64,000 nt of DNA. It comes from an uncultured Ruminococcus sp. (GTDB lineage: Bacteria; Bacillota; Clostridia; Oscillospirales; Acutalibacteraceae). The stretch lies in the NCBI GenBank assembly GCA_902785555.1, contig CACZZB010000008.1, positions 1-64,000 on the forward strand. Direction: 5' to 3'. The notes under the pieces are model-generated. The model saw only the letters and a program-made list of their open reading frames with translations, did not search any database and was not told where the DNA came from. The first letter of the stretch is position 1. Every line of letters starts with the position of its first letter. Positions 1-64,000 of the stretch are shown piece after piece. Made by a program: the position numbers and the translations under genes.

Positions 1-477
1 TTTTATATCATCAAAGCCTATTATTTTTAACTTTATGAAATCTTCAAATGAATCTGCAATAACTTCCGTTTCCTCAAATTCAGGTTCATATCCGCAAACG
101 ATTTTTCCGTCATCTCTTATAGCATAATATGAATATTCTGCATCAAGGGATACAATTATCGGCAAATGCCTATCCCAGAATGATTTCACTTTCTGATATT
201 CTTCATCATTTTCGGCAGAGTTTAAACTTATCAGTTCAAACTCATTCAAATTAAAACCTTCTTCATCAAACGGCTTTTCAAAATGTTCAAAGCAGGTAAA
301 CCATACTGTTTCATCTTTGTTGATACAGCGTTTTACGGTCTTTAAAAATTCAAGATAATCACCCGATACAAACGGATAACGGCTCAATGCAGATTTAACT
401 TTCTCATCTGTTAATGTTTTTTCATACGGTTCAACTTTCCATTCATTGCTTTTCAAATATCTTATAAACTCTTTCAT
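1..477 (-). CDS. SMI1/KNR4-family (SUKH) protein, 3' end outside window
   Basis: Open frame of 159 codons read leftward from an ATG at 475-477 and running off the window edge without a stop. A GGTGAAAGG-type ribosome site lies just upstream. The N-terminal half has the SUKH look: a YPFVSGDYLEFLKTV helix, then DETVWF and a central acidic stretch. SUKH proteins often act as immunity proteins against polymorphic toxins or as general scaffolds. No toxin gene is visible here, so the role is unknown. Family assignment is by pattern only. A second SUKH-like gene sits at 29209-29874. Confidence 0.6.
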   Translation of the reverse strand, partial: MKEFIRYLKSNEWKVEPYEKTLTDEKVKSALSRYPFVSGDYLEFLKTVKRCINKDETVWFTCFEHFEKPFDEEGFNLNEFELISLNSAENDEEYQKVKSFWDRHLPIIVSLDAEYSYYAIRDDGKIVCGYEPEFEETEVIADSFEDFIKLKIIGFDDIK

Positions 478-553
478 CAGCAAAACCACCTTTCACCAAT
501 AATTTTAGCACAGCAGCAGGGAATATTTTTGTACATCAAATATTATTCAGCAC

Positions 554-585
554 AAAAAACCTCCCCTGCAAATCGTCGGAGAGGT
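554..585 (-). terminator. Intrinsic terminator after the small membrane protein gene
   Basis: ACCTCCCC (559-566) pairs with GGAGAGGT (578-585) with one mismatch. Read on the minus strand the stem is followed by TTTTTTG. It lies 14 bases beyond the stop of the minus-strand gene at 599-973. Confidence 0.75.
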
Positions 586-598
586 AACAATGCTTGAT

Positions 599-973
599 TT
601 ATGCTCTTTTTTTGAGATTAACAGCTTCAGAAACATAGAATATGGGAACAATCAGTCCTGCAATAAAAGCACTCACCAACAAATTACCGCCTCCGACCAT
701 AGAAACAACATTTGCGATAACAACAAAAGCAACACTTACTGCACCCAATATTATAAGAGATTTTGCTTTTGACGTATCATTGTTTATACTTTTTATACCT
801 GCAACTATCTCAAAAATGCCTGCAACCAAAGCAATAGCCGCTGTCACCCAAATTACAACCGTAGCGGTTTCTGCTGTAAGCACTGACAAAATTCCGAGAG
901 CAATATCGGTAATACCGACAACAATCATCAATATGCTCATAATCTTCAAAGATTTTGAATAATTCTTTTCCAT
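599..973 (-). CDS. Small four-helix integral membrane protein, unknown function
   Basis: 124 residues with four hydrophobic segments (about residues 10-32, 39-61, 71-93 and 97-116), a Lys-rich N-terminus and a KKRA C-terminus, so it is almost entirely membrane. The layout recalls DUF308/HdeD-like or DUF4064-type small membrane proteins, but I see no diagnostic motif. It is preceded by GGAGGATAAATTTATG and followed by its own terminator, so it is probably monocistronic. Confidence 0.6.
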   Translation of the reverse strand: MEKNYSKSLKIMSILMIVVGITDIALGILSVLTAETATVVIWVTAAIALVAGIFEIVAGIKSINNDTSKAKSLIILGAVSVAFVVIANVVSMVGGGNLLVSAFIAGLIVPIFYVSEAVNLKKRA

Positions 974-1071
974 AAATTTATCCTCCTCAATATATTCATA
1001 TTACGCTCTCATTATATATACTGTAAACAGATTTGTTAAGGATAAATTTTTTCACTTGTCATAATTAAACA

Positions 1072-1115
1072 TTGAAATTTTAGCTAAAATACGATATAAT
1101 AATATTAGCTAAAAT
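1072..1115 (+). promoter_or_regulatory. Promoter and paired operators of the toxin-antitoxin operon
   Basis: TTGAAA (1072-1077), a 17-base spacer and TATAAT (1095-1100). The spacer contains the perfect palindrome ATTTTAGCTAAAAT (1077-1090). A second copy of its core, TTAGCTAAAAT, begins just after the -10 (1105-1115). The two TAGCTA centres are 25 bases apart. Such an arrangement around a toxin-antitoxin promoter is what autorepression by a Phd/YefM antitoxin needs. Confidence 0.75.
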
Positions 1116-1132
1116 TTGCGAGGTGATATTTT

Positions 1133-1366
1133 ATGATGACAGTTACTGCAACAGAAATTCAGAATAATTTTGGGAAATATCTGCAAGCCGTACAACAAGG
1201 CGGTGAAATCATCATTCTTAAAAACGGTGTAGAAGTTGCAAGGCTTATTTCCAAAGAACGCTCTGTTTCATTCCTTTCCGATTCGTTGGTCGGGGTATTG
1301 AAAAATGATTATGACGACAAAGCAATCAGAGAAGAAAGGATATTGAAACATGAAAATATTGATTGA
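1133..1366 (+). CDS. Antitoxin of the Phd/YefM family
   Basis: 77 residues. The N-terminal MMTVTATEIQNNFGKYL followed by GGEIIILKNGVEVARLI is the classic Phd/YefM DNA-binding fold (residues 1-50). The C-terminal tail would wrap the toxin. A GAGGTGAT ribosome site lies 7 bases upstream; an ATG three bases further in (1136) is equally possible. The gene overlaps the downstream PIN-domain toxin by 17 bases, a usual sign of coupled translation. It likely represses its own promoter through the TAGCTA palindromes upstream. Confidence 0.88.
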   Translation: MMTVTATEIQNNFGKYLQAVQQGGEIIILKNGVEVARLISKERSVSFLSDSLVGVLKNDYDDKAIREERILKHENID

Positions 1367-1757
1367 CACCAATGTACTCCTTGATGTTTTGTGTAAGCGA
1401 GAAAATTTTTATCAGGATTCATTAAAAGTTTGGCAATTCTGTGAAGCAGGTAAATTAAAGGGCTATATTTCAGCACTGTCTGTTCCGAATATAGTTTACA
1501 TTTTACGCAAGGAACTGACACCCGAAAAAGCTCAGCAAATAATAGAACAACTTTCTTTGATTTTCAAAATTTCTGATTTAAAGGCTGACGACTTAAAAAA
1601 GGCTGCAAATATGCAAGGTTCGGATTATGAGGATAATTTGCAAATGGTTTGTGCAGCCAGATTAAAAGCCGACTTTATTGTCACAAGAAATATAAAAGAT
1701 TTTACTTCAAGCAAAGTTGTTGCAATTAAACCATCTGAATTATTGGACAGACTTTGA
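1350..1757 (+). CDS. PIN-domain toxin ribonuclease (VapC-like)
   Basis: 135 residues. Opens with MKILIDTNVLLDVL, the first PIN-domain acidic strand (Asp6). Later come a YEDNLQ motif and TRNIKDF, matching the remaining metal-binding acidic positions and the Thr-Arg-Asn signature. PIN toxins are Mg-dependent endoribonucleases, often acting on tRNA or rRNA. All key residues look intact, so the pair is probably functional. The gene starts inside the antitoxin gene. The end is 12 bases from the convergent aroK stop. Confidence 0.88.
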   Translation: MKILIDTNVLLDVLCKRENFYQDSLKVWQFCEAGKLKGYISALSVPNIVYILRKELTPEKAQQIIEQLSLIFKISDLKADDLKKAANMQGSDYEDNLQMVCAARLKADFIVTRNIKDFTSSKVVAIKPSELLDRL

Positions 1758-1768
1758 ATTATTCACTC

Positions 1769-2272
1769 TCAAAGATTGGATATTATCTCCATACACACCT
1801 GTAACGGTGAATTTGCCGCATTTACGACTATATCAGCCGCATTTTTATACAACGGCATTCTCTTTTCATAAAGCTCACGCATAGCTTGTTCTTTGTCGGG
1901 ACGATTCAAAAGAGGTCTTGTTGTATCTTCCCTGAGCCTTTCAGAAACAACTTCAACGGGTACATCAAGCAATACTATTTTTCCGCTGTTCTTGAAAACA
2001 TCAACATTTTCCCGAAATGTCAGAGTTCCTCCGCCTGTTGCAATGATAAGAGCCTTTTTCTGTGCAAGCTCCTTTGAAACCTCTTTTTCAATCTGTCTGA
2101 AATATTCCTCACCGCTGTCGGCAAATATCTCGGCAACAGTTTTATTTTCTCTTTTCTCGATATAGCTGTCAAGGTCAACAAATGACATTCCCATTTTTTT
2201 TGAAAGCAGATTCCCGATAGTGCTTTTTCCGCAACCCATGAACCCGCATAATATAATATTCTTCTTTTTCAT
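1769..2272 (-). CDS. aroK: Shikimate kinase
   Basis: 167 residues, normal family length. Phosphorylates shikimate to shikimate 3-phosphate in aromatic amino acid synthesis. Walker A GFMGCGKST lies at residues 10-18, the shikimate-binding Asp in FVDLDSYIE follows, then GGGT (about residue 80) and the lid Arg in TTRPLL. It follows aroE by 17 bases on the same strand and is presumably co-transcribed with it. Confidence 0.95.
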   Translation of the reverse strand: MKKKNIILCGFMGCGKSTIGNLLSKKMGMSFVDLDSYIEKRENKTVAEIFADSGEEYFRQIEKEVSKELAQKKALIIATGGGTLTFRENVDVFKNSGKIVLLDVPVEVVSERLREDTTRPLLNRPDKEQAMRELYEKRMPLYKNAADIVVNAANSPLQVCMEIISNL

Positions 2273-2289
2273 AATAACATCACCGATTC

Positions 2290-3123
2290 TTAAAATTTCC
2301 TTCTCATTTCAACTGCACTGTCCCAAATAAGCTGGTCAATATCACCAATACTGTATTGAGAACCGTCCCATATCTGATGTGCAACTACCGCCTGCCATAC
2401 CAGCATGGACATTCCTCCGACAGCCTTTGAACCGTTAGCCTTTGCTTTCTGTATAAGCACCGTTTCAAGGGGATTATATATTGCATCAAAAACATTTTTA
2501 CATCTTGAAAGTGCCTTTTCACTGACAGGCATTGAATCTTTATTCGGATACATTCCGACAGGCGTTGCATTGACAAGCAAATCAAAATCTCCGTCCAACT
2601 CAGATATAAGACAGCTTTTTATCCTCGTATCCGGAACTTTCAGCGAAACCTCGTCTGCAAGAATATCAGCTTTATCCCTTGAACGTGCGGCAATTGTTAT
2701 ATTACACTTTGCTAATGCCGCTTCATATACAAAAGTCCTTGCCGCTCCGCCACAGCCTATTATAACAATATCTCCGCTGAAAGGTATACCGCTTGTTTCA
2801 AGTGCTTTCAGAAAGCCGTCCGGATCAGTTGTAAAACCCTCTCTGACTGAACCGTTTCTGACAGTATTAACGGAACCGTACAATTCGGCTTTTTTATCGA
2901 GTTTGTCCAAAAACGGTATAATTGCCTGTTTATGCGGTATAGTAATATTATATCCGCTAAGCTCATTCAGCTCACTGATTCTCAATTTCAATTCATCGGG
3001 CGATATATCCGCTTTAATATACTCACCGTCTTCCTTGGCAAGCTCAAATAATCTCTTGTGTATGAACGGGGACATAGTATGACCTATCGGATGTCCTATA
3101 ACTGCAAACTTTCTTTTTGGCAT
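2290..3123 (-). CDS. aroE: Shikimate 5-dehydrogenase
   Basis: 277 residues. NADPH-dependent reduction of 3-dehydroshikimate. Visible are the substrate-binding SPFIH and NITIPHK (catalytic Lys), SVNTV, the TTDPDG loop that replaces the common NTDG, the Rossmann motif GCGGAAR and NATPVGM. First gene of the aroE-aroK pair. GGGAGG sits 8 bases before the ATG. Confidence 0.95.
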   Translation of the reverse strand: MPKRKFAVIGHPIGHTMSPFIHKRLFELAKEDGEYIKADISPDELKLRISELNELSGYNITIPHKQAIIPFLDKLDKKAELYGSVNTVRNGSVREGFTTDPDGFLKALETSGIPFSGDIVIIGCGGAARTFVYEAALAKCNITIAARSRDKADILADEVSLKVPDTRIKSCLISELDGDFDLLVNATPVGMYPNKDSMPVSEKALSRCKNVFDAIYNPLETVLIQKAKANGSKAVGGMSMLVWQAVVAHQIWDGSQYSIGDIDQLIWDSAVEMRRKF

Positions 3124-3226
3124 AAAAAAACCTCCCGTAATTTATACAAAATGTCTAATAAGCTTCAAATATTTTTAATAATTTTTGAATTTTTTGTTAA
3201 TAATCAAAAAAAATGCAAATTGCATA

Positions 3227-3255
3227 TTGACAAAGTGACAAATAACTAATAAGAT
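3227..3255 (+). promoter_or_regulatory. Probable promoter for acpP
   Basis: TTGACA (3227-3232), 17-base spacer, TAAGAT (3250-3255), about 128 bases before the acpP start. The rest of the 3124-3383 gap is AT-rich; nothing else recognised. Confidence 0.5.
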
Positions 3256-3383
3256 TGGAATATAGAAAAATTGTGTTGGATTGCTGTCAAACATTTTAGC
3301 ATAAAAATATGTGCTTGTCTACATAAAGAAATTGCAATACACGATTTTTTTATTATATTTAATTTTTTAGGAGGAGTTTACCT

Positions 3384-3611
3384 ATGGTACTCGAAAAAGT
3401 AAAAAAGATATTGTCAGAACAGTTTGATGTTGAAGAAGACAGAATCAATGGCGATACTTCCATCATCAATGACCTTGGTGCAGATTCTCTCGATGTTGTT
3501 GACCTTCTCATGTCTATCGAAGATGAATTTGAAGTAGAGGTTCCCGATGAAGAAATCGAAAACATCAAGACAGTTGACGACCTCGTTAAGTACATCGAAA
3601 ATCATCAGTAA
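3384..3611 (+). CDS. acpP: Acyl carrier protein
   Basis: 75 residues, very acidic. Carries growing acyl chains in fatty acid synthesis. The phosphopantetheine attachment motif GADSLD places the modified serine at residue 35, and helix II runs DVVDLLMSIEDEF. A GGAGG site is 9 bases before the ATG. It stands alone with its own terminator instead of lying in a fab operon, as is common in this group. Confidence 0.96.
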   Translation: MVLEKVKKILSEQFDVEEDRINGDTSIINDLGADSLDVVDLLMSIEDEFEVEVPDEEIENIKTVDDLVKYIENHQ

Positions 3612-3636
3612 TTCCAAACTGCAATTCAAAAAATCA

Positions 3637-3679
3637 AAAGTTCCTGTTTGAATTTATTTCAATACAGGAACTTTTTTTA
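3637..3679 (+). terminator. Terminator of acpP
   Basis: AAGTTCCTGT pairs with ACAGGAACTT around an inner TTGAA/TTCAA step, followed by TTTTTTTAT. It begins 25 bases after the acpP stop. The ATG at 3648 that would extend the next gene lies inside this stem. Confidence 0.92.
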
Positions 3680-3749
3680 TTTGTGTAAAAATTTTTTTCA
3701 AAATACTATTGACAAGTCTGTTTATACAGTATTGAGAGGAGAAAGTCGC

Positions 3750-4121
3750 TTGAATATATTTATCGACAACAAATGCGGTATCCCAATATATGACCAAATA
3801 TATTCTCAAATAAAAAATCATATTATCAGCGGAGAACTCCATGAAGATGACCCTCTGCCGTCTATCAGGAATCTTGCAAAAGACCTCAGAATCAGCGTTA
3901 TCACGACTAAACGTGCATACGACGAACTTGAAAATGAGGGATTTATCTATATAGTAGCAGGAAAAGGATGCTTTGTCGCTCCAAAAAATGTTGACCTCAT
4001 CCGTGAGGACAACCTTAAAAAAATTGAGGAACACATAAATGAAATACTTAAATTATCAGCGTCATGCAATTTAAGTATCGACGACATTATCGAAATGATA
4101 AAAATACAAACGGAGGAATGA
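3750..4121 (+). CDS. GntR-family regulator, YtrA subfamily
   Basis: 123 residues from a TTG at 3750. An ATG at 3648 is in frame but lies inside the acpP terminator, whereas the TTG has a GAGAGGAG site 8 bases upstream and a TTGACA at 3709-3714. The winged-helix domain covers residues 1-75 (IPIYDQIYSQIKNHI, LPSIRNLAKDL, TTKRAYDELENEGFIY), followed by a short C-terminal helix. YtrA-type repressors normally control an adjacent ABC transporter. Here the next gene is cut after five codons by an IS605-type element. Confidence 0.85.
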   Translation: MNIFIDNKCGIPIYDQIYSQIKNHIISGELHEDDPLPSIRNLAKDLRISVITTKRAYDELENEGFIYIVAGKGCFVAPKNVDLIREDNLKKIEEHINEILKLSASCNLSIDDIIEMIKIQTEE

Positions 4122-4125
4122 TTTT

Positions 4126-4140
4126 ATGAACGCTATCGAA
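4126..4140 (+). pseudogene. First five codons of a truncated gene (probably ABC ATPase)
   Basis: ATG at 4126 with GGAGGA 9 bases upstream, directly after the GntR stop, then AACGCTATCGAA and the terminal sequence of the tnpB element. Reading on gives an in-frame TAG inside the element. In YtrA-type loci this position is usually held by the ABC ATP-binding gene, and the permease remnant at 5439 supports that. The ATPase identity is inference from position; five residues cannot prove it. Confidence 0.5.
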
Positions 4141-4400
4141 AGTGACATACTCCCCCGCCTACGCTTCGCTTAGAGGCGGGGGCTTCTCGCTCAAGTACAG
4201 CAACCTGTACAGTATCAACGAGCTATCCCCGTGTGTCCCTACGCTAATGCTATTCTCATACCTTCATTTCGTATGTTTACAGCAGCATTTATATCTCTGT
4301 TATGATGTGTCCGGCAACACGAACAAATCCATTCTCTGACAGACAAATCTTTTGTAGCAGGATTTTTGTATCCACACACATGGCAAAGCTGTGAACTGGC
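4141..4400 (-). ncRNA. Candidate omega RNA (TnpB guide RNA), right end of element
   Basis: In IS200/IS605 elements the TnpB guide RNA overlaps the 3' end of tnpB and the right-end hairpin, with the guide taken from flanking DNA past the element. Here that places the scaffold over the tnpB 3' end and the 4152-4182 hairpin, with a guide beginning near TTTCGATAGCGTTCAT on the minus strand. This is positional inference from the family; the 5' limit is arbitrary. Confidence 0.4.
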
Positions 4401-5336
4401 AAAAAATTTATCAATTTTGACAAGCCTTTTTCCAAGTTCCTCCAACTTGTATTTCAGAAATGCCGTAAACATTCCCCAACCGTTGTCTGAAACAGATTTG
4501 CCGAAATTCATCGATTGTGCCATTGCCTGCATATTCAGATTTTCAATGCACACACAATCATAGACATTGGCTATCTGTCTTGACTGTTTGTGCAGAAAAT
4601 CCTTTCTTTGATTAGCAATCTTTTCATGCAGTTTTGCAACTCTGATACGCTGTTTTTCTCTGTTTCTTGAACCTTTCACCATTTTGGACAGTTTTCTTTG
4701 TTCTTTTTTCAGTTTCTTTTCAGAACGTCTGTAATATCTTGGAAATTCAGGACAGTTTCCGTTACTGTCAATGTATAATTCATGCATAGAAAAATCCAGA
4801 CCAATAAAACTTTCAAGTTTCTTTTCAGCAATTTCTTCTTCATATTCAAAAAGAATACTTGCAAAATATTTACCGCCTGCGTTTTGGCTTATTGTAACGG
4901 ACTTGATTTTGTAATAATCAGGAATATTTCTATGTTGTTTTATCTTTACAAGCCCTGTTTTCGGCAACTGTATGTATCCGTCCTCAATCTTTACAGAACC
5001 TTTTTGATTATTAGTTGTATATGATTTCTGACTTCTATGCTTTGATTTGAATTTTGGAAAGCCATATTTTTTAGGATTACTGAAAAAATTATTGTATGCT
5101 TTCTGCAAATTCATTTGTGCGTTGGCAAGAGCAAGACTGTCTACTTCTTTCAGCCACTCAAATTCAGTCTTATACTGTGCAGGGGTATTATTCAGTTTTT
5201 CTTTTGTTTGATTATAGTACTCTATTTTATCACCAAGCATTTTATTATAGATAAATCTGACACAGCCAAATGTTTTAGCAAACAGTATTCTCTGTGTTTC
5301 ATTTGGATATATCCTGAATTTGTAGGCTTTGTTCAT
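4239..5336 (-). CDS. tnpB: TnpB, RNA-guided nuclease of an IS605-type element
   Basis: 365 residues from ATG at 5336, chosen because GAGGTG sits 5 bases upstream and overlaps the alternative GTG at 5345. Domains: helix-turn-helix/WED-like N-terminus (YKFRIYPNETQ), RuvC-like nuclease with Asp in GLDFSMHEL, Glu in CIENLNMQAM and Asp in HHNRDINAA, and a zinc finger CHVCGYKN...CSCC. All three acidic residues and the four cysteines are present and the frame is intact, so the protein is probably active. TnpB cuts DNA at a TAM-flanked site using an RNA made from the element's right end. Confidence 0.92.
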   Translation of the reverse strand: MNKAYKFRIYPNETQRILFAKTFGCVRFIYNKMLGDKIEYYNQTKEKLNNTPAQYKTEFEWLKEVDSLALANAQMNLQKAYNNFFSNPKKYGFPKFKSKHRSQKSYTTNNQKGSVKIEDGYIQLPKTGLVKIKQHRNIPDYYKIKSVTISQNAGGKYFASILFEYEEEIAEKKLESFIGLDFSMHELYIDSNGNCPEFPRYYRRSEKKLKKEQRKLSKMVKGSRNREKQRIRVAKLHEKIANQRKDFLHKQSRQIANVYDCVCIENLNMQAMAQSMNFGKSVSDNGWGMFTAFLKYKLEELGKRLVKIDKFFASSQLCHVCGYKNPATKDLSVREWICSCCRTHHNRDINAAVNIRNEGMRIALA

Positions 5337-5357
5337 GTCGCTCACCTCTTTATCTCA

Positions 5358-5386
5358 AATATAGCATAAACAAAATTGTAAGTCAA
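5358..5386 (-). promoter_or_regulatory. Promoter of tnpB
   Basis: On the minus strand TTGACT (5381-5386), a 17-base spacer and TATATT (5358-5363), 22 bases before the tnpB ATG and inside the left end of the element. Confidence 0.6.
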
Positions 5387-5438
5387 GAAAAAGGTCAGCC
5401 TTGCGACTGACGGGCAATTCATCCCACCGCCTTATGTA

Positions 5439-5965
5439 AATTTTCCTTTGATTGACAAATCTGCCATTTATACGTTTTTTATGATAATATTCGGTATGAT
5501 ACCGTCAATACTTTACAGCAATTCCGATAAAGACAAATGGCTTGATTACAGCATGACAACCGCTGTTTCGGGAAAAGACATTATTTCTTCAAAGTATCTC
5601 CTGCAAACTGCCCTCAACACTCTCAATGCACTGCTTCTTATTCTTATTATAATCACATTATATTCAGACAGCGACATTGATACAAAACTTTTCTGCCTTG
5701 CAACATCTGTTGGTATATTGTTTCTTATATCGTCAGTAATAATGCCCCTCACAGTCATTTTTAGCAATAAATACCAAATAATAACAATTATAACCGCTTT
5801 CGGACTTACACACATTTCATTTGAAATATATTCTTACATTGCATATAATCTAAAAATATCCATAATCAGAATAATATCCATTCCAATAATTATTCTTGCA
5901 ATTATCACATACATTGTGTCGTGGAAACTTTCAATACATCTTTTTGAAAAAGATTGGCATAAAAT
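5439..5965 (+). pseudogene. ABC-2 type permease, N-terminus lost
   Basis: An open frame runs rightward from the element's left edge with no start codon in good context (TTG at 5448 has no ribosome site). The sequence fits the middle and end of an ABC-2 permease: a membrane span, SNSDKDKWLDYSMT, the characteristic GKDIISSKYLL, then four more hydrophobic segments. Roughly the first 40-60 residues are missing. With the truncated gene at 4126 this suggests the ATPase and permease start were deleted when or after the element arrived. The true 3' end is unclear because the frame runs into the next gene. Confidence 0.65.
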
Positions 5966-6370
5966 AAAAATACCGATTATATATATTTTGTGTGCATATT
6001 CTTGCTTTCACAGATATTATTTCTTATTCCCCACGATAATAATGCACGAGAAAATTATATTTATAATTCTCAAGAACCATGTCCCGATACAGGCAATTTC
6101 TATTGCGAAGAACTGCAAATGGGCATTGATTTTTCAAAACTCGGTTCGGAAATGGGATACTTGTATGACGAAAACAAAGAAATACAACACTTGTGGGTTC
6201 ATATAACAATGAACGGCAATACTCTGATTATACTTCCCGAAGAAGGCTTCAGAAGTGACACTACATATTTACGAGGAACATACAAATGGCGTGACGATAC
6301 ATTCTATATTGAAAGCGACTATTCCACTGTTTTCCGTAATAATACATACGCTTTTGTAAAAAAGGACTGA
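5960..6370 (+). pseudogene. Small secreted or membrane-anchored protein, probably frameshifted
   Basis: A clean C-terminal frame, from GTG 5990 to the TGA at 6370, encodes a hydrophobic stretch, then IPHDNNARENY, DFSKLG and a beta-rich end (LRGTYKWRDDTFYIESD). Its best N-terminus (KIKIPIIYILCA, 5960-5995) lies in the other frame, continuous with the permease. A one-base indel near 5998-6010 would restore a signal-peptide-bearing protein. Alternatively translation begins at GTG 5990, but no ribosome site is visible. Function unknown. It precedes a strong terminator, so it closes the old operon. Confidence 0.45.
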
Positions 6371-6375
6371 CACAC

Positions 6376-6415
6376 AAGCACACTGTACTTTTTATCGTAC
6401 AGTGTGCTTTTTTAT
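6376..6415 (+). terminator. Terminator closing the damaged ABC locus
   Basis: AAGCACACTGTAC (6376-6388) pairs perfectly with GTACAGTGTGCTT (6397-6409), then TTTTTATT. Confidence 0.92.
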
Positions 6416-6430
6416 TATTTTTCATAAAGG

Positions 6431-6459
6431 TTGACAGATTCAAAATAAAAGGGTAAACT
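6431..6459 (+). promoter_or_regulatory. Promoter of recD2
   Basis: TTGACA (6431-6436), 17-base spacer, TAAACT (6454-6459), 39 bases before the GTG start. Confidence 0.65.
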
Positions 6460-6497
6460 GTATTGTGGAAAAATTTTAAAAAGAGAGTGTTGCATAA

Positions 6498-8717
6498 GTG
6501 GAAGAAAAAAACGAATTATTGGAGCTTTGCGGAACTGTTGAAGATATAATTTACAGGAATCCCACAAACGGATATACCGTTATGACAATAGAAAGTGATG
6601 AATATATCACAACCGCTGTCGGTCTCATAACAAGCATTGATATAGGTGATGAACTCAAACTCATAGGCAATTGGAAGGTTCATAATACATACGGTGAACA
6701 GTTCGCTTTTGACTATTACGAACAGTCTATGCCCTCGACAAAGGAAAATATACTGAAATATCTCTCGGCAGGCACTGTAAAGGGTATCGGAAAGGCGACT
6801 GCAAAAAAAATCGTTGATACATTCGGTGAAAAAACTCTTGAAGTGATAAGGGATAATCCCGAAAAGCTCGCTACGATAAAAGGAATCTCAAAGGAAAAAG
6901 CAAAAGAATTGTCCGAGGATATAAAAAATACTTTCGGTATGCGTGAGATAATGATAGAATTGGGCGGTTATCCGATATCAATAAACGAATCCGTCAGAAT
7001 ATGGAAAGTTTACGGAAAGGATGCTGTCGATACGATAAAGGAAAATCCTTATGTACTGTGCAGTGAGGATATAGGAGTGGAATTTGCCCGTGCCGACAAC
7101 ATTGCCATCAAATCATTAAAAAAATCCCTTGATGATGAATACAGGATAAGAGCGGGTATCATTCATGTATTGTCCGAAAATACAAGAAACGGTCATACCT
7201 GTCTGCCAAAAGAAAAACTGCTTTATGCAATGGAGTATGAAAAGTTTCTGAATCTTAGCCGTAATATAGTTGAACCTGTCATTGAAGTAATGATAAAAGA
7301 CGGAAGTATCATTTCAAATGACATTGACGGAACGGAATTTTTATTTTTGCCGTCATATTTCAAGAGTGAAAGCTATGCTGCCGAAAAACTGAAAATAATG
7401 CTTGAACTCCCTCCTAAAAAAATCAAAGGTGCGGCAAAGGCTCTCAAGAATTTCGAGAAACAACAGACAATACAATACGCCGAATTACAGAAAGAGGCTA
7501 TTGTCAAGGCACTCGAAGGCGGAGTCCTTATACTTACAGGCGGTCCCGGTACGGGTAAAACAACCACTCTCAATGCTTTGATAGAATTATACAAACAATG
7601 CGGTCTTAAAGTCATTTTGGCTGCTCCGACAGGCAGGGCTGCTCAAAGAATGTCCGAGGTAACAGGTGAAGAAGCAAAAACTCTCCACAGGCTTCTTGAA
7701 GTTGAATGGGACAATAATCATCATGCAAGTTTCAAGAGAAATGGAAGAAATCTTCTTGAATGTGACGCTCTTATAATAGATGAACTCTCAATGGTAGATT
7801 CCCTTTTATTTGAGGGAGTTCTGAGAGCATTGCCTCTCGGATGCAGACTCATAATGGTTGGTGACAGTGACCAGCTTCCCTCGGTCGGTGCAGGAAATGT
7901 ACTCAGCGATCTTATTTCATCAGAAAAAATCCCCGTTGTACAGCTTACCGAAATTTTCAGACAGTCACTGAAAAGTCTTATCGTTACAAATGCCCATAAG
8001 ATAGTAAAGGGAGATTTCCCCGAAATAACCCGAACCGACAATGACTTTTTCTTCATGTCATACTCCGACCAGAATATCATTTCATCAAAAATTGCCGAAT
8101 TATGTTCTTCAAGGCTTCCGAATACCTACCATTTTTCACCGTTTGACGATATACAGGTACTATGCCCGTCAAGAAAAGGGGAATTGGGCGTAGTTCAGAT
8201 GAATATAAAACTTCAGAATGTTCTCAACCCTGAAATACACAGTTCAAAAGGCATTACCTCGGGCAATTATACTTTCTATAAAAATGATAAAGTCATGCAG
8301 GTAAAAAACAACTATGATATTTTATGGGAAAAATCAGACGGTACCGAGGGTATGGGAATATTCAACGGTGACATAGGAAAGATAATAAAAATAGACCATA
8401 AGGAAAAAATCGTCTATGTACAGTTTGATGACAAAACAGCCGAATATGATTTCGAGCTTTTGAATAATCTCGAATTAGCCTATGCAACGACCGTCCATAA
8501 AAGTCAGGGCAACGAATTCAATGCCGTTATCATTCCAATGTACGCCGTCCCATATCCGCTTTGTTACAGGAATCTGCTTTATACGGCTGTCACGAGAGCT
8601 AAAAAAATACTGATACTCATAGGCGAAATATCCACTATGCAGAGTATGATCGAAAATAACAATAAAACTCTGCGTTATTCGGCATTGAAATATTTCCTCA
8701 ATGCCGAAACAGAATAA
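6498..8717 (+). CDS. recD2: RecD2-type ATP-dependent DNA helicase
   Basis: 739 residues from a GTG with AAAAAGAGAG upstream. RecD2 is a 5'-3' superfamily 1B helicase found in bacteria without RecBC and linked to recombination and fork repair. Order: N-terminal OB-like region, helix-hairpin-helix motifs (VKGIGKATAKKI, about residues 92-103), Walker A GGPGTGKTT (348-356), Walker B DALIIDELSMVD, VGDSDQLPSVGAG, and the C-terminal UvrD-like TTVHKSQGNEF with TAVTRAKK. Length is normal. Only 20 bases separate the stop from the mreB-like gene, so the two are likely co-transcribed. Confidence 0.93.
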   Translation: MEEKNELLELCGTVEDIIYRNPTNGYTVMTIESDEYITTAVGLITSIDIGDELKLIGNWKVHNTYGEQFAFDYYEQSMPSTKENILKYLSAGTVKGIGKATAKKIVDTFGEKTLEVIRDNPEKLATIKGISKEKAKELSEDIKNTFGMREIMIELGGYPISINESVRIWKVYGKDAVDTIKENPYVLCSEDIGVEFARADNIAIKSLKKSLDDEYRIRAGIIHVLSENTRNGHTCLPKEKLLYAMEYEKFLNLSRNIVEPVIEVMIKDGSIISNDIDGTEFLFLPSYFKSESYAAEKLKIMLELPPKKIKGAAKALKNFEKQQTIQYAELQKEAIVKALEGGVLILTGGPGTGKTTTLNALIELYKQCGLKVILAAPTGRAAQRMSEVTGEEAKTLHRLLEVEWDNNHHASFKRNGRNLLECDALIIDELSMVDSLLFEGVLRALPLGCRLIMVGDSDQLPSVGAGNVLSDLISSEKIPVVQLTEIFRQSLKSLIVTNAHKIVKGDFPEITRTDNDFFFMSYSDQNIISSKIAELCSSRLPNTYHFSPFDDIQVLCPSRKGELGVVQMNIKLQNVLNPEIHSSKGITSGNYTFYKNDKVMQVKNNYDILWEKSDGTEGMGIFNGDIGKIIKIDHKEKIVYVQFDDKTAEYDFELLNNLELAYATTVHKSQGNEFNAVIIPMYAVPYPLCYRNLLYTAVTRAKKILILIGEISTMQSMIENNNKTLRYSALKYFLNAETE

Positions 8718-8737
8718 AAAATTTGGAGGAAAATTTT

Positions 8738-9757
8738 ATGCAGTCTGATTTGGCAATAGATCTCGGAACTTCAAATACAAGGATCTTCGTTGAAAATAAG
8801 GGACTTGAAGTTGACGAACCCTCGGTCATAGCCGTCAATACGGAGGAAGAAACTATCATCTCTGTCGGAAAGGAAGCATATCAGATGCTCGGAAGAACAT
8901 CGGACAAAAAGCTTGCCGCATATCCCATAACAGGCGGTGTCATATCCGATTTTGCAATGGTCGAGGCTATGTTGAAGACATTCCTTAAAAGAGTGACAAA
9001 ATCTTCAATAGGAATGCCCAAGGCAGTAGTATGTGTTCCAAAAGGAATTACAGAAGTTGAAAAAGGTGCTCTTGTAAACGTCATAAGCAGTTCGGGTATA
9101 CGAAAAGTCTGTATAATCGAAGAACCCGTTGCAGCGGCTATCGGTGCCGGAATAGACATAAGCAGTCCGCACGGCTCACTTATAGTCAACATCGGAGCAG
9201 GTACAACTCAGATTGCCGTCATATCACTCGGAGGTATCTCCGTTTCAAAATCTGTCAAAAATGCCGGAAACTCAATGGACGAGGATATAATCAAATACAT
9301 CAAGAAAACTTATAATATGCTCATAGGCAAGCGTACAGCCGAACAAGCCAAGATAAAGGCCGGCAGTGTGATATCGGGCACAGTTCCGGGTACATACGCA
9401 ATAAAAGGCAAATGTCTTGTAAAAGGTATGCCGATAAAAGTCGACATTGATGCCGAGGAACTTATTGAACCGCTTAAAAAAACCGCTGATATGATAATTT
9501 CACAGATACAGGATATTTTAGTTGAAACTCCTCCTGAGCTTCTGGCTGACATATACACCGACGGACTGACCCTGACAGGCGGTACAGCGAATCTAAAAGG
9601 CATAGACAAACTTATACATGAACAAACGGGGCTTAAAGTAAATACTGTCAGTGAACCCGAAAAATGCGTCATCAAAGGATGCGGAGAAGCTATAAAATAC
9701 ATAGATTCAAAGCCGTCAAAAAAAGGCGGTATAAATCCTATTATAGAAAAATACTGA
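8738..9757 (+). CDS. MreB/Mbl-family actin-like protein
   Basis: 339 residues from ATG 8738, chosen over the in-frame TTG at 8723 because GGAGGA (8725-8730) sits 7 bases before the ATG. The actin/Hsp70 ATPase folds are clear: DLAIDLGTSNTRIF (phosphate 1), GVISDFAM, IIEEPVAAAIGAG, LIVNIGAGTTQIAV (phosphate 2) and LTGGTANLKG (adenosine). MreB homologues polymerise under the membrane to guide cell-wall synthesis. No mreC/mreD partners are adjacent, and IGAGTT replaces the usual IGGGTT, so this may be a secondary paralogue. Confidence 0.88.
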   Translation: MQSDLAIDLGTSNTRIFVENKGLEVDEPSVIAVNTEEETIISVGKEAYQMLGRTSDKKLAAYPITGGVISDFAMVEAMLKTFLKRVTKSSIGMPKAVVCVPKGITEVEKGALVNVISSSGIRKVCIIEEPVAAAIGAGIDISSPHGSLIVNIGAGTTQIAVISLGGISVSKSVKNAGNSMDEDIIKYIKKTYNMLIGKRTAEQAKIKAGSVISGTVPGTYAIKGKCLVKGMPIKVDIDAEELIEPLKKTADMIISQIQDILVETPPELLADIYTDGLTLTGGTANLKGIDKLIHEQTGLKVNTVSEPEKCVIKGCGEAIKYIDSKPSKKGGINPIIEKY

Positions 9758-9769
9758 TTTGTTTTTATA

Positions 9770-10411
9770 TCAATCAAGCGTTGCTGCTGCTATCGACATA
9801 CACATAATACTCCCTGCACCCTCCGCTCTCAATACATTACAACATTCCGCCATGGTATTTCCAGTTGTTACAATGTCATCTATCAACAATATCCTTTTGG
9901 CTTTAATATCAGCTTTTGGACATATACTGTATACCCCTTTGACATTCTCACGCCTTTGCTGTAAATTCAGGTCATGCTGATTTTTATTGTTCTTGGTCTT
10001 TTCGAGCAAAGTCCTGCACGGTTTGTCGAAATATTCACCGACCATTTCGGCAACTTTCCTTGACTGATTGAAACCTCTTTCATTCTCCCTGAGTTTTGAA
10101 AGAGGAACAAATGTTATTATATCAAAGTCATCTGCTGTCCCTGTACTCTCTATCGCACTGCAAATGGCTTTTGCATAGCTTTTCGCATTAAAAGAAATAC
10201 CCTTGAACTTGTAGTTCAGAATAGACCGCCTCACCCTTGAATCATAAAAGAATGGTGAAATACAAGTTATCCCTGCATCCGTATGTGAAATTTTCGGGGT
10301 CTTGTCAAGTTCATAATAACATTCTTCACACTCGGTCAGACCGAATTTTATAATTTTGCCACAATACGGACATTTATTAGGAAATATTACCGACAAAATA
10401 CGCTCTATCAT
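9770..10411 (-). CDS. comF: ComF family protein (phosphoribosyltransferase-like)
   Basis: 213 residues, typical length. An N-terminal zinc knuckle with Cys14, Cys17, Cys28 and Cys31 is followed by a type I phosphoribosyltransferase fold whose PRPP loop is ILLIDDIVTTGNT near the C-terminus. ComF homologues take part in uptake of transforming DNA in competent species and are widespread elsewhere. Converges with the mreB-like gene (12-base gap) and diverges from the lipoprotein gene. Confidence 0.88.
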   Translation of the reverse strand: MIERILSVIFPNKCPYCGKIIKFGLTECEECYYELDKTPKISHTDAGITCISPFFYDSRVRRSILNYKFKGISFNAKSYAKAICSAIESTGTADDFDIITFVPLSKLRENERGFNQSRKVAEMVGEYFDKPCRTLLEKTKNNKNQHDLNLQQRRENVKGVYSICPKADIKAKRILLIDDIVTTGNTMAECCNVLRAEGAGSIMCMSIAAATLD

Positions 10412-10453
10412 ATTAAAATCACCTCTTTTTGAAATATATTATAACACAGGTAC

Positions 10454-10482
10454 TTGAATTAAGGAATAAAATAGGTTATAAT
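10454..10482 (+). promoter_or_regulatory. Promoter of lipoprotein gene
   Basis: TTGAAT (10454-10459), 17 bases, TATAAT (10477-10482), 34 bases before the ATG. Confidence 0.75.
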
Positions 10483-10516
10483 AGCTTTTGAAAAAAATTG
10501 AAAGGGAAAGTTTGGA

Positions 10517-11050
10517 ATGAAAAAAATAATTACAGGAATATTGGGAATATTGACCGCTGCATCACTGGCAGGCTGTATGAGCACAGGTCCGAAGCTTGAA
10601 AAGTTATCTACCGATGATGCACCCGATGCCGAAAATATAAAATCAAGTGATTATAAAGATAATCTCGAGGGTCTTGAAAAATATCTGACAGCACTTGATT
10701 ATATCCCGTCAAACGCTGAAGCTACCGACATGATGTACAGCGTTATCGGTGCAAAAGACGGTGACAGATACAATTTCCTCGTTAACAACTCAACGGTATT
10801 CGTAGAACTCTATGAATATGAACCCGACAAACTGAATGATGAAGGCAAAAGAGTTATTGAAGAAGTAAAAGCAAACGGTGAATTCTATGTTTTTGGCAAG
10901 GATACGGAACTTGACGGAAATGTAGCTTATCCTGCAACTCTCTCGGCAAACGGCAAATATTTATTATTATACACCGACAGCTCAAACGATGTAAAAAACA
11001 TACAGCGTAAAGCCGATTTTGAAACAGCCGTAAAAGATTTTTATAAATAA
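10517..11050 (+). CDS. Putative lipoprotein, unknown function
   Basis: 177 residues. Signal sequence MKKIITGILGILTAASLAGC with lipobox LAGC (Cys20). The mature part is acidic and mixed alpha/beta, with no cysteine cluster or catalytic motif I recognise. Own promoter and terminator, so it is monocistronic. AAAGGGAAAG lies before the ATG. Confidence 0.78.
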   Translation: MKKIITGILGILTAASLAGCMSTGPKLEKLSTDDAPDAENIKSSDYKDNLEGLEKYLTALDYIPSNAEATDMMYSVIGAKDGDRYNFLVNNSTVFVELYEYEPDKLNDEGKRVIEEVKANGEFYVFGKDTELDGNVAYPATLSANGKYLLLYTDSSNDVKNIQRKADFETAVKDFYK

Positions 11051-11056
11051 CATCAG

Positions 11057-11095
11057 AAAATGCCGACACTGCTTTGTGCCGGCATTTATTTTTAT
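11057..11095 (+). terminator. Terminator between lipoprotein gene and pflA
   Basis: AAATGCCG (11058-11065) with CGGCATTT (11080-11087), then ATTTTTATT. It may also serve the converging pflA. Confidence 0.82.
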
Positions 11096-11838
11096 TCCGA
11101 TTTTCCGTTTATGAGGATATCCTCGGCAGTTTTTATCTGTTCCCGATTCGGAACAGGAACGCCTTCAAGCGAATAAGGTATGCCCAATTTCTGCCATTTC
11201 ATAAGTCCCAATGTATGATAGGGCAGTATTTCCACTTTTTCAACAGTTTTAAGAGTTTTTATAAAATCGTGCATTTCTTTAAGAGAATTTTCATCATCTG
11301 TAATATTCGGTACAAGAACGTGTCTTATCCACATTTTCTTGTTATTATCCGAAAGCCACCTTGCAAGCGAAATTATATTCTCATTCCCGAAACCTGTCAG
11401 TTCTCGGTGTTTTTCATTTTCCCACTCTTTTATATCAAGTATGACCAAATCCGTAACTTGCATCAGTTCTCTGAATTTGTCAATATAATCACTGTTTTCC
11501 GAAAAAGGCTGACCTGCCGTATCAATGACGGTATGGATATTTTCTTTTTTAGCCAGCTTAAAAAACTCCGTCACAAATTCCATTTGTAATAACGGTTCTC
11601 CTCCGCTGACGGTGATACCGCCGTTATTCTTCCAATAAGTCTTATATCTTCTTACACGATTGAATAAATCAATCGGTGTCCATTCATCTCCGCCCGATAA
11701 ACTCCATGTTTCGGGATTATGACAAAATTTACATCTCAGTTTACAGCCCTGCAAAAATACTACGAATCTCACTCCAGGACCGTCTACCAATCCAAAAGTT
11801 TCCAATGAATTTACATGACCTATAATTCTGTTTTCCAT
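11092..11838 (-). CDS. pflA: Pyruvate formate-lyase activating enzyme
   Basis: 248 residues from ATG at 11838, where GAGGAC precedes the start; a longer frame exists but runs into dispersed-repeat DNA. Radical SAM enzyme that makes the glycyl radical on PflB. The cluster motif CKLRCKFC gives Cys32, Cys36 and Cys39, next to HNPETW; the TVSGGEPLLQ motif follows. It lies downstream of pflB, separated by a repeat-filled gap of 86 bases. Confidence 0.96.
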   Translation of the reverse strand: MENRIIGHVNSLETFGLVDGPGVRFVVFLQGCKLRCKFCHNPETWSLSGGDEWTPIDLFNRVRRYKTYWKNNGGITVSGGEPLLQMEFVTEFFKLAKKENIHTVIDTAGQPFSENSDYIDKFRELMQVTDLVILDIKEWENEKHRELTGFGNENIISLARWLSDNNKKMWIRHVLVPNITDDENSLKEMHDFIKTLKTVEKVEILPYHTLGLMKWQKLGIPYSLEGVPVPNREQIKTAEDILINGKSE

Positions 11839-11857
11839 AAAAATGTCCTCAATAAAA

Positions 11858-11924
11858 TTGGCAATGTGCAATAAAACCGCTGTCAGTAATAATTGCACAT
11901 TGCACACTGCTAATTGCTAATTGT
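11858..11924 (-). repeat. Dispersed intergenic repeat, copy A
   Basis: On the minus strand, directly after the pflB stop: CAATTAGCAATTAGCAGTGT followed by GCAATGTGCAATTATTA, then an inverted echo (TTGCACATTGCCAATT) before pflA. The same words occur at 24617-24657 and 32645-32682. See those entries and the findings. Confidence 0.75.
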
Positions 11925-14189
11925 TTAAAGTGTTTTGTGGCAGGTACGGGAAATTACGTCCATCTGCTGTTCTTTTGTAAGGTCAATAAACTTAACAGCA
12001 TAACCCGATACACGGATAGTAAAGTTGGCATATTCTTCTTTTTCGGGGTGTTCCATAGCGTCAATGAGCTTTTCCGTACCGAATACGTTTACATTGAGAT
12101 GATGTGCTCCCTGGTCAAAATATCCGTCCATTACCTGAACAAGATTATTTATTCTTTCCTGTTCGTCATGTCCCAAAGCATCGGGGCTTATCGTCTGAGT
12201 ATTTGAAATTCCGTCCAATGCCCAATGATAAGGCAGTTTCGCAACGGAATTAAGTGACGCAAGCAAGCCGTTCTTTTCTGCACCGTAGCTTGGATTTGCA
12301 CCCGGTGCAAGAGGTGTTCCCGCACGTCTTCCGTCAGGCATATTTGATGTTGCCTTTCCGTATACGACATTTGATGTAATGGTAAGGATAGACGTTGTAG
12401 GCTCGGAATTTCTGTAAGTATGATGTTTCTTTATCTTTTCGAGGAAAGTTTTGAGAAGCCAAAGTGCAATATCGTCTGCACGGTCATCATCATTGCCGTA
12501 TCTCGGGAAATCGCCCTTTGTGGAGAAATCCACGGTTATTCCCGCATCATCTCTTATAGGCTTTACAGTAGCATATTTTATCGCACTCAGAGAGTCAACG
12601 ACATGGGAAAATCCTGCTATACCTGTTGCGAATGTTCTCCTTACATCTGTATCTATAAGAGCCATTTCAGCGGCTTCATAATAATATTTATCGTGCATAT
12701 ACTGAATGAGATTAAGTGTATTCACATACAAGCCTGCAAGCCAGTCCATCATTTTTTCATATTTCTCTATAACTTCATTATAATCAAGAATTTCCGATTT
12801 GATAGGACTGTAAGCAGGTGCAACTTGTTCACGGTTTTTAGCGTCAACACCACCGTTAATTGCATAAAGCAGACATTTCGCAAGATTTGCCCTTGCTCCG
12901 AAAAACTGCATTTCTTTACCCGTCTGTGTAGCGGAAACACAGCAGCATATCGAATAGTCATCTCCCCATACAGGCTTCATTACATCATCATTTTCATACT
13001 GTACGGAGCTTGTATTTATAGAAATCTTGGCAGCATATTTCTTGAAGTTTTCAGGCAGTGCCGATGAATACAGAACTGTCAGATTCGGTTCGGGAGAAGG
13101 TCCCATATTTTCAAGAGTATGCAGGAAACGGAAATCGTTCTTGGTTACCATTGAACGACCGTCAACACCTATTCCGGCTACTTCAAGGGTAGCCCATACA
13201 GGGTCGCCTGAGAAAAGCTGATTATATGACGGTATACGGGCAAATTTTACCATTCTGCACTTCATAACAAAATGGTCAATAAGTTCCTGAGCCTCTTTCT
13301 CGGTTATGATACCTTTCTGCAAATCCCTGTTGATATATATATCAAGGAAAGTCGATACTCTGCCGACACTCATTGCTGCACCGTTCTGTGTCTTGATAGC
13401 GGCAAGATATCCGAAATACAGCCACTGCACGGCTTCACGGGCATTTGTTGCAGGCTTGGAAATATCACAGCCATATATCTTTGCCATTTCCTTCATGCCC
13501 TGCAATGCTCTTATCTGTTTAGCGAGTTCCTCACGAAGTCTTATGACATCATCCGTCATTGTACCGTCACCGCAGTTTGCAAAGTCCTGCTTCTTATAAT
13601 AAATAAGATTATCAATGCCGTACAGTGCAACACGTCTGTAATCGCCTACTATTCTGCCACGGCCGTATGTATCGGGCAGACCCGTTATTATCTTATTATG
13701 TCTTGCAGCTTTCATTTCGGGAGTATATGCGTCAAAAACTCCCTGATTGTGAGTAGTCACATATTCTGTAAATATTCTGTGAAGTTCAGGGTCGGGAGTA
13801 TAACCGTTGGTTTCACAGGCCTGTTCAGCCATCTTTATACCGCCAAAAGGCATAAATGCTCTTTTCAGCGGCAAGTCCGTCTGTAAGCCGACTATCTTTT
13901 CCAATTCCGGCTCATCTTCAAAAATATATCCTGCACCATAAGCGGTCAGACCAGAAACCACTTTTGTTTCCATGTCAAGAACACCGCCTTTGGCTCTTTC
14001 AGCCTTCTGGAGTCTTTGAACCATATCCCAGAGTTTATTTGTAGCCTCGGTAGGACCCTCAAGGAAATTTTCATCACCGTCATAAGGTGTATAATTCTTT
14101 TGAATAAAATCTCGGACATTGATTTCCTCTTTCCATATCCTGCCCTCAAAGCCGTCCCAAGCTGCGGGATTTTCCATTCTCTTAAACAT
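11925..14189 (-). CDS. pflB: Formate C-acetyltransferase (pyruvate formate-lyase)
   Basis: 754 residues, the usual length. Converts pyruvate and CoA to formate and acetyl-CoA under anaerobiosis. The catalytic cysteines sit in [19 protein letters not shown] (Cys416-Cys417) and the glycyl radical at Gly729 in IRVSGYA near the C-terminus. [10 protein letters not shown] and [11 protein letters not shown] are also typical. A sigma-A promoter lies at 14230-14258. The stop codon abuts dispersed repeat A. Confidence 0.98.
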
Positions 14190-14229
14190 ATATTCTATAA
14201 ACCCCTCTCATTACTTTCTTTATGATTTA

Positions 14230-14258
14230 ATAATATATCCGATTGATTTATTTGTCAA
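14230..14258 (-). promoter_or_regulatory. Promoter of pflB
   Basis: On the minus strand TTGACA (14253-14258), 17-base spacer, TATTAT (14230-14235); the ATG is about 40 bases downstream. Confidence 0.8.
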
Positions 14259-14304
14259 CATTAAAAAAAATCCTTATAAAATAATTGTTCATATAACCAA
14301 AAAA

Positions 14305-14319
14305 TGATAATAATTATCA
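14305..14319. promoter_or_regulatory. Perfect Fur-type 7-1-7 box
   Basis: TGATAATAATTATCA equals the TGATAAT-N-ATTATCA consensus of Gram-positive Fur boxes with no mismatch. It lies 47 bases upstream of the pflB -35 element and about 118 bases upstream of the helicase -35. The match is seen; binding by Fur, Zur or PerR is inference. Confidence 0.6.
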
Positions 14320-14356
14320 TTTTAAATAGCCAAATTAACAAACAATTTCAATCAGC

Positions 14357-14404
14357 ACCACAATATATTGTGGTCATATTTTTTTAGATACAAAATATTG
14401 TGGT
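14357..14404. promoter_or_regulatory. Tandem NrdR-like palindromes
   Basis: Site 1 is the perfect palindrome ACCACAATATATTGTGGT (14357-14374). Site 2, TACAAAATATTGTGGTA (about 14389-14404), repeats its core. The cores CAATATATTG (14361-14370) and CAAAATATTG (14391-14400) are exactly 30 bases apart, three helical turns. Core and spacing resemble paired NrdR boxes (CwAtATaTwG). Confidence 0.5.
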
Positions 14405-14437
14405 ATACAAAAATATAAAAGTATATTTTCAAAAAAA

Positions 14438-14466
14438 TTGACATTTTATAAATTATCTGATAGAAT
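14438..14466 (+). promoter_or_regulatory. Promoter of the DEAD-box helicase gene
   Basis: TTGACA (14438-14443), 17-base spacer, TAGAAT (14461-14466); the start codon is 46 bases further on. Confidence 0.8.
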
Positions 14467-14512
14467 TATAAGGTTATAAAGAAAAATGGATTTTTAAAGA
14501 AAGAGGAAAGAA

Positions 14513-16249
14513 ATGGAATTTATAAGTAATTTTGAAGAAATGGAACTTGACCCGAAAATACAGCGTGCTATCGAGGAAATGGGCTTTGAGCAGCCGACCG
14601 AAATTCAGGCACAGGCTATACCGCTCATAAGACAAGGCTTTGATGTGATAGGACGTTCACAGACAGGCACAGGCAAAACTATGGCTTTTGCGATACCTGC
14701 CGTTGAAAAAATAGACATATACCGTGAAAAAAATGCCGTACAGGTTCTGATAATGTGTCCGACAAGGGAATTGGCAGTTCAGTGCAGTGAGGAAATAAAA
14801 AGACTGACCAAATATTCGGGCGGAGTAAAGCCCGTTGAAGTCTATGGCGGTGCGGCTATGGACAGACAAATCACACGTCTTAAACACGCTAATATAGTCA
14901 TAGGCACTCCCGGCAGAATCATGGACCACATGAGAAGAAAAACTCTTAAACTCGATAATATAAAATTAGTTGTTCTTGATGAAGCTGATGAAATGCTGAG
15001 TATGGGATTCAAAGAGGATATGGAAACCATTCTCCGTGAAACTCCCCAAGACCGTCAGACAGTATTATTTTCTGCCACCATGCCACCGTCTATCATGGCT
15101 ATCACGGAAGAATTTCAGAAAGACCCGAAACTCATACAGATAAACAAAAAACAGGTCACTGTTGATAATATAGAACAAAATTATGTAGATGTACCCATGG
15201 GAAGAAAATCTGATGCTTTGAAACTTCTTCTGCATTATTACAAACCGTCACTTGCAATGGTATTCTGTAATACAAAAAAAATGGTTGATGAATTGTCGGA
15301 GGATTTAGTTAAAAGCGGATTCAATGCCGAAGCCCTTCACGGTGATTTGAAACAGTCACAGCGTTCAACTGTCATGGATAAATTCCGTTACGGTTCAACT
15401 GCTATCCTCGTTGCAACAGACGTTGCCGCAAGAGGTATTGATGTCAATGACGTAGAAATAGTATTCAACTACGATATTCCACAAAACAACGAATACTACG
15501 TTCACAGAATCGGCAGAACAGGACGTATCGGCAAAAAAGGTACTTCCATAACTATATGCAGCGGCAGACGACAGGTCATCACAATGAAAGAAATCGCCCA
15601 TGCCCTCAAATCTACCGTCACTGAAATAGATGTCCCCACAAATGCCGATATCCATTCACGAATAAACGAAACAAATGCTCAGAAAGTTGAAGAAACCCTC
15701 AGCGGAGAAATTTCACAGCAATATAAAGATATGGTCAATTCTCTGCTTGCAAAAGGCTATTCCCTTTTCGATATAGCTTCGGCAGGTCTGCAAATGAATT
15801 TCTCACAGACCGAAACGAATATCTCCGATATAGTCAAGGAAAGAAAACAATATAAAAATGCCGATAACAAATTCAGCAAAATTATCCTTGATATAGGCAG
15901 GGCAAGCCGTGTCGCTCCGAATCACCTTGTCGCTTCAATCACCGAGAGAAGTATGCTTCACGGTGCGGATATCGGAAAGATTGAAATATATGACGATTAT
16001 TCCGTTGTAGCAATACCTTCCGCAAGTGCCGATGAAGTTATTGACATGATGTACGGAGCAAAAGTCTGTGGAAAGCCCGTTAAAACAAGACTCTTTGAAG
16101 AAAAACTCAATCGTTCCGAAAGACGTTCAAACAAATTTGATAATAATAAAAAGAAAAATCATTCTTCAAAGAATATCTCCAAACAATCAAGTAAAAAGCC
16201 CGTTCATTCAAGAAAAAATGCCTCTCGCCACTCAAAAAGACAAGGATAA
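14513..16249 (+). CDS. DEAD-box ATP-dependent RNA helicase
   Basis: 578 residues. Two RecA-like domains: Q motif GFEQPTEIQ, Walker A SQTGTGKT, PTRELA, TPGRIMD, DEAD (VLDEADEML), SAT, then VATDVAARGIDV and HRIGRTGR. The C-terminal region contains a DbpA-type RNA-binding domain (about residues 455-530), followed by a Lys/Ser/Arg-rich tail. This layout fits the DeaD/CshA group that unwinds rRNA and mRNA in ribosome assembly and cold adaptation. AAAGAGGAAAG precedes the ATG. Confidence 0.94.
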   Translation: MEFISNFEEMELDPKIQRAIEEMGFEQPTEIQAQAIPLIRQGFDVIGRSQTGTGKTMAFAIPAVEKIDIYREKNAVQVLIMCPTRELAVQCSEEIKRLTKYSGGVKPVEVYGGAAMDRQITRLKHANIVIGTPGRIMDHMRRKTLKLDNIKLVVLDEADEMLSMGFKEDMETILRETPQDRQTVLFSATMPPSIMAITEEFQKDPKLIQINKKQVTVDNIEQNYVDVPMGRKSDALKLLLHYYKPSLAMVFCNTKKMVDELSEDLVKSGFNAEALHGDLKQSQRSTVMDKFRYGSTAILVATDVAARGIDVNDVEIVFNYDIPQNNEYYVHRIGRTGRIGKKGTSITICSGRRQVITMKEIAHALKSTVTEIDVPTNADIHSRINETNAQKVEETLSGEISQQYKDMVNSLLAKGYSLFDIASAGLQMNFSQTETNISDIVKERKQYKNADNKFSKIILDIGRASRVAPNHLVASITERSMLHGADIGKIEIYDDYSVVAIPSASADEVIDMMYGAKVCGKPVKTRLFEEKLNRSERRSNKFDNNKKKNHSSKNISKQSSKKPVHSRKNASRHSKRQG

Positions 16250-16277
16250 TATTCAATTCAGGCGGTGAATTTCAGAT

Positions 16278-16841
16278 ATGAAAAAAGTTTTTTTGATTTT
16301 AATTTCAATAATAATGCTGTCGGGGTGCAGTCAGAATAATAAAGAAGAAAGTTCAGATATACCTTCGGAAATACAGGAATCTGTTTCGGAAAGTACAGAA
16401 GAAATTTCCTTCATTGAATTTCCGAAAGGCTTGTCAACGTATTCAAAGGACAAACTTAAATACACCGACGGCAGTGTTACTGTAATATTCACAGATGAAT
16501 TTTTCATTGAAAATAAAAGCTATACCCCAAAGTCAGGCGTATATCTACAAAACGCTGACGGTACAGCTACACTTCTCATAGAAAAAGTAGACGACAAGAC
16601 TGTCACCAATGATGAAATGCTTGCCTATCTCTATGAAACATACCCCTACAGCGAAATATCCTCCGCTGAAAACGGTGATATCATCAGCTGGTATATCGTG
16701 ACCGACAAAACAGGGCATAATGCTGTGACATTTCAGAGAATTCGCCTTACAGACAACGGCTACCGTCAGATATGCCTTAACTGCCGTCAGGCTGACAAAG
16801 ACAAATATCAAAAAATATTTGCTTCTATAAACTTCTCGTAA
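16278..16841 (+). CDS. Putative lipoprotein, unknown function
   Basis: 187 residues. MKKVFLILISIIMLSGC gives a lipobox with Cys17, then a Ser/Glu-rich linker to about residue 45 and a beta-rich globular part ending ...KIFASINFS. No catalytic motif recognised. The gene starts 28 bases after the helicase stop with GGCGG as ribosome site, so it may be co-transcribed with the helicase. Confidence 0.75.
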   Translation: MKKVFLILISIIMLSGCSQNNKEESSDIPSEIQESVSESTEEISFIEFPKGLSTYSKDKLKYTDGSVTVIFTDEFFIENKSYTPKSGVYLQNADGTATLLIEKVDDKTVTNDEMLAYLYETYPYSEISSAENGDIISWYIVTDKTGHNAVTFQRIRLTDNGYRQICLNCRQADKDKYQKIFASINFS

Positions 16842-16846
16842 AAAAT

Positions 16847-16881
16847 CACCCACCGAATCAAAAATTTCGGTGGGTTTTCTT
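16847..16881. terminator. Shared terminator of lipoprotein gene and rluD
   Basis: CCCACCGAA (16849-16857) with TTCGGTGGG (16866-16874), then TTTTCTT on the plus strand. It lies between converging genes; the minus-strand side is less U-rich. Confidence 0.82.
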
Positions 16882-17792
16882 CATGAGATTAACTTTAAAA
16901 ATTCCTTAAAATAATCAGGTAAAGGTGCCGAAAACGAAAGTGTCTGATTTGTACGTGGGTGAACGAATGAAATGTAATAAGCGTGAAGGCACTGACCGTT
17001 AAGTTTGGTGATGTATTTCTTACCGCCATATACAGGGTCTCCTGCAACGGGGTGTCCGATATATGCCATGTGCACTCTTATCTGATGTGTACGACCTGTT
17101 TCAAGTGTCAGTTCAACGTGAGTATAGCCGTTATAACGAGCTATTACCCTGTAATGTGTCACTGCATTTCGGGAATTTTTCTGAGTAACTGCCATTTTTT
17201 TACGGTCAGTGGGATGTCTGCCGATTGGTGCATTTATCGTTCCCGAATCGTCTTTTATATTTCCGACAACTACCGCCTGATATTTTCTTGTAAAGGAATG
17301 TTCTTTTATCTGCTCGGCAAGGAGATTATGCGAAAAATCATTCTTTGCGACTATCAGAAGTCCGCTTGTATCCTTGTCAATTCGGTGAACAATCCCCGGT
17401 CGCAAAACTCCGTTTATTCCCGAAAGAGAATCTCCGCAATGATACAAAAGGGCATTTACAAGTGTACCCGAATAATTCCCCGTTGCAGGGTGCACGACCA
17501 TATCACGTGGTTTATTCACGACTAACAGGTCATCATCTTCAAAGACTATATCCAAAGGGATATTTTCGGGCATAGCTTCACATGGTTCGGGTTCGGGGAT
17601 ATTCACGATTATTTCGTCACCGAATTTCAGTTTCAGATTTTTGCTCGGAAAAGTTCCGTTGACGGTGATATTATTACCTTCAATAAGTTTCTGTACAGCC
17701 GAACGGGTAAGACTGTCGGCATTTTCGGTGACAAATTTGTCAATGCGTATATTATCGGCATTTTCCGGAACAGTCAGTATGATATCATTCAT
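16881..17792 (-). CDS. rluD: RluD-type 23S rRNA pseudouridine synthase
   Basis: 303 residues. N-terminal S4 domain (RIDKFVTENADSLTRSAVQKLI) and RluA-family catalytic domain with the signature RPGIVHRIDKDTSGLLIVAK, which contains the catalytic Asp, and ETGRTHQIRVHM. Family members isomerise uridines of 23S rRNA helix 69 or nearby positions; the exact site cannot be read from sequence. It overlaps lspA by 8 bases at the end of the division/envelope cluster, a common pairing. Confidence 0.94.
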   Translation of the reverse strand: MNDIILTVPENADNIRIDKFVTENADSLTRSAVQKLIEGNNITVNGTFPSKNLKLKFGDEIIVNIPEPEPCEAMPENIPLDIVFEDDDLLVVNKPRDMVVHPATGNYSGTLVNALLYHCGDSLSGINGVLRPGIVHRIDKDTSGLLIVAKNDFSHNLLAEQIKEHSFTRKYQAVVVGNIKDDSGTINAPIGRHPTDRKKMAVTQKNSRNAVTHYRVIARYNGYTHVELTLETGRTHQIRVHMAYIGHPVAGDPVYGGKKYITKLNGQCLHAYYISFVHPRTNQTLSFSAPLPDYFKEFLKLIS

Positions 17793-18249
17793 CTTGCTTC
17801 ACCTTTTTATCGCTCATAAACATTGAGATTATAAATAATGCCGCACCTATCGTAACACAGTAGTCAGCAAAATTGCAAACGGGAGAGAAAAACGAAAGCT
17901 GAAGATAATCTATTACAAATCCCCTGAAAAGACGGTCTATAAGATTGCCTATGCCTCCGCCTATTATGAGTGCAGAGGAGATATAAAAAAGTTTTCCCGA
18001 AAAATATCTCTTTAATATAATAAAGATAAATACTCCGATAATAACCACTGTAAAAACAGAAAAAAGCCACTGCATATTCTGAAACATTCCGAATGCTACT
18101 CCCCTGTTCTCGACATAGACGAGTGAAAGCAAATTCGGGATAACGTCAACGGAACCGTTTCTTGTAAGATTCTCAAAAACAAAGTATTTGATTATCTGAT
18201 CGATACCACCCAAAATCAATGACGAAATGATAACAAGAGCCAACGTCAA
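17785..18249 (-). CDS. lspA: Lipoprotein signal peptidase (signal peptidase II)
   Basis: 154 residues, four transmembrane helices. Removes signal peptides from prolipoproteins such as the three encoded in this window. Catalytic aspartates are visible in GGIGNLIDRLFRGFVIDYL and in CNFADYCVTIG. Downstream of divIVA and overlapping rluD. Confidence 0.95.
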   Translation of the reverse strand: MTLALVIISSLILGGIDQIIKYFVFENLTRNGSVDVIPNLLSLVYVENRGVAFGMFQNMQWLFSVFTVVIIGVFIFIILKRYFSGKLFYISSALIIGGGIGNLIDRLFRGFVIDYLQLSFFSPVCNFADYCVTIGAALFIISMFMSDKKVKQDE

Positions 18250-18319
18250 ACAAATCCGACCTTTCTTATAATATTAATAATCGGGGAAACCGTAATTTTT
18301 CAACGATTTCCCCATTGAT

Positions 18320-19153
18320 TCAATTTCTTTTATTTTTATTTCTGTTTTTTCTGCGGCTGCTGTTTGTATTCTGATTCACATAGTTTATTTTTATATTTTC
18401 ATTGCCCAAAGAATTGAATACTACCTCGTCTTCGGACTTTGATTCGGTTTTTTCACCGCTGTTGACTTCCACTTTGATATCAGGCTCATCTTTTTTAGGT
18501 ATAACAGCACTTTCAACTTGCTGTTTGAGTTCTTCCACAACTTTATTTGCAGTTAAAGGCTGCTCTGTGGGATATTTTGTATTCATGGATTCCTGATATT
18601 TTTTCATATCCTCCTCACGGGGCAGTTTTTCGATAAGCTCGAGCTGTGAATTGTACATATCAAGTATAGCCTTTTTGAATTTAGCCGCCTCATCCTGAAG
18701 AACAGTGATATAAATTTTCTGTTCATCAATGATCCTGTTATTTTCTTCAACACACTTTGCTGAATTTGCAAGAGCATTATCAAGGAGCATACGGGCTTTT
18801 TCTGTGGAATTATACATATCAAGTTCCGCTGCCTTTTTGGAATCTTCAGTTATTTTTGAAGATTTCTCGTTTGCCTCACTCAATATCCTTTCAGCTTTTG
18901 AAGAAGCATCCTTCACGATAGAACGTGCAGTCATCTCTGCCGTAATGATGGCATTCTGGACACTGTCTGCCCTTTCTTCGTGCACTCTGAGCTTTTCTTC
19001 AAGCTCTTTTATTTTGTCATTAAGACCGGAAACTGTTTCAACGACCTTATCCACAAAGTCATCAACTTCTTCACAGTTATAGCCTTTTATAACAAGTCCC
19101 GTACTTTTGAAACTGATATTTTTTATTTCTTCCGGCGTAAGCAATATTATCAC
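18320..19153 (-). CDS. divIVA: DivIVA-domain cell division protein
   Basis: 277 residues from a GTG at 19153 with AAAGGA upstream. The N-terminal DivIVA domain (LTPEEIKNISF...YNCEEVDDFVDKV, residues 5-40) precedes a long coiled coil to about residue 175. A charged disordered C-terminus ends in RRKNRNKNKRN. DivIVA binds curved membrane and organises septum and pole proteins. Sits immediately downstream of sepF. Confidence 0.9.
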   Translation of the reverse strand: MIILLTPEEIKNISFKSTGLVIKGYNCEEVDDFVDKVVETVSGLNDKIKELEEKLRVHEERADSVQNAIITAEMTARSIVKDASSKAERILSEANEKSSKITEDSKKAAELDMYNSTEKARMLLDNALANSAKCVEENNRIIDEQKIYITVLQDEAAKFKKAILDMYNSQLELIEKLPREEDMKKYQESMNTKYPTEQPLTANKVVEELKQQVESAVIPKKDEPDIKVEVNSGEKTESKSEDEVVFNSLGNENIKINYVNQNTNSSRRKNRNKNKRN

Positions 19154-19193
19154 TGTCCTTTCAGCATCAGAAATTATCTGACTGTTTTAATTC

Positions 19194-19685
19194 TTAGAAG
19201 TAAACATTGTCGCTTTCAACTTCGTCCATGAGGTCATCACCCGAAATATCAACATGGCTGGGCATAACTATATAAGTATCTTCAGCGACCCTGCTGATTT
19301 TTCCGCTGTGTGCATAAGCCACACCACCAAGGAAGTCTATTATTCTCTTTGCAACATCCTTATTTGTCTGTTCCATATTGAGGATAACTGTATCTCTTGC
19401 GATGAATCTGTCTGCCATGGTAGTAACTTCTTTGTCAAAAGTTTCAGGCTTAAAGAGAACGAAATGTACTTTCTGGTCATCATGTATATTTATTACATTT
19501 GAGCCTGTATTGTCAACGACCTCTGCACTCTTGGGTGCTTCCTGCTGAGGAGCCTGCTCGGGTTCGGATGATTCCTCTGCTGTTTCGGTTTCTTCATCTT
19601 CGGAATAAAAAGCATCTGTATCTCCTTCTTCCTCATCGTCAGCCCTCTGCATCCATGATCTCCATTTTTCTTTCAAATCTGCCAT
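19194..19685 (-). CDS. sepF: Cell division protein SepF
   Basis: 163 residues. Short N-terminal amphipathic membrane-binding helix (LKEKWRSWM), an acidic Glu/Ser-rich linker (about residues 15-60), and the SepF core (VLFKPETFDKEVTTMADRF...VILNMEQTNKDVAKRIIDFLGG...RVAEDTYIVMP). It anchors FtsZ to the membrane. Typical position between yggS and divIVA. Confidence 0.93.
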   Translation of the reverse strand: MADLKEKWRSWMQRADDEEEGDTDAFYSEDEETETAEESSEPEQAPQQEAPKSAEVVDNTGSNVINIHDDQKVHFVLFKPETFDKEVTTMADRFIARDTVILNMEQTNKDVAKRIIDFLGGVAYAHSGKISRVAEDTYIVMPSHVDISGDDLMDEVESDNVYF

Positions 19686-19731
19686 ATCAAAAAATCCTCC
19701 AAATCAATATAATATTTTTTACAAAAGCAAT

Positions 19732-20466
19732 TCATCTGTAAATTCTGGAACCGAAAAGACGTGAGCCTATTCTCACCATATTTGCTCCCGAAATTATCGC
19801 TTGCTCATAATCATCGGACATACCCATTGAAAGGTAATCCATAGATACATTATCTAATGTTTTCGCCGAAATGTCAATAAATATTTTGTACATCTCGTCA
19901 AAAAATTTACAAACTTCGATTTTATTCTCACATATCGGCGGAACTGTCATCAAACCTTTTATTTTGATATTATCAAGATGTGATATTTTTTCGATAAGTT
20001 CGTCAAGTTCTTCCTTCATCACACCCGATTTATTCTGTTCTCTGCCTATATTGACTTCGATAAGTATATTTGATGTAATATTATTTTTAATGCTTTGCTT
20101 TGATATCTCATTAGCCAACTTAAAGCTGTCCACTGACTGTATCAGGGAAACTTTGTCTATTATCTGCCTGACTTTATTCGACTGCAAATGCCCTATAAAC
20201 TGTAAATCACAGTTTGCAAGGTCATATTCATCATACTTTGACAAAAGTTCCTGAACTTTGTTTTCTCCGATATATTTGAGTCCCAATGAAACGGCATAGT
20301 TTATAACAGCCGGTTCAACAGTTTTTGTTGCGGCAAGAAATGTAATATCATCGGCAGACCTGTCAGCCTTTTCGGCTGCTCTCGATATATTTTCGAGTAT
20401 CTCAAAATAATTCGCCCTGACATCATCAAATTTTTTCAGAACTTCGCTGGACAATTTTTCCTGCAT
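19732..20466 (-). CDS. PLP homeostasis protein, YggS/YlmE family
   Basis: 244 residues. Single-domain PLP-binding TIM barrel: FLAATKTV carries the PLP lysine, then GENKVQELL, IGHLQSNKV, EVNIGREQNKSG and LSMGMSDDYEQAI. It buffers pyridoxal phosphate. The start (AAGGAG 8 bases upstream) lies inside the previous gene, overlapping it by 41 bases. Member of the sepF cluster, as in many Firmicutes. Confidence 0.93.
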   Translation of the reverse strand: MQEKLSSEVLKKFDDVRANYFEILENISRAAEKADRSADDITFLAATKTVEPAVINYAVSLGLKYIGENKVQELLSKYDEYDLANCDLQFIGHLQSNKVRQIIDKVSLIQSVDSFKLANEISKQSIKNNITSNILIEVNIGREQNKSGVMKEELDELIEKISHLDNIKIKGLMTVPPICENKIEVCKFFDEMYKIFIDISAKTLDNVSMDYLSMGMSDDYEQAIISGANMVRIGSRLFGSRIYR

Positions 20467-21760
20467 AAAGATTTGCTCCTTCCGTTACTATCTGATCGTA
20501 TACCTGCAGTAAAGACGATTCATACGAAATAGGTTCATCTCCCTGAGTTATACTGCTGATAACATAATCCTCTCCCGAATATATGGGTATTATCTGTCTG
20601 AATGAGATTTCGTTTCCACGTCTGATATATACACCCGATACAGTTTTTTCAACCGTTTTTTCATTCTCGCCGTTTTCGTCTGTTTCAAAAAACTTGAGAG
20701 TTTCTTCGTGTACAGCCGACTTTGGTACATATATCCCCGTGAAATCATCAAGTATCAAAGAGATATTTTCTTTTCTGATATTGGTCATCTGTGGATTCAT
20801 ATAAGTTCCTTTCAAGATTATCACCGCATCTGATGTTCTGTCCTTCTGATTGATACTTTCAAGTTCAACAGCTATATTCTTGTTTGAAACGACAGGTATA
20901 TTTACTTCAAGGTAATTTGCATTTTTTACCCTGATAGCATCATCAGCCGAAACTTCCATAGCTATATACCAATATACCTTGTCAACTATCTTTCCTACAA
21001 TATCAGATTCAACAGCTTTTGCTCTTATCTTTTCATCATCAAGCGAACCCGGCATTAATTTATCGAGCTTTGATATATCGAATACCTTTTCAAAACCGTC
21101 TGTTTTTGCAGAAAAATATCCCGATACAGGTGCATTTACAGATGTTACTTTCTGAATAGACGCATCAGCTTTTTTTATGGCATTTATCCTGCTCTTTATT
21201 TCATTTATGGAACTGCTGTAACTGCTGACCTTTCCGGTAACAAGCTGACGCTCGTTTATACAGTAAATGATATTCTGTATATTTTTATCGGCAACCGAAA
21301 TATCTTTATTTATAAGACTGATATTCGACTGATAAAGCAATGAACCAATTGTTCCGTCAAGTTCATCGGGACTCTGAGAAAAAGTTCCGATATTTTTTTC
21401 AAGCTGTTCCAATGAAGCCAGCTTTTTTTCAAGCTCATCAAGTTCATGTTTTTTTCCCGATAAATTGGAATCTGAAAATACATTTGCTACCGTTTCGCCT
21501 CTCGAAATTTTGTCGCCGTCGGAAGCGGTATAGGATATAATGCCCTCTTTACCATATTTTATATATGTTTCACTCCGTATAATATACGCATTCGCATCTA
21601 TCGCATCATATACCGTAGTACGGCTTGCTTCAACGCTTTTTACCTGAGTAAAGCTTGAACGGCATATCACAAAGATAACATACGATATCACCAAAAGCAC
21701 GAATACTATCATAACTATTTTTTTGACTGTACCCGGCTTGATTTTTATTTTTATCATCAA
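20426..21760 (-). CDS. HlyD-like membrane-anchored adaptor protein
   Basis: 444 residues. Basic N-terminus, one transmembrane helix (about residues 14-34), then a beta-barrel/lipoyl half (VEASRTTVYDAIDANAYIIRSE), a helical hairpin (about 100-200), the second lipoyl half (VNAPVSGYFSA) and a long beta-rich C-terminus. The overall plan is that of HlyD/membrane-fusion proteins, but no export ATPase or permease is nearby. Its constant place beside yggS-sepF in related genomes hints at an envelope or division role (inference). Confidence 0.75.
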   Translation of the reverse strand: MMIKIKIKPGTVKKIVMIVFVLLVISYVIFVICRSSFTQVKSVEASRTTVYDAIDANAYIIRSETYIKYGKEGIISYTASDGDKISRGETVANVFSDSNLSGKKHELDELEKKLASLEQLEKNIGTFSQSPDELDGTIGSLLYQSNISLINKDISVADKNIQNIIYCINERQLVTGKVSSYSSSINEIKSRINAIKKADASIQKVTSVNAPVSGYFSAKTDGFEKVFDISKLDKLMPGSLDDEKIRAKAVESDIVGKIVDKVYWYIAMEVSADDAIRVKNANYLEVNIPVVSNKNIAVELESINQKDRTSDAVIILKGTYMNPQMTNIRKENISLILDDFTGIYVPKSAVHEETLKFFETDENGENEKTVEKTVSGVYIRRGNEISFRQIIPIYSGEDYVISSITQGDEPISYESSLLQVYDQIVTEGANLYAGKIVQRSSEKI

Positions 21761-21792
21761 ATCACTTCCCGAATATAAATTTTATCACCATA

Positions 21793-22725
21793 TCATCCGT
21801 TTGTAAACCTGCAAGATAAAATTTTTTCGGCTTCCTCAAAAACATCTCTGCATTTATCCGCAAATATCCAATTGATATAACTGTCCTTCCTGAACCATGT
21901 CATCTGTCTTTTGGCATATCTTCTGGTTTCCTGTTTGAGATGTTCGACAGCCTGTTCAAGTGTCATCTCACCGTCAAGATACGGTTTCAGTTCCTTATAC
22001 CCTATTGCCCCCACAGCTGTCTGACCGAAATTGTTATTATAAAATTCCCTTGTTTCATCAAGCAGACCGTTTTCAAGCATTATATCGACCCTTTTATTTA
22101 TCCTGTCATAAAGTATCTGCCTGTTATGATAAGTGATTCCGATAGCCGTCAGGTCAAACGGTGAGGGAACATTCCTTGAATTTTCGATTTGTTGGAACAT
22201 TGTTATCCCTGTTGTCCTGTATATCTCAATGGCACGGATAATACGCTTTGAATTTGACGGATGAAGATTCTTTGCAGTTTCGGGGTCAAACTCCGCAAGC
22301 TCTTTCAAAAGCACTTCTCCGCCCTCGTTTTTATAACGTGACTGAAGTTCCTCACGTAAACTTTCATTAACAGGCTGTTCCGTGAATTGTATATTCTCCA
22401 CAAGCGAACGGATATACAAGCCTGTTCCTCCGCAAAGAACGGGAATTTTATTCCTTGAAAGAATATCATCAATTGCTTTATTCGCAAGTTCAACATACTG
22501 TGATACCGAAAAACTCTCGGTCGGTTCAAGAAAATCTATCAGATGATGAGGTATACCGCCCATTTCATTGATATCAGGTTTAGCCGTTGCAATATCCATT
22601 CCCTTGTATATCTGCATTGAGTCGGCAGACACAACTTCACCGTTGTATTTTTGTGCTATTTTTACAGCAAGTGCCGTTTTGCCCGAAGCCGTTGCACCGA
22701 CTACTGCTATTAAAGGTTTTTTCAT
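21793..22725 (-). CDS. miaA: tRNA dimethylallyltransferase
   Basis: 310 residues. Adds dimethylallyl to A37 of tRNAs that read UNN codons. P-loop GATASGKTALA (residues 10-20), DSMQIYKGMDI, PHHLIDFL, GGTGLYIRSL and the C-terminal RRYAKRQMTWFRKD are all family marks. Overlaps the upstream nucleoside phosphorylase gene by 4 bases (ATGA). Confidence 0.96.
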   Translation of the reverse strand: MKKPLIAVVGATASGKTALAVKIAQKYNGEVVSADSMQIYKGMDIATAKPDINEMGGIPHHLIDFLEPTESFSVSQYVELANKAIDDILSRNKIPVLCGGTGLYIRSLVENIQFTEQPVNESLREELQSRYKNEGGEVLLKELAEFDPETAKNLHPSNSKRIIRAIEIYRTTGITMFQQIENSRNVPSPFDLTAIGITYHNRQILYDRINKRVDIMLENGLLDETREFYNNNFGQTAVGAIGYKELKPYLDGEMTLEQAVEHLKQETRRYAKRQMTWFRKDSYINWIFADKCRDVFEEAEKILSCRFTNG

Positions 22726-23486
22726 TTTCTGTCCTCACTTATAAGAATTTTCAGAGCGTCAACGGCTGTTTTTACAGCCATATCCGTATCAAAATTATCA
22801 CCGTCTTTGTAACCGAGTTTTTTTCTTTCCTGATTCCATAGAGAATGAAGAACACAGCCCATTTTCACACCCCTTACAGCACCTACTGTAAATAAAGCCG
22901 CTGTTTCCATTTCAGAGGCAAGTACACCGAGCTTTTTCCACGCTTCCCATTTATTCATAAGCTCATACGAAACGGGCATACTTTCGGGGGAATGTTGACC
23001 GTAAAAGGAATCCTTGCTCTGAACGACACCTGTATGATAACGGAAATCATTTTTCAAAGCCGCTTTTGTCAGTGCACGGGTCACATCAAAATCCGCTGAT
23101 GCAGGAAATTCGATTGGTGCATATTCCCTTGAAGTTCCCTCCATGCGGACAGCCGCTGTTGCTATTACAAGGTCACCCGAAACGACTTTTTCCTGAATCC
23201 CTCCGCAAGTACCTACTCTTATCGCTGTTTTCAGTCCTGCCATAGTTAATTCTTCAAGGGCAATAGCGGCAGATGCTCCCCCTATCCCCGTTGACATGAC
23301 TATAACTCTTTCCCCGAGCAATTCACCGACATAAGATGTAAATTCCCTGTTTTGTGCAAGAAATCCCGCATTATCAAGGTATGCCGCAATTTTCGGAACT
23401 CTGTCGGGGTCACCGGGTAAAATTGCATATTTTGTCCCCTGTTCACGGGTAATATTTATATGAAACAGTTTTTCATTATTCATCAA
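22722..23486 (-). CDS. udp: Uridine phosphorylase-like nucleoside phosphorylase
   Basis: 254 residues. NP-I family enzyme that splits nucleosides with phosphate. AILPGDPDRVPKIAAYLD binds phosphate (Gly-Asp-Pro, Arg), followed by GIGGASAAIALEEL, IRVGTCGGI and the ribose-binding SEMETAALF. Substrate may be uridine; some relatives take purines. First gene of the minus-strand run to miaA and the division cluster; the ATG has AAGGAG upstream. Confidence 0.88.
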   Translation of the reverse strand: MMNNEKLFHINITREQGTKYAILPGDPDRVPKIAAYLDNAGFLAQNREFTSYVGELLGERVIVMSTGIGGASAAIALEELTMAGLKTAIRVGTCGGIQEKVVSGDLVIATAAVRMEGTSREYAPIEFPASADFDVTRALTKAALKNDFRYHTGVVQSKDSFYGQHSPESMPVSYELMNKWEAWKKLGVLASEMETAALFTVGAVRGVKMGCVLHSLWNQERKKLGYKDGDNFDTDMAVKTAVDALKILISEDRK

Positions 23487-23510
23487 AAAACTCCTTTTTT
23501 ATCTTAAATA

Positions 23511-23545
23511 AAAATGGGGAGTATATATTCCAAACTCCCCTGATG
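23511..23545 (-). terminator. Terminator of corA
   Basis: ACTCCCC (23534-23540) with GGGGAGT (about 23516-23522). Read leftward the stem is followed by ATTTTTATTT. Separates corA from the udp-miaA unit. Confidence 0.78.
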
Positions 23546-23558
23546 ATTTTTATTTTAA

Positions 23559-24488
23559 TCAAAACATATCTTTCTTTTTAAGAATAATATACATAACAAG
23601 CATAAGCACTCCCGAAAGTGCGATAGGAAACCACCAGAATTTATCAAAAGGCAGACCGCCTATTATATTCATTCCGTAAAAGCCTGAAATGACAGTCGGA
23701 ACTGAAACCAAAAGTGTCAGCGAAGCCTGTATTTTCATGACTATATTCAAGTTGTTTGATATAATAGATGCAAATACATCCATTGTATTCGTAAGGATAT
23801 TGAGATGTATTGCCGCCATATCGACCGCCTGTTTTATTTCTATAAGAACGTCTTCAAGCAAGTCCTGGTCTTCGTCATACAGCTTTATGAATCTTCCACG
23901 CATGATTTTTTCAAGTGTAAGTTCATCCGCTTTCAGAGATGACGAAAAATACACCAAGGATTTTTCTATATCAAGAAGCTGATGAAGTTCTTTATTTTTC
24001 GCTGAACGTCTTAATTGTCTTTCAATACGGTTGCTGACTTTATCTATCTGTTTAAGATACTGGAGATATTTTGTAGCCATTCTCAGCATTATATGAAGAA
24101 CAAAATGTGTTTTGTAATCTGTACGGACGTTCTTCACGACACCTTCGGAAAATTCACTTAAAATAGTATTTTCGTGTATAGCCACAGTAATGACATTCTT
24201 ATCGGTTATCATTATACCGATAGGCATAGTCGAATACGTCACAAATTTTGATACCCTTTCTACAACGGGCACGTCTATAATAATAAGCGTAGTATCGTCT
24301 TCACTGTCAACGTGGGATGATTCCTCATCATCAAGTGCCGAACGCATAAGTTCGGGCGGTATTTTCAGAAAATCAAGCAGATATTGTACTTCATCATCTT
24401 CGGGAGCAACACAGTTTATCCAACAGCCCTGTTCATATTCCTTGATTTCCTCGATTCTTCCGTTAACGGTCTTATAATAATTTATCAT
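23559..24488 (-). CDS. corA: CorA-family divalent metal transporter
   Basis: 309 residues from ATG 24488, preceded by GGGGAG; an upstream extension of 29 codons lacks a ribosome site. Cytoplasmic funnel domain, long stalk helix, then two C-terminal transmembrane helices with the pore signature YGMN in GFYGMNIIGG. Transports Mg2+ (or Co2+/Ni2+). Monocistronic, with its own terminator. Confidence 0.93.
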   Translation of the reverse strand: MINYYKTVNGRIEEIKEYEQGCWINCVAPEDDEVQYLLDFLKIPPELMRSALDDEESSHVDSEDDTTLIIIDVPVVERVSKFVTYSTMPIGIMITDKNVITVAIHENTILSEFSEGVVKNVRTDYKTHFVLHIMLRMATKYLQYLKQIDKVSNRIERQLRRSAKNKELHQLLDIEKSLVYFSSSLKADELTLEKIMRGRFIKLYDEDQDLLEDVLIEIKQAVDMAAIHLNILTNTMDVFASIISNNLNIVMKIQASLTLLVSVPTVISGFYGMNIIGGLPFDKFWWFPIALSGVLMLVMYIILKKKDMF

Positions 24489-24616
24489 AACAAAAAAACT
24501 CCCCTTTGCGGCACGAAGGGCAGAATTCATTACAATAAACGGTTCTGTCCCCCAATTGATTCTATTTTCACACATCGTTTGACATAAGGGTCAGAACTCA
24601 CAAAATCACCGCCTTT

Positions 24617-24657
24617 TTTCAATTAGCAATTAACAATGTACAATCAGCAATTATTAT
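24617..24657 (+). repeat. Dispersed intergenic repeat, copy B
   Basis: CAATTAGCAATTAACAATGT followed by ACAATCAGCAATTATTATA, sharing words with copies A (11858) and C (32645). It lies between the corA start and the lipoprotein terminator. Confidence 0.7.
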
Positions 24658-24717
24658 ATAAAATTGCCGACTGCCAACTAATATTATAAGCTTTTTTCCT
24701 AAAATAATCAAGACAAA

Positions 24718-24752
24718 AATAAAAAAAGGCTCTCAAAAAACGAGAGCCTTAA
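24718..24752 (-). terminator. Terminator of the Ser/Glu-rich lipoprotein gene
   Basis: AAGGCTCTC (24725-24733) with GAGAGCCTT (24741-24749). Leftward, the stem ends in a run of T on the minus strand. Confidence 0.9.
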
Positions 24753-24763
24753 AAAATTTGTTT

Positions 24764-25618
24764 TTATACGAAATTCTTGACAGTAACCGATGAAAATTTC
24801 TGCATCGTTTCATCCGTATATATGAAAAATTCAACAGTGCTCGAAAGGTCTTTTTTATAACGAAGTGTCACATAATTATCATATATATGCTCTGATTCGG
24901 GTTCGCCGTAATGCTCTTTTACCGTTTCGGGGGTAATATCAAAGTCAAATGAAAAGTCCCCGGGCAAAATAACATTCATTTCCTCGCCAAGTTTTATTTC
25001 TATCGAGCCTACTTTACATTCATCATAATCCTTGGTTTCATCTGTCGGATTCCAAAGCTGAACGGAAATTTTATGACCGTACTCATCTTTCCAGTCAAGA
25101 CTGCGTGTATGGGTATCCGGTTCGACAGTACCCGATTTATCAAGATAATATCCTGCCGCATTAAGTTCACTGTAATCAAACGGAACTTTGTATTCAACAT
25201 AATTCACCGACAGCTTGAAACTGAAAAGACTGTCATCTTCCTTTGAGTTTTCCTCATCGGAGCTTTCCTTGTCAGAGCTTTCATCATACGATTCTTCCGG
25301 CTCGGATGACTGTTCTCCGTCTGCCGAACTTTCGGTTTCGGACACAGCTTCTTTTGATGACTGTTCGGCTTCCGAATTTGCATCCGCCGAACTCTCGGTT
25401 TTGGAAACTTCTTCTTTTGAACTCTCTGTTTCGGAAACATTTTCTTTTGATGATTGTTCTGTTTTGGAGCTTTCCTCTTTGACTTCACTGCTTTCTGTTA
25501 CAGATGATTCTATATTTGATGACGGCTCAGAAGAACGAACAACGGGTTGTATATCGTTACAGCCTGTGAGAGCAGACGCAATAAGTGAAAATAAAATTAC
25601 TGATAATATCTTCTTCAT
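24764..25618 (-). CDS. Lipoprotein with Ser/Glu-rich repeat stalk
   Basis: 284 residues. Lipobox LTGC (Cys20). Residues about 28-130 are low-complexity and dominated by Ser, Glu, Lys and Asp, with imperfect repeats such as EQSSKE-V-SETESS. This would be an extended, very acidic spacer off the membrane. Residues 131-284 form a compact beta-rich domain (FKLSVNYVEYKVPFDYSEL) of unknown function. It resembles sortase-independent surface lipoproteins of the group; no binding motif recognised. Confidence 0.78.
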   Translation of the reverse strand: MKKILSVILFSLIASALTGCNDIQPVVRSSEPSSNIESSVTESSEVKEESSKTEQSSKENVSETESSKEEVSKTESSADANSEAEQSSKEAVSETESSADGEQSSEPEESYDESSDKESSDEENSKEDDSLFSFKLSVNYVEYKVPFDYSELNAAGYYLDKSGTVEPDTHTRSLDWKDEYGHKISVQLWNPTDETKDYDECKVGSIEIKLGEEMNVILPGDFSFDFDITPETVKEHYGEPESEHIYDNYVTLRYKKDLSSTVEFFIYTDETMQKFSSVTVKNFV

Positions 25619-25764
25619 ATTTAACCATTCCTCAAAATTAATATTTTCTAAACAATACTGATTCTAATTTTAAACCATATCCATACCATAAGTCAATATC
25701 TTTACAAAAATTTAATATTGTCATCTAAACAAATCAGAGGAAATTGAGGAAATTTTAGTTATAA

Positions 25765-28700
25765 TTATTCCTGAAATGAAACATTTTCATCACCGATACG
25801 CTTTTTAAGCTCTCTCAGCATAACATCATTAACAGACACCCATTTTGAAAACGGTGTACGATAAAGTGTATTGAATTCCGTGAAGTAAAGATATAACGGT
25901 GTATTCCCGTCAAATATCTCCGTTATCTGCATGGCTTTCCGATACTCTTTCCCATAATCATTCGGCAGACGAAGATACAGTCCTTTATTTTTAACAGTCT
26001 TTTTCCGTGGAGCCGGAGGAATATTTGTATCAGCCTGCTGAACAGAATTACATATAAGCTTTATTTCGTCATCTTTTGTACTTATCGAAACAAAGAAACG
26101 TAAAATTTTGCCTTCCTGTATAAGTCCGCCGAATTCCTGCAATGTATTCGGAAAAACAACAAGTTCCGCTGAACCGTATTTATCCTCCAATGTGACGAAT
26201 GCCATCTGCTGATTGTTTTTAGTCGTTATGACACGCATCTTTTCTATCATTGCAAAAACGTCTATTTTCTGACCGTCCGAGTAGTTTCCGATATTATTCA
26301 ATGTGACAGAGTTGGCAGACTTGATGATATTATCATATTCAGCCAGCGGATGTCCGGAAAAATACATCCCGACAGCTTCCTTTTCCATTTCAAGAAGCTC
26401 AAGCTGAGGAAATTCCTTTACATTCGGCAATGCAGGCTCCTGTTTTACGGAATTATCCGTCATTGCACCTAACAGATCAAGCTGGCCGTCAATTGCGGTT
26501 TCTTTAATTGATGACACTATATCAAGAAATCTCTTTGACGATTCAAGCATTTGTTTCCTGTTTGCACCAAGACCGTCCAATGCACCGCTTTTTATAAGAT
26601 TTTCCAAAGAACGTATATTCGTGTCACGGCAGTATGAACGGTTACAGAAATCATAAAATGAAGTGAATTTTTGTTTATTTCTCTGTGTGATTATATTATC
26701 TATGAAACCACGTCCGAGATTTTTGACTGCTTTCAGACCGAATCTTATTTCATTGTCATGCACCGAAAAACCGATACTGCTTTCATTGACATCGGGCGGA
26801 AGTACACGGATATTCTTCTGTGTACATTCATCTGCATATACGGCAATTTTAGCCCTGTCACCGAGAACGCTCGTTAAAAGTGCCGCCATATATTCACACG
26901 GATAATAGCATTTCATATAAGCCGTCTGATATGACAGAACAGCATAACACGCCGCATGGGATTTATTGAAAGCATACGAAGCAAAGCTCTCCATTTCGGC
27001 AAAAATTTCCTCAGCTATATTTTGGGGTACACCTCTTTTTATACAGCCGTCAACTTCTCCCTCAATGCCGTATATAAATACCTGTTTTTCCTGTTCCATA
27101 ACGGACTTTTTCTTTTTGGACATTGCTCGTCTTACTATATCTGCCCTGCCGAGAGAATATCCCGCAAGTGAACGGAATATCTGCATGACCTGTTCCTGAT
27201 ATACTATACAGCCGTATGTTACTTTCAGGATAGGTTCAAGCAACGGGTGCTTATAAGTAATTTTATCCGGATGATGACGGTTTTCGATATATCTTCCTAT
27301 CGAATCCATAGGACCGGGTCTGTACAGTGATATAACAGCGATTATATCTTCAATATTCTGTGGTCCGAGCTTGACAAGAGTATCTTTCATTCCTGCCGAT
27401 TCAAACTGAAATACTCCCTCGGTATCGGCTTTTGAATATAATTCAAACACTTTCGGGTCATTATCGGGAATATTATTTATATCAAAATCGGGATTTTTTT
27501 GTTTCACAAGATTCTGAGCATCATTCAGAACCGTAAGATTTCTCAATCCGAGAAAATCCATCTTCAAAAGCCCAAGTTCATCAAGCGTTGTCATGTCAAA
27601 CTGTGTTACGATTATATCATCATTCTTTGACAACGGAACATAATCGCTGACAGGTCTGTCCGTAATTACAATTCCTGCCGCATGAGTCGTTGAATGTCGT
27701 GGAGTTCCCTCAACTTTCATTGCCGTGTCAACGAGTTCCTTTATCTGCTCACTTGTATTATAAAGATGTTTAAGCTCAGAAGAAATTTCAAGAGCCTTTG
27801 AAATGGTCATTCCCAAATCACTTGGAATCAATTTGGCTACCTGGTCACAAGTACCGTAAGGAATATCCAAAACCCTGCCTACATCTCTTATTGCACCTTT
27901 TGCCGCCATTGTTCCGAATGATATTATCTGTGCGACCCTGTCCGAACCGTATTTTTCAATGACATAATCTATTACTTCCTGCCGCCTGTCCTTGCAGAAA
28001 TCCACATCAAAATCAGGCATACTTACTCTTTCGGGATTCAAAAACCTTTCAAAGAGCAAGTCATATTTAAGTGGGTCAAGTCCTGTTATTCCCATACAAT
28101 AAGCTGCAAGACTGCCTGCACCCGAACCCCTGCCTATTCCTACGGGTATATTCTTTGACTTCGCATAATTGACATAATCTGCCACTATCAGATAATAATC
28201 CGTATACCCCATTTTGGAAACCGTATCTATTTCATATTCAAGCCTGTCCGTCAGGCTTTTATCAATATTCGGATAACGCTTTTTAAGTCCGTCAAAGCAC
28301 CTTTCACGGAAATATTCAAGATGGTCTTTATTATCGGGTACATCAAATGCAGGTAATTTCAGTTTGCCGAACTCTATCTCAACACTGCACCTGTCGGCTA
28401 TCTTCTGAGTATTCTCAACAGCCTCTTTATCAAAAAGCTGAAGCATTTCATCTTCACTTTTGACATAGAACTGATTTGTCGGAAATGCCAACGGTAATTC
28501 ATCTTTAATAGTTTTAGCCGTCTGTATACACAGCAGAACATGATGCAGATGACTGTCCTCCTGCCTTATATAATGACAATCATTTGTTGCAACAAGCGGA
28601 ATATCACATTCCTTTGAAAGTCTTATTATACTCGACTCTATCAAAACTTCTTCTCTTATGCCGTGATTCTGAAGTTCAAGAAAGAAATTGTTTTCCCCGA

Positions 28701-29193
28701 AAATATCTTTATATCTCAGGGCAATTCTTTTAGCCTCGTCATAATTATTATTTATAAGAGCCTGCGGTATCTCACCTGCCAGACAAGCTGAAAGACCAAT
28801 AAGTCCTTCATGGTATTTTTTGAGAAGTTCAATATCTATCCTCGGTTTGTAATAATATCCGTCTACCCACGATACGGAAACTAATTTCATCAAATTACGA
28901 TAACCCGTTTCATTTTCGCAAAGCAGTACAAGATGATTATAATGCCTGTCAAGTTCGGGGGTCTTGTCGGACAATCTCCTTTTTGCAACATAGACTTCAC
29001 AGCCTATTATCGGCTTTATACCTTCTTTTTTACACGCTTTATAAAAATTTATAACTCCGTACATATTGCCGTGGTCGGTTATGGCAACGGCATTTTGTCC
29101 GAGTTCCTTTACTCTCTTTACAAGTTCATTTATCCTGCACGCACCGTCCAGCAAGCTGTATTCCGTGTGCAAATGCAAATGTGCAAAAGACAT
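25765..29193 (-). CDS. dnaE: DNA polymerase III alpha subunit, DnaE type
   Basis: 1142 residues, normal for DnaE. N-terminal PHP domain (FAHLHLHTEYSLLDGACRI, ITDHGNMYG); polymerase active-site aspartates in PDFDVDF (residues 393-399); then FNKSHAACYA, helix-hairpin-helix and OB-fold regions (LEDKYGSAELVVFP). Gram-positive bacteria usually also have PolC; this one is the DnaE form that extends primers. The SUKH gene ends 15 bases upstream. Confidence 0.97.
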   Translation of the reverse strand: MSFAHLHLHTEYSLLDGACRINELVKRVKELGQNAVAITDHGNMYGVINFYKACKKEGIKPIIGCEVYVAKRRLSDKTPELDRHYNHLVLLCENETGYRNLMKLVSVSWVDGYYYKPRIDIELLKKYHEGLIGLSACLAGEIPQALINNNYDEAKRIALRYKDIFGENNFFLELQNHGIREEVLIESSIIRLSKECDIPLVATNDCHYIRQEDSHLHHVLLCIQTAKTIKDELPLAFPTNQFYVKSEDEMLQLFDKEAVENTQKIADRCSVEIEFGKLKLPAFDVPDNKDHLEYFRERCFDGLKKRYPNIDKSLTDRLEYEIDTVSKMGYTDYYLIVADYVNYAKSKNIPVGIGRGSGAGSLAAYCMGITGLDPLKYDLLFERFLNPERVSMPDFDVDFCKDRRQEVIDYVIEKYGSDRVAQIISFGTMAAKGAIRDVGRVLDIPYGTCDQVAKLIPSDLGMTISKALEISSELKHLYNTSEQIKELVDTAMKVEGTPRHSTTHAAGIVITDRPVSDYVPLSKNDDIIVTQFDMTTLDELGLLKMDFLGLRNLTVLNDAQNLVKQKNPDFDINNIPDNDPKVFELYSKADTEGVFQFESAGMKDTLVKLGPQNIEDIIAVISLYRPGPMDSIGRYIENRHHPDKITYKHPLLEPILKVTYGCIVYQEQVMQIFRSLAGYSLGRADIVRRAMSKKKKSVMEQEKQVFIYGIEGEVDGCIKRGVPQNIAEEIFAEMESFASYAFNKSHAACYAVLSYQTAYMKCYYPCEYMAALLTSVLGDRAKIAVYADECTQKNIRVLPPDVNESSIGFSVHDNEIRFGLKAVKNLGRGFIDNIITQRNKQKFTSFYDFCNRSYCRDTNIRSLENLIKSGALDGLGANRKQMLESSKRFLDIVSSIKETAIDGQLDLLGAMTDNSVKQEPALPNVKEFPQLELLEMEKEAVGMYFSGHPLAEYDNIIKSANSVTLNNIGNYSDGQKIDVFAMIEKMRVITTKNNQQMAFVTLEDKYGSAELVVFPNTLQEFGGLIQEGKILRFFVSISTKDDEIKLICNSVQQADTNIPPAPRKKTVKNKGLYLRLPNDYGKEYRKAMQITEIFDGNTPLYLYFTEFNTLYRTPFSKWVSVNDVMLRELKKRIGDENVSFQE

Positions 29194-29208
29194 ATTTTTC
29201 CCCTCTCT

Positions 29209-29874
29209 TTACATAGGCTCGCCCAAATCTCCCACTACTTCTTCAAGTTTATTAAATGATTCCTCACTGACTGCACCATACAATACCTGTATATCATCTT
29301 CACCGTAATTCATTACAACATAAAGGTTATCATCAGCATTATAATAAAAACTCATATTGAACGGATAATCCTGTTCATCATTTTTCAACTCAAAGGGATA
29401 TTTATTCAAACCTTGCTCAACTATTTTAAGTTCATCTTCCGTAATGCTGTAAAATTCTTCGGGAGAATACTCAAATGTAAACACCGACTGATATGCACTC
29501 TGACAAATCAGAAATTCACTCAAAGTATCACAGTATTTTATAACATTTCCGTCATCTATATAATAAACAGGCGGATTTGGCTTACCTATATCATCTTTTC
29601 GTATACCTAACTGAAATACTCCCTGATTTTCATTCATCAGAATATAAAAATCCTTTTGTTCTTTCAGCCAATTCCAATTTTTATAATGTTCGGGCAATAT
29701 CCATTCATCCTGCAAATGTCTGAGAGCCTCTGTTCTTCCGGCTTTTCTGTAATAATCCTCCAAAACCTCAGGCACATCTCCGAACATTTCTTTCAGAAAA
29801 TCAATATCTTCATTTGAATAGCCCACGAGTTCATCAACACCATATAAATTTTTTATAAGTTCATACAAATCCAT
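29209..29874 (-). CDS. SUKH/SMI1-KNR4-like protein
   Basis: 221 residues, acidic. N-terminal half has the SUKH pattern (GYSNEDIDFLKEMFGDVPEVLEDYYRKAG), then YILMNENQGVFQLGI and PPVYYIDDGNV, followed by a C-terminal beta-rich half. Such proteins can be immunity proteins; no toxin is next to it. GGAGGTG precedes the ATG. Just upstream of dnaE, perhaps in one transcript by accident of position. Confidence 0.65.
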   Translation of the reverse strand: MDLYELIKNLYGVDELVGYSNEDIDFLKEMFGDVPEVLEDYYRKAGRTEALRHLQDEWILPEHYKNWNWLKEQKDFYILMNENQGVFQLGIRKDDIGKPNPPVYYIDDGNVIKYCDTLSEFLICQSAYQSVFTFEYSPEEFYSITEDELKIVEQGLNKYPFELKNDEQDYPFNMSFYYNADDNLYVVMNYGEDDIQVLYGAVSEESFNKLEEVVGDLGEPM

Positions 29875-29948
29875 TTAAAAACACCTCCGTATTTATTTTA
29901 TATCCAATACAGTACATTTTTTTACATCATCTAAACTCGACAAGCCCT

Positions 29949-31067
29949 TTATCTGAAATACATATGCAACTGACATTTTATCATTCCGTTATACAGTTTT
30001 CTTCTTTTATCCGATTTTCTGCCAAAATACTGTTCAAAGTTATCATCAGGTGTGATTATACTGTATGACCACCCCTGTTTTCTGACAAATTTCTCGCCCA
30101 TTATTTTATACAGTTCCCTTGCCTGTTCCATATCCAAAAGTCTTTCACCGTATGGCGGATTACATAAAACCAACGCTTTTTCAAAGTCCTCCGAAAAATC
30201 CCTTATATCCCTCTGCTGAACAATTATTCTCTTTTCAACGCCTGCTTTTCTTGCATTTTCACGGGTCAGTTCAACTGCATTTTCGTCAATGTCATAGCCG
30301 TATGCCATGAAATCACAGTCTGTTTTTATATTATCCTGTGCAGACATTCTTTCCTCGCTCCATACATTTTCGGGAACAACTCCCCATTTTTCGGCTGTAA
30401 AACTTCTTCTCAGTCCCGGGGCTATATTCAACGCTTTCAATGCACTCTCTATAAGAATAGTCCCCGAACCGCAGAACGGATCTATAACAGTGCTGTAGTG
30501 CCTTACATGAGATGCATCTGCCATTGCACAGGCAAGAGTTTCCTTTATAGGTGCAATAGTAGAATTTGCACGGTAACCTCTTTTATGCAGACCTGCTCCA
30601 GATGTATCAAGCATTATACTGCACTTATCTTTCATTATAAGAAACTGTATCTGATGAAGTGAGCCTGTTTCCTCGAACCATGATGTATGATACTTTGCAC
30701 CAAGTCTGTTTACAACGGCTTTTTTGATTATCTTCTGACAGTCGGGAATACTTGTCAGCTTTGAACTCACACTGTGACCCTTTACAGGAAAAGCATCTTC
30801 TTTTCCTATCCAATTTTCCCAAGCAATTTTACTTACGCCCTGAAACAAGTCCTCAAATGTATATACGGGAAATTCGCCAAGCAATATCTGTATCCTCTCG
30901 GCATATCTTGAACATATATTAGCTTTCGCAAGAGTATTGAAGTCCCCCTCAAACAGCACTCTGCCGTTTTCCGCCTGAACTCCCTCAATGCCCAATCTCT
31001 TAAATTCATCTGCACAAATACCCTCTATTCCCATAAGACACGGTGCAGAAAATTTTATCTTCTCCAT
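29949..31067 (-). CDS. THUMP-domain class I rRNA methyltransferase (RlmL/YpsC type)
   Basis: 372 residues. N-terminal THUMP RNA-binding domain (about 1-160), then a SAM-dependent Rossmann methyltransferase with DPFCGSGTIL and catalytic NPPY (ALVLCNPPYGERL). Relatives make m2G on 23S rRNA. Sole gene between dnaE region and hyd operon, read away from the latter. Small gap downstream. Confidence 0.9.
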   Translation of the reverse strand: MEKIKFSAPCLMGIEGICADEFKRLGIEGVQAENGRVLFEGDFNTLAKANICSRYAERIQILLGEFPVYTFEDLFQGVSKIAWENWIGKEDAFPVKGHSVSSKLTSIPDCQKIIKKAVVNRLGAKYHTSWFEETGSLHQIQFLIMKDKCSIMLDTSGAGLHKRGYRANSTIAPIKETLACAMADASHVRHYSTVIDPFCGSGTILIESALKALNIAPGLRRSFTAEKWGVVPENVWSEERMSAQDNIKTDCDFMAYGYDIDENAVELTRENARKAGVEKRIIVQQRDIRDFSEDFEKALVLCNPPYGERLLDMEQARELYKIMGEKFVRKQGWSYSIITPDDNFEQYFGRKSDKRRKLYNGMIKCQLHMYFR

Positions 31068-31179
31068 TATATGATTCCCCCATTGATTTTATAGTACATC
31101 TATTTTATATTATCGGCAATAAAAAATCAATACAGCACTTTGCACATAAAAATAAAAAATGATTTTCGGAATAAGCATA

Positions 31180-31208
31180 TTGAAATAAGTTCAAAATAAT
31201 GTTATAAT
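31180..31208 (+). promoter_or_regulatory. Promoter of the hyd maturation operon
   Basis: TTGAAA (31180-31185), 17-base spacer, TATAAT (31203-31208). Transcription should begin near 31215, leaving about 160 bases of leader before the first start codon. Confidence 0.8.
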
Positions 31209-31214
31209 CTTTTT

Positions 31215-31352
31215 GCGGTTGAGCATAAAAGTTTCGTACTGTATGCAAAACTTTAAACTTATCTGACACAAAAGATGATTTTTTCTGATGTGAAAGGCTG
31301 TATTTTTTCATGGAATAACTGCACCCTTTTCATATCGGAAGGGTGTTTTTTG
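31215..31352 (+). promoter_or_regulatory. Structured leader with internal terminator before TM1266-like/hydEGF
   Basis: The leader ends in a terminator: CACCCTT (31322-31328) with AAGGGTG (31339-31345), then TTTTTTG, 22 bases before the gene. Near the 5' end two interleaved pairings are possible, GCATA with TATGC and AAAGTTT with AAACTTT, the topology of an H-type pseudoknot. TGAAAGG further on could pair with CCTTTTCA of the terminator arm as an antiterminator. No known riboswitch class was recognised. Pairings were found by eye. Confidence 0.55.
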
Positions 31353-31373
31353 TTTGCTGAAAAGAGGAGTTCT

Positions 31374-31619
31374 ATGGAAAACAGAGTTTCTATCATCGGA
31401 ATTATCGTGGAAAATACAGATTCCATTGACAGGCTTAATGATATTCTCCATGATTACGGCAATTATATCATCGGCAGAATGGGTATTCCCTATAAAACAA
31501 AAAATCTGAATGTCATAAGTATAGTCCTTGATGCTCCCGTTGATGTCATCAACAGACTGTCGGGAAAAATCGGTATGCTTGACGGCATTACTTCAAAGGT
31601 TGTGTGTTCCAAAAAATGA
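31374..31619 (+). CDS. TM1266-family putative [FeFe]-hydrogenase system regulator
   Basis: 81 residues from ATG 31374 (AAGAGGAG upstream); a longer in-frame start at 31275 would lie inside the leader. Ferredoxin-like ACT/NikR-type fold: RVSIIGIIVENTDSIDRLNDILHDYG then GRMGIPYKTKNLNVISIVLDAP. Small proteins of this kind lie next to hydE/hydF/hydG in many anaerobes and are thought to be regulators. Its stop overlaps the hydE start (ATGA). Confidence 0.85.
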   Translation: MENRVSIIGIIVENTDSIDRLNDILHDYGNYIIGRMGIPYKTKNLNVISIVLDAPVDVINRLSGKIGMLDGITSKVVCSKK

Positions 31620-32668
31620 AAGAGCTTATTGACAAACTGTATAAAAATACCGTTCTTTCCAAACAGGAATATAAATATCTCATAGAGAATTTCAACCCCG
31701 AAATATCCGAATATCTCTTTGAAAAATCCCGTGAAGTAAGACACAGGTATTACGGGCATGATATATATATCCGTGGACTGATAGAATTTACCAATTACTG
31801 CAAAAATGACTGCTATTACTGCGGTATACGCTGTTCAAACAGAAATGCACAAAGATACAGGCTCTCAAAAGATGATATCCTTTCATGCTGTAAAGAGGGG
31901 TATGAACTCGGTTTCAGAACATTCGTGCTTCAGGGCGGTGAAGATAATTATTTCACTGATGACAAAATGACGGATATTATCAGCGAGATGAAAAATAACT
32001 ATCCCGACTGTGCAGTAACGCTTTCAATCGGAGAAAAATCCCGTGAAAGCTATGAAAGATTTTTCAATGCAGGTGCAGACAGATATTTATTACGCCATGA
32101 AACAGCCAATAATGAACATTATTCAAAACTTCACCCTGACAAACTTTCACCAATCAATCGCAAAAGATGCTTGCGTGACTTGAAAGAAATTGGCTATCAG
32201 GTAGGATGCGGTTTCATGGTAGGCTCGCCTTTCCAGACTGCCGAAAACTTAGCCGAAGATATGATATTCCTCAAAGAATTTCGGCCTCACATGGTCGGGA
32301 TAGGTCCTTTTATTGCCCAGCATGATACACCTTTCAGGGATATGCCAAACGGTACTCTTGAACTGACACTTTTCATGCTCGGTCTGATAAGACTGACTTT
32401 GCCTTATGTGCTGCTGCCGTCAACTACTGCACTCGGTACTATACATCCTCTCGGACGTGAAAAAGGCATTTTAGCCGGTGCAAATGTCATCATGCCGAAT
32501 TTATCACCTGTTTCGGTCAGAAAAAAATATATGCTTTATGACAATAAGATCTGTACAGGTGACGAAGCTGCCGAATGTAAAAACTGTCTGCAATCCCGTA
32601 TGCGATCAATAGGCTACAATGTAGTCACCTCCCGTGGAGACTGCAAACAATCAGCAATCAGCAATTAG
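31616..32668 (+). CDS. hydE: [FeFe]-hydrogenase maturation radical SAM protein HydE
   Basis: 350 residues from ATG 31616. Radical SAM cluster Cys62, Cys66, Cys69 in NYCKNDCYYCG, then LQGGEDNYF and MVGSPFQT. HydE helps to build the H-cluster dithiolate-bridged diiron precursor. The last residues (CKQSAISN) and the stop are encoded by dispersed repeat C, so the C-terminus is atypical and appears acquired; the catalytic core is complete. Confidence 0.95.
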   Translation: MKELIDKLYKNTVLSKQEYKYLIENFNPEISEYLFEKSREVRHRYYGHDIYIRGLIEFTNYCKNDCYYCGIRCSNRNAQRYRLSKDDILSCCKEGYELGFRTFVLQGGEDNYFTDDKMTDIISEMKNNYPDCAVTLSIGEKSRESYERFFNAGADRYLLRHETANNEHYSKLHPDKLSPINRKRCLRDLKEIGYQVGCGFMVGSPFQTAENLAEDMIFLKEFRPHMVGIGPFIAQHDTPFRDMPNGTLELTLFMLGLIRLTLPYVLLPSTTALGTIHPLGREKGILAGANVIMPNLSPVSVRKKYMLYDNKICTGDEAAECKNCLQSRMRSIGYNVVTSRGDCKQSAISN

Positions 32669-32682
32669 CAATGTGCAATTAT
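32645..32682 (+). repeat. Dispersed intergenic repeat, copy C, overlapping hydE stop
   Basis: CAATCAGCAATCAGCAATTA followed by GCAATGTGCAATTATTTG. Same orientation relative to the upstream gene as copy A after pflB. The hydE TAG stop lies inside the repeat. Confidence 0.75.
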
Positions 32683-32732
32683 TTGTACTATCTATATTTT
32701 ATAATTTATTTATTGAAAGGAAGTTTTTTAAA

Positions 32733-34154
32733 ATGAAATACGATCCGAAATCACCTCATGCAGAGGAATTTATCAATGACGAGGAAATAAAAGCCTGTCT
32801 TGAGTATGCAGAAAAAAACAAGCATAATGTCGAGCTTATCGACCAGATACTCGAAAAGGCAAGACTTGAAAAAGGTCTTTCACACAAAGAAGCCCTTGTT
32901 TTGCTTGACTGTGACATTGAAGAAAAAAATCAGGAGATATTTGCACTCGCTGAACAAATCAAGAAAAATTACTATGGCAACAGAATAGTTATGTTTGCTC
33001 CGCTGTATCTTTCAAATTACTGTGTCAACGGCTGTCTGTACTGCCCGTATCATCTCAAGAACAAGCATATCGCACGTAAAAAACTTACTCAGGAAGAAAT
33101 CAGAAATGAAGTTATCGCCTTGCAGGATATGGGTCATAAAAGACTCGCCCTTGAAGCAGGCGAAGACCCTGTCAACAATCCTATCGAGTACATCCTTGAA
33201 AGTATCAAGACTATTTACAGCATAAAGCATAAAAACGGTGCTATCAGACGTGTAAATGTAAATATTGCCGCAACCACTCACGAAAATTACAAGAAACTCA
33301 AAGATGCAGGAATAGGAACTTATATCCTTTTCCAGGAAACCTATAACAAGGAAAGCTATGAAAGACTCCACCCCACAGGTCCCAAGCATAACTACAATTA
33401 TCATACAGAGGCTATGGACAGAGCTATGGAAGCAGGCATTGATGATGTAGGATGTGGTGTACTTTTCGGACTTGAACTGTACAGATATGAATTTGTGGGC
33501 ATTCTCATGCACGCTGAACATCTTGAAGCACGTTTCGGTGTAGGTCCTCATACAATAAGCGTACCGAGAGTAAGACGTGCAGATGACATTGACCCCGATG
33601 TATTCGACAATGGTATCTCTGATGATACTTTTGCCAAGATAGTTGCCTGTATCAGAATAGCTGTTCCGTATACGGGCATGATAGTTTCTACCCGTGAAAG
33701 TCAGAAAAGCCGTGAAAGAGTTCTGCATCTCGGTGTTTCACAGATAAGCGGAGGTTCAAAGACAAGCGTTGGCGGATATGCCGAGCCTTGTGACGAAGAC
33801 GAGGACTCAGCACAGTTTGATGTAAGCGACAGAAGAACTCTTGATGAAGTCGTAAAATGGCTCATGGAACTCGGATATATACCGAGCTTCTGTACGGCTT
33901 GTTACAGAGAAGGCAGAACAGGCGACAGATTCATGTCACTGTGCAAGGCAGGTCAGATACAGAACTGCTGTCACCCCAATGCACTTATGACGCTCAAAGA
34001 ATATCTTGAGGATTACGCTTCACCCGAAACAAAAGAAATAGGCGAAAAACTCATACTTGCAGAGCTTAATAATATCCCGAAAGAAAAAGTCCGTGAAATC
34101 ACAAAAGAACATCTTGCAGATATCGTCAATGGCAAAAGAGATTTCAGATTCTAA
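32733..34154 (+). CDS. hydG: [FeFe]-hydrogenase maturation radical SAM protein HydG
   Basis: 473 residues from ATG 32733 (GAAAGGAAG upstream). Tyrosine lyase that supplies CO and cyanide ligands for the H-cluster. The radical SAM motif CVNGCLYC gives Cys97, Cys101, Cys104. The second cluster motif at the C-terminus is CTACYREGRTGDRF...CKAGQIQNCC. Follows hydE in the operon. Confidence 0.97.
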   Translation: MKYDPKSPHAEEFINDEEIKACLEYAEKNKHNVELIDQILEKARLEKGLSHKEALVLLDCDIEEKNQEIFALAEQIKKNYYGNRIVMFAPLYLSNYCVNGCLYCPYHLKNKHIARKKLTQEEIRNEVIALQDMGHKRLALEAGEDPVNNPIEYILESIKTIYSIKHKNGAIRRVNVNIAATTHENYKKLKDAGIGTYILFQETYNKESYERLHPTGPKHNYNYHTEAMDRAMEAGIDDVGCGVLFGLELYRYEFVGILMHAEHLEARFGVGPHTISVPRVRRADDIDPDVFDNGISDDTFAKIVACIRIAVPYTGMIVSTRESQKSRERVLHLGVSQISGGSKTSVGGYAEPCDEDEDSAQFDVSDRRTLDEVVKWLMELGYIPSFCTACYREGRTGDRFMSLCKAGQIQNCCHPNALMTLKEYLEDYASPETKEIGEKLILAELNNIPKEKVREITKEHLADIVNGKRDFRF

Positions 34155-34180
34155 TTGAAAAATCAAATAAAATAAATAGG

Positions 34181-34212
34181 AGTGAGGAGTGAAATTTCAT
34201 TCCCCACTCCGA
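34181..34212 (+). repeat. Near-perfect hairpin between hydG and the next gene
   Basis: GGAGTGAGGAGTGAAA is followed at once by TTTCATTCCCCACTCC, a 16-pair stem with two imperfect positions. No T-run follows, so it is probably an mRNA hairpin or a small mobile repeat, not a terminator. Confidence 0.6.
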
Positions 34213-34234
34213 ATTTTAAATTCAGGTGTTTTAT

Positions 34235-34633
34235 ATGGAAATAATAGAATACAACAATTATGAAAGCGTCAAAAATGCCCGTGAGAAAGATGAACCCTTG
34301 ATGGCTGTCATATCATTTGACGGCTCAAAAGCCTATGTATGCCATATAGATGATGGCGTGGAGCATCATATTTTATTGATGAAGGTCGGATACAAAGGTA
34401 CAGAAATAGATGAATTTTTCAGGATAATATTTGATAAAGACGGTGCCGACTGGACTTTCATCTGTCCGCCCAATTACAAAAATATCAACTATAAATCAAA
34501 ACGAATAAAGCAGTTTTATAAAGACGGCATCAGTACCATATCGGAATTTTTAGCAGATTTCGGTTATTTGTGCGATATAAAAATACCTAAAAGATACAGC
34601 CGTCATCTGAACGCCATGCTTGAAGATGAATGA
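34235..34633 (+). CDS. Unknown protein within the hyd operon
   Basis: 132 residues from ATG 34235 (AGGTG 7 bases upstream). Begins MEIIEYNNYESVKNARE, then AVISFDGSKAYVCHIDDGVEHHILL, predicted alpha/beta with an acidic C-terminus. I do not recognise the family. It lies between hydG and hydF on the same strand, 15 bases before hydF, so it is co-transcribed with the H-cluster maturation genes and may serve them. Confidence 0.72.
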   Translation: MEIIEYNNYESVKNAREKDEPLMAVISFDGSKAYVCHIDDGVEHHILLMKVGYKGTEIDEFFRIIFDKDGADWTFICPPNYKNINYKSKRIKQFYKDGISTISEFLADFGYLCDIKIPKRYSRHLNAMLEDE

Positions 34634-34648
34634 AAGGAGAAAATTTTT

Positions 34649-35848
34649 ATGTCACTAAACAATACACCTTCTGCCGAAAGAGTGCATATAGCATTTTTCG
34701 GAAAGAGAAATTCGGGCAAATCAAGTTTACTCAACGCTGTTACCAATCAGAATATCGCAATAGTATCGGATATTCTCGGAACAACCACCGACCCTGTTTT
34801 CAAGGCAATGGAACTGTTGCCTCTGGGTGCTGTTATGATGATAGATACAGCAGGCATTGATGATGAGGGTGAACTCGGTATTATGCGAGTACAAAAAACT
34901 TTGCGTATTCTCAATAAAACAGATATTGCCGTTCTGGTGGTTGACAGTATAAAGGGATTGACGGATTATGAAAATAATCTGATTGAGAAATTCAGGAATA
35001 AAAATATTCCGTATATAATTGCATATAATAAAAGCGATTTGAAAAAAATTTCTCCTCGGAATGAAAATGAAATAAATGTGAGTGCTGTTACAGGTGAAAA
35101 CATACACGAACTTAAAGAGCTTATCGCAAAACAGCACGGCAAAATTGAAGATAAAAAAATTGTCGCACATCTTCTGAATAAAAATGATTTTGTTGTCCTT
35201 GTAGTACCGATAGACGAATCAGCTCCGAAAGGTCGTCTGATATTGCCACAGGTGCAGACTATCAGGGAACTTCTCGACAATGAAATGATACCTGTTGTGA
35301 CCCGTGATACAACTCTTAAAGAAACTCTCGCTTCACTCGGAAAAAAGCCTGCACTTGTAATAACGGACAGTCAGGTTTTCGGCAAAGTCGGCAAGGATAT
35401 TCCCGCTGACATTTTACTGACATCATTTTCTATACTTATGGCGAATTACAAGAGTGACCTGAAAGCACTCGTTAAAGGAGTAAAAGCCATTGATGAACTG
35501 AAAGACGGTGACAAAGTGCTTATATCGGAGGGGTGTACACATCACCGTCAGTGCAACGATATAGGTACTGTAAAACTCCCGAAACTTTTAAGGAAATACA
35601 CCGGTAAATTCCTTGACTTCAAATGGACATCCGGTACGGAATTTGAAGAAGACCTCAGCGGATATAAACTCATAATACACTGCGGAGGCTGTATGCTGAA
35701 TGAAAGAGAGATGAAATACAGGCTCAAATGTGCTGTTGACCAAAACGTACCTATGACAAACTACGGTACGGCTATTGCATACATGAACGGCATACTTAAA
35801 AGAAGCCTGTCCGTTTTCAGGGACATTTCCGCAATACTTGAAAATTGA
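34649..35848 (+). CDS. hydF: [FeFe]-hydrogenase maturation GTPase HydF
   Basis: 399 residues. N-terminal GTPase: P-loop GKRNSGKS (residues 18-25), DTAG, and NKSD. Central dimerisation domain. C-terminal [4Fe-4S] site with CTHHRQC, then about 50 residues and HCGGC, matching the CxH...HCxxC signature. HydF is the scaffold that receives the diiron unit from HydE/HydG and delivers it to the hydrogenase. The hydrogenase structural gene is not in the window. Confidence 0.97.
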   Translation: MSLNNTPSAERVHIAFFGKRNSGKSSLLNAVTNQNIAIVSDILGTTTDPVFKAMELLPLGAVMMIDTAGIDDEGELGIMRVQKTLRILNKTDIAVLVVDSIKGLTDYENNLIEKFRNKNIPYIIAYNKSDLKKISPRNENEINVSAVTGENIHELKELIAKQHGKIEDKKIVAHLLNKNDFVVLVVPIDESAPKGRLILPQVQTIRELLDNEMIPVVTRDTTLKETLASLGKKPALVITDSQVFGKVGKDIPADILLTSFSILMANYKSDLKALVKGVKAIDELKDGDKVLISEGCTHHRQCNDIGTVKLPKLLRKYTGKFLDFKWTSGTEFEEDLSGYKLIIHCGGCMLNEREMKYRLKCAVDQNVPMTNYGTAIAYMNGILKRSLSVFRDISAILEN

Positions 35849-35888
35849 ACACAATATATTTTATGCAAAAATTTTTACAACTAAAACC

Positions 35889-35917
35889 TTGATAAAATAT
35901 GCAATATGTTATATAAT
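35889..35917 (+). promoter_or_regulatory. Promoter of ireB
   Basis: TTGATA (35889-35894), 17-base spacer, TATAAT (35912-35917), 57 bases before the ireB start. Confidence 0.75.
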
Positions 35918-35974
35918 TAATGCTGAGATATAATTTTTTTGTTTAAATAAAATTAAAAGGTGGTATGAATTAAT

Positions 35975-36244
35975 ATGAACGATAACAACAATACTAAATT
36001 CAGTGACAAAACTATGGTATTTTCAGTTTCAGATGCTAAAGAAGACTATATAAAGTCTGTACTTACAACCGTTTACAATGCTCTTGAAGAAAAAGGCTAC
36101 AATCCCATCAATCAGCTTGTAGGATATATCCTTTCGGAAGACCCTACCTACATCACCACTCATCTCAATGCCCGTTCACTTATACGCAAAATCGAGCGTG
36201 ATGACCTGCTTGAAGTTTTACTCAAAAACTACATCCAAAAGTAA
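35975..36244 (+). CDS. ireB: IreB-family regulatory phosphoprotein (UPF0297)
   Basis: 89 residues, family-typical. Starts with a short flexible tail holding the KTMVF threonine, the region phosphorylated by the PASTA kinase IreK in Enterococcus, followed by a helical core ([33 protein letters not shown]). It is thought to act downstream of Ser/Thr kinases in envelope stress. In many Firmicutes it lies next to alaS/ruvX; that context is absent here. Confidence 0.93.
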
Positions 36245-36306
36245 AAGAACAGATCTCACTCGACCACCGAGCTTTATATCTATTTTCAGAAAGGAACCTT
36301 TTTATT

Positions 36307-36579
36307 ATGAAATTTTTAAATTACAAAAACAAACCCCTTGTGAGATGCGGTGATGTTTTATACTACGGTGATATGCACGACAAATATATCGCTAAGCTGA
36401 CCATCAGATCTTTCAAAAAAAGTAAAAACACGGATATTGCCGATAATGTGTTTATACAGATAGTGAACAACGACCCCCAGGGCAGTGAAGAACCTATTTT
36501 CAAATACGGTGATGAAGTCGGACTTTTCTCGGCTATCGACAGAGCCTATGTCTGGATAAAAAAGGCTCAGAAAAAATAA
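36307..36579 (+). CDS. Small conserved-looking protein, unknown function
   Basis: 90 residues, basic, beta-rich: KPLVRCGDVLYYGDMHDKYIAKLTI ... FKYGDEVGLFSAIDRAYVWIKKA. No known motif. Good ribosome site (GAAAGGAA) and short gaps on both sides suggest it belongs to the ireB transcript. Coding character (codon bias, spacing) is convincing; function is not inferable. Confidence 0.7.
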   Translation: MKFLNYKNKPLVRCGDVLYYGDMHDKYIAKLTIRSFKKSKNTDIADNVFIQIVNNDPQGSEEPIFKYGDEVGLFSAIDRAYVWIKKAQKK

Positions 36580-36603
36580 TTTTTATCAAGAGAGATTTTT
36601 GTT

Positions 36604-36699
36604 ATGAGATATATTTCAGATTATGACTGTCAGGCATTTGCAGAACATCTCGTTGAATTATCCGAGAAACGCAATAAATTTTGGGATGACCGTGAATAA
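36604..36699 (+). CDS. Very small ORF, 31 residues
   Basis: MRYISDYDCQAFAEHLVELSE followed by KRNKFWDDRE and TAA. Preceded by AAGAGAG 8 bases upstream. Charged and helix-prone, so plausible as a real microprotein gene, but length gives little statistical support. Confidence 0.4.
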   Translation: MRYISDYDCQAFAEHLVELSEKRNKFWDDRE

Positions 36700-36774
36700 T
36701 GAATTTCTCTCTTGCAAAAAAATATTTTTTGTATTATAATTAACATCATAAAATAAAGAAAGGAATTTTTTACT

Positions 36775-36981
36775 ATGACTGAAATTACTAAAAATACTAT
36801 TATCGGAGATATCCTCGATATTGATGAAACTACTGCTCCCCTTTTCCTCTCAATAGGAATGCACTGCCTCGGCTGTCCTGCTTCAAGAGGCGAAACTATC
36901 GAACAGGCCTGCATGGTTCACGGTGTTGACCCCGACCAGCTTGTTAAGGCTCTCAACGAACACATCAACAAAAAAGCATGA
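36775..36981 (+). CDS. DUF1858-domain protein
   Basis: 68 residues. TKNTIIGDILDIDETTAPLFLSIGMHCLGCPASRGETIEQA is the DUF1858 pattern (similar to the N-terminal domain of ScdA/RIC proteins), with the paired CLGC cysteines. Possibly redox or iron-sulfur related. Stop overlaps the trmK start by 4 bases. Confidence 0.85.
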   Translation: MTEITKNTIIGDILDIDETTAPLFLSIGMHCLGCPASRGETIEQACMVHGVDPDQLVKALNEHINKKA

Positions 36982-37664
36982 TGTTCAGTCTCGATAACCG
37001 ACTTGCTTTGTGTGCGGGTTTCGTGCGTGAAAATTCCAGTCTGGCAGATATCGGCACAGATCATGCTTATCTGCCCGTCTGGCTTGCTCTCAATCACAAG
37101 ATAAAATCGGCTGTTGCCTGTGATATACGTCCCCTGCCTTTGAAAAATGCTCAGAATAATATTGACCTCTACGGTGTCGGCGATATCGTTTCAACTGTTC
37201 TTTCGGACGGTCTTGACAAGATATCTCCCGAATGTGCCGATGATATCGTTATTGCAGGCATGGGCGGTGAGCTTATATCAAAAATCATTTCAAGAACGCT
37301 TTGGCTCCGTGACGAAAATAAAAGGCTGATATTACAGCCTATGACCCGTGCGGATTCACTGCGTTTGTTTTTATGCCAAAACGGTTTTAAAATAATCAAT
37401 GAAAAGCCCTGTATTTCTCTCGGAAAATCCTATTCCGTCATGTCAGTTGCATTTGACGGTATTATCCGTCAGTGTGATGATATTTTCAAATACACGGGTC
37501 TGCTTCAGTTCGATGATTCAATTGAATCAAAAAAGTACATATCCGTCATCAACAGCAAATTAAAGAAAAAGCTCAATGCTTTTGAAAAAGATTCGTATGA
37601 ATTCAAAAATCTTCTTGAACTCACAAAAAAACTTGATTCTCTCTCAAAGGAGGATGAACCGTGA
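36978..37664 (+). CDS. trmK: tRNA (adenine-N1)-methyltransferase TrmK
   Basis: 228 residues. Methylates A22 of tRNA. SAM-binding motif ADIGTDHAYLP near the N-terminus, ACDIRPLPLKNAQ, and the catalytic-loop IAGMGGELI. A helical C-terminal extension completes the fold. Overlaps DUF1858 (before) and the Nif3-like gene (after) by 4 bases each; the rpoD-trmK-nif3 grouping of Bacillus is partly kept. Confidence 0.94.
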   Translation: MMFSLDNRLALCAGFVRENSSLADIGTDHAYLPVWLALNHKIKSAVACDIRPLPLKNAQNNIDLYGVGDIVSTVLSDGLDKISPECADDIVIAGMGGELISKIISRTLWLRDENKRLILQPMTRADSLRLFLCQNGFKIINEKPCISLGKSYSVMSVAFDGIIRQCDDIFKYTGLLQFDDSIESKKYISVINSKLKKKLNAFEKDSYEFKNLLELTKKLDSLSKEDEP

Positions 37665-38413
37665 CAAACGCTAAAAATATTCTTGATTTCATAAACTCTT
37701 TTGCTCCGTTTGATACTCAGATGAGTTTTGATAATTCGGGACTTCTCACGGGTGATGAAAATGCAGTTTCCGATAAAATCATAGTTACCCTTGACGTTAC
37801 CCGTGAAGTTATCGAACAGGCCGTTTCGGAAAATGCAGGCATAATAATCTCTCATCACCCTGTTATTTTCAATCCTATCAAATCTCTTTTGAGCAGTTCT
37901 GTCCCGTTTTTATGTGCAAAGAACGGTCTGACAATCATTTCCGCACACACTAACCTTGATATTGCTCCGAATGGTGTCAATGATACTCTCGCAAGGTTAT
38001 GCGGTGTCGTTCCCGACAAGTATCTTAATGATGACTGCCTTATCTTCGGACATCTCCACTCAACTATGGACTGTCCTACATTTGCAAGGTATATCAAAAA
38101 TTCTCTCAATATATCGGGACTTCGTTTTTCCGACAGCGGTAAGAATATAAGCAAAATTGCCGTTGCGTGCGGTGCAGGCGGAAACAATGTTTTCCTTGCC
38201 CGAAAATATTCCGCTGACGCTATTATCACGGGAGAAATAAAACATCACGAAATTATTTTCGCCAATGACAATAACATTGCCGTATTCGATTTGGGTCACT
38301 TCAATTCCGAAAATATCATCATTCCCGAACTCGTCAAAAAATTATCCGAACAATTCCCCGATATAACTTTCATTGAATCAAACTTCACCGACAAAATGAA
38401 TTATATAAATTAA
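37661..38413 (+). CDS. Nif3-like dinuclear metal protein
   Basis: 250 residues from a GTG with AAAGGAGG upstream. Metal ligands are visible: SFDNSGL, the strong IISHHPVIFN and SAHTNLD, then ITGEIKHHE. Nif3/DUF34 proteins form hexamers and are implicated in FolE-like or unknown metal-dependent hydrolysis. Co-transcribed with trmK. Confidence 0.93.
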   Translation: MTNAKNILDFINSFAPFDTQMSFDNSGLLTGDENAVSDKIIVTLDVTREVIEQAVSENAGIIISHHPVIFNPIKSLLSSSVPFLCAKNGLTIISAHTNLDIAPNGVNDTLARLCGVVPDKYLNDDCLIFGHLHSTMDCPTFARYIKNSLNISGLRFSDSGKNISKIAVACGAGGNNVFLARKYSADAIITGEIKHHEIIFANDNNIAVFDLGHFNSENIIIPELVKKLSEQFPDITFIESNFTDKMNYIN

Positions 38414-38446
38414 ACAACTCCTCACTTTACGAAAGGGTGGTATATC

Positions 38447-40180
38447 ATGGCTCTTGACGGAGCTTTTTTACGCCTTATAAAAAATGAACTTGAATCTCAG
38501 CTTCTGAATACAAAAGTTGATAAAATTTATCAGCCTTCAAAATATGATTTTATTTTTTCAATGCGTTCCCGTGACGGTGCAAAAAAACTTCTTATATCGG
38601 CAAGCCCGAACAGTCCTCGTATAAACATAACAGCTTCTTCATACGAAAATCCTCAGACACCTCCAATGCTCTGTATGCTTTTCAGAAAACGCCTGTCGGG
38701 TGCACGGCTTCGTGCTATACGTCAGCCTGACTTGGAAAGACTTCTGTTCCTCGATTTTGAAGGTACTAATGAATTAGGCGATACTGTTATGCTGACACTT
38801 GCCGTTGAAATAATGGGGCAATACAGCAATATTATTTTCATAGACTCTGACGGCAATATCATTGACGCTGTAAAGCGTGTTGACCTTTCAATGTCATCTC
38901 AGAGGCTTGTCCTGCCTAATATAAAATATCAGCTTCCGCCTGCTCAGGCAAAAATATCCATGCTTGACTATTCGGCTGATGATATTATTTCTTCTGTTCA
39001 AAATATCTCAAAAAATATGCCTCTTTCAAAGGCTCTCCTTTCGACAGTTCAGGGGATATCTCCTATCATCTGCCGTGAATGGGAACATCTCACAGGACAT
39101 GGAAAGGATATTTTTATTTCAGACCTTGACGAAGAGCTTATTTCCCGTCTGAGATTCTTCCTCAAACGTACCATAAATACAGTTCGTGAATATCAAGGAG
39201 AACCATATATTATCACGGACAACAATAAAAAGCCTATCGACTTTACTTTTGAATATATCCAGCAATACGGTACGGGTCATGCAATCAAACAAAATTCTTT
39301 TTGCGAGCTTCTTGACAGTTACTATTCAAAGCGTGCCATTCTCGAAAATATCCGTCAACGCTCAGATGACCTGAATAAACTCCTCTCAAACACCGCATCA
39401 CGTCTTATAAAAAAGATATACCTGCAAAATGAAGAACTTTCTGCCTGTGCCGACAGGGAATATTTCAGGATATGCGGTGACTTGATTCAGGCTAATCTGT
39501 ATCAGATACCCAAAGGCTCATCTTCCTGCAAGGTACAGAATTATTATGACGAAAACCTCGCTGAAATAGAAATTCCGCTTGACCCCGCTGTTTCACCGAC
39601 TGCAAATTCACAGAAATATTACAAGAAATATCAGAAAGCCAAAACTGCCGAACAAGTCCTCAAAGTTCAGATTTCAAAAGCCGAAGATGAACTTGATTAT
39701 ATTTCCTCGGTCATGGACAGTCTTTCCCGTGCAGGCTCTCTGCGTGAGCTTGACGAGATACGCCTTGAACTCTCCGAACAGGGATACATCAAGTCAAAAT
39801 CCAAAAAACAAAAAAATCTTTCAGCCCTTCCCCCTATCGAATTCACATCAAAATCGGGATTTAAAATTCTTATCGGCAGAAACAATAAACAAAATGATGA
39901 CCTTACTCTTAAATTTGCCAATAAAAATGACATCTGGCTTCATGCAAAAGATATTCCCGGTTCTCACACGATAATTATTACAAACGGTCAGCAGCCTGAT
40001 GATGAGACTGTCTTATTTGCCGCACAGCTTGCAGCGGCTCATTCAAAAGCCAAAAATTCAAATAAAATACCCGTTGACTATACAAGAGTAAAATTCATTT
40101 CAAAACCAAACGGCTCAAAGCCCGGTAAAGTTATCTATACAAATCAGAAAACGCTTTTTGTTGCACCTCATAACGAATAA
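38447..40180 (+). CDS. rqcH: RqcH (NFACT-family ribosome quality control factor)
   Basis: 577 residues, full length. NFACT-N domain (MALDGAFLRLIKNELESQL, VDKIYQPSKYDF), helix-hairpin-helix, central coiled coil (about 290-450), and NFACT-R domain with DIWLHAKDIPGSHTIII. RqcH recruits tRNA-Ala to stalled 50S subunits to add alanine tails; it was earlier annotated as fibronectin-binding protein. Confidence 0.94.
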   Translation: MALDGAFLRLIKNELESQLLNTKVDKIYQPSKYDFIFSMRSRDGAKKLLISASPNSPRINITASSYENPQTPPMLCMLFRKRLSGARLRAIRQPDLERLLFLDFEGTNELGDTVMLTLAVEIMGQYSNIIFIDSDGNIIDAVKRVDLSMSSQRLVLPNIKYQLPPAQAKISMLDYSADDIISSVQNISKNMPLSKALLSTVQGISPIICREWEHLTGHGKDIFISDLDEELISRLRFFLKRTINTVREYQGEPYIITDNNKKPIDFTFEYIQQYGTGHAIKQNSFCELLDSYYSKRAILENIRQRSDDLNKLLSNTASRLIKKIYLQNEELSACADREYFRICGDLIQANLYQIPKGSSSCKVQNYYDENLAEIEIPLDPAVSPTANSQKYYKKYQKAKTAEQVLKVQISKAEDELDYISSVMDSLSRAGSLRELDEIRLELSEQGYIKSKSKKQKNLSALPPIEFTSKSGFKILIGRNNKQNDDLTLKFANKNDIWLHAKDIPGSHTIIITNGQQPDDETVLFAAQLAAAHSKAKNSNKIPVDYTRVKFISKPNGSKPGKVIYTNQKTLFVAPHNE

Positions 40181-40214
40181 AGGACAGTCACACCGACTGC
40201 CCTTTATTTTTTAT
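40179..40214 (+). terminator. Terminator between rqcH and ECF-S gene
   Basis: AAAGGACAGTC (40179-40189) with GACTGCCCTTT (40195-40205), one mismatch, then ATTTTTTAT. Serves rqcH and perhaps the converging gene. Confidence 0.82.
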
Positions 40215-40747
40215 GCTCTTATGATTCTTTTTATGTTTATCTTATCCAGTGATAATCCCATTACCACAAACAGTATACCGCTTGCAAGGCTCTGAATAAT
40301 ATTTGTAATTATATCCGCAACTGCTCCGCCGAATGCCGCACTTATGTCCGAACCCGACATTATTGCTATCAATACACCCATTGTATAATATCCTCCGACA
40401 CATATCAGACCTGCTCCGATAACTCCGAACATATTCCTTTTATTGACTATTCTTTTTTCCTTGTTCGTAAATGCCATTACCGTCAGTGCTTTTATTATGA
40501 CCGTCGGCACGACCCACATAGCATAACCCGACATATAATCAGATAATCCCGCACCTATCGCTGACGCTGCCATTGCATAGGGCATGGGCAATATTGCCGC
40601 ACTCAAATATATTATACCGTCACCGACATGGACATATCCCTGATGTGTCGGAATATGCACAAATGCCGTAAGTACATATACCATTGCCGCAAACATTGCT
40701 GTTATTGCCATATTTTTGATATTTTCCTGTATTTTTTCCCTTTTCAA
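40211..40747 (-). CDS. ECF transporter S component (vitamin/precursor uptake)
   Basis: 178 residues, about five to six membrane helices. The N-terminal NMAITAMFAAMVYVLTAFVHIP and YVHVGDGIIYLSAAILP match membrane substrate-binding (S) subunits of energy-coupling-factor transporters, which work with a shared ATPase/T module encoded elsewhere. The ligand cannot be read from sequence. GGAGG precedes the start (TTG/ATG context at 40747). Confidence 0.85.
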   Translation of the reverse strand: MKREKIQENIKNMAITAMFAAMVYVLTAFVHIPTHQGYVHVGDGIIYLSAAILPMPYAMAASAIGAGLSDYMSGYAMWVVPTVIIKALTVMAFTNKEKRIVNKRNMFGVIGAGLICVGGYYTMGVLIAIMSGSDISAAFGGAVADIITNIIQSLASGILFVVMGLSLDKINIKRIIRA

Positions 40748-40770
40748 AATAATTCCTCCTTTGCTTTTAA

Positions 40771-40828
40771 AAGCCTACTATTCCGATAGGCTTATATGGA
40801 TTATATCACGATTTATTTTATTTGTCAA
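40771..40828 (-). promoter_or_regulatory. Promoter with 5'-terminal mRNA hairpin, ECF-S gene
   Basis: On the minus strand TTGACA (40823-40828), 17-base spacer, TATAAT (40800-40805). The predicted start of transcription (about 40793) coincides with the first base of a hairpin, AAGCCTA (40793-40787) with TAGGCTT (40777-40771). This may stabilise the message or act as a minimal regulatory element. Confidence 0.65.
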
Positions 40829-41032
40829 CACTCTTTTTGAAAATTTTATCTGTCAAATAAAATATAATCTATGCTCAGTGTTTTATTATATCATATTTTT
40901 TCTATTGGGGCAAATTTTATTTTTTACATACAGGCAGGAAATTTGTATCTTTTGTACGGTTGGTTATATTACAGTCTTTCATTTTTGATTTAGATTTATA
41001 ATAATGAATCTTTGCCTGTCTTATCTATAACA

Positions 41033-43693
41033 TTACAAAAGATTAATTATTATCGGAAACATATACACCATAATAATATCAAAGACAGATATAAAGCCTG
41101 TCAGTATTTCAAAAGTATATGATAATCTTTTAGGAACGTGAATTTTTCTTTGAAATTTGATATATATAGCCAATAAATTCATTCCTATGATTGTTATAAT
41201 AATTCCGACAACAAATCCTTTCGGTATAAGATATATTTCTATTTTGCTTTGACCTGCAGAAAGTTGAAATGCAGTAAAATCAGATAATACTTTTTTGGCG
41301 GAAACTTGTCTGCCGTTTACTTTTACGATAAGACCATCATTGTATGGAACGGAAAGCAGACAAGTTTTATTTTTTGAGGTATGGACAGTTCCCGTAATTT
41401 TACTGCCATCATACTTAAGATATGCACTTTTCGCCTGACTGACAGAATCGGACAGTAAATCAAGGTCAAGACCGAATATACAAAAGCTGTAACAGCTTAT
41501 TTTTTTATTTGCCGTAATCTCTACAATAACTCTTTCATTCTCATATTCACCTAATTTTAAAAGCCCGTTTGCATCATCTTCGGGATATTTGCTTTTTATT
41601 GTTCTGCCGTTTATCTGTATTGACAAGCCCTCGAAATAGTCTTCCGAAAGAGAATTGGAAAATCTGTCATAGCAATCTGCATAAATACTCTGCCTGCCTG
41701 ATACAAAAATATTATACTTTATTTTTGCCGAATTTGAAATATTATACTTGTTGTTTGTATACGAAATTCCCGTACTTTTTGTCTTATCATAGTTATATTC
41801 CGTAATCAGATTTTTGTCTGTATCAAATATATTTTCAAAAAGATATTGCTGTATTTCAGCTCTTGTCATGTTATTCGGAATATCCGCACAATCGGAAAAA
41901 TCATTATCGCATAAAATCCCCAAGCTAAGATATGGAGATATGGCATTGATTGAATACTTGCCGTTTGTATAGACAGTGCTGTCATTTTTATCGCTTTGGG
42001 TGATATTGTATTTTATGCAGTATAGAGCGTTAGTCAATTCCGTTCCGCCGCTACTGCCCGATTTCATCCATACTGTACTGTAACCCAATTTACGCTGCAT
42101 TACCATAAAATCATGGTCGGTGAGAGATGTATAATGACTGACCGAAGGATAACCAATAGCCCCTGCCATATTATAGTCAGCCGCTTTGAAGTTTGTTTTT
42201 ACTCTGTAAAAGTCATTATCTTGAATTTTATCGCACATTTCCGAAAGTGCGGCAAAATCTTCTGTCCGTTTCGGATTATTCACGGCAGGACTTACCATAT
42301 AAAGCCGTATATTATTCATTCCCTCCACACAGCACAGAGTTAAAAGCATAATTGCAAGAACCTGTTTCATTATCAGCCGTTTACGGTAAAGGAGAATAAT
42401 TATCAGATAACAAACCATAGCCAAAATAAATAATCTTGCTAATCCGTCAAGTGATTCTTTATTGCCCCAAAGCGTGGCTGTATATTTTGTCAGCGTTTCA
42501 AAATCCTTGTCTATAAGTTTTCGTGAATAGTAATAATAGCCATATATAAGGGCAAATGACAGAAAGATGACCATATATTGTGATTGCAACTTTATTTGAA
42601 ACTTTTCTTCATTTGAATCTGCAAAAAAATCCGCACAGCACATCAGTCCCATAAATACAGTAATAAAGCCGTACCTTGCAGGAAACGACATATAATTCCC
42701 CGTATGCCATAGAATATTGACAGGCTCGATTAAAAACGGTACAAGCGTCATCAGAAACAGTATCAGATTTCTTCTATGTTCTTTTGTTTTTTTCTCTCTG
42801 CTTAACATCTGCATCAGCAACACAACAAAAATGAAACCTGTGCAGAACAAAAGAGGTAATACTGTTTCATAGTGTGACAGAAATTTGGAGTTTTTTATAG
42901 TGTCGGAAACAGAGCCAAGTCTGCCTGATGACACGACCTGCATCAGACTGGGCAACCAAACAACAGCCGTTATCAGTGCCGCCAAAACCGAACCGCACAA
43001 GAATTTTACACAGACTTCACGGCGATATTCCGAATGTCGTTCATCAATATAATAAACCGTCATATACAACAGAATAAAAGTGACGACCATATAGCACAAG
43101 TAGAAATTCATAATTGTTATAGCTGACAGTGAGATAATAAATAATATAATTTTGCGTTCTTTTGTCAGCTTTTCAAGCCCAATCATAAGCATTGGAAACA
43201 GGTACATTACATCAAGCCACATGATATTCTGACAAAACAACATACCATATCCGCAAAGAGCGTACATCAGACTCAGAGAAACAGCGATAATACAATTTTT
43301 TTTGCGGAATTTGAAATAAATTGCTGCCGTAAAGGAGCATAATGCAAGTTTTAACATTACCATGATATTTACAAAATATATCATGTCTTGCTTTGGCACA
43401 AATGCTGCCAATAAAGAAAAAGGATTTGACAGAAAAAAACAGAAAACACCCCAAAAATTCATACCGCCGGCATTGTGCATATTGAAAAGAAGATTGTCTT
43501 TTCCGCTGAGTATATCTTTAAAATCCATCAGCAACGGAATACCCTGCTGGTTCATATCGCACCATGCAACACTGCCTTGTCCAAACGGATACATATTGTA
43601 AGTTTTGAAAACATACAGCATTACAGATAAAGTCAATAGAGGCGGAATAATTAATGAATAATATTTTTTTATAGAATTTATAAGTGCTTTCAT
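41033..43693 (-). CDS. YfhO-family multi-pass membrane protein
   Basis: 886 residues, 12 or more membrane helices in the first two thirds, a large extracytoplasmic domain (about residues 490-850) and a final helix. YfhO proteins are GT-C-like and linked to glycosylation of lipoteichoic acid. Last gene of a sigma/anti-sigma operon, overlapping the preceding gene by 4 bases, so it is likely made under that sigma factor's control. Confidence 0.85.
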   Translation of the reverse strand: MKALINSIKKYYSLIIPPLLTLSVMLYVFKTYNMYPFGQGSVAWCDMNQQGIPLLMDFKDILSGKDNLLFNMHNAGGMNFWGVFCFFLSNPFSLLAAFVPKQDMIYFVNIMVMLKLALCSFTAAIYFKFRKKNCIIAVSLSLMYALCGYGMLFCQNIMWLDVMYLFPMLMIGLEKLTKERKIILFIISLSAITIMNFYLCYMVVTFILLYMTVYYIDERHSEYRREVCVKFLCGSVLAALITAVVWLPSLMQVVSSGRLGSVSDTIKNSKFLSHYETVLPLLFCTGFIFVVLLMQMLSREKKTKEHRRNLILFLMTLVPFLIEPVNILWHTGNYMSFPARYGFITVFMGLMCCADFFADSNEEKFQIKLQSQYMVIFLSFALIYGYYYYSRKLIDKDFETLTKYTATLWGNKESLDGLARLFILAMVCYLIIILLYRKRLIMKQVLAIMLLTLCCVEGMNNIRLYMVSPAVNNPKRTEDFAALSEMCDKIQDNDFYRVKTNFKAADYNMAGAIGYPSVSHYTSLTDHDFMVMQRKLGYSTVWMKSGSSGGTELTNALYCIKYNITQSDKNDSTVYTNGKYSINAISPYLSLGILCDNDFSDCADIPNNMTRAEIQQYLFENIFDTDKNLITEYNYDKTKSTGISYTNNKYNISNSAKIKYNIFVSGRQSIYADCYDRFSNSLSEDYFEGLSIQINGRTIKSKYPEDDANGLLKLGEYENERVIVEITANKKISCYSFCIFGLDLDLLSDSVSQAKSAYLKYDGSKITGTVHTSKNKTCLLSVPYNDGLIVKVNGRQVSAKKVLSDFTAFQLSAGQSKIEIYLIPKGFVVGIIITIIGMNLLAIYIKFQRKIHVPKRLSYTFEILTGFISVFDIIMVYMFPIIINLL

Positions 43694-44442
43694 TCAAGTA
43701 TTTCTCCCCTGTCGTTGTATTGGAAATCATCAGAATCAATTTGATTGCTTTCGGATGCATCATCAAAAAACTGTTCGCTTTCATCGACTAAAACAAGGTC
43801 ATAATCATCAGGTGGTGTTTCTTCCATACCCGTCATGGTTTTTCTGAGAGATTCAAGAAGAATATCACTGCTTATATCTTCATAATATGCTTCAATATTT
43901 TTGGTTATTTCAAGTGTATAAATTGTCTGACCGCCTGTTTCGTGTTTTACAACACCTGCTCCGCTGTATTCATATTCGGATTCTTCAAAATTTTCGTATG
44001 ATGATTTTGAATTTATAAGTTTTACTTCTTCGCCTATATGATTTTCTTTTTTCCAAATCTCAAAAACATTTTTTGCCGAAACAGAAGTCTTGGTGGTTTT
44101 GTATTCGATTTTTCCGTTATTGACATAATACACTTTGAAGTACATCTCCTCCGGTGAAACTTCTGCGGAATCTTCAAGTACGGGAGATTCGGAACTTGTT
44201 CCGCCTGTTATTCCATTGTCGGTTTTTTCGCTTGTGACAGCAGAAGAAGTGCCGGAATAAATATTTTTGGGTGTACCTGTATGATAACAATACAATACTC
44301 CTGCACACGCAAATATTGCACAAGCGGCAACCGAACTTATTGTAATAAATAATTTCCTATGATTTTTTATAGGCTGTTTTGCCTTTTCGATAATTTCATC
44401 ATCAACTTCACCGATACTGTCAAACAAATCAAATTTCGTCAT
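43690..44442 (-). CDS. Probable anti-sigma factor, membrane-anchored
   Basis: 250 residues. Short cytoplasmic N-terminus (LFDSIGEVDDEIIEKAKQP), one transmembrane helix (about 31-50), Ser/Thr-rich linker and an extracytoplasmic domain of unknown fold. Position directly after an ECF sigma gene with an ATGA overlap is the basis for the call; no zinc-binding motif is seen. Confidence 0.7.
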   Translation of the reverse strand: MTKFDLFDSIGEVDDEIIEKAKQPIKNHRKLFITISSVAACAIFACAGVLYCYHTGTPKNIYSGTSSAVTSEKTDNGITGGTSSESPVLEDSAEVSPEEMYFKVYYVNNGKIEYKTTKTSVSAKNVFEIWKKENHIGEEVKLINSKSSYENFEESEYEYSGAGVVKHETGGQTIYTLEITKNIEAYYEDISSDILLESLRKTMTGMEETPPDDYDLVLVDESEQFFDDASESNQIDSDDFQYNDRGEILE

Positions 44443-44993
44443 AACAAATCCTCCTTTTCGAGCCTTTCTTTCAGCTTGTTTCGTGTTCGCATAAGCATTA
44501 CTTTAACTTTACTTTCGGAAAAACAAAATTGTTTTGCTATTTCCTTTACGGATTCCGCATACCAATACCGACAAATAAAAACTCTCTGTTCAACATCTTT
44601 CAATTCTGCAATAAAGTTATTTACCGTTTCATCCAGCTGCTTTTTTTCTATTTCTGTCATTGGATTGCCTCTCGGAGAAACACATTCGGACAGTTCTTCT
44701 AATACTTCCGTTATTTCAGCATTACGCTTTTCGGCATTTTTCTTTCTCCATCTGTCAATAGAGATTCTTCTTGCTATTTTACCGAGAAATGTTTTGAGAA
44801 TGTTCGGTTTATGCGGCGGAATACTATTCCACGCAGACAGATATGTGTCATTTACGCTTTCCTTTGAATCTTCCTCATTATGTAAAATTTTGTAGGCAAC
44901 GGAATAGCAATAGGTACCGTATTTCTCCGCTGTCATGCTGATAGCCTGCTCATCTCTGTTCCAATACAATTCTATGATTTGTCTATCGTTCAT
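44439..44993 (-). CDS. ECF-type RNA polymerase sigma factor
   Basis: 184 residues from ATG 44993 (AAGGTGG upstream), preferred to the GTG at 45005, which overlaps that site. Region 2 is visible in SVAYKILHNEEDSKESVNDTYLSAWN and FLGKIARRISIDRWRKK; region 4 in VFICRYWYAESVKEIAKQFCFSESKVKVMLMRTRNKLKE. Heads the sigma/anti-sigma/YfhO operon. Confidence 0.92.
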   Translation of the reverse strand: MNDRQIIELYWNRDEQAISMTAEKYGTYCYSVAYKILHNEEDSKESVNDTYLSAWNSIPPHKPNILKTFLGKIARRISIDRWRKKNAEKRNAEITEVLEELSECVSPRGNPMTEIEKKQLDETVNNFIAELKDVEQRVFICRYWYAESVKEIAKQFCFSESKVKVMLMRTRNKLKERLEKEDLL

Positions 44994-45030
44994 AATCAAA
45001 GCCACCTTTTATAAGTTCTTCTATAATAAT

Positions 45031-45057
45031 TACTCGTATTTTATCAAAACAGGTTAC
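45031..45057 (-). promoter_or_regulatory. Possible ECF-type autoregulatory promoter
   Basis: On the minus strand GTAACC (45052-45057) and CGAGTA (45031-45036) with a 15-base spacer resemble the AAC/CGT elements of ECF sigma promoters. They lie 37 bases before the sigma gene start. No clear sigma-A pair is seen in the 44994-45289 gap. Confidence 0.4.
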
Positions 45058-45289
45058 AGAATTTTGAAAAATAAATAAATTTTTTTAAAACGCAACACAA
45101 TCCACATATTTCAGGTCTATTTATCATTTCATGCGAGCATTGCTATACGAAACCGAGTTTTGTTTATGATTTATAATTTTTTCACCGTATTATATCAAAA
45201 AGGTAGATTTCCCCTTAAACGGTGGATTTTTTTGAACAGATATATTATAATAAAACCAAATATTATATTCTTAAGGAGATGGTTCCATA

Positions 45290-48200
45290 ATGTGGACAAA
45301 ATTTTTTAAGTCCGCTGCCGCCCTGATAATGGCAGGCACTATCATTGCAACAATGCCTGTAACGTCGTCTGAAGCGGCTGTGACTGCCAACGACGCTTCT
45401 GTCGTATCTACTGCAAGCTCGGAATGGTATTATAATATGCTCTCATCTTCAACAGTGGAAGACGGAGAATATATATTCTATCATCCGTATTCCAAAACCG
45501 TCATGACCAATCAGCTCAATAGCTCTGCAAACAGAATACTTTCTGTGGCGGCTGATAATTTAAGCTATTCCGTCAAATCCTCCGCCATTCCATCCGAGTA
45601 CCGCTATAAAGTGAAGGCTGCAGGAAACGGCTCTTATTATATCATCAATAATGAGGGTAATTATCTTAATATTCCTAAATATAATGCAGTAGAGTTTACA
45701 TCTGTACCGACAGCTCTGGAATTTGAAAATCATGATGACGGCGGTGTAATAAGAACTTTTATCAAAAAATATATGGGCAGTTATTATTGTACACTCTCTT
45801 TCAACTCCTCAGGCTATGTTACGGCTTACGACCACCGCAAAGGCTCCGATAACGCACAGATAATTACTCTTTTAAAGTATGATTCCAAACCGACAGCCTA
45901 TACTTTAAAAAAGCTTTCCGAGTACGGCATAAAAAATTATGACACCAACAGAGAATTTACTCCCAAAAGAGTCGGTGATATGTACTCGTATACAAGCAAT
46001 AAACTAAAAATGTCAGGCGGTCTTTCCAATCGTACAAGTACGGGTATATGGGCTTCTCCGGGTGAAACTCTCAAGATATATGTGCAGCACGGCTCGGGTG
46101 ACATGAAACCTATGCTGGAATTTACACAGCATATTTCCAATGCCGATGAATTCAAAAGCGTACAGCTGAAAGGCGGTATCAATGAGATAACTGTTCCGCA
46201 ACTCCATGAAGATTTCAGCGACTATGAAATGCCCGTAGAGCCCGGCGGATGTATCTATATCATCAACCCTTATGATACTCAGCAGCAGGGAAAAGATTTA
46301 AAAATATATATAGAAGGCGGTGACAGAATACCTGTATTCCGCAAAGGTGACAATACAAAAAAATTTGCTGCCGAGCTGAAAGAATATTATACGCATTATA
46401 AAAACGGTCAAAAAGGCTATCATAATGCAGCCGAGCTTGTATCCGAGCATATTATAATCACAATTACTCTCGAACAGATGTATGAAGCATATATTACAAA
46501 CGGACTTGATCCGCAGGCTGTTGCAGAGTCATGGGACAAATATATGGAAAGTTTGTATGAGTTTGATGGAATTTCACCCCAAGAATATAAAAATTTCGTT
46601 ATCCATATCAAGCTGAATCAGGTAAACCGTCCTACACCGGACTCGGAAGCTCTCGCCTATGCCTCAAGCGGTTTTATCGGAATACGAAATGACGTTGAGA
46701 TGCCGTCATCTGCTTTGACGGCACAAAGAAGAGGTTGGGGATATACACATGAAATAGGTCATCTGCTTGATATACGACAGAGAGAATATCAGGAAGTTTC
46801 CAACAATATGTGGGCAATGCAGTATGTCATGAAAAATGAGACTCGTTATGAAACGGCAATCAAAAAACCTCTTGATTATTTAAGACAACTTGCCACAAAT
46901 GATGAAACAACATTGTGGTCGGGCTATGTTTCAAGTATTACCGTTCCGTATAATCCAATGGCATTGAATATGTTCTGGGACTTGGAGGTATATCACAACG
47001 GCTACTGGAAAGAGCTTGATACAATGTTCAGAAACGGCAGTTCAGGCAATTCAAAGCTCGACAGTTATGTATCTGGTATGAGTACAGAAGAAAAAATAGC
47101 TGCATACTCCTCAAAAATACTTGGTATAGATCTCACATACTACTTCAAAAGATACGGCTTTATCAAAGAAACGTCATCATCATACAAGAGTGCCATTACT
47201 TCTGTTTCCTTGAGCAATGCTCAGCCGAAGATATGGTACTATGATGATGAAGCCTACACTAAACCTTTGAATTCCAATCTCGGCAAAAACGGCAATATAA
47301 TCTGTTCCCCCGACCAAGCCTCAAATTCTATCTTCTTTACCATCCCCGAAGAATACAAAGACGCACATCTGGGCTTTGAAATCGTCAAGAACGGAAAAGT
47401 CATTGACTTTGTATGGGACTATAAATACACAGCAACTGATATTTACAGTTCCAACTATACAATAAATGCCTATGACCGTTCACTGAACCTATACAACAGT
47501 GTAAACTGCAACGTCACACAAAACCCTCAACAATATGCTGTCATCTGTGGCGGCAACTATTACAGCAGTCTTAAAAAGGCTGTTGACGCTGCTCCGAACG
47601 GTTCTACCGTCTATGTTGCGGAATCTACCGCCATCAACGAAGCAATAACCATTGACGGAAAGGATATTACAATAATGCCGCTTTACTCCGACAGGAAAAT
47701 CGTTATATACAACAATGTCAAAAACGATATATTCACTGTCAAAAACGGCGGCTCTCTCACTGTCAAGAGCGGTTCTCGGAATGATGATATGTTCGTATTT
47801 GACGGCTGTGACCAAATGTCAGGCTCTCTTTTCCGCCTTTACAGCGGAGGAACGCTGGATATCGAAAAAGGTGTTACTGTCAGACGTTTCGGCAACAATA
47901 ACGGTGGCAGTGCAGTTTATGCAAATGAGAGTGCAATTATTCTCAGGGGCTGTATCATTGAATACAACTATACAACATCAGGTACTGTCTATCTGACAAG
48001 TACATCCGTTCTTGCCTGCTCGGAAAATACCATTTTCCGTCAAAACAAAGCTGAATATGCAGGTTCTGTTATATACATAGATTCGGCAGACAGCGATGTT
48101 TATCTGAAAGATACAGTTATGTACAAAAACTTCTGCAATAATAAAAATACCGGCTCGACCATATATGCAAAGTCAGGCTATCTCTCTATCGGAAACGGTA

Positions 48201-49345
48201 CTTCAATATCGTCAAACTTTTCCGACTGGTATAACCTTAATTCCGCTATGTATATCTCCTCAAATGCAAAAGCGGAATTTTCGGGAAATGTTGACATTAC
48301 TGACAATGTTACGACCGCCGGAAAGATATATATAGACCCTGAAATATCCGGTGTACTCAATGTCAGAACATCAAACGACTTTACCAAAACAGGAAATACA
48401 GTGGCAGTTCCCATGACAGGCTATTTCTCAAAGAACACCCTTTCAACCGTTAAATACAATCATGGCTTCTGCTCGCTTATAAATCAGGGCAATTCTCTCA
48501 TCATCGGTGAAATCCCCCCTCTTGTAAACAATTCATCAATTTCATCATCTTCTATTACTCTCGGCAGTACCGTTACTGTCAGGGCTTCTGCTTTGGGTGG
48601 CACAGGCTCATATAACTATGCTTTCTACTACAAAAAGAAAAGCGATACCAAGTGGACTACAAAACAGGATTTCAAAGCAAATTCTACTGTATCAATCAAG
48701 CCTGCAAAAGCAACTTCTTATGATATATGTGCAAAAGTTAAAGACACTGACGGAACTATTGAAAAAAAATACTTTACAGTTACCGTAAAACAGCTTCCTC
48801 TTTCACTGAAAGCATCTGTATCGGCAGACAGTATCTATATAGGCAATACTTTCAATATCAAGGCTTCCGCTTCGGGCGGTGCAGGTTCATATACCTACGC
48901 TTTCTACTACAAAAAAACAAGCGATACCAAGTGGACTACAAAACAAGATTTCAAAGCCAATGCTTCCGTATCAATCAAACCCGCAAAGTCAAGCACTTAT
49001 AATGTATGTGCAAAGGTCAAGGATAGTTCGGGAACAGTTGTAAAGAAATACTTTGAAGTTAAAGTAATTACTCCTCTGAGCATTACCGCCGTTATCCCGT
49101 CAACAGCAAAGCTCGGAAATACCGTTCCTGTGAAAATATCCGTTTCGGGCGGTACTGCTCCCTATACCTATGCCGTATACTACAAGAAAACAACGGATAC
49201 AAAATGGGTCACAAAACAGGATTTCAAAAACAACAGCAATGTATCAATAAAGCCCGCCAAAACTGCCGAATATGAAATATGTGTCAAAGTCAAAGACAGT
49301 ACAGGCACTGTTACTAAAAAATATTTCTATGTAAAAGTATCATAA
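45290..49345 (+). CDS. Large secreted M60-type metallopeptidase with beta-helix and C-terminal repeats
   Basis: 1351 residues. Signal peptide (about 1-30, ending SSEA-A), a ligand-binding-like beta domain (about 50-205), then an M60/enhancin peptidase: GWGYTHEIGHLLD with zinc ligands His487 and His491 and catalytic Glu488, followed by EVSNNMWA. A beta-helix-like region (about 745-1060) and three modules of about 92 residues (from about 1077, 1170 and 1263) complete it. M60 enzymes cleave mucin-type O-glycoproteins, so host glycoprotein attack is a reasonable inference. AAGGAGATG lies upstream. No LPXTG or dockerin seen. Confidence 0.85.
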   Translation: MWTKFFKSAAALIMAGTIIATMPVTSSEAAVTANDASVVSTASSEWYYNMLSSSTVEDGEYIFYHPYSKTVMTNQLNSSANRILSVAADNLSYSVKSSAIPSEYRYKVKAAGNGSYYIINNEGNYLNIPKYNAVEFTSVPTALEFENHDDGGVIRTFIKKYMGSYYCTLSFNSSGYVTAYDHRKGSDNAQIITLLKYDSKPTAYTLKKLSEYGIKNYDTNREFTPKRVGDMYSYTSNKLKMSGGLSNRTSTGIWASPGETLKIYVQHGSGDMKPMLEFTQHISNADEFKSVQLKGGINEITVPQLHEDFSDYEMPVEPGGCIYIINPYDTQQQGKDLKIYIEGGDRIPVFRKGDNTKKFAAELKEYYTHYKNGQKGYHNAAELVSEHIIITITLEQMYEAYITNGLDPQAVAESWDKYMESLYEFDGISPQEYKNFVIHIKLNQVNRPTPDSEALAYASSGFIGIRNDVEMPSSALTAQRRGWGYTHEIGHLLDIRQREYQEVSNNMWAMQYVMKNETRYETAIKKPLDYLRQLATNDETTLWSGYVSSITVPYNPMALNMFWDLEVYHNGYWKELDTMFRNGSSGNSKLDSYVSGMSTEEKIAAYSSKILGIDLTYYFKRYGFIKETSSSYKSAITSVSLSNAQPKIWYYDDEAYTKPLNSNLGKNGNIICSPDQASNSIFFTIPEEYKDAHLGFEIVKNGKVIDFVWDYKYTATDIYSSNYTINAYDRSLNLYNSVNCNVTQNPQQYAVICGGNYYSSLKKAVDAAPNGSTVYVAESTAINEAITIDGKDITIMPLYSDRKIVIYNNVKNDIFTVKNGGSLTVKSGSRNDDMFVFDGCDQMSGSLFRLYSGGTLDIEKGVTVRRFGNNNGGSAVYANESAIILRGCIIEYNYTTSGTVYLTSTSVLACSENTIFRQNKAEYAGSVIYIDSADSDVYLKDTVMYKNFCNNKNTGSTIYAKSGYLSIGNGTSISSNFSDWYNLNSAMYISSNAKAEFSGNVDITDNVTTAGKIYIDPEISGVLNVRTSNDFTKTGNTVAVPMTGYFSKNTLSTVKYNHGFCSLINQGNSLIIGEIPPLVNNSSISSSSITLGSTVTVRASALGGTGSYNYAFYYKKKSDTKWTTKQDFKANSTVSIKPAKATSYDICAKVKDTDGTIEKKYFTVTVKQLPLSLKASVSADSIYIGNTFNIKASASGGAGSYTYAFYYKKTSDTKWTTKQDFKANASVSIKPAKSSTYNVCAKVKDSSGTVVKKYFEVKVITPLSITAVIPSTAKLGNTVPVKISVSGGTAPYTYAVYYKKTTDTKWVTKQDFKNNSNVSIKPAKTAEYEICVKVKDSTGTVTKKYFYVKVS

Positions 49346-49367
49346 ACAAATTTCAACGGCAAAACAT

Positions 49368-49418
49368 TTCCCTGTAAATCATCTTACACTCTGATTTACA
49401 GGGAATTTTTATTTTTTT
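49368..49418 (+). terminator. Terminator of the M60 peptidase gene
   Basis: TTCCCTGTAAATCA (49368-49381) pairs perfectly with TGATTTACAGGGAA (49392-49405), then TTTTTATTTTTTT. Confidence 0.95.
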
Positions 49419-49485
49419 TAAAGGTATATAAATATTTTTTGCGTATATAATTATAGAAGATAGTTTTTTGAGGAAAGATGATTAT

Positions 49486-50478
49486 ATGAATGTGAGAGAA
49501 ACAAGCGAACAGATTGAAAAAAATATTCTTTCGGAATATGCGTGCCTGTCGGCAAATTCAAGGGGCAGACTTAAACCTGAAGAAAAATGTCCTATAAGAA
49601 CAGATTTTCAGCGTGACAGGGACAGGATAATCCACTGCAAAGCATTCAGGAGATTAAAACATAAAACACAGGTATTTTTATCCCCTGTCGGAGACCATTA
49701 CAGAACTCGGCTTACACATACTCTTGAAGTATCTCAGATTGCAAGGACCATTGCAAGAGCATTGAGAGTGAACGAGGACTTGACTGAGGCAGTTGCATTG
49801 GGACATGATTTAGGGCATACACCTTTCGGTCATGCAGGTGAAAAGGCTCTGAACGATATATTCCCCCAAGGCTTCAGGCATTACGAACAAAGTCTGAGAG
49901 TTGCGGATGTACTCGAAAATCTTAATCTGACATACGAGACCCGAAACGGTATTCTTCGTCATACACGAGGCATTGAGGCTGAAACCGTTGAAGGCAGGAT
50001 AGTCAAAATCGCTGACCGAATAGCTTACATAAATCACGATATAGATGATGCAGTCCGTGCAGGAGTCATGAATATAGATGATATCCCCAAAGATATTCTT
50101 GAAATTCTGGGCTATGAACATTCACAAAGAATAAACACACTTGTCGTTTCGCTTATCGAAAATACTTTCGATGAAAATCTGCGTATGAACGGAGAAGTGC
50201 AGGGTGCATTTGACAGGCTTCATGAATTTATGTTTGATGAAGTTTATCTCAAAGGACATGAGAGGAATGAGACCCGAAAGATATCTGAGTTTATTTCAAG
50301 ACTGTATTCTTATTTCAGGAAAAATCCCGATAAAATGCCCGATGAATACGGGGAAATCATAAAGAATGATTCTGTTGAAAGAGCAGTATGCGATTATATT
50401 TCGGGAATGACCGATAAATATGCGATAGATGTATTCAACAGTATTTTCGTACCACATTCATGGAACGTGAAAATTTAG
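49486..50478 (+). CDS. dgt: dGTP triphosphohydrolase-like HD protein
   Basis: 330 residues from ATG 49486 (GAGGAAAG upstream), not the TTG at 49468. HD-domain phosphohydrolase: RRLKHKTQVF, THTLEVSQIARTIA, then GHDLGHTPFGHAGE with the metal-binding HD. It hydrolyses dNTPs, lowering pools. First gene of dgt-dnaG-rpoD, a common Firmicute order. Confidence 0.93.
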   Translation: MNVRETSEQIEKNILSEYACLSANSRGRLKPEEKCPIRTDFQRDRDRIIHCKAFRRLKHKTQVFLSPVGDHYRTRLTHTLEVSQIARTIARALRVNEDLTEAVALGHDLGHTPFGHAGEKALNDIFPQGFRHYEQSLRVADVLENLNLTYETRNGILRHTRGIEAETVEGRIVKIADRIAYINHDIDDAVRAGVMNIDDIPKDILEILGYEHSQRINTLVVSLIENTFDENLRMNGEVQGAFDRLHEFMFDEVYLKGHERNETRKISEFISRLYSYFRKNPDKMPDEYGEIIKNDSVERAVCDYISGMTDKYAIDVFNSIFVPHSWNVKI

Positions 50479-50491
50479 GAAAGGAAAGTTT

Positions 50492-52273
50492 ATGTTTATA
50501 TCCGAGGAATTCAAACAGGAACTGAAAAGCAGAACGGATATAGTTGATGTGATATCAAGCTATGTTCATCTGAAAAGAGCAGGAAGAAATATGCAGGGTC
50601 TTTGTCCGTTTCACAATGAAGATACACCGTCATTCAGTGTTTCGCCTGAAAAGAATATGTTTCATTGTTTCGGATGCAAGGCAAGCGGTGATGTAATCAC
50701 CTTTATCATGCGTATAGAGAATATCGAGTATCTTGAAGCGATAAGGCTTCTTGCACAAAGGGCAGGTCTTGAGATACCCGAAAGCAGTGCAAAGGATGAA
50801 GGGATATCAAGGCTCAGAAACAGGATATATGAAGCTAACCGTGAGGCGGCAAAATTCTATAATCAGCAGCTTTATTCATTGCAGGGAGCAAAGGCTCTGA
50901 AATATCTTTATAACAGGGGACTGACGGATACAGTTATAAGACATTTCGGTCTTGGATATTCACCGTCATCAAGATTTGAACTTTTGAATCATCTCAGAAG
51001 CAAGGGATTCAAAGATGATGAGCTTGTAAAAGCCAATCTTGTGAATGTGTCGAAAAAAGGCAAGGGATATTATGACAGCTTTTCGGACAGAGTGATGTTT
51101 CCGATAATAGACCTTCGTGGAAATGTCATAGCTTTCGGCGGCAGAGTCATGGCGGCTGATGTACAGCCCAAATATCTCAATACATCAGATACGCCTGTTT
51201 TCAGCAAGAAAAATAATATATATGCCCTTAACTTCGCCAAAAAGAAAATAAAAAATGACAGGATAATACTTGTTGAAGGCTATATGGATGTAATAGCCAT
51301 GCACAGAACAGGCTTTGAAGAAACTGTTGCTACTCTCGGAACAGCTCTTACAAAAGAACAGGCTAAAATAATAAGCCGCTACTGCCGTGAAGTAGTGATA
51401 TGCTATGACTCGGATAATGCGGGTCGGCAGGCAACCGAAAGAGCGATAGATATATTCAGGTCGGTCGGATTGAATATAAAGATACTCACTGTGCCAAACG
51501 GCAAAGACCCTGATGAATTTATGAAAACTTACGGTGATGAGGGTCATTCAAGGTTCAGTTATCTTCTGAGCAAGTGCGGAAATGACATTGAATACAGGAT
51601 AGACAAACTGCGTTCAAAGTATGATATTGATGATACGGAGCAAAAAGTGCAGTTTCTGACTGAATGTGCAAAGATACTTGCCGTAATTGAAAACAGCATA
51701 GAGAAAGAGGCATATATACAGCAGCTTTCCGATGAATGCAGGATAGAAAGAAGTGCTGTTGCCGAACAGATACAGAAGTATGTAAATAATAATAAAGCGG
51801 AAGAAAAAAAGCAGTATAAGAGGGAAATGCGTGAAATTTCAGCAAAAAACGATATAATAGAAGCTGAAAGAGCCGTTAACCTGAGAGCCTGCAATGCCGA
51901 AGAAGCATTGCTTTCTGTTTTGCTGACAAATGCAGATGCAAGCCTGAGTGTATGCAAGACCTTGCCGTCGGATATTTTCATCACGCCGTTCAACAAAAAA
52001 GTGTATGAAAAAATAAAGGAACGTGCCGAAAAGAATCTGCCGACGGAGGCTGTCGATATATCGGGAGATTTTTCGATAGACGAAAACAGCCGTATAAGCG
52101 GTTTTGTATATAAACATATAAAGGAACGTGACCCGTTCCTTGCAGTAAAGGAATATATGGACATATTGGAGGAGGAATCGGAAAATCAGAATTTTACCCC
52201 TGACAAAATTTTAATGCAGGATGATGAGGCTATTATGGAACAAATCAGAAAGAATATGGAAAGAAAGAAATAA
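50492..52273 (+). CDS. dnaG: DNA primase
   Basis: 593 residues. Synthesises RNA primers at the fork. N-terminal zinc ribbon ([11 protein letters not shown]...FHCFGC), the RNA polymerase core with the Toprim fold ([16 protein letters not shown] and CYDSDNAG), and a C-terminal helicase-interaction domain. AGGAAAGG precedes the ATG. The next gene begins 16 bases after its stop. Confidence 0.97.
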
Positions 52274-52289
52274 CAGGAGGATTTTTATT

Positions 52290-53402
52290 ATGATAACAGC
52301 ATCACAGCCGGATAAAAGAACAGTTCTCAAAGACCTTATGGAGCTTGGAAAAAGCAAGGGTCAGCTTACAAACAAGGAAATTCTTGATGCAATAGGCGAA
52401 ATGGATATCGACCCCGAACATCTTGAAAAATTCTATGACACTCTCGAAACAAACGGCATTGAGATAGTTGAGACCCTTGACGATATAATGCTGAATGATG
52501 CGGAACTGTCATCTATCACATCAAACGACATGGGCGAAGATGACCTTGATTCGGAGCCTATGATAGAGAATATTGCCATAGATGACCCCGTAAAGATATA
52601 TCTTAAAGAAATAGGCAGAGTACCGCTTCTTTCACCCGATGAAGAAATGAGCCTTGCAATCAGAATATCTGAAGGTGACGTTGCAGCAAAGAAAAGACTT
52701 TCCGAAGCCAATCTCCGTCTTGTTGTCAGCATAGCAAAAAGATATCTCGGCAGAGGTATGCAGTTCCTTGACCTTATTCAGGAAGGCAACCTCGGACTTA
52801 TCAAAGCAGTCGAAAAATTCGACCATACAAAAGGCTTTAAATTTTCTACCTATGCAACATGGTGGATTCGTCAGGCAATCACAAGAGCCATTGCAGACCA
52901 GGCAAGGACTATACGTATACCCGTACACATGGTCGAAACGATAAATAAAGTAAAGAAAGTATCGAGCCAGCTCCTGCACCAGAACGGACATGAACCGACA
53001 GCGGAAGAAATTGCCGAAGTGATAAATATGCCGACAGATAAAGTTCGTGAGATAATGAGAGTGGCACAGGAGCCTGTATCACTTGAAACTCCTATCGGCG
53101 AAGAAGAAGACAGCCATCTCGGTGACTTTATCCCCGATGACGATGCTCCCGCTCCTCAGGATGCAGCTTCACATACCTTGCTCAAAGAACAGCTTGCGGA
53201 AGTTCTCGGAACACTTACTCCCCGTGAGGAAAGAGTCCTGAAGCTCCGTTTCGGACTTGAAGACGGTCGTTCAAGAACTCTTGAAGAAGTAGGCGAGGTA
53301 TTCAATGTTACCCGTGAACGTATCCGTCAGATAGAGGCAAAGGCACTGCGTAAACTCCGTCACCCGAGCCGTTCAAAGAAACTCAAGGATTTTCTCGATT
53401 AA
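52290..53402 (+). CDS. rpoD: Primary RNA polymerase sigma factor
   Basis: 370 residues from ATG 52290 with AGGAGG upstream. Reduced region 1.1, then region 1.2 ([18 protein letters not shown]), region 2 ([53 protein letters not shown]), region 3 and region 4 ([31 protein letters not shown]). This is the housekeeping sigma-A; the TTGACA/TATAAT promoters in the window are its targets. Confidence 0.98.
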
Positions 53403-53424
53403 AAAGTAAAAACATATTGACCCG

Positions 53425-53472
53425 AAATGCGGACAAGTTCAAAAAAAGCGACTTGTCCGCTTTGTTTTTTTG
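53425..53472 (+). terminator. Terminator of dgt-dnaG-rpoD
   Basis: GCGGACAAGT (53429-53438) with ACTTGTCCGC (53451-53460), then TTTGTTTTTTTG. Confidence 0.9.
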
Positions 53473-53494
53473 TGCAGATTTTTTATCAAATTCG

Positions 53495-53523
53495 TTGAAA
53501 AAATTTTGATAACATGATATAAT
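53495..53523 (+). promoter_or_regulatory. Promoter of the leucine-rich-repeat gene
   Basis: TTGAAA (53495-53500), 17-base spacer, TATAAT (53518-53523), 36 bases before the ATG. Confidence 0.75.
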
Positions 53524-53559
53524 TTACTAAAATTATTATTCTTAGGAGGAACTGCCAGA

Positions 53560-56500
53560 ATGAAATCGAGTATTTTAAGAAAAATTATTGCAGGCTCTAT
53601 GGCAATAGCTATGGTTGCCGGCACAGGCATAAGCATTTCAACAGGAAATCTTATAGGTACCAATATTTCTGTAAGTGCTGCCGAGACTCTCACAGAGGGT
53701 GACTATGAATATCAGATAAATGATAACGGCACAGTTACCATCACAAAGTATATCGGTGAAAGTCTTACTGTTACTATCCCTTCAAAAATCGCAAACACAA
53801 CCGTTGAATCAATAGGAAACAATGCTTTCAGAGAGTCAAAAATAACATCAGTCAAATTCCCGTCAACTCTTAAAACTATCGGTGATGCGGCTTTTTACAG
53901 ATGCTATTATCTCAAAGATGTAACTTTCCCGTCAGGTCTTGTAACTATCGGTCAGTCGGCATTTGAGCAGTGCTATCTTTTTACCAAAGTTGTACTCCCC
54001 GACACAGTTGCCACTCTCGGCAGCTATGCTTTCAAAAATTGTCCTGGCGTTACCTCGATAACTCTTTCAAAAGCACTGACAAGTCTTCCTCATGAGGGCT
54101 TCTAATACTGCAACATCACTGAGATAACTATCCCCGATGCAGTGGAAACTCTCAATAATTATGCTTTCTATTCATGCCGTAATCTCAAAAAGGTCAATTT
54201 CGGCACAAATTCCGCTTTGAAAAAGATAAACTATCAGGTATTCTATAACTGCTCGGCTCTTGAGAGCTTTACCTGTCCTGCAAGCCTTGAAGCTATCGGT
54301 CAGGATGCTTTCTATAACTGCCGTTCACTTGCAACCGTTACATTTAATGACACTCTCAAAACTATCAGTTACAGTTCTTTCCAGAACTGCGTAAGCCTCA
54401 AAACAGTGACCTTTCCTGCTAATCTCGACTATATCGACAGCAACAGCTTCAACGGCTGTACAAGCCTTGAAACCGTAAGAACAGGCGGTCTGAAAAGAAT
54501 CTGCAACAGCTCATTCAAAAACTGTACTTCACTCAAAAACGTGTATTTCGGTGAAAACTTTGAAAGAATCGACAATGAGGCTTTCTACAATACTCCGAGC
54601 CTTACAAATTTCTATACAGTACCTCAGAAATATATCTATATCGAAGACCACGCTTTTGATTCAAGCGGCTGGATGTCAAAACAGCCTGACGGTATCGTGT
54701 ATTTTGGCGGTGTTACCATTGCAGTTAAAGGTACTGTAAAGGATGTTGTACTTAAAGACGGTACACAGTGGATAAATGACACTACTTTCAAGAATACGAG
54801 CGGTATCAAAAGCATTACCATTCCTTCAAGCATTATTACGGATAAGACTCCGAACTTCTTTGATATATTCGACAAGTGCGGAAATACTCTCGAAGCTATC
54901 TACTTTACCGAAGATGATACAAGATACACATCCATTGATGGTATTGTATACTCAAAGGACAAGCAGACACTTATCTACTGTCCAAAAGCAAAGTCAGGTA
55001 CCGTTAATGTTGATGATGAAACTGTAACTATCAACAGCAATGCTTTCACAAACTGCAACAATGTCAAGGTTCTTAACTTCGGTGTGAATGTAAAAAGCTT
55101 CAGCGAATATGAGATAGGTCTGCACATGGAAAATCTTGAAGCTGTGACGGTGTTATTTATAACAAAACCAAAACTCATCTCTATCTTTATCCGAATGCCA
55201 AAAAAGGTGCCTACACAATGCCTGATACACTTCAGAGTGTTTATTACTATGCTTTCCAGAATGCAAGAGGGGTTACGGAAATAAATGTCAACGATACGAT
55301 GCAGTATCTGTACCCGGGCAACGGCTTTATCAACAATCCTGCACTCAAAGCTATAAATGTTGACGAGAACAACCAATGGTATTCATCTGTAAACGGTATA
55401 CTTTACAACAAGGACAAAACAAGACTCTATTGACGTTACTATACCGGAAACAGTTACCAATGTTGACGGTGACTATACTTTCAGTAACTGTACAGGTATC
55501 AAAAAGCTTACTATTCCTGCCGCAACAGGTCTTTGGGACAGAATGTTTGACGGTTTACAGAGTGTAACGTCATTTTCGGTAAGTGCAGACCATGCAAGTT
55601 ATGCTTCCGAAAACGGCTTGTTAATGAACAAAGCAAAAGACTATATCTATGCGATACCAAAGGGTACAGCAACCGTTACTCTGCCCGAAAATATCATATC
55701 AACAGACCGTATCAGAGACGCTGCCCTGATTAACTGTCCGAATCTTGTAACACTCAATCTTTCAAAGAACTTCAATTCATTCAGTATCTACTATAAATTC
55801 GCTAACTGTCCGAAGCTTGCGGCTGTCAATGCAAATGCAGATTGTCCCGATTTCAAGACAGTTGACGGTGTACTCTATAACAAGAACGTTACAAGAATAA
55901 TATTTGTACCCGGTGCAAAAACAGGTGCATATACTGTTCCGACAACTGTAAATGAAATTTATGATTATGCTTTCAAGGATGCAAAGAAGCTCACTTCAAT
56001 AACCTTCCCGAAAAACTTCCTCAATACATTTGATATAGATGACAGGCTCGGAAACTGTGACAGTCTGACAAGTCTTAACTTTGCAGATACAAACAAGAAT
56101 TATACAACAGTAAACGGAATTGTTTACAGCAAGGATATGTCAAGCCTTTTGTATGTTCCGAATGCAAAATCCGGTTCCTATACTATCCCCGATTCCGTAA
56201 AAAGCATTGAAAGCAGAGCTTTCTATAATTGCTCAAAGCTTACAAGTATTATATTCCCTGACAGCCTGACACAAATCAATTTTAACACAACAGGCATGAC
56301 CGCACTTAAGAGCATAACTATCCCTGCAAGCGTTACAGAAATAGGCAGCAACTTCTATAGTAACTTCCCGAACCTCACTATTTCAGGCTATGAGGGCAGC
56401 TATGCAGAATTTTATTCCAACTACAATGATATTAAATTCAACAAGCTCCCCAACAGCATCTCCCTCAACAAGAGCCTTATTCAGACAACTGTAGGAAAGA

Positions 56501-58371
56501 CTGCTGCAATCACAGCAACAATAGATACAACAAGAACAACTAATAAAACTATTACATGGAAGAGCAGCAATACAAATGTTGCAACCGTTAAAAACGGCAC
56601 TGTAACAGCAGTTGCAGCAGGCTATGCAAAGATTTCCGCAACAACTGCTGATGGCAAGGTCGCTTACTGTGATGTTTCGATAAGCCCTGCACTTACAAAT
56701 GTTTCGACAGTTTCCTCGGATAATATAGTTCTCGGTGATTCTGTTACAATGACAGGTGCATACTACGGCGGTCTCGGTACTGTAAAATACAGTATGCTCT
56801 ACAAGCTGTCATCAAATACAAGCTGGACAACTCTCTCGGCTTACGGCACAACGTCAACTGTAACATTTACTCCCGATAAAGCAGGTACTTATGACCTTTG
56901 CATAAAAGTTAAAGACGGCGAAAGCACAGAAGTAAAGAGTTTCTTTACACTTAATGTAAATGCGGCTCTTGCAAATGCTTCTTCGGTTACAGATAATTCC
57001 GTAACACTTGGTGAAAGTATCGTAATGCTCGGCAATGCAACAGGCGGCAAGGGCAATATAACTTACAAGTATGAACAGAAACTCTCCACTGTAAGCACTT
57101 GGACAACCGTAAAAGACTATTCAACAAGCGGTGCGGCTGTATTCAAGCCCTCTGCGGCAGGTACTTATAATGTCCGTATCACTGCAAAGGACAGTACAGG
57201 AAAAACCGCTGCAAAAACATTGAATGTTGCCGTAACGGGCGTACTTGCAAATACATCCGAATTGAGTACAGATAAGATACATCTGGGTGAAAGCGTTACA
57301 GTCAAGGCATCTGCAACAGGCGGTCAGGGCAGTTATACATACGCATATTACTATAAGAAGTTCACTCAGAAGAATTGGACAACAGTTTCTAATTTCAGCA
57401 CCACTGCAACAGCAACTGTTACTCCGAAAGAAAGCGGATATTATCAGATATGCGTAAAAGTAAAAGATTCTGACGGTACAATTGCAAAAGAATACTACAA
57501 TGTTTTGGTAGGTGAAGAACAGCCGGTACAGAATGAATTTAAAAATACATCTGTTGTTTCTCCGACACAGATAAAACTTGGTGAAAGAGTTTCCGTAAAG
57601 GCTTCCGCCGAGGGTGGAAAAGCTCCTTATACCTATGCAGTTCTCTATAAGAAAACCACCGATACAAAGTGGACTACAAAACAGAATTTCAACACCAATG
57701 CAGAAACATCTGTACTTCCGTCCAAAGCAGCCGATTATGAGATATGCGTAAAAGTAAAGGATGCCGATGGCAATATTTCCGAAAAGACTTTCGGTGTAAA
57801 AGTAACTTCCGATCAAGAGGATTTACAGAACAATTCTACTATCGCATCAGATAAAGTGGTTCTCGGCAATTCGCTGACAGTCAATGCAAAAGCTGCAGGC
57901 GGTGCAGGTGATTATACCTATGCAGTCCTCTATAAGAAAAATACCGATACGTCATGGGTGACAAAGCAGAACTTTACAACTAATACAACTGTTACTGTAA
58001 AACCGTCAAAAGTCGCTGTATATGACCTCTGTGTAAAAGTAAAAGATGCTAACGGTACTGTCGTTAAGAAGTTCTTCACATTCAATACAATAGAAGGTGT
58101 TCAGAATACTTCAACTGTCAATGCGACATCTATAAAATTAGGTGAAACTATCACAATGACCGGTTCCGCAAAGGGCGGTACATCTCCGTACACATACGCA
58201 TTCTACTATAAGAAAGCAAGCGAAGCAAACTGGGTCGAAAAACAGAAGTTTGCTGTAAACAACACTGTATCTATCCAGCCCAACAAGGCAGTTAATTATG
58301 ATATCTGCATAAAAGTACAGGATAAAAACGGTATTGTTGAAAAGAACTACTTTACAGTTACTGTTAAATGA
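53560..58371 (+). pseudogene. BspA-type leucine-rich-repeat surface protein, interrupted
   Basis: One gene of about 1600 codons broken in three places. Signal peptide and LRR_5 repeats (ITIPDAV...LNNYAFYSC) run from ATG 53560. An in-frame TAA at 54103-54105 interrupts a repeat and reading resumes in the same frame. Near 55145 the frame shifts and about 15 residues before DGVIYNK are missing. Near 55430 a second shift loses a segment after NKDKTRL. From there an intact frame runs to 58371: more LRRs, an Ig-like Big_2 domain (about 56450-56685) and six modules of about 92 residues shared with the M60 protein. AGGAGG precedes the first ATG. Confidence 0.85.
55543..58371 (+). CDS. Intact 3' part of the interrupted LRR protein
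   Basis: 942 codons without a stop, open upstream to about 55434, but with no signal peptide or good ribosome site of its own, so it is unlikely to be secreted alone. Contents: the last LRRs, a bacterial Ig-like domain with ITWKSSNTNVATV, and six modules that each open with N-S-x-S-x-x-x-I-x-L-G and close with YDLCVKVKD-x-x-G-x-x-x-K-x-F-x-V. If the upstream breaks are assembly errors, this is the C-terminal half of a functional adhesin-like protein. Confidence 0.5.
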   Translation: MFDGLQSVTSFSVSADHASYASENGLLMNKAKDYIYAIPKGTATVTLPENIISTDRIRDAALINCPNLVTLNLSKNFNSFSIYYKFANCPKLAAVNANADCPDFKTVDGVLYNKNVTRIIFVPGAKTGAYTVPTTVNEIYDYAFKDAKKLTSITFPKNFLNTFDIDDRLGNCDSLTSLNFADTNKNYTTVNGIVYSKDMSSLLYVPNAKSGSYTIPDSVKSIESRAFYNCSKLTSIIFPDSLTQINFNTTGMTALKSITIPASVTEIGSNFYSNFPNLTISGYEGSYAEFYSNYNDIKFNKLPNSISLNKSLIQTTVGKTAAITATIDTTRTTNKTITWKSSNTNVATVKNGTVTAVAAGYAKISATTADGKVAYCDVSISPALTNVSTVSSDNIVLGDSVTMTGAYYGGLGTVKYSMLYKLSSNTSWTTLSAYGTTSTVTFTPDKAGTYDLCIKVKDGESTEVKSFFTLNVNAALANASSVTDNSVTLGESIVMLGNATGGKGNITYKYEQKLSTVSTWTTVKDYSTSGAAVFKPSAAGTYNVRITAKDSTGKTAAKTLNVAVTGVLANTSELSTDKIHLGESVTVKASATGGQGSYTYAYYYKKFTQKNWTTVSNFSTTATATVTPKESGYYQICVKVKDSDGTIAKEYYNVLVGEEQPVQNEFKNTSVVSPTQIKLGERVSVKASAEGGKAPYTYAVLYKKTTDTKWTTKQNFNTNAETSVLPSKAADYEICVKVKDADGNISEKTFGVKVTSDQEDLQNNSTIASDKVVLGNSLTVNAKAAGGAGDYTYAVLYKKNTDTSWVTKQNFTTNTTVTVKPSKVAVYDLCVKVKDANGTVVKKFFTFNTIEGVQNTSTVNATSIKLGETITMTGSAKGGTSPYTYAFYYKKASEANWVEKQKFAVNNTVSIQPNKAVNYDICIKVQDKNGIVEKNYFTVTVK

Positions 58372-58401
58372 TAAACAGTAAATACCAAAAATAATGAACG
58401 G

Positions 58402-58448
58402 TCAGCCAATCCTCATGTAAAAAAACTTGGGGAGAGGCTGATTTTTTT
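58402..58448 (+). terminator. Terminator of the LRR gene
   Basis: TCAGCC (58402-58407) with GGCTGA (58436-58441) and an inner stem with mismatches, then TTTTTTTG. Confidence 0.7.
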
Positions 58449-58460
58449 GTTAAAAAATAC

Positions 58461-58489
58461 TTGACAAATCTAATTTAATATGTTATCAT
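58461..58489 (+). promoter_or_regulatory. Promoter of tRNA-Trp
   Basis: TTGACA (58461-58466), 17-base spacer, TATCAT (58484-58489), 15 bases before the tRNA. Confidence 0.8.
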
Positions 58490-58504
58490 ATTCGAGTAGT
58501 CCGA

Positions 58505-58580
58505 AGGGGTATAGCTCAGCTGGTAGAGCAGTGGTCTCCAAAACCACGTGTCGTGAGTTCGATTCTTACTGCCCCTGCCA
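58505..58580 (+). tRNA. tRNA-Trp (anticodon CCA)
   Basis: 76 bases with encoded CCA end. Acceptor AGGGGTA/TGCCCCT, D arm GCTC...GAGC, anticodon stem GTGGT/ACCAC with loop CTCCAAA (anticodon CCA), and T arm with TTCGATT. All stems pair, one wobble in the acceptor. Confidence 0.97.
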
Positions 58581-58589
58581 ATTTATATT

Positions 58590-58634
58590 ACAATTAATCA
58601 GGCAAGGAGTTTATCTCCTTGCCTGATTAATTGT
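58590..58634 (+). repeat. Perfect 20-bp inverted repeat after tRNA-Trp
   Basis: ACAATTAATCAGGCAAGGAG (58590-58609), loop TTTAT, then its exact complement (58615-58634). No U-tract follows, so it is not a classical terminator, though it may stop or process the tRNA transcript. Confidence 0.85.
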
Positions 58635-58700
58635 ATAATTAGATTGATTATCCTACGATAAAGGTATAAAATCTTGCTCGTCAAGTTGAAACCTCAAGAG

Positions 58701-58776
58701 AGCAACAGGTCACAACAAGGCAAATTCCTCAGGTCACAACAAGGCAAATTCCTTGTTGCCTGTTGGCTTCTTTTTT
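58701..58776 (+). terminator. Terminator-like hairpin containing a 24-bp tandem duplication
   Basis: AGCAACAGG and CAACAAGG pair with CCTTGTTG and CCTGTTGGCT, followed by TCTTTTTT. The left arm holds two exact copies of a 24-base unit (58706-58729 and 58730-58753) starting CAGGTCACAACAAGG. Open frames through here are artefacts of this structure. Confidence 0.6.
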
Positions 58777-58911
58777 ATATCAGTTTATCATCAGAAAAAG
58801 AAAATCATTTATCCTTTGCTGTATACAGTCTTATATTCAAGCAGTCAGGTTTCCTGCACAAAAGCAACACCATTGCAACCGAACCGTTTATAAAACCATT
58901 CTTATACTCCA

Positions 58912-59058
58912 AGTTCTTTCTTTGCCCAACTTGCTACTGTATTCTCTGATTTTAAAGCATCTGCACCGTGAATGGCAAATCCTTTGCCGACTGTTGCTCC
59001 CTTTCAATACTTTTTTAATGATATTGTCATAATCCGAAACATCAATTCGATTATTTCA
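58912..59058 (-). pseudogene. C-terminal remnant of a flavodoxin-like gene
   Basis: On the minus strand RIDVSDYDNIIKKVLKG, then after a one-base shift GATVGKGFAIHGADALKSEN and TVASWAKKELGV with stop TAA (58912-58914). The ending looks like the last helix of flavodoxin-family proteins. No start or FMN-binding N-terminus remains. It lies just downstream of a LysR gene, a common partner. Confidence 0.45.
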
Positions 59059-59088
59059 ACATTTCGATAACCGTTGCTTATGCGATAT

Positions 59089-59973
59089 CTACGAAAAATG
59101 ATTTCGGAGAATATTGGCAAATTCTTCTATATAATACCCTGTTCGTTCTTTCTGCCAGAAAAGGCAATACTTCCTTGTCACACGGCGATTTCTATGAAAA
59201 AGCGGAATACGCATGATTGCCCCTGATACCTCCGGCAATTTTCCTACAACCTCAACAGGCAGAAATCCTCTGTTGCCAATCACCATAAGTCTTGCTTCTT
59301 CCTGTGTTTCTGCATAAATAAAATCATTTGCAAATCCCAGAATGTTCCTGTAATACTCTGCTTCCATCTCCCTCTGCTCTTTGGACGAAACAATAATGCA
59401 GGACATCTTAGCAAGCTCCCCGACTTCCAGTCTTTCATGTAAAGATAATTGAGAACGTTTGGACAGCTCAATAATACACTCGGCATTCTTCAATTCCATA
59501 TTCACATAATCATCAGAAAATGCACGGCGTTGGTCATTAAGTGCAATATCAAGACTTCCCGATACAAGCCCGTGGTAAAGTTCTTCATGAGTACCACTCT
59601 GCACAGATATATTGACTTCCGGATAAACAGCGGAGAACTCCGCAATCGTTTCCGACAGTTCCGGTCCGGCATACAAATTGATATACCCGATATGCAGTGC
59701 CATATCTTCATCACTTCCTAAGCGAATTGTTTCCTTTCTTATTGCTTCAAGATTGGTGAGAAGCAATTTGCACTTTCGATAGAAGTACTCGCCTGCGGTT
59801 GTAACCTGAAAGCTCCTGTTCTTCCTCTCAATAAGCTTTACCCCCAGGTCTGCTTCTAATGCATTCATTGCCTGTGATATAGCCGACTGTGATACAAAAT
59901 TTTTCTCGGCAGCTTCCGTGAAGCTGTTCTCATCAACAATCGAAACAAAAAAACGAATTTGTCTTAAAAGCAT
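59089..59973 (-). CDS. LysR-family transcriptional regulator
   Basis: 294 residues from ATG 59973 (AAAGGGG upstream), the family's usual length; an in-frame extension to 60108 has no typical domain. N-terminal HTH: SFTEAAEKNFVSQSAISQAMNALEADLG with ERKNR following, then the substrate-binding domain (LHIGYINLYAGPELSETI). The natural target may be the flavodoxin-like gene now decayed downstream, or a gene lost from the 5' side. The effector is unknown. Confidence 0.9.
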   Translation of the reverse strand: MLLRQIRFFVSIVDENSFTEAAEKNFVSQSAISQAMNALEADLGVKLIERKNRSFQVTTAGEYFYRKCKLLLTNLEAIRKETIRLGSDEDMALHIGYINLYAGPELSETIAEFSAVYPEVNISVQSGTHEELYHGLVSGSLDIALNDQRRAFSDDYVNMELKNAECIIELSKRSQLSLHERLEVGELAKMSCIIVSSKEQREMEAEYYRNILGFANDFIYAETQEEARLMVIGNRGFLPVEVVGKLPEVSGAIMRIPLFHRNRRVTRKYCLFWQKERTGYYIEEFANILRNHFS

Positions 59974-60363
59974 ATTTCTTCTGCCCCTTTCAGTGCTGTT
60001 CGTCAGAAATTCCTGAAAGTAAGTCACTTCCATGATATCTGCAATCTGAACCGTTTCATCTGTTTTTTCTTTGTGTAATTTATTTTCATTTTTTATATTA
60101 TAAACCATTCGGCTGATTTATTCAACACTAAGACAGATTAAATTGCTTATTAATGTGTATGTATATTATCTGTATATTTTCCGGATAACCGATACAGATG
60201 TCGGAAATATGTCATCATATATCACAACCCGGCTATTGACAAATCCCCTTGAATTATAATATACTTATTGACAGATAATCTATTTTTAGTTTATCGGATT
60301 ATCTAAAAAACTTAAATAAGTCAAAGAAAAAAACAAAATCTTTGTACAAAATACTTACGGCAG

Positions 60364-60426
60364 ATGATGTACAGAATGTCTGTCATAACCGGAATATGCC
60401 CCAAGATGACAGCGAGGAATAAATGA
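60364..60426 (+). CDS. Candidate leader peptide of the ABC-F gene
   Basis: 20 codons, MMYRMSVITGICPKMTARNK, ending 15 bases before the terminator-like hairpin. No strong ribosome site is visible. A second short frame (60434-60508) starts at ATG 60434 and runs through the hairpin into the ABC-F start. Leader peptides of this sort occur before antibiotic-resistance ABC-F genes. Speculative. Confidence 0.3.
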   Translation: MMYRMSVITGICPKMTARNK

Positions 60427-60440
60427 GAAGTTCATGATTG

Positions 60441-60480
60441 AGGAGTTAGGAGCAAATTTTTCTAATTCCTTTCTTTTTTT
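60441..60480 (+). terminator. Terminator-like hairpin in the leader of the ABC-F gene
   Basis: AGGAGTTAG (60441-60449) with CTAATTCCT (60462-60470, one G-T pair), then TTCTTTTTTT, ending 18 bases before the ATG. Position suits attenuation; it cannot belong to an upstream gene because none on this strand precedes it for 1.8 kb apart from the tRNA. Confidence 0.6.
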
Positions 60481-60498
60481 AAAGGCGGTGGTAAAAAA

Positions 60499-62403
60499 AT
60501 GGCAATAGTTACTGTACACGATTTGGCTATGGAATTCGGTGAACAAAAACTATTCGACGGAATGAATTTTGAGATACAAGACGGTGACAGGATAGGTCTT
60601 ATCGGTGTCAACGGATGCGGTAAAACTACTCTTTTTAAAATGCTCACGGGAGAATATTATCCGACAGGCGGAAATATCATCATAAACAAAAATACAACTA
60701 TCGGATATATGGAACAACACGTCTGCCGTAATCTTGAAAGGTCGGCTTATGATGAAGTTATGACGATATTTTCCGAGCTGACCGCAATGGAACAGGAACT
60801 GAATTTATTGAATGGTCAAATCAGTCTCAGAACGGAAAATTTAAACAGTCTTATCGAAAGACAATCTTTTTTGCATGATGAATTCACACGAAAAGGCGGT
60901 CTGACTTGTCGTGCAAGAGCAAGGTCTGCTCTTTTGGGATTAGGCTTTGACGATAATCAGATAAAACTGCCTATATCTTCACTCAGCGGTGGTCAGAGAG
61001 CTAAATTACAGCTTGCCAAATTATTATTATGCGGAGCTAATTTCCTTCTGCTTGACGAGCCTACAAACCATCTCGATACACATTCGGTCGAATGGCTTGA
61101 AGAATATCTTACAAACTCAAAATGTGCATATCTTGTAATATCCCATGACAGATATTTTCTTGATAAAGTCACAAACAAGACCTTTGAACTTGAGCATAAA
61201 AAAATGACGGCTTATAAAGGCAATTATACCGCCTATCTCCCCCAGAAAGCCGAAAAACAGCTTTCCGCACAGCGTGTATATGACAATACAATGAAAGAAA
61301 TAAATCGTCTTGAGGGCATTATCGAACAACAAAAACGCTGGAACAGAGAAAAAAATATCAAGACTGCCGAAAGCAAGCAGAAAGTCATCGACAGACTCAG
61401 CAAAAATCTTGAAAAACCCGAAAATGCTCCTGTTGCAATGAGTTTCGGTCTTGATATAAAAAATCAAAGCGGTGAAGATGTCCTTGAAGTCAATAAAATA
61501 TCACTCGGTTTCAACGGTGAACCGCTTTTTGACAATGTTTCAATGGATATCAAAAGAGGAGACAAAATATTTATCCTCGGTCCGAACGGCTGCGGAAAGA
61601 CTTCTCTTTTACGGACTCTTATCGGACAATACCATGCTCAGAGCGGAAGAATAAAATTCGGTGTCGGTGTAAAAGTCGGCTACTATGACCAGATACAAAA
61701 AGGGCTTGACAGTGACAAGACCATTTTTGAGGAAATGGCTGACAGTTTTCCTGCCATGACAAATACCGAAATAAGAAGCACTCTTGCCAGATTTCTTTTC
61801 AAAAATGATGATGTATTCAAACCCCTTTCAACTTTGAGCGGCGGTGAACGTGCAAAAGTTCTCCTCACAAAATTAATGCTCGCTCAGTCCAATTTCCTTA
61901 TGCTTGACGAGCCTACAAACCATCTCGATATAATCTCCTGTGAAGCTCTCCAGAACGCTCTCTCGGAATATGAGGGAACTCTTTTGATAGTATCCCATGA
62001 CAGATATCTGATAAACAGCCTTGCCGACAGGATATTTTATCTCACTCCGACAGGTATAGAGATATTCGAGGGAAATTATGATGATTTTCTCGACAAATTC
62101 AAACCATTTGCAAAACCCGTACAGCCCGAAAAAGAACGTGTAGAAAAACAAATCGAGTATAAAAATAAAAAAGAACGTGATGCACTAAAAAGAAAAACAA
62201 AGGCAAGAGTTGCTAAAATAGAAATAGAAATATCCGAACTTGAAGACAAATTAAACAATCTTGGCAACAGTCTTAATAATCCCGAAATTTCCTGTGATTA
62301 TGAAAAGACCCTTGAACTCACAAATCAAATAGATGAAACTCAGCGTACTCTTGATTCACTCTATCAGGAATGGGAGAAACTCAACGAGCTTTTGGGAATA
62401 TAA
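60499..62403 (+). CDS. ABC-F family ATPase
   Basis: 634 residues, two ABC domains and no membrane segment. First: GVNGCGKTT, LSGGQRAKLQLAKLL, LLLDEPTNHLD; second: GPNGCGKTS, LSGGERAKVLLTKLM, LMLDEPTNHLD. A linker of about 80 residues (KEINRLEGIIEQQKRW...) and a C-terminal coiled coil (about 560-634) resemble Uup/YdiF/YkpA proteins. ABC-F proteins bind the ribosomal E site; some protect against antibiotics, others aid translation. Which applies here cannot be told. Confidence 0.92.
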   Translation: MAIVTVHDLAMEFGEQKLFDGMNFEIQDGDRIGLIGVNGCGKTTLFKMLTGEYYPTGGNIIINKNTTIGYMEQHVCRNLERSAYDEVMTIFSELTAMEQELNLLNGQISLRTENLNSLIERQSFLHDEFTRKGGLTCRARARSALLGLGFDDNQIKLPISSLSGGQRAKLQLAKLLLCGANFLLLDEPTNHLDTHSVEWLEEYLTNSKCAYLVISHDRYFLDKVTNKTFELEHKKMTAYKGNYTAYLPQKAEKQLSAQRVYDNTMKEINRLEGIIEQQKRWNREKNIKTAESKQKVIDRLSKNLEKPENAPVAMSFGLDIKNQSGEDVLEVNKISLGFNGEPLFDNVSMDIKRGDKIFILGPNGCGKTSLLRTLIGQYHAQSGRIKFGVGVKVGYYDQIQKGLDSDKTIFEEMADSFPAMTNTEIRSTLARFLFKNDDVFKPLSTLSGGERAKVLLTKLMLAQSNFLMLDEPTNHLDIISCEALQNALSEYEGTLLIVSHDRYLINSLADRIFYLTPTGIEIFEGNYDDFLDKFKPFAKPVQPEKERVEKQIEYKNKKERDALKRKTKARVAKIEIEISELEDKLNNLGNSLNNPEISCDYEKTLELTNQIDETQRTLDSLYQEWEKLNELLGI

Positions 62404-62407
62404 AAAA

Positions 62408-62438
62408 ACAGTACATACAAAAAATCGTATGTACTGAA
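62408..62438 (-). terminator. Terminator of the HPr-like gene
   Basis: CAGTACATAC (62408-62417) with GTATGTACTG. On the minus strand the stem runs into TTTTTT. It may also stop the converging ABC-F transcript, with a poorer U-tract. Confidence 0.85.
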
Positions 62439-62442
62439 AACA

Positions 62443-62682
62443 TTATTCTTCAAAAGCAAATTTCTTTATATCTTCGATAAACTCGGCAGAGGGTTCTTCT
62501 TCGGGTACTTCAAGCAGTATCGGAGTGCTTATGTCAAGACTGACAATACCTATAATCGAATGTGCATCAATGGTATAAATGTCCGAGATAAGATTTATCT
62601 TGAGCTTGTCATATTTTGCAGTCATCTCCACAAACTCTTTTACGTGGGAGAGGTCTTTTAAAAAAATTTTAGTTTTATACAT
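62443..62682 (-). CDS. HPr-like protein without the HARP active site
   Basis: 79 residues. The central AKYDKLKINLISDIYTIDAHSIIGIVSLDI matches HPr, including the regulatory serine motif (Ser42 in AHSIIG, counterpart of Ser46). The phosphohistidine motif is gone: counting back from KYD, HPr His15 falls on Asp10, with no ARP following. It therefore cannot carry phosphate in the PTS but might be a regulatory, Crh-like partner. GGAGG precedes the ATG. Confidence 0.8.
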   Translation of the reverse strand: MYKTKIFLKDLSHVKEFVEMTAKYDKLKINLISDIYTIDAHSIIGIVSLDISTPILLEVPEEEPSAEFIEDIKKFAFEE

Positions 62683-62846
62683 TTTTGACGGCCTCCGTTT
62701 TTTATTTTTCTATTCATCATTGTATCAGCATTTTTCTGCAAAATCAACTATATTTTTTAAAATAAATATTATTTGGTAATCATTTTATGTTTTTTTGTAT
62801 TCGGATAAATATTTTATCTAAAATGTATCAAAAGAAAGGAATCCCT

Positions 62847-64000
62847 ATGACAGTAAAAATTATTACACTCGGCTGTAAGGTCAATCAGTTTGAAACTCAG
62901 GCCATGTTCAAAGACCTGTCCGACAACGGCTATGATATAGTCGGTGAAGACCGAAATGCCGATATATCAATAATAAACTCCTGTGCCGTCACTCAGGCAA
63001 GCGAACAAAAAGCAGTCAAACTTATACACCGTATAAAAAGAGAAAATCCCGATACAGTCGTTGTACTTACAGGCTGTATGGCTCAGGCTTTCCCGAAATC
63101 GGGCGACAGGCTTGGTGAAGTCGATATCGTTCTCGGAAACAAAAGACGGAATGACCTTGTTCCCACTCTCAAAAAATATTTTTCAGATATGCAGAAGCTG
63201 ACTTTAGTTGAGGACTATTCAAAAAAGGATGACTATGAGACCCTGTCGGTGGATAATTTCATCAACAGAACAAGGGCTTTTCTGAAAATAGAAGACGGAT
63301 GCAACAGATTCTGTTCCTACTGCATAATCCCTTACGCAAGGGGAAGGGTACGTTCATGTTCCCTTGACTACATAAAAAATCAGATACAGACTTTCGCCAA
63401 AAACGGCTATAAGGAAGTAGTCATCATCGGCATAAACCTTTCTTCATTCGGGTCGGACAGCGGTCTGAAATTCTCGGATGCTGTCAGAACAGCCTGTGAA
63501 AGTGCAGATATAAGAATCCGTCTGGGTTCTCTTGAACCCGAATCAATGGATATGGAAACACTTAAAATATTCTCTCAGTACAAAAATTTCTGTCCTCAAT
63601 TTCACCTGTCACTCCAAAGCGGATGTGATGAAACCTTAAAGAGAATGAACCGCCATTATACAAGTGCGGAATATGCCGAGATAGTCAATAATATAAGAAA
63701 AGTTTTCGACAATCCCACAATAACTACCGATGTAATGGTCGGCTTTGCAGGAGAAACTGACGAGGAATTCAAAAAATCCCTTGACTTTGTTCAAAGCATA
63801 GGCTTTGCAAAGGTACATATATTCCCCTATTCAAGAAGAAAAGGCACTGCTGCCGACAGATATCCGAATCAGCTTTCCCCCGAGATAAAAAAAGCCCGTG
63901 CCGCTGAAATGGCAAGGGCTGCGAATATCACTTCACAAAAATTTCTTCATTCACAGATAGGAAAGACCGAACAAGTACTTATAGAAACACGAAATAAAAA
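62847..64000 (+). CDS. mtaB: tRNA t6A37 methylthiotransferase MtaB, 3' end outside window
   Basis: 384 codons to the window edge, no stop reached. Converts t6A37 to ms2t6A37 in tRNA. N-terminal UPF0004 domain with Cys10 (LGCKVNQFE), NSCAVT and TGCMAQ holding one cluster; radical SAM motif CNRFCSYC holding the other; then LGSLEPESM and FHLSLQSGCDETLKRMNRHY. The C-terminal TRAM domain would begin near the edge. AAAGGA lies 9 bases before the ATG. Confidence 0.96.
   Translation, partial: MTVKIITLGCKVNQFETQAMFKDLSDNGYDIVGEDRNADISIINSCAVTQASEQKAVKLIHRIKRENPDTVVVLTGCMAQAFPKSGDRLGEVDIVLGNKRRNDLVPTLKKYFSDMQKLTLVEDYSKKDDYETLSVDNFINRTRAFLKIEDGCNRFCSYCIIPYARGRVRSCSLDYIKNQIQTFAKNGYKEVVIIGINLSSFGSDSGLKFSDAVRTACESADIRIRLGSLEPESMDMETLKIFSQYKNFCPQFHLSLQSGCDETLKRMNRHYTSAEYAEIVNNIRKVFDNPTITTDVMVGFAGETDEEFKKSLDFVQSIGFAKVHIFPYSRRKGTAADRYPNQLSPEIKKARAAEMARAANITSQKFLHSQIGKTEQVLIETRNK

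Follow-up and report, generated by a model that had tools for sequence, protein, structure and literature searches.

How is [FeFe]-hydrogenase H-cluster assembly controlled? Its regulation is largely open, and TM1266, named a putative regulator of the system, has stayed unexplained. The question arises at a locus in the window analyzed here, a stretch of 64,000 nucleotides from an uncultured Ruminococcus sp., in which a terminator-ended leader precedes a TM1266-hydEGF operon on the forward strand. The TM1266-like putative regulator comes first (31374..31619, ATG at 31374; PF21699, TIGR03959), followed by the radical SAM maturases HydE (31616..32668; TIGR03956, 613 bits) and HydG (32730..34154; TIGR03955, 942 bits) and by the maturation GTPase HydF (34649..35848; TIGR03918, 567 bits). 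A 135-residue protein encoded between hydG and hydF (34226-34633, +) matched no Pfam or NCBIfam model. The earlier note on this DNA had described an uncharacterised, switch-like leader running from a consensus promoter to an intrinsic terminator before the first gene, and our results support this description. The promoter (TTGAAA-17 nt-TATAAT with a TG before the -10 box; 31180-31208, +) has 11 of 12 consensus bases and is the top-scoring site of the region, with a predicted transcription start at about 31215. The terminator (31321..31352, +) consists of the stem GCACCCUUUUCAUAUCGGAAGGGUGU (31321-31346, -12.9 kcal/mol) and a U-tract, just before the TM1266 ATG. The leader folds with a z-score of -3.9, and none of 200 shuffled sequences was equally stable.

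The functional unit of this leader is a pair of small tandem hairpins. Pairing is conserved in stems P1 and P2 of both and in an antiterminator. Hairpin copy 1, GGUUGA-GCAUA-AAAGUUUCGUACUG-UAUGC-AAAAC, lies at 31217..31252 (+), immediately 3' of the predicted start, with P1 at 31223-31227/31242-31246. Copy 2, CUGA-CACA-AAAGAUGAUUUUUUCUGA-UGUG-AAAGG, lies at 31263..31297 (+), with P1 at 31267-31270/31289-31292 and P2 at 31273-31275/31284-31286; it matches R1, our model of copy 2, with 44.4 bits and is supported by covariation. The earlier note had missed copy 2, the better conserved hairpin of the leader, and had read an H-type pseudoknot from the interleaving of GCATA/TATGC with AAAGTTT/AAACTTT. 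Covariation among related leaders, the check it had suggested, splits this proposal: GCATA/TATGC is a real covarying stem, but it serves as P1 of copy 1, whereas AAAGTTT/AAACTTT (31228-31234/31248-31254) occurs in the window and is lost in close relatives, which have TTAGCTT, TAAGCTT or the like in its place, with no complement after it. The pseudoknot is therefore rejected.

When about 80 leaders of TM1266 genes were compared, mostly from the window's genus and the rest from a wider search, we observed a recurrent hairpin, often as a tandem pair and in some leaders as a single copy, with the consensus CUGA-P1-nAAR..YUGA-P1'-RAAGG. Within the genus, copy 1 takes the form GGUUGA-P1-AAGCUUCGUGCU-P1'-GAAAC right after the predicted start site, and the leaders of near relatives that were read have a -10-like box some 10-12 nt upstream of GGUUGA. 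Copy 2 of related leaders keeps the consensus form and precedes the terminator. Across 106 matches to copy 2 (97 distinct sequences), 95.5% of the P1/P2 cells were paired, with 186 double-change cells against 54.5 after shuffling; the covariation score was 0.72 against 0.05-0.12 in slid controls, a wide gap, although fitting the alignment to the model helps the score. For copy 1, where the loop and not the pairing served to locate the hairpin, P1 was paired at 91% in 22 sequences, compared to a shuffled mean of 56% and a maximum of 70%. The unpaired bases around P1 (CUGA, nAA, UGA and RAA) are conserved as well. An extended outer stem past the C-G closing pair of copy 2 was considered and was unconserved in the flanks read by eye. 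A kink-turn (box C/D; a 3-nt bulge beside tandem G.A pairs) was also rejected, the lower loop being a symmetric UGA/RAA in the alignment rows, which leave out the form captured by our second model, R2. Overall, the leader is a real, conserved, structured RNA element.

A covarying structure in a 5' leader is here joined to an expression platform. In the predicted fold, an antiterminator hairpin (31280..31343, +) pairs CUGAUGUGAAAGG with CCCUUUUCAUAUCGG; it takes up P1' and AAAGG of copy 2 as well as the terminator's 5' arm and loop, and thus excludes both copy 2 and the terminator. The predicted energy of the antiterminator fold is -38.0 kcal/mol, compared to -31.4 kcal/mol for the best terminator-containing fold (a difference of 6.6 kcal/mol), and a transcript ended at 31300 is predicted to form both hairpins of the tandem pair. 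The suggestion that TGAAAGG competes for the terminator arm thus proved right in the window, where it pairs with the 5' arm, and it holds across the family. A terminator-like hairpin was found 3' of the motif at 93 of 105 loci, and several loci yielded no U-tract terminator. The terminator 5' arm and loop are complementary to RAAGG(N), in 61% at p<=0.05 per locus, and the two sides change together (AAAGG/CCUUU, GAAGG/CCUUC, AAAGAUG/CAUCUUU). In predicted pairing and in co-change, the anti-antiterminator hairpin, the antiterminator and the terminator are mutually exclusive, as in a PyrR-like mechanism. Any one AT-rich leader could by chance contain each of these parts, and a plain terminator amid fortuitous secondary structure would then involve no regulated switch; family-wide covariation and the alternative pairing contradict this, as does the location of strong matches almost only before hyd or TM1266 genes, so that we regard it as extremely improbable. 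With near certainty, the RNA belongs to a new attenuator family that is Clostridia-wide.

The motif also appears in a second setting. At three loci (L186, L188 and L190) its AAAGGTGG lies immediately 5' of the hydG start, in the ribosome-binding region. A further operon (L205, - strand) has two copies, at 106-135 and 1501-1531, one preceding TM1266 and the other just upstream of hydG; the latter is followed by AAGGGTG and is perhaps a ribosome-binding-site version too. Since RAAGG is used either by the antiterminator or by the hydG ribosome-binding region, hairpin formation is predicted to be the OFF direction in both settings. The same exchanges would be expected of a true riboswitch, in which two tandem, cooperative aptamers would bind a pathway metabolite or ion directly and TM1266 would merely belong to the same pathway or sense the same ligand. 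A small hairpin with conserved unpaired bases flanking P1 is what a metabolite aptamer should look like, and the tandem copies, the two kinds of expression platform and the copies placed between genes fit such an RNA. This is the main rival to the reading we prefer, in which TM1266 reads the RNA, and we consider it possible although rather unlikely.

We analyzed the distribution of the motif in samples of 64 genomes of the genus, 200 of the family and 391 of the class, with a cut-off of E<=1e-3 for the latter two; strict filters on large genome sets limit the sensitivity of R1 and of R2, the model of a divergent form. In the genus, strong R1 matches were hyd leaders and weak ones were mostly coding sequence, with no convincing leader among the weak matches outside hyd loci. 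Matches in the family and class samples precede TM1266, hydE, hydG or hydF, apart from three that we count as chance and TM1266 operons in genomes in which HydG was not found. The three are those in G349 and G517, with no hyd gene close by, and one in G378 (L204) within an apparent coding sequence. A second copy in the window's own genome, within a response-regulator gene (contig C68), was likewise treated as chance. The motif was found in 68 of the 391 class genomes (36 true R1 matches and 32 added by R2). The first recognised gene after the motif was TM1266 for 78 of 99 copies, HydG for 10, HydE for 5 and HydF for 2; the remaining four, from loci that lie at the end of a contig or locus or close to one, are unplaced. 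Some copies are intergenic, between TM1266 and hydF, hydG or hydE. At one locus (L296, 2145-5313 in reverse-complement coordinates), the motif, an ECF transporter S component, a HydE-like radical SAM protein scoring under the HydE cut-off, TM1266 and HydF stand in a row.

The candidacy of TM1266 as partner, raised by the earlier note, is backed by genome-wide co-occurrence. Of the 391 class genomes, 237 encode TM1266 and 246 encode HydG. TM1266 is present in each of the 68 with the motif, and none of the 53 genomes with HydG and lacking TM1266 has a true motif match (Fisher p = 2e-8, or 5e-6 counting chance matches, both uncorrected for kinship). TM1266 and the motif are both present yet unlinked in G224, G375, G533, G541 and G548 at least. 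Such strict dependence at the genome level, even without linkage, is unexpected for an RNA that works without a protein, and argues against a riboswitch. Conversely, 130 class genomes with HydG and TM1266 gave no motif match at the cut-off, many of them showing divergent forms by eye, and some TM1266 loci, such as L238, L241, L248 and L256, showed no motif form by eye. In the genus, TM1266 was found in 56 of 64 genomes; in six of the other eight, HydE too gave no match above the cut-off, and the last two are G026 and G027. One of the two HydE genes of G026 has neither TM1266 nor the motif before it, and the other lies at a contig edge. Within the genus, moreover, residue 4 of TM1266 matches the hairpin subclass (R/K with the "GA" form in 36 of 36, H with the "G" form in 17 of 19), which also speaks against a riboswitch; shared descent could explain this match too. 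More generally, common ancestry or a common operon function may underlie the co-occurrence of motif and TM1266. Some other, general RNA-binding protein could control the leader, with TM1266 co-occurring by descent; proteins commonly bind small stems flanked by GA-rich internal loops. This would leave the absence of the motif from genomes with HydG and lacking TM1266 unexplained, and we saw no second gene recurring with the motif as TM1266 does, which makes it quite unlikely.

In the TM1266 protein of the window, the TM1266 domain is the only one found, with no DNA-binding domain. The family (PF21699, TIGR03959), with a solved structure (2nzc), is annotated as a putative iron-only hydrogenase system regulator, and a nickel responsive regulator profile matched weakly. 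In the literature searched, where a draft genome note was the one paper naming both TM1266 and hydrogenase, we found no target or ligand of TM1266.

HydG was not found in five motif genomes, and the operon read in four of them (L291-L294) always contained TM1266, so that the RNA is tied more closely to TM1266 than to the hydrogenase. Two of these operons, in G403 and G626, have the motif ahead of TM1266, a FecCD permease and an ATPase; NifH-like and nitrogenase component 1-like genes come next, together with a binding protein. In the other two, in G276 and G639 (L293 1657-4380, and L294), the motif stands before TM1266 and an SsuA/NMT1-type ABC transporter. Under a riboswitch, the maturases, the FecCD and SsuA-type transporters and the nitrogenase-like genes could share one ligand. 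The ABC transporter ATPase of G403 (L291 6265-7318, -) has a C-terminal TM1266-like domain (PF21699, residues 273-346), and in G626 (L292) TM1266 likewise matched a second time, within a long frame. The domain on a transporter ATPase is a hint that the TM1266 domain binds a transported ligand.

Taken together, these results lead us to propose, with a probability of about 0.5 and from sequence comparison, a PyrR-like attenuator read by TM1266, which has no DNA-binding domain and would sense an effector. RNA polymerase would transcribe the two tandem hairpins first. If they were not stabilised, the 3' strand of copy 2 (P1' and RAAGG) would pair with the terminator 5' arm, the antiterminator would form and the operon would be ON; if copy 2 were stabilised, RAAGG would be unavailable, the terminator would form and the operon would be OFF. 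In the few genomes with RAAGG in the hydG ribosome-binding region, control would be translational and of the same sign. The stabiliser would most likely be TM1266, the first product of the operon, giving an autoregulatory circuit like that of PyrR, and TM1266 would act when carrying an effector tied to the state of the controlled pathway, such as a metal or sulfur species or a cofactor precursor. Somewhat more tentatively, at a shade under an even chance, TM1266 would be an effector-sensing RNA-binding protein that locks the tandem hairpin, the same pair governing [FeFe]-hydrogenase maturation, a nitrogenase-like cluster and ABC uptake in Clostridia, with the domain also placed on a transporter ATPase. 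TM1266 as the reader is the leading hypothesis, and it gains a concrete candidate RNA target; the reach of the circuit into nitrogenase-like and transport operons should help to find the sensed compound.

Compared with known systems, the family adds to the catalogue of Clostridia-wide structured RNAs and is absent from Rfam 15. At gathering thresholds, scans of the window and 39 other loci returned only tRNAs and, on the opposite strand of L025, an unrelated T-box, so that the leader matches none of the riboswitch classes in Rfam. Its best score in the window was for PyrR (RF00515; 23.6 bits, the gathering score being 54), and a score of 19.4 bits for the L10 leader stayed below the threshold of 44. 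Hydrogenase maturation genes are unmentioned in the motif-discovery papers searched, a set that leaves out Weinberg 2017 and Greenlee 2018, and in riboswitch reviews. Tandem riboswitches, reported in the Wco class upstream of hydrogenase genes (PMC9481103), resemble the leader in that two similar domains feed one terminator; unlike them, it matches no Rfam riboswitch, and no Wco-type match was found in the loci scanned. No operon gene tested encodes a protein with a CAT RNA-binding domain. The RAT sites of LicT and SacT (BglG family) are hairpins of about 30 nt with two internal loops whose pairing competes with a terminator, and our hairpin shares both features; binding to RAT prevents termination, however, whereas the bound state should favour it here. 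PyrR attenuation differs in that the sequence and structure of RF00515 are unmatched, TM1266 is not of the PyrR type and two copies stand here before one terminator. It is alike in the hairpin that excludes an antiterminator, in the autoregulation, proposed here, of the first gene and in the further copies between operon genes, the pyr operons having attenuator copies between genes in a layout that resembles the intergenic copies of our motif.
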